Origin: a virus
Virus record (IMG/VR): IMGVR_UViG_3300025732_000294
Coordinates: 1-22,161 of that record
Reading direction: 5' to 3' (one strand)
DNA length: 22,161 nt
The position numbers and the translations under genes were made by a program. Below are positions 1-22,161 of the stretch, piece by piece. The notes beneath the pieces are model-generated. The model ran no database searches. It was not told where the DNA came from and saw only the letters and a list, made by a program, of their open reading frames with translations. Within the stretch, counting starts at the first letter, position 1; the number at the start of each line of letters is the position of its first letter.

Positions 1-593
1 ACCTGCCCGTTCCGCATCGCGCCGAGGAAGCGGTCAAAGTCGGAAAGACCGAACGAGAGCGCATCCGCGTCGTCCTGAGGCTTCCGCGGGTCCGTGCGCG
101 CATCGAGGAACTTCATCGCCGCATCGACCGACGCGCCCCACGTCTCGGCCTCCTCGCGTGCGTCGAGGTCCATGATCTTGCGCGCAGCGTCCTCTAGCAC
201 GTCCTCGGCCGGAGCCGCTGACGATGCGTCCTCGGCGATATTCGCGGACGTGCGGAGCAGCGACCGCTTCAGCGCGAAGTCGCGGACCCGCTTCGCGAAG
301 AGCTTGGTATTGAGCGTCGTCGGCGCGTACTGCGAGAGCTGAACGAGCATCGCTACGCCTCCGACGGCGTCGAGCTTGTCACCGAGCGCGCAATAGACGC
401 TCGGAACATCCACCGAGTGACCGTCGAAAACCAGCGCGGAGATAGCGCGCCAGACATCGGCGTGCTTCGGATCGAAGAACGAGTCGGCCGTGATGCCGCA
501 GCGCATGGCATCGCTGACCACCTGCGCGCCATCGACGAACGCGCAGGAGATTAGGAATCGCTCGGCCTCGAGATCGTGCGGGAGCGCGGTCAT
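1..593 (-). CDS. dnaB: DnaB-like replicative helicase, N-terminal part (runs off the left edge)
   Basis: The frame opens with ATG at 593 and stays open to the window edge, giving 197 codons. The protein begins MTALPHDLEAERFLIS, the typical opening of the DnaB N-terminal domain ('lP.d.eaE..ll.'). The helical N-terminal domain covers about residues 1-110 and includes 'FFDPKHADVWRAI'. A linker follows, and from about residue 180 the start of the RecA-like motor domain appears as SFGLSDFDRFLGAMRNGQ, corresponding to the family's 'tG...LD...gG...g.l'. The Walker A motif would lie outside the window. DnaB-type helicases unwind the replication fork as hexamers. The ATG overlaps the stop of the initiator-like gene by 4 nt (ATGA), so the two are probably translationally coupled, as expected for an initiator or loader feeding a helicase. 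Confidence 0.85.
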   Translation of the reverse strand, partial: MTALPHDLEAERFLISCAFVDGAQVVSDAMRCGITADSFFDPKHADVWRAISALVFDGHSVDVPSVYCALGDKLDAVGGVAMLVQLSQYAPTTLNTKLFAKRVRDFALKRSLLRTSANIAEDASSAAPAEDVLEDAARKIMDLDAREEAETWGASVDAAMKFLDARTDPRKPQDDADALSFGLSDFDRFLGAMRNGQ

Positions 594-1396
594 GACGGAT
601 CGTCCTCCAGCAGATCGGCGCAGACTTGAGCGGCTCCGGCGAGGGATGCCTCGTGCGCGGCCTTCTCGCGTGCGAGGCGTTCCTGATACTGGCGCTCCTT
701 CTCGGCCTCGATCTCGTCGCGGCGTTTGAAGTAGTCGTTGCCGTACATCTCGCGAGGTTGCACCTGCATCGGCTTCTCGATGCGATTCAGCCAGTTCACG
801 AACCGGCGACGACTTGGCTGACGCTTGTTGACCTCGCACCAAGTCCGCATCTTGGCCTGCTCCGCTTCGATGTTGATGCCGTGGTATGCCTCGTTGCGTT
901 TTAGCGTTTCGATCCATTCCGCATCCGTTGCTGGCGCGGACACCTCCGCGCTCGTCTTCTTCTCCTTCTCTTTCCTTTCTCCTTCTCCTTCTCCTTCTCC
1001 TTCTCCTTCCGCTTTCGCAAAACGAACCAACGTAGGTTCAGCATCGGAAACCAACGTCGGTTTGCTTGTTGGCCTACCTCCGAGCTTCCCGTTGGTTCTT
1101 GCTCGGTCCCGACGATGTTGAACCTCGGTTTCCTTGTCGGTTGGGTAAGCCCAAAGCCGTAGGTTTTCGCCTTCCCATTTCCAGAGCGCAGATTCCGCAA
1201 GCACTTCGGCCTGCGTGACTCGCGCGAGTTGCTGCCACTTGCGGTCCGACCAGCCCTTGCAGGCTTCGATCACGCCGCCGTTCTCCTGTCCGGCGCAGTA
1301 TCGAAACAGACAGAGCCACGTTGCGCGGGCGACAGGGTCCGATCCTACGAACTCCTCGGAGTCGAGAATCGTCGTTTGAATGTTGATCCAGTTCAT
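590..1396 (-). CDS. Phage replication initiator / replisome organiser-like protein
   Basis: A 268-residue protein starting MNWINIQTTILDSEEF. This resembles the N-terminal winged-helix part of phage replisome organisers, which often open 'W.kl...il.d..f'. Residues about 105-115 hold RTNGKLGGRP, a basic segment common in these proteins. A low-complexity linker of five Gly-Glu pairs followed by Lys/Glu (about residues 130-150) separates it from a C-terminal helical, strongly charged region (EIEAEKERQYQERLAREKAA). I chose ATG 1396 because it overlaps the stop of the small upstream ORF (ATGA) and has a GGAGG about 13 nt upstream. An in-frame ATG at 1507 would add 37 unconvincing residues. The position directly before dnaB supports a role in origin recognition or helicase loading. 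The family assignment is by pattern, not by a clear motif. Confidence 0.65.
   Translation of the reverse strand: MNWINIQTTILDSEEFVGSDPVARATWLCLFRYCAGQENGGVIEACKGWSDRKWQQLARVTQAEVLAESALWKWEGENLRLWAYPTDKETEVQHRRDRARTNGKLGGRPTSKPTLVSDAEPTLVRFAKAEGEGEGEGEGERKEKEKKTSAEVSAPATDAEWIETLKRNEAYHGINIEAEQAKMRTWCEVNKRQPSRRRFVNWLNRIEKPMQVQPREMYGNDYFKRRDEIEAEKERQYQERLAREKAAHEASLAGAAQVCADLLEDDPS
955..1010. repeat. 56-nt uninterrupted polypyrimidine/polypurine tract with five TTCTCC units
   Basis: The plus strand is entirely C and T from 955 to 1010, and the minus coding strand is entirely A and G. Positions 977-1006 are five perfect copies of the 6-nt unit TTCTCC, which encode Gly-Glu pairs in the initiator-like protein. 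Such mirror-like tracts can form triplex (H-DNA) and are also prone to slippage. Because the unit is 6 nt, gain or loss of copies keeps the reading frame. It adjoins the palindrome-like repeats at 1024-1063. Confidence 0.9.
1024..1063. repeat. Two iteron-like imperfect palindromes (AACCAACGTNGGTT), candidate initiator binding sites
   Basis: The plus strand reads GAACCAACGTAGGTTC at 1024-1039 and AAACCAACGTCGGTTT at 1048-1063. The start-to-start period is 24 bp and AACC/GGTT arms flank the centre. A weaker AACCTCGGTT lies near 1121. They encode the repeated residues PTLV in the initiator-like protein, so a purely protein-level duplication could also explain them. In lambda the origin iterons lie inside gene O, so the location fits an origin. 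Only the repeat is directly seen; the function is inferred. Confidence 0.45.
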
Positions 1397-1491
1397 ACGA
1401 ACAAAAGACCCTCCGCACGCAGCCGTTGAAACTGGCGAGCGTTGGCTCGCACCGTCTGCGCCGGAGGGAAGTTTTGTGGTGTTTCTTTCAT
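1393..1491 (-). CDS. Small ORF (32 aa) upstream of and coupled to the initiator-like gene
   Basis: ATG at 1491 opens MKETPQNFPPAQTVRANARQ and ends at a TGA that shares an ATGA with the initiator start at 1396. The GGAGG of the next gene lies inside its last codons, the same arrangement seen at other gene borders in this window. The C-terminal half (QTVRANARQFQRLRAEGLLF) could form a basic amphipathic helix. No family is recognised. It fills most of the gap between rusA and the initiator. It may be a short protein or a leader peptide that couples translation. Its own ribosome binding site is weak, so confidence is limited. Confidence 0.45.
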   Translation of the reverse strand: MKETPQNFPPAQTVRANARQFQRLRAEGLLFV

Positions 1492-1560
1492 CGGTCGCCG
1501 GTTTCACTCGGTACCTTGCCCATCACGGAACCAAACGGCCCGCGTGAGTAAAGCTCAAAC

Positions 1561-2025
1561 TCACCAGTCCGTCATGGCCTCGATCCTTATCGCGCACCCG
1601 CCTTCCTCGCCGACTTGCGCCCAAAACTTCTCGACGACGAGAATCACGACCTGCGAGTCGTCCCGCCAAATCAGCGCGAGGTCCGTGATCTGATCGAGGA
1701 CGAGCTTTGCGAGGTTGTCGCAGTCCGGCCGACTAATATGCCAGACCGGCGATTTTGTTTTGAGCAGCCCCGCGGTCGAGAGATGCGACTTCGGCCGCTT
1801 GAACTCGAAGCGCAGGACGACCTTAAACGGAACGTCGTCGAGGCGCTGCGAGAAGGTGCGCATCGCGTTAGCGCGGACCGCCATTCGCACGGCGCGTTTC
1901 CAGTCGTCGGCCACGTCCGAGTCGTACACGCGAGCGACGAAGTTTGCGCCCATCCGTCGAGCGTAAGCTCGCGGCCGCGGCTGGCCCTTTGGGTCGCCCT
2001 TGATTGTGAACTCGAGCGGGATCAC
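1561..2025 (-). CDS. rusA: RusA-type Holliday junction resolvase
   Basis: A 154-residue protein, close to the usual RusA length of about 120-150. The N-terminus has IKGDPKGQPRPRAYAR (residues 8-23), matching the family's 'G.P..k.RPR'. The catalytic region is RPDCDNLAKLVLDQIT followed by WRDDSQV at 120-126. It supplies the conserved acidic residues Asp101, Asp103 and Asp122/123 and the conserved Lys107. RusA dimers cut four-way junctions symmetrically, which phages use to resolve recombination and replication intermediates before packaging. The start is GTG at 2025, overlapping the preceding stop (GTGA), with AAGGAGGAG just upstream. It sits between the recombination genes and the replication genes, consistent with this role. 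Confidence 0.9.
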   Translation of the reverse strand: MIPLEFTIKGDPKGQPRPRAYARRMGANFVARVYDSDVADDWKRAVRMAVRANAMRTFSQRLDDVPFKVVLRFEFKRPKSHLSTAGLLKTKSPVWHISRPDCDNLAKLVLDQITDLALIWRDDSQVVILVVEKFWAQVGEEGGCAIRIEAMTDW

Positions 2026-2198
2026 GGCTCCTCCTTCTCAAGCGCGGCCTCGGTGCGTTCGATCAGGTCCGCGTCGCGCAGCGCCTTGAGGTGCGTCTTG
2101 GTGATGATCTCGAGGTCGGAGAGAATCCCGAGCAGCTCCTCGCGGTCGAGTTTGAGACGTGCGATCTCCATCCGCAGTTGTCGTTCGGTGTCGTTCAT
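2022..2198 (-). CDS. Small predicted coiled-coil protein (58 aa)
   Basis: Starts with ATG 2198, sharing ATGA with the preceding stop, and reads MNDTERQLRMEIARLKLDRE. Nearly the whole length is charged with a leucine/isoleucine heptad pattern (RMEIARLKLDREELLGILSDLEIITKTHLKAL), so a coiled coil is likely. It ends LEKEEP, whose purine-rich codons double as the Shine-Dalgarno of rusA. No family is recognised. It lies in the block of four short genes between the exonuclease and rusA. No function can be assigned. Confidence 0.7.
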   Translation of the reverse strand: MNDTERQLRMEIARLKLDREELLGILSDLEIITKTHLKALRDADLIERTEAALEKEEP

Positions 2199-2362
2199 TG
2201 TTCGAGCACCTGCCTTTTCGTTTTTTGCGCAATGAAGTAGCGCCAGCCGGCGTCGATGTCTTGACGGAGTTTCGCCATCTCCTTCGGGCTGTCGATCTCC
2301 TGCCGACCGTCGCGGAACGAATCCCACTTCGACCAGCGAGCCGGCTTCTGCGGCGTCTTCAC
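2195..2362 (-). CDS. Small hypothetical protein (55 aa)
   Basis: GTG at 2362 overlaps the upstream stop (GTGA) and is preceded by GGAGGTGCGAA, a good ribosome binding site. The protein is basic and begins (as Met) KTPQKPARWSKWDSFRDGRQ, followed by EMAKLRQDIDAGWRYFIAQK. No domain is recognised. The codon choice, tight overlaps on both sides and strong ribosome binding site support a real gene. The stop overlaps the ATG of the coiled-coil gene. Confidence 0.65.
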   Translation of the reverse strand: MKTPQKPARWSKWDSFRDGRQEIDSPKEMAKLRQDIDAGWRYFIAQKTKRQVLEQ

Positions 2363-2595
2363 TTCGCACCTCCGCGGTTGCGCTGTTCGTATCGGTGCCG
2401 GCGTAGCTGCTCCCGCTCCTCCGCGGTGATGAATTCCTTTCGGAAGCCCAGTTCCTTGATCGTGCCGTAGGTGTAGCCGAGATTTAGATTCAGCTTCACG
2501 GCAATCGCTTTCACGTCGTACATCTCCTCGACGAGTTCGCATATGCGTGCCTTTATGTTTTCGCGTTCAGCGCGACTTCTTTTTGAATTGTCCAT
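2359..2595 (-). CDS. Small protein with a possible helix-turn-helix (78 aa)
   Basis: ATG at 2595 begins MDNSKRSRAERENIKARICE. Residues about 25-52 (EMYDVKAIAVKLNLNLGYTYGTIKELGF) have the spacing of a helix-turn-helix: helix, tight turn at LNLNLGY, then a second helix. The protein may therefore bind DNA. The flanks are rich in Arg and Lys. An upstream in-frame ATG at 2667 would overlap the previous gene by about 100 nt, so I prefer 2595, which overlaps by 29 nt and has AAGGCGAG upstream. The C-terminus GGAK is encoded by the downstream gene's ribosome binding site. A regulatory role is possible but unproven. Confidence 0.6.
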   Translation of the reverse strand: MDNSKRSRAERENIKARICELVEEMYDVKAIAVKLNLNLGYTYGTIKELGFRKEFITAEEREQLRRHRYEQRNRGGAK

Positions 2596-2761
2596 TTGAG
2601 TCTCGCCTTTGCTTGTCGCGTTCAACGCGAGCAAAGAAGTCGTCCATCCATTGTTTATCGCGGCCAAGTTTCTCGCCCTGCTCGCGTCCGGTCATCCAGC
2701 CGTAGATCATGCCGATTGCAAACGCTAGAAGCGCGATTGTTGCGATACCGATCCAACTCAC
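2567..2761 (-). CDS. Small membrane-anchored protein (64 aa)
   Basis: GTG at 2761 overlaps the exonuclease stop (GTGA) and is preceded by a strong AAAGGAGGTGCGTC. The first residues (as Met, then SWIGIATIALLAFAIGMIYG) form one clear transmembrane helix. A charged cytoplasmic tail follows (REQGEKLGRDKQWMDDFFAR) and the end is basic (NGQFKKKSR). The layout is like small phage inner-membrane proteins, but no family is recognised. Its place inside the recombination/replication block rather than near the lysozyme makes a holin role unsupported. Confidence 0.65.
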   Translation of the reverse strand: MSWIGIATIALLAFAIGMIYGWMTGREQGEKLGRDKQWMDDFFARVERDKQRRDSNGQFKKKSR

Positions 2762-3594
2762 GACGCACCTCCTTTCCCGTACCACGTTGGCACCGTGATC
2801 TCGCGCAGCGTCGGCTCGATGTTCGGCCACTCGCTCGAGTCGCGGCACCGCTTGAGTCGGCGCAGATCGTCGAGCGTCTCGTCTTGACCGAGTGAAGCCG
2901 CAGCGTCGGAGATGCGGTACACCGCGACCCCGAACGGCTGGACCTTCTCGACGGCCACGAAAAAGAAGTCGAAGACCGGACGGCCGAGTATCTCCGAGAT
3001 AAGCGGAAGATAGAATCCCGCTTGCCGGTGGTAGCCGTAGCGGAAGACGGCCTTGTCGAACGAGCCAAAGTCCTCACCGTTTAAGCTCTCAACTGTCTTG
3101 AGGTCCACGATGTACGGACGCCCACTTGAGAGTCCGCAGCCGTCCACGTTGAACCAGTCCGTCCGACATTGCAGCGGCATATCGCCCGTGGTGCGCCACG
3201 TCAGCTCCGGCTGACCGTGCGCGAAGAGTTCGTCGGCGAGCGGATGCTGCCGAACGGCGTCGGTCATCGCGATGACTTGCGCGGCTTCGTCGGTGTCGAT
3301 GATAACTTTTCCGCTGTTCTCGGCCTCGAAGGCGGCGAACTTCTCCTTGCCGTCCTTGGTCCTGCGGTCGATTCCCTCCGGCCGGATCGCGTAGCGCGTC
3401 GGCATCTCGGTCGGCTCGAGGACCGAGCAATGCACCGTGGAGCCGATGCGGAAGGCGGCGGTCGGTTCGTCGGCGACAATCTGTTTCGTGACGTAGCGGC
3501 GATAGTAAAGCGCCGGACGACGCCGGAAGGTCTCGAGCTTCGAGTGGCTGACCGCGGAATTCGCGTGATAAACGTGCGACGGTTCGACGATCAC
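2758..3594 (-). CDS. RecE-like PD-(D/E)XK exonuclease
   Basis: A 278-residue nuclease that would resect double-stranded DNA ends for the RecT-like partner encoded just upstream. The start is GTG 3594, which shares GTGA with the previous stop and has GGAGGTGCGTC. Longer in-frame versions run through the neighbouring gene and look unlike protein. Family signs in order are: SKLETFRRRPALYYRRYV (18-35); the His-containing GSTVHCSVLEP (51-61); QPELTWR with Glu130; CRTDWF with Asp146; IVDLKT with Asp164 and Lys166; and the following YGYHRQAGFY (187-196). These match the PD-(D/E)XK phage exonuclease set (RecE C-terminal / YqaJ-like) with all core residues present. The C-terminus GGAS comes from the next gene's ribosome binding site. 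Confidence 0.88.
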   Translation of the reverse strand: MIVEPSHVYHANSAVSHSKLETFRRRPALYYRRYVTKQIVADEPTAAFRIGSTVHCSVLEPTEMPTRYAIRPEGIDRRTKDGKEKFAAFEAENSGKVIIDTDEAAQVIAMTDAVRQHPLADELFAHGQPELTWRTTGDMPLQCRTDWFNVDGCGLSSGRPYIVDLKTVESLNGEDFGSFDKAVFRYGYHRQAGFYLPLISEILGRPVFDFFFVAVEKVQPFGVAVYRISDAAASLGQDETLDDLRRLKRCRDSSEWPNIEPTLREITVPTWYGKGGAS

Positions 3595-3887
3595 GACGCA
3601 CCTCCTTCCAGCCCGAGCTTCGACTGGAGCGGGTCCAGCTCGGCTTCGCTCTCGTCCTTGAACGCAACGGTCCAGCGAATCTTCACGCGCACCTTCGGGG
3701 CCATCGCGAGCGCGTCCCACTCTACCGCGAAGGATGCCTTTGCCACCGGCTCGCTCTGCGTCTCGTCCTCGACGAACGATTCCTGCGCGGCTTTACCGAC
3801 CGCGACGAAGTGCGTCTCGAGGAGGCTGCGAAATTGCTCCGTCGCCGCGTTGATGATCGCCTCGCGCTTCACGTCGTTGTCGTTCAT
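3591..3887 (-). CDS. Hypothetical protein between RecT and the exonuclease (98 aa)
   Basis: ATG 3887 overlaps the recT stop (ATGA) and has GGAGGTGCC upstream. The protein starts MNDNDVKREAIINAATEQFR and is acidic. The first half is helical, and the second half (PVAKASFAVEWDALAMAPKV and RVKIRWTVAFKDESE) looks like beta strands. I do not recognise the family. Genes in this position between annealing protein and nuclease are often accessory to recombination, which is an inference from place only. Confidence 0.7.
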   Translation of the reverse strand: MNDNDVKREAIINAATEQFRSLLETHFVAVGKAAQESFVEDETQSEPVAKASFAVEWDALAMAPKVRVKIRWTVAFKDESEAELDPLQSKLGLEGGAS

Positions 3888-4546
3888 GCGGCACCTCCGA
3901 TCTTGCTGGTCAATCCACCGGCGACCTTGTCCGCCAGCGGAGTCACGTTGATCGGCTCGACTGGCATATCGCGAACTTCCTCGGCGGTGCGGAGTCCCTT
4001 TAGAATGTCCCCGAAGAGATCGCGGAGAACATAACCACGAGCGCGGAAGCGCAGCATCCGCTTCGGATAGTCGGTCCACGGTCCCGCCTTGCCCCAGAGT
4101 TTTGCCCGCTTCGCGTCCGCGACGGTGAACGATTCTATGGCTGCTTGGTCGCCTTTGCGAGCAGCCGTGACGCGGTAGCCGTAGCCGTCCGAGCCAGCCT
4201 CGCCGATCTCTTCTTCCTTGTAGCTTTCGAGCAGACCGGAGGAGCGAACGAGCGCGAGCGCCGCGTCACCATAGATTGCCGGCCGGCCGTTGATGACCGC
4301 GGTATTCTGGAGCGCGGCCATCGGGGTTAGTCCGAGTTCCGCGCCGAGTTGAATCGCCACGAGGACGGCCTCAGGCTTCTCCATTCCCTTCGGAGCAAAG
4401 CCAGAGGCGCAGATCGCGTTCGCGAATCGGAACGCTTCCTCGAGCGAGGCGAGCTGGACACCCTGATTGCCGAAGCTGATCGGGGACTTCTTGTGAGTCA
4501 CGACCTCGGTCGAGGTCGGTTGCGTTTTTACGTCTGTCGTTTCCAT
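3884..4546 (-). CDS. recT: RecT-like single-strand annealing protein
   Basis: A 220-residue protein matching the RecT/Bet type of phage annealing proteins. The core reads LVAIQLGAELGLTPMAALQN, then INGRPAIYGDAALALVRSSG, then YGYRVTAARKG. It ends with the conserved block AKRAKLWGKAGPWTDYPKRM and LRFRARGYVLRDLF, where the family has 'A..aGw...w......M..ka....aR'. It coats single strands produced by the neighbouring exonuclease and anneals them to complementary DNA. ATG 4546 has no Shine-Dalgarno; instead the 35 nt upstream are CAA-rich. The C-terminus (KIGGAA) carries the ribosome binding site of the following gene. Confidence 0.85.
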   Translation of the reverse strand: METTDVKTQPTSTEVVTHKKSPISFGNQGVQLASLEEAFRFANAICASGFAPKGMEKPEAVLVAIQLGAELGLTPMAALQNTAVINGRPAIYGDAALALVRSSGLLESYKEEEIGEAGSDGYGYRVTAARKGDQAAIESFTVADAKRAKLWGKAGPWTDYPKRMLRFRARGYVLRDLFGDILKGLRTAEEVRDMPVEPINVTPLADKVAGGLTSKIGGAA

Positions 4547-4615
4547 AGTTCGTTGTCGTTGTTCTGTTGTTGTTGTTGTGCGACCCCGTCGGTTTCGGCC
4601 GGCGGGGTTTCGCGT
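4547..4615 (-). promoter_or_regulatory. recT leader: 10-bp hairpin followed by CAA-repeat, Shine-Dalgarno-less start
   Basis: Positions 4583-4608 form an inverted repeat with a 10-bp stem (ACCCCG.CGG pairing to CCG.CGGGGT, one G-T pair) and a 6-nt loop. It is followed on the minus strand by CACAACAACAACAACAG and more A/C-rich sequence up to the ATG. No T-run follows, so it is not a classical terminator. An unstructured CAA leader is a known way to leave a start codon accessible without a Shine-Dalgarno. The regulatory role is inferred. Confidence 0.45.
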
Positions 4616-5041
4616 TTAGAAGTTCACGTCGGCGTCATCGAGTTCAGCCGGAGCAGCATCGACTCGATCCTGCGGGATTGAAGCGGAAAGCGTTCCGCGC
4701 TTCTGGTGAAGGTAGGTGCGCGCCGCATTGCGAAGGCGCACGTCTGCGTCACGCGGAGGGAATGGCTTCCCGTTCCGGTCGAGCTTCGGCTCCTGCTCCT
4801 GCGCGTACCAAGCAACGGACTTATCGGAGAGCGACGAGAGCGGTATGCCGGTATTCTTACCGAAGTGAACCGTGACGCTGCCAGCGTCAGCGATGACTGC
4901 GCTCGGCTGCGGGACTTCGTCGGACGAGGTCGCCATCGGTCGAGCGACCGGAGCGGCGGCGGTGGCCGGCTTGGTTTCGAGAGCCTGTCGAATTGCGACA
5001 AGCTCGGCGTGAATTGCTGTCAGGAGTTCTTCGCTTTTCAT
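4616..5041 (-). CDS. ExoX C-terminal-like (DUF3820-like) protein of the recombination module
   Basis: A 141-residue protein. Residues about 55-82 (VTVHFGKNTGIPLSSLSDKS followed by VAWYAQEQ) match the small domain found at the C-terminus of exodeoxyribonuclease X and in stand-alone DUF3820-type proteins ('i.FGKyKG..l.elp..yl.Wl.'). The N-terminal half starts with a short helix (MKSEELLTAIHAELVAIRQA), then a Pro/Ala/Thr linker. The acidic tail ends DDADVNF, like the acidic tips of single-strand DNA binding proteins, which suggests protein-protein contact. I prefer ATG 5041. Upstream in-frame ATG 5074 and GTG 5179 (the latter overlapping the lysozyme stop) remain possible. No nuclease domain is present, so it is probably an accessory factor. 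Confidence 0.65.
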   Translation of the reverse strand: MKSEELLTAIHAELVAIRQALETKPATAAAPVARPMATSSDEVPQPSAVIADAGSVTVHFGKNTGIPLSSLSDKSVAWYAQEQEPKLDRNGKPFPPRDADVRLRNAARTYLHQKRGTLSASIPQDRVDAAPAELDDADVNF

Positions 5042-5074
5042 TTCTGATCGTGCTGTTGTTGTTGCTGCTGCCAT
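5042..5074 (-). promoter_or_regulatory. CAA/GCA-rich leader before the ExoX-like gene
   Basis: The minus strand before ATG 5041 reads GCAGCAGCAACAACAACAGC and continues without a Shine-Dalgarno, much like the leader of recT. If the true start is upstream (5074 or 5179) this stretch instead encodes an Ala/Thr linker. The remaining 5075-5175 shows no promoter or terminator that I can identify. Confidence 0.3.
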
Positions 5075-5175
5075 TGATGCCAACGCTCTCGCGCTGACGG
5101 TGAAGGTTGAGTGCCAGTCGTCGTCGTGTCCATCTTCGGCACCGCGACGAGCTAGGCGTTCGAGGTCGAGGACTG

Positions 5176-5556
5176 TCACCGCATTGCGCGGAGGACTTTC
5201 GCCGCGTAGTTCACGGTTGCCGGCTTCTTGTCGCCTCGTGGACCGCCGTTGTGAATTCGAGCGAGCGTCTCGACATCGCCCTCGGCCCACGCCTTCGGCG
5301 CGTAGCGTTGCAGGTAGGCCGAGACTACGCGGCGCGAGTAGTCGAGATCAGCGCAGCGAGAATAGTCGCCACCGATCCGAGCGTCGGCGTGATAGCCGCG
5401 GTGAATCTGAAGCGGACCGAGAGCCTTGCCGTTGTCGCCCAGAATCGCACCGCGGCGTCCGCCGGTCTCGACGACGTGCAGAGCGCGCCAGAAGGACTCC
5501 GGCGGCGCGGCGTGAGCCGCGGATACGAGAGCGAGGAGAAGAGCGAAGCGCTTCAC
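5176..5556 (-). CDS. Exported lysozyme / lytic transglycosylase-like protein (endolysin candidate)
   Basis: A 126-residue protein with a short Sec signal peptide, MKRFALLLALVSAAHA, likely cleaved after residue 16. The mature part begins near ESFWRALHVVETGG, where Glu30 is the expected catalytic glutamate of lysozyme-like folds. GKALGPLQIHRGYHADA (about 43-59) follows, the usual 'G..GP.QI....' signature, and later ARIHNGGPRG. It would cut peptidoglycan. The start is GTG 5556, overlapping the previous stop (GTGA) with GGAGGTGGCGTC upstream. Export by Sec would make lysis less dependent on a large-hole holin. It lies between the tail genes and the recombination genes, far from the holin-like genes near 19.5-20.3 kb. 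A role in virion entry cannot be excluded. Confidence 0.78.
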   Translation of the reverse strand: MKRFALLLALVSAAHAAPPESFWRALHVVETGGRRGAILGDNGKALGPLQIHRGYHADARIGGDYSRCADLDYSRRVVSAYLQRYAPKAWAEGDVETLARIHNGGPRGDKKPATVNYAAKVLRAMR

Positions 5557-5810
5557 GACGCCACCTCCGCCTTCACCCAGCCGCCCAGCGCCAGCGCTGC
5601 GGCATTGCCGCCGAACTCCAAAATCTTGCTGTAGTCGCGGCGCGAACCCTTACCATCGGTCAGTACGCTGCGCTCGATAACCCAAGCAACCGTGCCGGCG
5701 GGCGCGGTGCCAATCGTATTCCGCGCTTCCGCGGCGTTAGCGAAAGGCCCGTTGACTTCGAACCACTCGCCGGTGCCGTCAATGAACTTCAGGTTGATTT
5801 CGGTTTTCAT
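5553..5810 (-). CDS. Hypothetical protein (85 aa)
   Basis: ATG 5810 starts MKTEINLKFIDGTGEWFEVN. The protein looks like a small beta-rich domain, and its stop overlaps the lysozyme GTG, so the two are probably coupled. The 14 nt before the ATG are A/C-rich (ACCAAAACCAAAAT) without a Shine-Dalgarno. Extension to an upstream TTG at 5930 would add a hydrophobic 40-residue stretch that I consider unlikely. No family is recognised. Confidence 0.65.
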   Translation of the reverse strand: MKTEINLKFIDGTGEWFEVNGPFANAAEARNTIGTAPAGTVAWVIERSVLTDGKGSRRDYSKILEFGGNAAALALGGWVKAEVAS

Positions 5811-5950
5811 ATTTTGGTTTTGGTCTCGGGCTTGATTGCCTCCGACGTCTACACAAAGGACGATTCCGCGCCCGACGTAAAGTACAATCGCAACTTTTTT
5901 TGCTGCGGTTTTTAAGTCGCGCAGAACCAACGACTTGCGAAGGTTAGAAA
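5811..5950 (-). other. 140-nt gap between tail and lysis/recombination modules
   Basis: This is the longest stretch without a supported gene. It is AT-richer than its surroundings and holds a run of seven A (minus strand), an inverted repeat AAGTCG...CGACTT with an 11-nt loop at about 5910-5935, and two copies of ACGTCGG. No T-run follows the inverted repeat on the minus strand, so it is not a convincing terminator. I found no good -35/-10 pair. A promoter for the left-hand genes could lie here, but only the gap itself is seen. Confidence 0.35.
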
Positions 5951-6277
5951 TTACACATCGGCAGCGTCAGCGAACGCATCGGAGCCGAAGTCGCACGCTA
6001 GCGGCTCGGCCTTCGCGGCAACGTAGAACTGCGCGAGGACGTCGGAGTTTTCGAGCGCAGCCGGCGAGAGGTACTGGTCGAACTTCGCGCCAGTAAGCCA
6101 GAGCTTCGCGATGAACGGCGAGAGCGCCTGCTTGCCTGACTGCGCGGCGGACGCATCGACGAACAAGGCAAACCAGCCGACGGCCTCACGAGCGGATCGG
6201 TCCCAGCGCGTCGCGATCAGCCGGATGTAGTTTCCCGAGACGCCGCTCGGCATTGTGAATGTCTTTTGAAGCGCCAT
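5951..6277 (-). CDS. Hypothetical protein after the tail tip gene (108 aa)
   Basis: ATG 6277 follows the stop of the tail tip gene by 1 nt. It reads MALQKTFTMPSGVSGNYIRL, then IATRWDRSAREAVGWFALFV and a moderately acidic end. Small proteins opening with a similar 'MALtkTf..p.G..gnYw.i' pattern occur downstream of tail tip genes in other phages. Part of the tail tip or an associated structural protein is therefore plausible. No domain is named with confidence. Confidence 0.65.
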   Translation of the reverse strand: MALQKTFTMPSGVSGNYIRLIATRWDRSAREAVGWFALFVDASAAQSGKQALSPFIAKLWLTGAKFDQYLSPAALENSDVLAQFYVAAKAEPLACDFGSDAFADAADV

Positions 6278-6278
6278 G

Positions 6279-9200
6279 TTAGGAGTAGTCGACGAGCTCA
6301 ATCGAGAACCGCTGCAAGCCCGTTGCTGGGTTGGTTCCGTCGATCGTTCGCAGGCTGAAGTATGCAGTCGTGCTTGAGTTGCTCGCGTTGTCGTAATCGT
6401 ACACGCCGGTGATGTTGGAATTGCTGGCGCATTGGATCAGACCCGCATCCGGCTTTGCGCTGAAGCCTCGATTCGTGATGTCGATTGTGATCGTCGAAGT
6501 CCCTCCGGCGAACGCTACGGTCAGCACGTCGGAAACTTCGTATCTCACGTTGACCTGCCGCGTGCTTGACCCGCCGCCGGTCTTGAGTCCCGTGACCTGC
6601 GTGTCGGTCGTGTTTTGAACCGAGATCGAACCGGCAACGAACTTGATGACGGAATTGAGGTTGGTGGAGTTCGTCGCACCGGCTGAAGCGTTCCCGCTTC
6701 GATCAACTGACCGCACCGCGAAATACTGCGCCGCTAGAGAGAGCGTGTAGTGGTAGAAAAAGGTTTCGGTAATGATCGGCGTTTCCCAAGTAATCGCTCC
6801 GCCGAAGGTCGAGGAATAGCCGATCTGGTAACCGACGACGCTCTTCGTCGTTGATGCCGTCCAAGAAAGTTTCGCGGCGTAGAATTGCGCGCCGACCGAC
6901 GTGTAAGCCGGAGGAACGGAAACCGTCGACGAAGGTGATGCAGCGGCGAGCCCCGTCGGATCAGCCGGTGCCGTCGTGTTCGTCGGAGCCGTGCGCGAGA
7001 GCGTCGATGAGATCGTCGAGGCAACGCCGAAGTTCGAGATGCCGCGAGCGGCGAACTCGTAGGCAACTCCGCAAGACAAGTCGTCAATCGAGGCCGCAAT
7101 GCTTCCGCTTGAAAGCTGATTGGCGACAAGCCATTCGCTCGCTCCGCTCCGCCGGTAGAGGATGTCGAGCGCGATCGCTCCGCTCGGCATTGCGGGAGCC
7201 GTGACCGTGATGCGTGCAAAGGAGGTTCCGTCGGTCGAGAGATAGGTCGTCTCGCTCGCGTAGGTTGGCGCGTTCGGCGTAGCAGGCGCCGTCGGATCGA
7301 CGCTGCCGCCGCTGACGTAAGTCGGAACCGCGGTCGCACGATTCGAGAAGCCGGAGACGTTCTCAAGGAAATCGTAGGCATTGACCCAGTAATAATACGT
7401 CGTGCTGATCGTGACCTCGGTATCGACGAAGCGCGAAGCGCGGACCTCGGCGATCTTGTCGGCCGCGGCACTCGCCGGAGTGACGCCGGTCGTGTTGCGG
7501 TAGATGCCGTACTCGGAAAAATCGGCCTCGGTATTGTCGGCCCAGTCTAGAGAGACGGCCTTGCCCGTTCCGACGGAAGCCGTGAGCGAAGTCGGAGTCG
7601 CCGGAGCCGTCGTGTCCTTGGCAACCGTCACGCTTGCCGTGAGGTAGCTCGTAGCGATCTGGAAGTAGGAAAGTCCGTAGATGCGAACGTCGTAGCTCGT
7701 CCCGATCCGCACGTCGCTTGAGATGTAGTCGAGCGTCTGATCGCCATCGACGCGGCTCCACGTCAGGTACGTCGTCGCGTTGCCCTGCTTGTACTCGATC
7801 ACCACGTCGCCGCCGCTCTGAATGAACTCCTCGCTCGGAGCTGACCACGCGACCTTGATCCGCGGAAGCGCCGTTCCGTCGGCTTGGATGAGTTGCGTCG
7901 TGCCGTCCGCGGTAAGCGCGAGATTCGTCGGAGCGTCGAGCGCAAATGGGTCCGGCAGCGTCGTCGTCGGAGCGTTTGCGACCTCGACCTCATCGGATGT
8001 GCTCCAATCATAGACCGAGGACGCGGTCTCGCGCAGCGTCATCTCAACCGCTAACTGTGGCGGCGTGCCGTCCGAGACGAAGTTCCAGCCGATGACCTCG
8101 AAGACTTTCGCGCTCCAGCCGTAGCGCGCCATCGTGAGCATCACGGTGTCGCCAGCGCGGACCTGCATCGCGTCGAGTTTGAAGCGAGCCGTCACCGTGA
8201 TCTCCTGCCGAGCGCGTCGCAGTTCGATCCGCGCCAACCGCTGCGCGCAGGAACTCGAGGTCGTCATCGGCAGCGTTACGTCGCGCCAGTAACGGACATT
8301 GTTATCCGCGGTCAGGTATGCCGCGGGAGCGAGCGGAGGAAAGTCGGTCGGTTGCCACTCGGATTTCGCGGAGACGAACACGCCTTTGACCGCGTTCACT
8401 CGGTCGCGGGCGCTTGTGCGGGTCTGCACCGTTATTCCGCCAGCGAAGTCCGAGTCGGTCAGCGTAACAGTCGGGATGCGGTATCCGGCCGCGTACGGGA
8501 TTATTTTCCCGCCGCTGTAGGCGACGAGACCGCCCATAGCGGACATCAGTTTGCCGATGTTCTCATCCGGCGAGGCGCTCGTGTAGAGGACGCCGTTGGT
8601 CTCGTAGCGGTTCTCGTATGTCGCCGGCACCGTCACCGGCTTAACCTCGACTTGCTCGTCGCAGATGTTCGCCGCGACCGTGAACGCGGTATCGTCCATC
8701 TCGGAGGAGGACATCCCCATCCCATAGGTCGAACTCGTGAGGTAGTCTCGCAGACAGAGCGCGGCGTTGGCGGTATAGTAGCTCGTCGCTGTCCGCGGGT
8801 CGTAGACCTTTTTCCCCTTCACCATCGCGGAAATGTTCGGGATACCGCCGGTCCAGACTTGGTCGCTCCACGTCAGTTGAACGTAGATGTAGGCTATGCC
8901 CTTGAGCTCGTGAGCGTTCGTCCACTTGCCATTCGTCAGTCCCGCGGTCGCGTCTCTCAAATCGGTTTGAACCGTTTGGTTGTCAGCTCCCAGTTTCTTG
9001 TAGACCTTGGCGTATCCAGTAAATCTGCCAACGCAGGCTTCACTCGGTCCGGTGTGAGCGAGCTCGTCGTTGAAGTAGACGTCGCCGATCTCCTCGACCT
9101 CGTGACCGGCGAGCGCGACGACGAGGTGAAGGTACTCGTTCTTCGTGCCGGTCGTGCTGATATAAACGACGACGCCGGAAGCGCGGGTCTGGCCGTAGAT

Positions 9201-9422
9201 TATCTGCCGCGCAGCAATCGGCGAGCGGACCATTTGCGTACGGTTCGCGAGCGACGGATCGGAGAAGCTCGGAGCCTTCGGAGCGAGCAGCTTCGACGCC
9301 GCCATTGACGCCGCGGTCGTCGCGATGAAGGTCAGCACCGTCATCACGGCCTGCGCCGCGGCGATGCTCAAGCCGACATCCATCAGCGCGATCCAGACCG
9401 TGACTGCGATTGCTTGCGGCAT
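6279..9422 (-). CDS. J: Tail tip / host specificity protein J-like, with fibronectin type III repeats
   Basis: A 1047-residue protein, similar in size to lambda gpJ. The N-terminus has hydrophobic segments (VWIALMDVGLSIAAAQAVMT). The diagnostic region follows at about residues 65-130: RSPIAARQIIYGQTRASGVV, then LHLVVALAGHEVEEIGDVYF. The central part (about 250-470) holds the tip-forming domains, including ARQEITVTARFKLDAMQVRAG. From about residue 485, several fibronectin III-like repeats occur, bounded by Pro-rich joints (ATPTSLTASVGTGKAVSLDW, NTTAPADPTGLAAASPSS). The end is beta-rich and probably contacts the receptor. It trails a NlpC/P60-like gene by 3 nt, the same K-(I)-J order as lambda. 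It would sit at the distal end of a flexible tail and choose the host. Confidence 0.9.
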   Translation of the reverse strand: MPQAIAVTVWIALMDVGLSIAAAQAVMTVLTFIATTAASMAASKLLAPKAPSFSDPSLANRTQMVRSPIAARQIIYGQTRASGVVVYISTTGTKNEYLHLVVALAGHEVEEIGDVYFNDELAHTGPSEACVGRFTGYAKVYKKLGADNQTVQTDLRDATAGLTNGKWTNAHELKGIAYIYVQLTWSDQVWTGGIPNISAMVKGKKVYDPRTATSYYTANAALCLRDYLTSSTYGMGMSSSEMDDTAFTVAANICDEQVEVKPVTVPATYENRYETNGVLYTSASPDENIGKLMSAMGGLVAYSGGKIIPYAAGYRIPTVTLTDSDFAGGITVQTRTSARDRVNAVKGVFVSAKSEWQPTDFPPLAPAAYLTADNNVRYWRDVTLPMTTSSSCAQRLARIELRRARQEITVTARFKLDAMQVRAGDTVMLTMARYGWSAKVFEVIGWNFVSDGTPPQLAVEMTLRETASSVYDWSTSDEVEVANAPTTTLPDPFALDAPTNLALTADGTTQLIQADGTALPRIKVAWSAPSEEFIQSGGDVVIEYKQGNATTYLTWSRVDGDQTLDYISSDVRIGTSYDVRIYGLSYFQIATSYLTASVTVAKDTTAPATPTSLTASVGTGKAVSLDWADNTEADFSEYGIYRNTTGVTPASAAADKIAEVRASRFVDTEVTISTTYYYWVNAYDFLENVSGFSNRATAVPTYVSGGSVDPTAPATPNAPTYASETTYLSTDGTSFARITVTAPAMPSGAIALDILYRRSGASEWLVANQLSSGSIAASIDDLSCGVAYEFAARGISNFGVASTISSTLSRTAPTNTTAPADPTGLAAASPSSTVSVPPAYTSVGAQFYAAKLSWTASTTKSVVGYQIGYSSTFGGAITWETPIITETFFYHYTLSLAAQYFAVRSVDRSGNASAGATNSTNLNSVIKFVAGSISVQNTTDTQVTGLKTGGGSSTRQVNVRYEVSDVLTVAFAGGTSTITIDITNRGFSAKPDAGLIQCASNSNITGVYDYDNASNSSTTAYFSLRTIDGTNPATGLQRFSIELVDYS

Positions 9423-9425
9423 AGC

Positions 9426-9830
9426 TTAAAACGTCCAGCACCGGAGAGGATTGTCCGAGGCAAAAATCAGACCGACCGGACCGACGAACGCCGCGACGTT
9501 ACCGAGGCATATTCCGAGAGCCGGACCCGTTGGCGTCATTCGCGCAAGGATGTCTCCGCGGCCTATGCGCTGCGGCTCGATCTCGCGGAGCTGCCCGTTG
9601 CCTCCGGCGATACCGATCACGCCGCCGGAAGGCTTGAGCATCCGCATCGCTCCAAGCGGCGTGTGATAGCGCCCGCGAAAAGGTGCCGCCAGATCGCAGC
9701 CGGAGGCTTTCAAGACCCAGTCGGCAGCAAAGGTCGCGCAGTCGTTTTTACCCCACGCAAACGGCATTGCTCGGCGTTCCTCGATGAACTCCGCGAGCAG
9801 CGTCGGCCAGTTGGAAGCGCGAGAGATCAT
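9426..9830 (-). CDS. Tail-associated NlpC/P60-like cysteine hydrolase (DUF6950-type)
   Basis: 134 residues starting MISRASNWPTLLAEFIEERR. The motif PFAWGKNDCATFAADWVL (about 23-40) contains the catalytic-type cysteine in the NlpC/P60 and DUF6950 pattern 'f.wG.nDC..f.ad'. GRGDILARM (about 88-96) is the second conserved strand, and LGICLGNVAAFVG follows where the family often has its His region. The expected histidine is not obvious here, so activity is uncertain. Lambda gpK has a related domain and acts at the tail tip, opening peptidoglycan at infection. ATG 9830 shares TGATG with the preceding stop. It is followed by the J-like gene, which supports the role. Confidence 0.78.
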   Translation of the reverse strand: MISRASNWPTLLAEFIEERRAMPFAWGKNDCATFAADWVLKASGCDLAAPFRGRYHTPLGAMRMLKPSGGVIGIAGGNGQLREIEPQRIGRGDILARMTPTGPALGICLGNVAAFVGPVGLIFASDNPLRCWTF

Positions 9831-10465
9831 CACTCGTAGGTCTGCTTCGTAGTCTCGCCGCCCTTGTCCCAATCCGTCGCCTGAGTCTGGTTCGGATTTC
9901 CCCAGTAAATCGCCTTTTCCTGTATATCGTTGACGAACTCAAGACCGAGATCGCCCGCGAAAAGGTTCTGTTGCTCCTCGTCGGTGTAGCGCACCTCACG
10001 CGGCCGCTTGAAATCCATCAGCCGCGACTCCGCGGTCATGATGATCTCGGCGGTCTGTCCATCGTCCGAGACCTGCATCACATCCATCCGGCCAGAGAAG
10101 ACCGTGACCGGAGACGAGATCAACGTGCCGGCGGTAGGCGACAGCGCGCCGAAGAGAATCGCGCACTCGCGGCCTTGGTAGTCTTCTGTAAGCGCCAGCG
10201 AGACGTTCGCGGTCGGAACGCCAGAGAGCTTCATCGTGATGCCACGCGCAGCGAGGTCCGTCGTCTCCTCTACCGGCGAGATCGTGCCGAGCGTACCGAG
10301 TCCGAGGTAAGTCGTCGAATTGTAGAACAGCGAGCCGTAGCCGGTCCAAAGATAGACCGGAGTCGAGAAGCCAAGGTTGGCGAGCAGGATCGGAGAAAGC
10401 TGCGCGGTGGTGACTTCCGTCACCATATCGGACGAGAGCGTGCGACCGGCGGTGGTAATGCTCAT
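9830..10465 (-). CDS. Minor tail protein of the DUF2163 type
   Basis: A 211-residue protein. The characteristic part is VFSGRMDVMQVSDDGQTAEI, then IMTAESRLMDFKRPREVRYT and DEEQQNLFAGDLGLEFVNDI. This matches the DUF2163 / phage BR0599 C-terminal pattern 'f.G.id...v.d......e.ESrl..l..p..r.yt...q...fp.D.g...v'. In other phages this gene lies between a distal tail or hub protein and the NlpC/P60 gene, exactly as here. It is probably a hub component analogous in position to lambda gpL, although the tip-specific cysteine cluster of gpL is not seen. ATG 10465 overlaps the upstream stop (ATGA). Confidence 0.8.
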   Translation of the reverse strand: MSITTAGRTLSSDMVTEVTTAQLSPILLANLGFSTPVYLWTGYGSLFYNSTTYLGLGTLGTISPVEETTDLAARGITMKLSGVPTANVSLALTEDYQGRECAILFGALSPTAGTLISSPVTVFSGRMDVMQVSDDGQTAEIIMTAESRLMDFKRPREVRYTDEEQQNLFAGDLGLEFVNDIQEKAIYWGNPNQTQATDWDKGGETTKQTYE

Positions 10466-11043
10466 TGCGCCACGTCCTCAACGATACCGAAGTTCACTCC
10501 GTAAATCTTCGCGAGCTCAATCGTCCAGTTCGTCGCCGGCTCGGAGAGACGGAAGACGCCTTTCGCGTTCGTGTAGGTGATCGACGTGCCGGCCGAGTAG
10601 CTCGAGCGCAGTACAGGAAACAAGTCCACGCTGCTCGAGGAGTTGACCTGCACGACCTTGTAGAGCGAGGTGCTGATCTGGAGCCAATCGCCCACGGCGA
10701 AGGAGCCGGTCGCGCCGGCGAAGGTGAGCGTCGAGCTGTTCGCGGTCGCGCTTGAGACGGTCAGCGTACCGGTGACGGTTCCACGCGGCGAAGTGTTCGC
10801 GTAGTCTTGGAAATAGAACGTCCCGCGCTGCGCCGCGAGCAAGAAGCCGATGATCTCCTCCGCATCGGCGCGAGTCATCGGGGGACAATCGACAGAGCCG
10901 AGCCAGCCCTGCCCGCTCCAGTTGTATTGCTGCGTCTGAAGTGTGAACGGCGACGTGTTGCGCGCCGAGGCGCTCACTCCGGTCAGCGAGAGACGCGAGA
11001 CGCGGAACGGCGACGGCGGCGTGAGCGGATAGGAAATTGCCAT
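10462..11043 (-). CDS. Minor tail protein, M/distal-tail position
   Basis: A 193-residue protein beginning MAISYPLTPPSPFRVSRLSL. Residues about 60-85 (ADAEEIIGFLLAAQRGTFYF) resemble the turn region of distal tail-type proteins, where a domain boundary lets an inserted module occur. The middle (residues about 88-165) is a beta-rich inserted domain with VGDWLQISTSLYKVVQVNSS and PVLRSSYSAGTSITY. The C-terminus returns to FRLSEPATNWTIELAKIYGV. It lies straight after the tape measure gene and before the DUF2163 gene, the place of lambda gpM or a distal tail protein. The gap to the tape measure stop is 3 nt. Confidence 0.7.
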   Translation of the reverse strand: MAISYPLTPPSPFRVSRLSLTGVSASARNTSPFTLQTQQYNWSGQGWLGSVDCPPMTRADAEEIIGFLLAAQRGTFYFQDYANTSPRGTVTGTLTVSSATANSSTLTFAGATGSFAVGDWLQISTSLYKVVQVNSSSSVDLFPVLRSSYSAGTSITYTNAKGVFRLSEPATNWTIELAKIYGVNFGIVEDVAQ

Positions 11044-11046
11044 AGG

Positions 11047-12402
11047 TCAGGCGAAGGCGGCGCGGTAGGCTCCACCGCGACGAACCATGTCGGGAATCTC
11101 GGCCTTCAGTCGCTTGCGCTCGGTGTCGAGGATCGGAGCAAGCTCGGCGCGAGAGATGCCGGAGGCGATGTTGTAGGTGATGTTTATGCCGCCACCACCG
11201 AAGGATGCGCCGGCAAGTCGGTCGTTGCTTACGATGGAGCCAGATGTCCGCGGCACGAAAAGCTCAGGTCCGCGTTCTCCGACAATATACGGATTGCCGG
11301 AGCCGACGGGACCGCCTTCGGCTCGGAATAAGTTCTTGAAGAAGTTCCCTAGGCCGGTTCCGAGAGGAGCCGTGACTGCCTCGCGAAACGCCATCCGCAG
11401 TAGGTCTTGACCGAGACCGCGGAGAACCTCCGACAATTTGTTTCCGGCCAAGATCGCGTCCTCGAAGGATTGCGAGATGATCTCTCCGGCCTGCCGAGCG
11501 ATTCGAGCGTTGGTCGTTTCTAGACCGATGAGCTTCTGACGAAGCGGCACCATTTTCTCGTAGATTTCCGCGAGCCTTTCGCGCTGCGCGATTTCTTCCT
11601 CGGTTGCTCCTTCGGGGTCGAAAGTCTTCGGCAGGTTTTGGATCAACGCTTTTTCCTCTGCCGCAAGAGCTGCGACTTGCCCTGTCAATCTTTCGTAGAG
11701 TTGATCGGCTGTAAGCAAGTGCTGCACTTCGTCCTCGAATGTCTGACCAAGTCTTTCTCTACCTTTGATAAAGTCGTCGTTGACCTTGATCGCCGTCTTC
11801 TTCTGTTCGATCTGAAGCTGCACAATTTCCTTCTGCCGCATCAGCGTGTTCAATTCCTCGGAAAATGCAGGGTCGGAAGCCTCGTCGTTTGCCCTCTCGA
11901 TTTCGTCCGCGAGGCGGGCGAAGTGCTGCGCCGGAGTTTCTCCGATGGCGAGGAACTCTCGAGTCATCTGATCGAGTTCCTTATTCATCTCCTTGATCTT
12001 CGGGAGATCGCGCTCAACGCGAGTTTGCTCCGCGATTCCTGCGGACTGAACTTGCGAGACGCCGGTCAGCGCGTCCTTCAAATCGAGCACGCCATTGACC
12101 GCGCTGACAACGCCCATTTTGAGCGCCTGCATCATCGAGTCCAGCGCGCCCGTCGCTCGCGTTACTTTATCGAGTTCGTCTTTTGTCGCCCCAAACTTCT
12201 CGGACTCTTTCTCGACATCCCGCAGCGCGTTGTTGAATCCCATCAACGCACGCTTCGCGATGGTGAAAGTCAGGAAGCCACCGAGCGCCGCGCTTGCTTT
12301 TCCGACCGCAGATTGCAGTCCGGCAAGCGAGCGTTGGATGCCGGCGAAGACCTGCCTCGTGAGGTCGAGCGCCCTGATTGCGATGACAGCTTCAGCGGCC
12401 AT
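11047..12402 (-). CDS. H: Tail tape measure protein (short)
   Basis: 451 residues. The N-terminal part is helical and Ala-rich (MAAEAVIAIRALDLTRQVFA). A long coiled-coil region covers about residues 60-300. The C-terminal signature at 360-396 (RAEGGPVGSGNPYIVGERGP then ELFVPRTSGSIVSN) is typical of tape measure proteins. The end is Gly-rich and then charged. Its position directly after the chaperone frameshift pair confirms the identity. With the usual 1.5 Angstrom per residue the tail would be roughly 68 nm or less, short for a siphovirus (lambda gpH is 853 residues). There is no Shine-Dalgarno; ATG 12402 lies 11 nt inside the end of the upstream frameshift ORF, so translation is probably coupled. 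Confidence 0.88.
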   Translation of the reverse strand: MAAEAVIAIRALDLTRQVFAGIQRSLAGLQSAVGKASAALGGFLTFTIAKRALMGFNNALRDVEKESEKFGATKDELDKVTRATGALDSMMQALKMGVVSAVNGVLDLKDALTGVSQVQSAGIAEQTRVERDLPKIKEMNKELDQMTREFLAIGETPAQHFARLADEIERANDEASDPAFSEELNTLMRQKEIVQLQIEQKKTAIKVNDDFIKGRERLGQTFEDEVQHLLTADQLYERLTGQVAALAAEEKALIQNLPKTFDPEGATEEEIAQRERLAEIYEKMVPLRQKLIGLETTNARIARQAGEIISQSFEDAILAGNKLSEVLRGLGQDLLRMAFREAVTAPLGTGLGNFFKNLFRAEGGPVGSGNPYIVGERGPELFVPRTSGSIVSNDRLAGASFGGGGINITYNIASGISRAELAPILDTERKRLKAEIPDMVRRGGAYRAAFA

Positions 12403-12876
12403 TTCGGTTCTTGAGTTTGTTCTTGTGGTCTAGATACGCGAGCCAGCCATCGAGTTCCGTTTTCGGCATCTGCACGACCTCCGACGCAAACTTGCCGAGC
12501 AATTCCGCGATAGCATAAACGGCGAGGAAGTCGGCGGCTTCCCCGCCGTGCATCAGTTTTTTAGGTCTTCAACCTTCGGCGCATCATCCGCGAGGATCGC
12601 GTTTGCAACGCGAGCAATCACATTTGAGTCGGCCTTGTGGAGCAGCGTCGGACGGTGGTCGATGTTGAACAGCTTCTCGCCCTTGGCATCGGTCGCCTTG
12701 AGGATCAGGATGTCCACCAGCAGCTCCATATCGTTCTCGCGACTCTTCCGGTAGAGCTTGTTCTTTTCGGCAAGCGTGACCGGCGTCGCGTGAATCGTGA
12801 GTTTCCACTCGGGAACCTCGATCACCTTGGAGCCGAGGCTTGAGAAATGCTCGCGGACTAGATCAATGGCGTCCAA
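12392..12876 (-). CDS. Tail assembly chaperone GT fusion made by -1 frameshift (161 aa)
   Basis: Reading goes from TTG 12876 to the slippery AAAAAAC at 12562-12556, shifts back one base, and continues in the -1 frame to TGA 12394-12392. The product is 161 residues instead of 107. The added T part reads MHGGEAADFLAVYAIAELLG, then KFASEVVQMPKTELDGWLAY, and ends in basic residues. The extension is helical and compatible with binding a tape measure, as the T domain of lambda gpGT does. The ATG inside TGATG at 12553-12551 could also allow independent initiation of a 53-residue T protein by reinitiation. The frameshift is inferred from signals in the sequence. Confidence 0.8.
12532..12562 (-). promoter_or_regulatory. 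Programmed -1 ribosomal frameshift signal
   Basis: On the minus strand the last codons of G read CTA AAA AAC TGA, which contains the canonical heptamer A AAA AAC (12562-12556) in the correct phase, followed immediately by the stop. After a 7-nt spacer comes a perfect 6-bp stem, CGGCGG (12548-12543) pairing to CCGCCG (12537-12532), with loop GGAAG. Heptamer, spacer and stem match the geometry of known -1 signals. Hairpin extension and pseudoknot options were not computed. Confidence 0.88.
12553..12876 (-). CDS. G: Tail assembly chaperone G-like protein (107 aa)
   Basis: The unshifted product of the pair, located between the tail tube and tape measure genes as in lambda. It starts with a rare TTG at 12876. 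An in-frame TGA lies 6 nt upstream and a good TGAGGTGA precedes it, so no other start fits. The sequence runs from (Met)DAIDLVREHF through LTIHATPVTLAEKNKLYRKS to VARVANAILADDAPKVEDLKN and is mainly helical. G proteins coat the tape measure with the GT form during tail assembly and are absent from the finished virion. The last two sense codons (AAA AAC) are part of the slippery site. Confidence 0.83.
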   Translation of the reverse strand: MDAIDLVREHFSSLGSKVIEVPEWKLTIHATPVTLAEKNKLYRKSRENDMELLVDILILKATDAKGEKLFNIDHRPTLLHKADSNVIARVANAILADDAPKVEDLKN

Positions 12877-12884
12877 GTGTCACC

Positions 12885-13271
12885 TCAAACGGTTAAGGTT
12901 GAGAGCGTGCCGTTGCCTTCGATGGTGATCGAGCCTTCGACCATACCGTCGAACGCGGCGCTGATGTCGAACTTGGTCACGATGCCACCGCCCGAGTAGT
13001 AGGTGTCGGTGGAGTCTGCACCCTCGGGATAGAGGTTGACCGTGACCGAGGAGCCGACCGTCAGCGTGAGCTGGCCGGCATCTGTCTCGTCCCAGTAGAG
13101 GTCGCCCGAAACGGACCACGTCCGCATCGTAGCTTTGCGCGTGCGGAACGTGTCGCCGATGACAGAGTCCTCGACGGTGTCGGATGAATTGGCGAGAGCG
13201 TAGTTGCGAAGCTCTCCGATGGTGGTCGAGGAAATCTTGATGAGCCCCTCGCGGCCGAGATGGTTTGCCAT
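12885..13271 (-). CDS. V: Major tail tube protein
   Basis: 128 residues, beginning MANHLGREGLIKISSTTIGE. It includes NYALANSSDTVEDSVIGDTF (the loop and strand region common in tail tube proteins) and a beta-rich body (WSVSGDLYWDETDAGQLTLT, FDISAAFDGMVEGSITIEGN). Length and strand pattern fit the siphovirus tail tube fold. The position between a U-like terminator and the chaperone pair matches lambda V. It would assemble as stacked hexamer rings around the tape measure. ATG 13271 follows the upstream stop by 1 nt. Confidence 0.82.
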   Translation of the reverse strand: MANHLGREGLIKISSTTIGELRNYALANSSDTVEDSVIGDTFRTRKATMRTWSVSGDLYWDETDAGQLTLTVGSSVTVNLYPEGADSTDTYYSGGGIVTKFDISAAFDGMVEGSITIEGNGTLSTLTV

Positions 13272-13272
13272 A

Positions 13273-13704
13273 TTAGTCGGTGGTGAGATAGATAGCGTTG
13301 AAGGTGTGCCGAGCGACGCCCCATTGGCGCTCCTCGTCCGGCTCGATCACATAATTGACCCGCGTCAAATGAAGATCGCGGCACGCTCCTCCGAGCGTAA
13401 CGTCAGCCAGAACAGCGGCCTCAACCGCGGCGCTCCCCGTATCGAGCAAGTCGTCAAGAATCGTCGAGGCCGTGACTGCGGTGAAGTAGTCCACGTTGAC
13501 CTCGAGCGTGCGGTATTGGACGCGATTGCTCGGCGCGAGCGAGCGCACCTCGATGTTTTCATTCACCGCGTACACGGCGCAGGCTGGAAAGCTGACCGAG
13601 GCAATCGTGCGGTCGCGGCCTTTCAGCAGATTCGCCGTGACCACGACCGAAGCTCCGGTGATGGCGTTGCCGATGGCGTTGCGGATGTCGGTGCGAGTGC
13701 TCAT
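13273..13704 (-). CDS. U: Tail terminator protein, U-like
   Basis: 143 residues starting MSTRTDIRNAIGNAITGASV. Helix-then-strand order with FPACAVYAVNENIEV, RTLEVNVDYFTAVT and the closing WGVARHTFNAIYLTTD resembles lambda gpU: 'p.v.Vy', then 'l.v.v', then 'f...Y.it'. Terminator rings cap the tail tube when the tape-measured length is reached and bind the head connector. I chose ATG 13704, 1 nt after the preceding stop; the longer TTG- or GTG-start version overlaps the previous gene. Gene order Z-U-V supports the call. Confidence 0.75.
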   Translation of the reverse strand: MSTRTDIRNAIGNAITGASVVVTANLLKGRDRTIASVSFPACAVYAVNENIEVRSLAPSNRVQYRTLEVNVDYFTAVTASTILDDLLDTGSAAVEAAVLADVTLGGACRDLHLTRVNYVIEPDEERQWGVARHTFNAIYLTTD

Positions 13705-13705
13705 C

Positions 13706-14479
13706 TCAATAGCTGCCGCCGGCAAGTTTCTTGAAGCCGAGGTTGACCGCCTTACCTTGAATGACTCGCTCGAGCTTCTTCTGCGCGACGCGGAGCCGGA
13801 AGCGGATCGTCGTGTCGATCTTCTTCTGCGCGTCCGCGATCTTCATATTGCCATTGCGAGCAACGAAGAACGGATTGCGAGCGTAACTGTATTCCAAGTC
13901 CGACCTCGATCCGGCGTAGCTTCGGCTGGCGAACTTCTTCGTCTTCACGCCAAGCGCCTGCGCGGCCTTGTTCCAGCCGCTCAACATAAAGCCAACGCGC
14001 TGGTTCACGACCTTGTTGTACCGCCGCATATCGACGCGGAACGCGACATTGCGAGCGACGCCCTTGACGCGACCGGCAACGCGACGGGATTGATGATGCT
14101 GCGCGATCTCGTCCTGATTCGCCAGCACGCCGAAGTTCTTGAACAGATTCAGATTCGGATTTTGTAGCAGAAGCCGGAGCTTCTCCGCGTTGCGTCGGCG
14201 AACGTACTTGGCGATGGACTTGTAGAAGCCGCCCTCGGTCGCACGCGCCTCGAATGACTGATAGTCCAGCGGCACCGCGACCTTGTTCAGATCGTTTGCA
14301 ATCGTTCGGTCGCCAGCTTGCTTGCTCGGAGGCGGCGTCGTGCGGACCACGCTTTGCACGACGTACTTTGCCTCCTCCTTGATGAATTGCCCGAGGTCTT
14401 CGCCGGTCCGCTTGGACAACTCGTGAAGCGCATATTGCAGCTTTCGAGCGTCCATATTGATGTAGATCGGCAGGCTCAT
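13706..14479 (-). CDS. Tail completion / minor tail protein, Z or HK97 gp10-like position
   Basis: 257 residues beginning MSLPIYINMDARKLQYALHE. The N-terminal part (LSKRTGEDLGQFIKEEAKYV then VQSVVRTTPPP) has the shape of the gp10/Z group: helix, helix, then Thr/Pro where others have 'TP..TG.L'. The rest is long, very basic and Arg/Lys-rich (VAGRVKGVARNVAFRVDMRR). ATG 14479 overlaps the connector stop (ATGA). These proteins act at the head-tail junction or in tail completion. The identity comes mainly from position and the N-terminal pattern. It is longer than lambda gpZ (192 residues). Confidence 0.62.
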   Translation of the reverse strand: MSLPIYINMDARKLQYALHELSKRTGEDLGQFIKEEAKYVVQSVVRTTPPPSKQAGDRTIANDLNKVAVPLDYQSFEARATEGGFYKSIAKYVRRRNAEKLRLLLQNPNLNLFKNFGVLANQDEIAQHHQSRRVAGRVKGVARNVAFRVDMRRYNKVVNQRVGFMLSGWNKAAQALGVKTKKFASRSYAGSRSDLEYSYARNPFFVARNGNMKIADAQKKIDTTIRFRLRVAQKKLERVIQGKAVNLGFKKLAGGSY

Positions 14480-14793
14480 ATCACCTTGCAAACATCCATC
14501 TCGCACCCACTCGCCTCGGCGTCGAACCGCAACTGCTCGACGAAATAAGTCACGCCAGACCGCACGAGGGTTTGCGAGATCGAAGGACGCGATGCCATCT
14601 GCGAGGTCAGGAAAAAGATCGTGTATTTTATCTCCTCGCGGCGCTGATCCTCGAAGGCGCTGAAGTCATTGCGCGAGATCGCCCAGATGCCGGTCACGGT
14701 CGAGCCGCCCATCGAGAACGTGACGCCGGCCTGCTCCTGTATGCCGGTGAAGTCGCTCTCGAGCTGAACTGGGTCGAAGTCGCGGACTGCCAT
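14476..14793 (-). CDS. Head-tail joining / stopper protein, FII-like position
   Basis: 105 residues, beginning MAVRDFDPVQLESDFTGIQE. Predicted strands (VTFSMGGSTVTGIWAI and EIKYTIFFLTSQMAS) and the end (YFVEQLRFDAEASGCEMDVC) fit a small beta-barrel connector such as lambda FII or HK97-like stoppers. It follows the glycosyltransferase genes after a 22-nt gap without a Shine-Dalgarno or clear promoter. It precedes the Z-U-V order, which is the main support. A longer open frame reaches to 15207, but the added part is a shadow of the glycosyltransferase gene. Confidence 0.65.
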   Translation of the reverse strand: MAVRDFDPVQLESDFTGIQEQAGVTFSMGGSTVTGIWAISRNDFSAFEDQRREEIKYTIFFLTSQMASRPSISQTLVRSGVTYFVEQLRFDAEASGCEMDVCKVI

Positions 14794-14815
14794 ACAACTT
14801 GTCCAAATGTAAGAT

Positions 14816-15406
14816 TTACGGCGGCGGCGCTTCTGAGACGCGCTCATCGTAGCGGTAAGCGTGCAGGACGCGGTCGATGTGGTACTCGCCCTTCGCGTCA
14901 ATGACGAGGTGCTTCGCCCACGCCCAGTCCTCGCCGTAGTTTGTCGCCGGAAAGCGGACGCGCCGCGCCATATCGCCGCGCCACGCGCAGACGTGCCACG
15001 CGGACCGCTTGAAGGAAGGCTGCGCGAAAGGTTCGTTGCGATGCCGCAGCGAGAAGGAGCAGATGGCCTCGGCTCCATTGACGCTCGCCCGCTGGTCAAA
15101 GGTAATGACTGAAACATCCGCGGAGGACCGCTCGGCCGCACCGACAAGCGCCGCGATGTACTCGTCGGCCACGTCGTCGTCATCATCGACAAAGGCAATG
15201 AACTCACCGCGAGACATTTGCACGAGCGCGTCGCGCTTCTCTCCGATGGTCCGCTGTCGATTGTCTAGAAATACGAGGAGCTCGACATCTCCGTCGCGCT
15301 GCATCGCATCAACCTGCGCCTGCAACTTCTGCCAGAGCGGCCACAGGTGCGAGTGGTACCGACGCGGCGTCGCCGGAATCAGTACCGATAGGATCGGAGC
15401 GCTCAC
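14816..15406 (-). CDS. Family 2-type glycosyltransferase
   Basis: A 196-residue GT-A fold enzyme. The N-terminal strand is ILSVLIPATPRR, the nucleotide-binding part is VELLVFLDNRQRTIGEKRDA, and the metal-binding run is FIAFVDDDDDVADEYI with Asp74-78. A later segment, NYGEDWAWAKHLV (about 157-169), supplies the usual 'ED..l' catalytic acid region. Such enzymes transfer a sugar from a nucleotide sugar. No membrane segment is present. GTG 15406 overlaps the upstream glycosyltransferase stop (GTGA), so both are made together. The substrate is unknown. The enzyme might decorate a virion protein or alter a host surface glycan. Confidence 0.85.
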   Translation of the reverse strand: MSAPILSVLIPATPRRYHSHLWPLWQKLQAQVDAMQRDGDVELLVFLDNRQRTIGEKRDALVQMSRGEFIAFVDDDDDVADEYIAALVGAAERSSADVSVITFDQRASVNGAEAICSFSLRHRNEPFAQPSFKRSAWHVCAWRGDMARRVRFPATNYGEDWAWAKHLVIDAKGEYHIDRVLHAYRYDERVSEAPPP

Positions 15407-17103
15407 CTTGGATTCCTTTCGCGGTAGAGCTTCTCGCCGGCGGCATATCGCTCCTGCGAGTTGTTGTGCTTGTAGGTCGCGTCCATCGTTCCTTTGCCGA
15501 AGGCGGGATGCTGGTGCTCGAAAGTGATCGCCTTCCGCGCATCGACGACGACGCCGTCCTTGAAGGCGCGGTGACTGAACTCGTTATCGGAAAACACCGA
15601 CTCGTAGCCGGCGTGGAAGACCTCGCCGCCCTGCTGCTCGTAGCGCGCACGCGAGAGGATCGCCATGCAGAGGAGGTCGTCGTGCCGGTGTCCATCCGAG
15701 ACGGCGATCACGAGCTGCTCCTTCTGGAGATCGAGTCCGTTGACGGTCTCCAGTAGCTTGCGATCCCAGCCGACCGGAGGCACCCAGTCGTCGGAGACCT
15801 GCACGAGAAGATCGCCACGGGAGACTGCCGCCGCTGCGTTCCACGCCGCAACGCAAGACTGGCGCGGGCTAATTACCGAGACGAACTGCTTCGCCATCTC
15901 GACCGATGTCGCGTCGTCCGCATCGACTGCGAAGATATGCTCGACGCGGCTCGGATCGTCCGCGGTCGAGAGCCAAAGCTCGCGAGCGTTGACCGCTTTC
16001 GAGGTCCGTCCGCGGGTCGCGTGCAGGAGCGAAATCTTCGGAGTCGCTCCGAGATGGAACTGCCATTGGAGAACGTCAGCCATCGCCTTGTTTCCGGCGG
16101 CACGGTACGCTCTCGCTCCGACATCGTAGCCAGCCCAGCCGTACCACTTTGCCTCGTGCGTCCACGGGCGCTTGTCTTCGAGCGGCTCCCGCAGAGCCAG
16201 CATCTTCTCAGCCCACACCTCGGCCTTGCTGTAGTCGCGCTTCTCGAAGTGTAGCAGCACCAAAGCGGCGAGCGCCTCGCGGCACCACGGATAGATGCCG
16301 TGCGCTTCCATCAGGTAGAGGTTCGCCTCGCGGCTCGATCCGCAAAGGCGAGCGCAGTTGAGCAGCGCCTCATAGCGAAAAGCCGGTTGTAGATTCGGAA
16401 ACGCCAGCGCAATCTTGCCGAACTCCAGCGCAGCGTCGCGGTTAGCCGAGCAGTAATGTTCTTGATGTATGTAGAAATACTGCGTCGGCGTCTCGCGCAC
16501 CGAGTGCGCCAAGATGCGAAGATTGCGGCGGCGATTCTCGCGGCGAACCTCAACCGGAGCGTGCAGCCAGATCGGTGCGTCCCAGTCCTCGTGCCGATCT
16601 CCGTCAAGGATAAGAAGATTCTCGTGAACGTCATGGTGCCAACGGCGGTTTTGCTGGAAGGCCGAGCGACGGATTGCGCGCTCGCGGAAGAGCTTTTTGT
16701 TGCTGCCGCGGACATCGTAGAGGCAGCGGATCATAGTGAGGTCGGGCTTCGCCGCTTCGAGTCGGTCGCGGAATCCTTCGGCGTCACCGACGAACTTGTC
16801 ATCGCAGTCTGACCAGATCAGCCAGTCGCCGGTCCCGAGAGCGAAAGCCTCGTTGCGTGCATCGCAGAAGGAATCGACGTGATCCCACTTCTCGGTGCCG
16901 ATACCGTTGAGATGATCCGCGAATACGAAGTCCTTGCCGTTTTTGCGGCACCATTCGCGAGCGAGGTCAACGGTCTCGTCCGGCTGCTTCGCTCCGATGG
17001 CTCGCACGAGGCAAAGCTCGTCGAAGACCGGATCGAACGAGGTCAGCATCGTCTCGATGTGCTGGCGCTCGTTGCCGCAGATGACGCAAAGGGATACGCG
17101 CAT
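15403..17103 (-). CDS. Two-domain glycosyltransferase with helical repeat linker
   Basis: 566 residues. The first GT-A domain (about 1-205) opens RVSLCVICGNERQHIETMLT and has the metal motif WLIWSDCDDKF near 94-104, followed by a HHDVHE region. Residues about 210-345 look like TPR-type helical repeats (ALEFGKIALAFPN, LVLLHFEKRDYSKAEVWAEK). A second GT-A-like domain begins at about 357 (ISLLHATRGRTSKAVNARE), with AVDADD at 392-397, QVSDDW at 435-440 and later EVFHAGYESVFSDNEFSHRA. Its order of parts resembles bifunctional transferases in which TPRs bind protein substrates. ATG 17103 follows the terminator closely, with AGAGAG upstream. The acceptor is unknown. Confidence 0.83.
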   Translation of the reverse strand: MRVSLCVICGNERQHIETMLTSFDPVFDELCLVRAIGAKQPDETVDLAREWCRKNGKDFVFADHLNGIGTEKWDHVDSFCDARNEAFALGTGDWLIWSDCDDKFVGDAEGFRDRLEAAKPDLTMIRCLYDVRGSNKKLFRERAIRRSAFQQNRRWHHDVHENLLILDGDRHEDWDAPIWLHAPVEVRRENRRRNLRILAHSVRETPTQYFYIHQEHYCSANRDAALEFGKIALAFPNLQPAFRYEALLNCARLCGSSREANLYLMEAHGIYPWCREALAALVLLHFEKRDYSKAEVWAEKMLALREPLEDKRPWTHEAKWYGWAGYDVGARAYRAAGNKAMADVLQWQFHLGATPKISLLHATRGRTSKAVNARELWLSTADDPSRVEHIFAVDADDATSVEMAKQFVSVISPRQSCVAAWNAAAAVSRGDLLVQVSDDWVPPVGWDRKLLETVNGLDLQKEQLVIAVSDGHRHDDLLCMAILSRARYEQQGGEVFHAGYESVFSDNEFSHRAFKDGVVVDARKAITFEHQHPAFGKGTMDATYKHNNSQERYAAGEKLYRERNPR

Positions 17104-17121
17104 GGCTCTCTTCGCTGCGTC

Positions 17122-17158
17122 AAAAAAGAAACCCGCACCCCAGTTAAGGAGCGCGGGT
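17122..17158 (-). terminator. Rho-independent terminator after the major capsid gene
   Basis: On the minus strand the arms ACCCGCGCTCC (17158-17148) and GGGGTGCGGGT (17141-17131) pair over 11 positions including two G-T pairs, with a 6-nt loop TTAACT. The stem is followed by TTCTTTTTT (17130-17122). This is a complete intrinsic terminator 28-64 nt after the capsid stop. The plus-strand version has only a weak T-run. It would cut most transcripts after the capsid gene; no promoter is visible before the next ATG at 17103. Confidence 0.88.
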
Positions 17159-17185
17159 CTTTTCGAGGGATGCTATCCCGCGAGG

Positions 17186-18151
17186 TTAGCTGTACTGCGT
17201 AGCGATCAGCTGACCGGCGTTGGTGTTGACGACCTTCTCGGCGACATAGTGCGCGGCGCGCACGATGTTGCTCTTGATCGTCTCATCACGGTAGGTGAAC
17301 ACGCCGACCGCGGGACCGTACTCGGACCAGTTGAGCGTGAAGCCCGCGCCGCCGCCGAAGTAACCGGAGGAGGACTCGGTGACGCTACCGACCCAGATGT
17401 AAGTGTTGGCCCAGACGTTTGAGCTAGAGAACGCCACGCCTTCCGGCGCGGAGTCGTAGCTGGCGCGACCGATCAGCACTTCCTGCACGCCGAAGACCTG
17501 CGCGGCAGCGTCGGTCGAAGCGTTCAAGATGGTGTCGGTCGACAGGCCGACGCCGCGGAGACGATTCTGGAACTTCGTCGAGGCGCGGATGCGGGTCCAA
17601 ACGGGATACGGAATCACGACGCGGAGGTTCTGCGAGGACTCACCGTTCGCCAGCAGGCGGTCGATGGCGTCCTGCACGTCCAGACCGACGTCGAACGTCG
17701 CCAGATTGGCGGTCGTGTACGCGGTCGAGGAGTTCGTGCTGGTGAAGTTGCCGGTGTTGAAGACGGCAGCAGCGACGCGGAGCTCGTGCGCGAGCAGGAG
17801 CTTGCGGCGAGCCAGCTTGGCGGCGATCACCTCGGCGTCGAAGAAACGCGAGATGTCGGCCGTCACGGTATCATCCACAGCCTCTTCGTAGCCGTACTCG
17901 AGGGCCGTGTAGCTCTCGTAGTTGAAGGCGCGAGTGCCGCGAGCGAACGCGCTGTAAGGAGCGCGATTCTTCACGTCGCTCTTGAGGAGCTGACCTTCCT
18001 TGAGCTTAAAGCTCGGGTATTGGCCGGCGCGAACGGGGACGTTCAGAATCGGCATTACGCGGGTGCCGATCAGGTTCGTCTCCCAGTCCTTCGCCTGCTC
18101 AAGCACGCCCGCGATGTCACCGCGGAAAACAGCAGCAGTATTTGAATACAT
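17186..18151 (-). CDS. E: Major capsid protein
   Basis: 321 residues, near the size of lambda gpE (341). It begins MYSNTAAVFRGDIAGVLEQA and contains an N-terminal arm, then a beta-rich HK97-fold body. Recognisable parts are YPSFKLKEGQLLKSDVKNRA, LEYGYEEAVDDTVTADISRF, AKLARRKLLLAHELRVAAAV (spine helix region) and LRVVIPYPVWTRIRAS. Near the C-terminus lie VLIGRASYDSAPEGV and the strand NWSEYGPAVGVFTYRDETIK. It follows the protease and cement genes, as in lambda C-D-E. AAGGA lies upstream of ATG 18151. A terminator follows. It forms the icosahedral shell. Confidence 0.88.
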   Translation of the reverse strand: MYSNTAAVFRGDIAGVLEQAKDWETNLIGTRVMPILNVPVRAGQYPSFKLKEGQLLKSDVKNRAPYSAFARGTRAFNYESYTALEYGYEEAVDDTVTADISRFFDAEVIAAKLARRKLLLAHELRVAAAVFNTGNFTSTNSSTAYTTANLATFDVGLDVQDAIDRLLANGESSQNLRVVIPYPVWTRIRASTKFQNRLRGVGLSTDTILNASTDAAAQVFGVQEVLIGRASYDSAPEGVAFSSSNVWANTYIWVGSVTESSSGYFGGGAGFTLNWSEYGPAVGVFTYRDETIKSNIVRAAHYVAEKVVNTNAGQLIATQYS

Positions 18152-18176
18152 TGTGAGTGGTTCCTTCTTTTAAGGG

Positions 18177-18527
18177 TTAGACGTTCTTCGGAAGGAACTC
18201 GATGACCGCGCCCGTGGTGGACGTGGTGGTAAGAGCCTTGCCGATGGTCACCGTGCCGGTCGTGGAGACCTGACCCGAGGACGCGAGATAGATGGTGTCG
18301 CCGACGGTCACCGGAGCGGCAGCCATCGTGCCTTTCAGCGTGCCGTTGTTCGTGAGGAACGCGACCGAGACGTAATCGCCGGAGGCGGCGTCGGTGATCG
18401 CGAAACCGTCGCAAGCGGTGGAGGTCGCGAGACCCACTCCGCGGTTCGAGGAGAGGACAACGCCGAGGAAGGCGGTGACCGTGGTATTGGCGAGGAACGT
18501 GCCAGCGCCGATGTAATTAGTAGCCAT
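18177..18527 (-). CDS. Capsid cement / head decoration protein (DUF2190-like)
   Basis: 116 residues starting MATNYIGAGTFLANTTVTAF. The pattern of small beta strands with GFAITDAASGDYVSVAFLTN, VTVGDTIYLASSGQV and TIGKALTTTSTTGAVIEFLP follows the cement-protein consensus ('G....da..G..v.v...G', 'it.Gd.v....dG.v', 'iG.al....agd.v.v.l'). It sits between the prohead protease and the capsid gene, the place of lambda D. Such trimers stabilise the expanded shell. Low-complexity Thr and Ser near the end could be sites for glycosylation, which is only a guess. Confidence 0.75.
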   Translation of the reverse strand: MATNYIGAGTFLANTTVTAFLGVVLSSNRGVGLATSTACDGFAITDAASGDYVSVAFLTNNGTLKGTMAAAPVTVGDTIYLASSGQVSTTGTVTIGKALTTTSTTGAVIEFLPKNV

Positions 18528-18539
18528 TTTGGTTTACGG

Positions 18540-19496
18540 TTAGAGCTTGATGATTTCGCCCTGCGCAACGCGGGTGCGGTACGCGAGGTACTCGGAGGAG
18601 TGGTTCTTGATGCAGAACGACATCGCGGCAGCGACATCGCCCTTCAGTTCGTCCTTCTTCGCCTTGAGGATGTCCTCGAACTTCTTCGATTCCTCCTTCT
18701 TGGCGGGAGCCTCGGCCGAAACGACCGGAGCGGCGGGCGCTCCAAACGTCTTGGCGAACTCCTTCAGCGCGGCTTCCGCGGCCTTTTGAGCGGCAAGCTG
18801 CACGGTTTCGGCCTGCGCGCTCATCGCGGCGGGCTTGTCCTCGGGCTTCGGCATACCGGCCTCCAGTTTGGAGAGGCGCTCCGAAAGGCCCATCATCGCC
18901 GACTCGATCATGCCGGCGATGGCTTTCTTGGTTTCTTCGTTCATCGGAATTGTGATTTCGATTTCGGGAGGTTCGGCCTCCGTTTCCGTCTCGGTTTCTT
19001 CCGCAACTTGGAGCTGCTTCAGCTTCCGAGAAAAAAATCCGCTGGGGTTCGCCGCCGGTTCGCTGACGATGTCCACCGAGTAAATCTCGGAGCAGCGTTG
19101 CAGCACCGTCTTCTTGTCCTTGCTCATCTCGGCAGGACCGGAGAACGCGATGGAAAGCCCGAACGTGTCGGGAATCTTCTCCGCGATCTCGAGGATGTAG
19201 GCGCGATGCGGCGAGTTTTGCAGCAGGTGCAGATCGCCGAGCAGCTTCGGTCCGTCGATCCGAAGATTGTCGATGAAGCCGACGATGTCGCCAGCGCCAG
19301 AGTTGTGGTCGAGCTTCACCTTTAGCCCGCCTTCGTACTGCTCCGCGGCGATCTTGACCTGCTCCAGCGTGGTGCGGTCAACCTGCACGCCGTGACCGAG
19401 AGCCGGTCCCTCGGTGATGAGCGAGACGCCGCGGATCGTGCCGGAAGCGGCGTCAACTGAACCGGCAGCGGTAGCGAAACAGATTGTCGGCTTCAT
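18540..19496 (-). CDS. Prohead maturation protease fused to a scaffold-like domain
   Basis: 318 residues. The protease part (about 1-155) contains VKLDHNSGAGDIVGFI with catalytic-type His64, DTFGLSIAFSG with Ser115, and EIYSVDIVSEPAANPSGFF with Asp142 and Glu146. This matches the herpesvirus-like prohead protease pattern His-Ser-(acid). Residues 160-180 are very acidic. The C-terminal part (about 185-318) is helical, Ala/Lys/Glu-rich and scaffold-like (MNEETKKAIAGMIESAMMGL, AETVQLAAQKAAEAALKEFA). Lambda makes scaffold Nu3 from an internal start in C. A Met185 codon at 18944 exists here, but no Shine-Dalgarno precedes it, so a single fusion is likelier. ATG 19496 overlaps the preceding stop by 1 nt (TAATG). 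Confidence 0.85.
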   Translation of the reverse strand: MKPTICFATAAGSVDAASGTIRGVSLITEGPALGHGVQVDRTTLEQVKIAAEQYEGGLKVKLDHNSGAGDIVGFIDNLRIDGPKLLGDLHLLQNSPHRAYILEIAEKIPDTFGLSIAFSGPAEMSKDKKTVLQRCSEIYSVDIVSEPAANPSGFFSRKLKQLQVAEETETETEAEPPEIEITIPMNEETKKAIAGMIESAMMGLSERLSKLEAGMPKPEDKPAAMSAQAETVQLAAQKAAEAALKEFAKTFGAPAAPVVSAEAPAKKEESKKFEDILKAKKDELKGDVAAAMSFCIKNHSSEYLAYRTRVAQGEIIKL

Positions 19497-19714
19497 TACT
19501 TAAAGAGGTATTTCGTCAAGAGCGGGACGGCTACGGCGATAACAGTCAGCCCACCCATCCACTTGAGGAGCTGCTTTTCGTGACCTGCGACCTTCCGCTC
19601 GACCCATTCAATACGGTCCGCGATTCCGCGGTGGCCCATCGCCTTGTCGCCGACGATGGCGCGCTCGATTCGGTCAACGCTCTCCTGTAGTTTCTCGAAG
19701 TTCTCCGGTGTCAT
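19496..19714 (-). CDS. Small coiled-coil protein with C-terminal membrane anchor (72 aa, XhlA-like)
   Basis: ATG 19714 overlaps the preceding stop (ATGA). The sequence is MTPENFEKLQESVDRIERAI, then DKAMGHRGIADRIEWVERKV in coiled-coil style, then one membrane helix (LLKWMGGLTVIAVAVPLLTK) and a basic end. This resembles small XhlA-type or holin-associated phage proteins that tether to the membrane by the C-terminus. It directly follows a holin-like gene and is likely part of the lysis set, although its location before the prohead protease is odd. Other functions are possible. Confidence 0.65.
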   Translation of the reverse strand: MTPENFEKLQESVDRIERAIVGDKAMGHRGIADRIEWVERKVAGHEKQLLKWMGGLTVIAVAVPLLTKYLFK

Positions 19715-20145
19715 TTGCGTGTAGAAAGTTGGTGCCGAACTCCTAGCCAAAAATAAACGCACGCGAAACTCACCGTAAGAATCTCCGGCTGTAGTCCCGC
19801 AAGCTGCTCCGCAGGACGCGACCAGATATACCAGCACGCACCGGCGACCATACACGGCCGGACCATCTGCGTCGAAAAGGCGGCAATCGTCATCAGCCCG
19901 TGCATCCAATTCGGAGCCGAAGCCGGAGGCGTGTAGCCGGTGCCATTCGTTCCCTCGACGGCCTTCGCGAACGCCTCGACTTCGGCGATGGCGATCTGCT
20001 TTTCCTTAAGCGCACCGATCTCAGCAATCCGACGCTTCGACGCGGACCACTCCTTGAGTTCCGCAACGCCCGATCCGAGGACTTGCGTGATGCCGCCGAG
20101 GATTGTGCCTCCGGCGGCAGAAGCAATAAACGAAAGCAAGCTCAT
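19711..20145 (-). CDS. Holin of the three-transmembrane type (probable)
   Basis: 144 residues starting MSLLSFIASAAGGTILGGIT. The layout is an N-terminal Gly-rich hydrophobic helix, a charged middle (KEWSASKRRIAEIGALKEKQ), then two membrane helices at about 95-113 (QMVRPCMVAGACWYIWS) and 121-137 (LTVSFACVYFWLGVRHQ). The 'RP' before the second helix and 'fW.G.R' near the end match the Holin_3TMs group of phage and gene-transfer-agent holins. It would sit in the inner membrane. ATG 20145 follows a small membrane gene by 4 nt. Confidence 0.68.
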   Translation of the reverse strand: MSLLSFIASAAGGTILGGITQVLGSGVAELKEWSASKRRIAEIGALKEKQIAIAEVEAFAKAVEGTNGTGYTPPASAPNWMHGLMTIAAFSTQMVRPCMVAGACWYIWSRPAEQLAGLQPEILTVSFACVYFWLGVRHQLSTRK

Positions 20146-20149
20146 GTCG

Positions 20150-20305
20150 TCAGGAAGCGCAAAGCCCAACGACGACGAGCGCCGCGCCCGTGACCATAAG
20201 CACGAGCACGGCGACTGCGATCAAATCGAGCTTACCCGCCGGAAGGCGGCTGCGGAGATTCGACAAGCGGCGAGAGAGCGCGGAAGGCTCGTTCGATGAG
20301 TTCAT
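20150..20305 (-). CDS. Small membrane protein (51 aa)
   Basis: ATG 20305 to TGA at 20150. The protein starts MNSSNEPSALSRRLSNLRSR. Its C-terminal half, from LDLIAVAVLVLMVTGAALVV to GLCAS, is one strong membrane helix, with positive charges before it (N-in topology). It overlaps the 51-residue gene upstream by 74 nt in another frame and ends 4 nt before the holin-like gene. The sharp helix and this packing support a real small gene. A second holin, antiholin or pinholin component is possible; no family is recognised. Confidence 0.6.
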   Translation of the reverse strand: MNSSNEPSALSRRLSNLRSRLPAGKLDLIAVAVLVLMVTGAALVVVGLCAS

Positions 20306-20387
20306 GTTCTTGGCGCGTGCCGCGGAATTGCGCCGCGGCTTGTGCGAGGATTTCGAGTGCTTGTTTCGGAGTCAGTTGTTGGTCCAT
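20232..20387 (-). CDS. Small helical phage protein (51 aa)
   Basis: ATG 20387 has AGAGGTGATTC upstream, a good ribosome binding site. It reads MDQQLTPKQALEILAQAAAQ, then FRGTRQEHELIERAFRALSP and ends at TAA 20232. A similar small protein, with 'ltp.qAL.iL..aaa....tr.eH..i..A...L', is found widely among phages near structural or lysis genes, with no known role. The protein is amphipathic-helical. It is short and easily missed, but the start and codons are convincing. Confidence 0.7.
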   Translation of the reverse strand: MDQQLTPKQALEILAQAAAQFRGTRQEHELIERAFRALSPLVESPQPPSGG

Positions 20388-20403
20388 GAATCACCTCTAG
20401 TCG

Positions 20404-20862
20404 TTAAATTTTGCGGTAAGCTGCAACGGCGGTGCCGAGGTAATTGTCCTTGGTTACCCGCGCCCAACTCTCCGAACGCGGAGAGGAGTCGCCCGACATC
20501 AGCCAGCCGTAACCATCCTTCTGCACGGCGCGGTGAATGATCGGCTTATCGTGGTAGCTGGCGCGGTAAACGAGGATTTGGCCCGCTTGAATGTCGTCGA
20601 ACTTATCGACCGTAACGACGAACTCCCCGCCTTGCAGGAGTGGTTTCATGCTGCCGGTGAAACCAACCGCCCATGCCTTGCCGCCGAGCTTCTCAGCAAC
20701 ATCGTGCGCCATACTTTCCGCGATGGGAGAGTCGTAGATCGGGAAATCCTTCTTTACCGGCTTCCAGCCAAACGCAAGCAGCCACCCCGCCCCGATTAAG
20801 GCGACGTAGGTGGCAATGCAATGCGGCCAGCTGGTAAAGGCCGATTTGAGGGAATCACGCAC
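20404..20862 (-). CDS. Membrane-anchored S26-type signal peptidase-like protease (Ser-His type)
   Basis: 152 residues. A single N-terminal membrane helix (about 15-33, CIATYVALIGAGWLLAFGW) is followed by a periplasmic or extracytoplasmic domain. Catalytic box: GFTGSMKPLLQGGE with Ser71. AGQILVYR is the family's 'GDiv.y', and KPIIHRAVQ puts His110 where the Sec11/SipW type has its histidine instead of the lysine of bacterial enzymes. LMSGDSSPRSES corresponds to 'kGDnN...d' with Asp125, and NYLGTAV to 'nilGkv'. All blocks are present in order. It starts at GTG 20862, overlapping the previous stop by 8 nt. The substrate is unknown; phage protein export or host-protein cleavage are both possible. 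Confidence 0.75.
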   Translation of the reverse strand: MRDSLKSAFTSWPHCIATYVALIGAGWLLAFGWKPVKKDFPIYDSPIAESMAHDVAEKLGGKAWAVGFTGSMKPLLQGGEFVVTVDKFDDIQAGQILVYRASYHDKPIIHRAVQKDGYGWLMSGDSSPRSESWARVTKDNYLGTAVAAYRKI

Positions 20863-21187
20863 GGGTCAGACCGAGATTGGCCGAGATGGCGTCCAGCTGG
20901 TACTCGTCATCACCCTGCGGCCCGAGGTTAGCTCCCCAGTTCTGCCATTGCGCTTCGGTCATGTTCACGTTGCCGTTCTTGAGCACCGTGACGATAGTCT
21001 GCTCGTCCTGAGCCGCGATCAGCACCGCGCCGGTGGTCGGGTCAAGTTGCTCGGCGACGGGAGGGACAACCACGACGTTCTCAAGTTGGTAGAAATAACT
21101 TGGTGGTGGCCCTAGGGTGATCGAACGGATGGAAAGGACGTTGGCCGTGCTGGGATAGACGGCGACTTCGACAATAGGTGTTTGCAT
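20855..21187 (-). CDS. Hypothetical protein between fibre and signal peptidase-like gene (110 aa)
   Basis: ATG 21187 lies 12 nt after the fibre stop. It starts MQTPIVEVAVYPSTANVLSI. A beta-rich N-terminal half is followed by VAEQLDPTTGAVLIAAQDEQ and a Trp-rich helix stretch (MTEAQWQNWGANLGPQGDDE). The position after a fibre gene suggests a fibre assembly protein or chaperone, as tail-fibre assembly genes often follow the fibre, but no family is recognised. There is no obvious Shine-Dalgarno. Confidence 0.65.
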   Translation of the reverse strand: MQTPIVEVAVYPSTANVLSIRSITLGPPPSYFYQLENVVVVPPVAEQLDPTTGAVLIAAQDEQTIVTVLKNGNVNMTEAQWQNWGANLGPQGDDEYQLDAISANLGLTRA

Positions 21188-21199
21188 GGTTAGTAAGTA

Positions 21200-22161
21200 T
21201 TAAACGGTTACGAGGGCGACCTTGTAAAGCGTGCCGCCGATGTCCACTTGCAGGTATTGAGTGGTATCCAGCGTGGTCGTGGCTGCGACACGGATGCCCA
21301 GCTTCCAAGCGCCAGCGGTGCCGCCATTTGGTGCAGCGGTTTTAATAGTTCCCGCAAAGGTCGCGCTGTTGTCGCCATACAAACTCAAAACCTTTGTTTG
21401 CGTAGTCGTATCGACTCCGGCGTTTACCAAAAACGCCATTTCATTTACCGAAGGAGTAACAGAATTGAAAGTGTTTCCAATGCCGTTACGGAAACTTCCA
21501 GCGGCATTGTAAGTAAATACAATGTCGTTAGTGGTAGCTGAATTGGCAGAAAGAACCGTAGCGTTTGCAACGGCAGTCGTAGTTTTGACAAGCAGATTGC
21601 CCGCGAACGTCGAAGTAGTAGATCCAACTGTAAATTTAGTTACGCCTCCAACGTCCCATCGAAAACCAAGACCGTTGTAGTCAGAGATGATTTCTCCACC
21701 GCTATTAACAATGGTGCAGGTGCTTGGAGCGGCTCCGGTGCGGATGATTGAAAAACCGCTGCCTCCTGCTCCGGTTGAAACCGATACGGTGCCTCCAAAT
21801 GTTCCCGTCCCCGCAAACGTCGCGTTGCCGGTGGTGAGCGTGAGCTGCGGAGTACCTGCAATTGCCAACGCTATGTTTTTCCCAGCAATCGACTGATTCA
21901 GTAACGTGCCGATTGAATTGATGAATTGGAGGTAGCCGTTGAGGGTCGTGCCGTCAGCTTCGTAGCCAGCGAAATAGCCGGAAGCAGCAGCGATTTTGAA
22001 GCCCTCTTGCGTGTTAGATCGGACCGTCCCCGCAAACGCCGCCGTCCCGTTCACCTGCAACTTCTGCCCGCCGTCGATGACCGTGCCGAGGAGGAGGTTG
22101 CCGGTTGTGTCAACCATCCGCATGGCAACACCAGCATATCCGGTATTTACAAACGACAGTC
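21200..22161 (-). CDS. Fibre-like phage structural protein, C-terminal part (runs off the right edge)
   Basis: The frame is open from the window edge to TAA 21200, about 319 residues; the ATG at 22123 is internal. The sequence is Gly/Thr/Ala/Ser-rich and beta-repetitive, with NTGYAGVAMRMVDTTGNLLL and ITDGG-like turns (GGQKLQVNGTAAFAGTV). Four copies of a [A/T]FAG[TN] turn occur. This composition is typical of trimeric beta-structured phage fibres. No peptidase S74 chaperone domain is seen at the end; the C-terminus (YLQVDIGGTLYKVALVTV) looks like a small capping strand domain. It is AT-richer than the neighbours, suggesting acquisition. Receptor binding is likely but the exact virion location is unknown. 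Confidence 0.68.
   Translation of the reverse strand, partial: LSFVNTGYAGVAMRMVDTTGNLLLGTVIDGGQKLQVNGTAAFAGTVRSNTQEGFKIAAASGYFAGYEADGTTLNGYLQFINSIGTLLNQSIAGKNIALAIAGTPQLTLTTGNATFAGTGTFGGTVSVSTGAGGSGFSIIRTGAAPSTCTIVNSGGEIISDYNGLGFRWDVGGVTKFTVGSTTSTFAGNLLVKTTTAVANATVLSANSATTNDIVFTYNAAGSFRNGIGNTFNSVTPSVNEMAFLVNAGVDTTTQTKVLSLYGDNSATFAGTIKTAAPNGGTAGAWKLGIRVAATTTLDTTQYLQVDIGGTLYKVALVTV
21350..22040 (-). repeat. Four dispersed copies of the FAG[TN] coding repeat in the fibre gene
   Basis: Plus-strand copies similar to CCCGCAAANGTCGC occur at about 22028, 21809, 21600 and 21351. They encode AAFAGT, ATFAGT, STFAGN and ATFAGT. The spacing is 219, 209 and 249 nt, so this is a repeated structural module of roughly 70-80 residues with diverged interiors, not a short tandem array. 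It suggests growth of the fibre by module duplication. Confidence 0.65.

Follow-up and report, generated by a model that had tools for sequence, protein, structure and literature searches.

Sequence comparison supports a programmed -1 frameshift at a stop-abutting slippery heptamer in the tail assembly chaperone gene of a siphophage lineage

From a single message, a programmed -1 ribosomal frameshift very probably produces the tail assembly chaperone G as well as a longer protein in which G and T are fused. This applies to the viral DNA analyzed here (the window), which comprises 22,161 bp of a virus record and has a G+C content of 60%. The comparative evidence for this shift is very strong. 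A phased and conserved slippery heptamer, the coding character of the T frame, covariation in a downstream stem and putative pseudoknot, the gene order and a structural match to 2ob9 together lead to this reading. The original prediction, made from the letters of the window, had proposed a G/GT-type -1 shift for a pair of tail chaperones and a stop codon that abuts the heptamer, and this is supported by the conservation, the coding of T and the family matches described below. The features are listed in Table 1.

Table 1. Coordinates of the tail genes, the proposed frameshift signal and the predicted RNA structure in the window
Feature	Position	Strand	Remarks
Tail terminator	13725-13273	minus	
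Major tail protein gene, upstream of G	12885..13271	minus	phrog_1407, E 3.9e-15; Pfam Phage_tail_2 above cut-off
Gene G, tail assembly chaperone	12553..12876	minus	107 aa, TTG start, C-terminus ...DLKN then TGA
Slippery heptamer A AAA AAC	12556..12562	minus	in phase (CTA AAA AAC), last codons of G
Zero-frame stop TGA	12553..12555	minus	directly 3' of the heptamer
T extension, -1 frame	12392..12558	minus	from the predicted slippage point (...K-K-L-M-H-G-G...) to TGA 12394-12392
Stem 1, 5' arm ACGGCGGGGAAG	12538..12549	minus	6 nt after the heptamer
Stem 1, 3' arm CTTCCTCGCCGT	12519..12530	minus	covariation
Candidate pseudoknot stem 2, 5' strand GCCGA	12531..12535	minus	in the loop of stem 1
Candidate pseudoknot stem 2, 3' strand TCGGC	12494..12498	minus	20 nt after stem 1
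Tape measure gene	11047..12402	minus	ATG at 12402; start overlaps the end of T by 11 nt
Distal tail protein	11043-10462	minus	

The order of the genes on the minus strand is tail terminator, major tail protein, a 107-aa ORF, its -1 extension, tape measure and distal tail protein, which places G after the major tail protein gene and before the tape measure gene, as in G/GT pairs of the lambda type. At the position of the TTG start of G its relatives have ATG. The first ORF is a tail assembly chaperone both by sequence, as it matches phrog_344 ('tail assembly chaperone', E 1e-7), and by fold. The AlphaFold model of G (mean pLDDT 77.6) has as its best PDB match 2ob9, the tail assembly chaperone of HK97 (prob 1.00, TM 0.59, E 1.2e-3); a search of the G profile against the sequences of solved structures gave chance-level hits only. 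The predicted GT fusion of 161 aa matches phrog_16513 over positions 8-157 of 160 with 47 bits, compared to 22.8 and 17.2 bits for the separate pieces. Judged by this profile, the fused protein is one tail-chaperone family from end to end.

Farther upstream on the same strand, a 566-aa two-part gene that resembles glycosyltransferases (15403-17103; phrog_13126 plus phrog_14945, Pfam Glycos_transf_2) separates the major head protein from the tail genes, which is an uncommon position for it within a structural module. Two overlapping ORFs with GTG starts (13706-15207, minus strand), for which no PHROG family match was found, lie between it and the tail terminator.

At the end of G the minus strand reads ...GAA GAC CTA AAA AAC TGA TGC ACG GCG..., and the phased heptamer with TGA immediately behind it is seen exactly where it had been predicted. 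An in-phase A AAA AAC occurs once among the 4,950 sites of the 18 ORFs of the window, precisely at the end of the chaperone gene, and its expectation from codon frequencies is 2.4e-5 per in-phase site. Lysine is encoded by AAG in 157 of the 201 cases in the window. A second phased slippery heptamer, GGGAAAT, precedes the stop of a tail protein gene (9830-10465, minus strand; phrog_2048) by 63 nt and is probably due to chance.

A scan of viral contigs yielded 80 close relatives, every one of which has AAAAAAC directly before a stop, and the addition of three more scans extended the set to 191 distinct sequences in three groups, resembling the window, the pelagiphage HTVC026P and the phage DSL-LC06, respectively. 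The heptamer abuts the stop in all 94 window-like relatives (four of them on contigs too short for the whole T frame), in all 63 relatives of HTVC026P and in 32 of the 34 relatives of DSL-LC06, the other two having a distance of 3 nt. Within the window-like group the heptamer is AAAAAAC in 93 of 94 sequences; GGGAAAC in the remaining one (L161) is the sole replaced heptamer that was found and is likewise slippery. The stop codon in this group is TGA (73), TAG (16) or TAA (5), and TAA is used by nearly all members of the other two groups. The heptamer and stop are the feature common to all groups, and the same pattern recurs in groups whose G proteins have identities of 28-50%. A search of a phage collection at the DNA level gave no match, the chaperones of phi3LM21 and RcRhea retrieved nothing in a prophage search of genome contigs, and the sole match of the RcRhea query among the viral contigs was a 100% identical copy.

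The wobble bases of the heptamer are kept against codon bias, which we count as evidence for a programmed -1 frameshift. In the window-like G genes 10.7% of the codons end in A elsewhere, versus 93 of 94 before the AAA codon, and lysine is encoded by AAA in 23% of the cases elsewhere versus 93 of 93 at the heptamer; in the AT-rich HTVC026P group asparagine is encoded by AAC in 16% of the cases elsewhere versus 63 of 63 at the heptamer, although these figures are not formal probabilities, since related sequences are not independent. In the last group a change to AAT would be silent in both frames (AAC and AAT both encode Asn, CTA and TTA both Leu). In its members L171-L250 the last slippery base is C in 63 of 63, though AAT makes up 84% of the Asn codons. 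At the level of sequence comparison, this conservation of the wobble bases shows the signal to be under purifying selection.

The position of the stop raises the question of its role. The distance between heptamer and stop was computed as 0 nt in the window, 3 nt in phi3LM21, 15 nt in lambda, 18 nt in P2 and in D3, 24 nt in Shrooms and 45 nt in S-2L, and mean distances of 26 nt (SEA-PHAGES) and 36 nt (the phages of Xu et al.) were reported in the PRFect paper (PMC10885494). Considering the abutment in this lineage versus the 15-45 nt found elsewhere, it is a lineage-wide habit rather than a property of the G/GT kind as a whole. We give about an even chance to the simplest explanation, namely that the position of the stop has no role and is merely the earliest possible end of G, with heptamer and RNA structure alone being of importance. 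In line with this, the release-factor type is not conserved, as TGA, TAG and TAA all occur, and the stop lies 3 nt later in phi3LM21 and in two of the DSL-LC06 relatives (L254/L255). Against it, gaps of at least 3 nt are rare within the lineage though the first T residues vary freely, lambda, P2, D3, S-2L and Shrooms carry larger gaps, and the codon after the slippery site alters frameshifting in published tests (PMC4373837; PMC5009743). When a stop was introduced at this place into an HIV element in reporters, frameshifting fell and became sensitive to release factor, in both bacterial and mammalian cells (PMC4373837). These published effects make it plausible that the shift is linked to the speed of termination, in which case the stop would most likely act as a throttle. 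The abutting stop may hold the rate down by giving the ribosome a chance to terminate once the last slippery codon has reached the P site. A stronger version, which we propose only tentatively and consider the less probable of the two readings of the stop, is that the stop has been fixed behind the heptamer as a working part throughout this siphophage lineage, the hosts of which are mostly alphaproteobacterial where known, and that the release factor competes with slippage while the last slippery codon occupies the P site. That the three stop codons replace one another freely speaks against the involvement of any single release factor. If the stop is indeed a working part, the kinetics of termination would help to set the G:GT ratio, together with a pseudoknot like that of coronaviruses.

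The T frame itself has the hallmarks of a coding sequence. As had been stated, the -1 frame comprises 53 codons, if the ATG at 12553 is taken as the first, and ends 11 nt past the tape measure ATG. In a sample of 40 sequences its pN/pS was 0.28, versus 1.34 and 1.70 in the other two frames, and among the 80 distinct T frames the variation is concentrated at the third positions of the -1 frame. By these measures the -1 ORF is under purifying selection. The TGATG at the junction, which is indeed present in the window, had also suggested that ribosomes terminating on G could reinitiate at its ATG and make T as a separate protein of 53 residues. The ATG is kept in only 3 of 94 relatives, the rest having ATT, ATC, GCC, GCA and the like, and 59 of the 80 distinct T frames contain no ATG, GTG or TTG within their first 20 codons. 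Reinitiation thus cannot be the general route to T, although it may add some T in the sub-lineage of the window itself. Since it also leaves the conserved silent bases of the heptamer and the fused family profile unexplained, we regard it as highly improbable as the source of T. T would instead be translated as an extension that has no start of its own, as in lambda. Equally remote is transcriptional slippage on the A run, by which some mRNAs would gain one A and normal translation would then enter the T frame: the window has A6 and the HTVC026P group A9, but A6 is short for polymerase slippage, the GGGAAAC versions (L161, RcRhea, R4C) lack an A run and yet keep phase and position, and a phased heptamer with a spaced RNA structure is the hallmark of slippage by the ribosome.

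The RNA downstream of the stop is predicted to fold into a stable structure. Stem 1 consists of 11-12 bp (ACGGCGGGGAAG / CTTCCTCGCCGT) with a loop of 7 nt and a spacer of 6 nt, and is the minimum free energy structure (-21.2 kcal/mol, z -4.6, for 36 nt). Over 55 distinct sequences 94.1% of the cells are paired and four pairs have changed on both sides; its covariation beats that of all shuffles (0 of 500 as high) and of all slid versions. The original prediction had drawn a 6-bp stem between CGGCGG (12548-12543) and CCGCCG (12537-12532). Both motifs are present as claimed, but CGGCGG pairs better with CTTCCTCGCCG (12530-12520), within the 11-12 bp stem, which excludes the shorter one. The 6-bp stem was paired in 83% of the cells and had no doubly changed pairs against four in the 12-bp stem, and was discarded in favor of the latter. 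Folding, which had been proposed as a check for a stem or a pseudoknot, thus returned the 12-bp stem as the minimum free energy structure and not the 6-bp one. Likewise, while a lack of conservation of heptamer and stem in related phages was to count against the shift, the heptamer is conserved whereas the 6-bp stem is not the conserved structure.

The loop of stem 1 could pair further with the downstream site listed in Table 1. For this stem 2, in a fixed register, 82.6% of the cells are paired, and its variable pair (positions 28/69) occurs as G-C, U-A, G-U and U-G, with G28-C69, U28-A69 and U28-G69 covarying. In terms of codons, the third and silent base of a glycine codon (GGC, GGA, GGG) tracks the first base of an Ala or Ser codon (GCC, TCC) in the loop. 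When any register is allowed, a helix score of at least 5 is reached in 50 of 54 sequences, versus about 16 of 54 when synonymous codons were resampled with the relatedness preserved (none of 500 resamplings as high), on the same alignment on which stem 2 was first noticed; the register differs in about 30% of the sequences. Covariation is shown for stem 1 and less completely for stem 2, and the 12-bp stem probably sits in an H-type pseudoknot formed by GCCGA and TCGGC. The 50 nt after the stop fold with a mean of -24.4 kcal/mol, versus -18.3 (sd 0.45) under synonymous resampling.

The downstream stimulator differs from group to group. The DSL-LC06 group has a different one, a 9-bp stem that closes a 62-nt loop and is 98.6% paired with four doubly changed pairs; under the synonymous null this was reached in 0.3% of the resamplings for the 3' arm and in none for the 5' arm. 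Its arms GGACACTGA/TCAGTGTCC and variants thereof follow the heptamer and stop in L084 (1309-1418) and L252-L291. RcRhea and R4C have GC-rich hairpins soon after the stop. In the HTVC026P group no comparably strong conserved stem was found, and folding was slightly above the synonymous null. A stimulator common to all groups was looked for and none was found. As for a Shine-Dalgarno-like stimulator upstream, AAGG is present 10 nt upstream in some relatives only and is not conserved.

On the basis of these observations the following course of events can be envisaged. Ribosomes on CTA AAA AAC would meet the downstream 12-bp stem, probably knotted via its loop and the site 20 nt on. A minority would shift backwards by one base on A AAA AAC, continue with CTG ATG CAC... 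and append the T domain, while the remaining ribosomes would terminate at the abutting stop, so that G is released. By homology, G would coat the tape measure protein and GT would recruit the tail tube protein; we infer the slippage itself, its rate and these roles in the present phage. In lambda the G-T shift yields about 30 G to 1 GT, and G binds the tape measure whereas T binds the tail tube subunit (PMC5009743). In E. coli, slippage on A_AAA_AAC is much weaker than on A_AAA_AAG, and in general AAC is a less favored second codon (PMC5009743, PMC4066793). Therefore, the rate could be low here.

Several sequenced phages turn out to carry a T part that was overlooked in their annotation. T is unannotated in HTVC026P, 111P, 112P, 202P, DSL-LC06, CRP-406 and R4C, and is given as a separate small ORF (p41) in phi3LM21; the RcRhea record does annotate a joined (shifted) chaperone at GGGAAAC-TGA. 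The minus-strand 'hypothetical proteins' HTVC111P_gp45 (L082 1406-1558) and HTVC112P_gp41 (L086 1406-1552) occupy the strand opposite to the T frame and seem to be annotation errors. Phage tails are built with a chaperone ratio that is set by G/GT frameshifting, and the sequences collected here constitute a large natural set of sites with stop and heptamer in contact, a freely varying stop codon, a heptamer that E. coli shifts poorly and a stimulator that differs between groups. Such a set provides material to test slippage with a stop already in the A site and tuning by release factors.

A comparison with known systems shows what is shared and what is particular. Lambda G/GT, P2 E/E+E' and D3 have, like the window, a chaperone gene between the tail tube and tape measure genes, a phased X_XXY_YYZ close to where G ends, and a T that is read in the -1 frame. 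They differ in their heptamer, which is GGGAAAG or TTTTTTG instead of AAAAAAC with a downstream stem or pseudoknot. A scan of HK97 for a phased X_XXY_YYZ found none, and this phage was not used as a yardstick. The Rhodobacter phages RcRhea, RcCronus and RcSaxon and the Dinoroseobacter phage R4C have a homologous G with the heptamer directly before TGA, and their T lies in the -1 frame (as read here in RcRhea and R4C), but the heptamer is GGGAAAC, the downstream hairpin is another one and G is distant (26% identity for RcRhea). The Pelagibacter phages HTVC026P, 111P, 112P and 202P, DSL-LC06 and the Roseobacter phage CRP-406 have a homologous G in which AAAAAAC or AAAAAAG abuts the stop, and their T likewise follows in the -1 frame; here the shift is unannotated in the records and the downstream structure is different. 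No description of a stop-adjacent layout in phages was found in the open papers searched, and a prior mention elsewhere is possible. A stop immediately 3' of the heptamer is known from Rous sarcoma virus and barley yellow dwarf virus (PMC4373837), which are eukaryotic RNA viruses with unrelated genes and ribosomes. The haloarchaeal viruses HCTV-1, -2 and -5 have a g-t frameshift, for which HCTV-1 and HCTV-2 use the heptamers found here, G_GGA_AAC and A_AAA_AAC (PMC5009743), but their hosts are archaea. Pseudoknots of the IBV class, which require at least 11 bp in stem 1, combine this long stem with a short loop 1 and a long loop 3 (PMC7618472, PMC5009743). The predicted geometry in the window is similar (stem 1 of 12 bp, loop 1 of 2, stem 2 of 5 and loop 3 of 20), with the difference that it concerns a bacterial phage and a candidate pseudoknot proposed from covariation. 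As far as the sequences tell, the chaperone pair of the window belongs to the G/GT kind and has a distinctive and conserved layout in which the stop abuts the heptamer.
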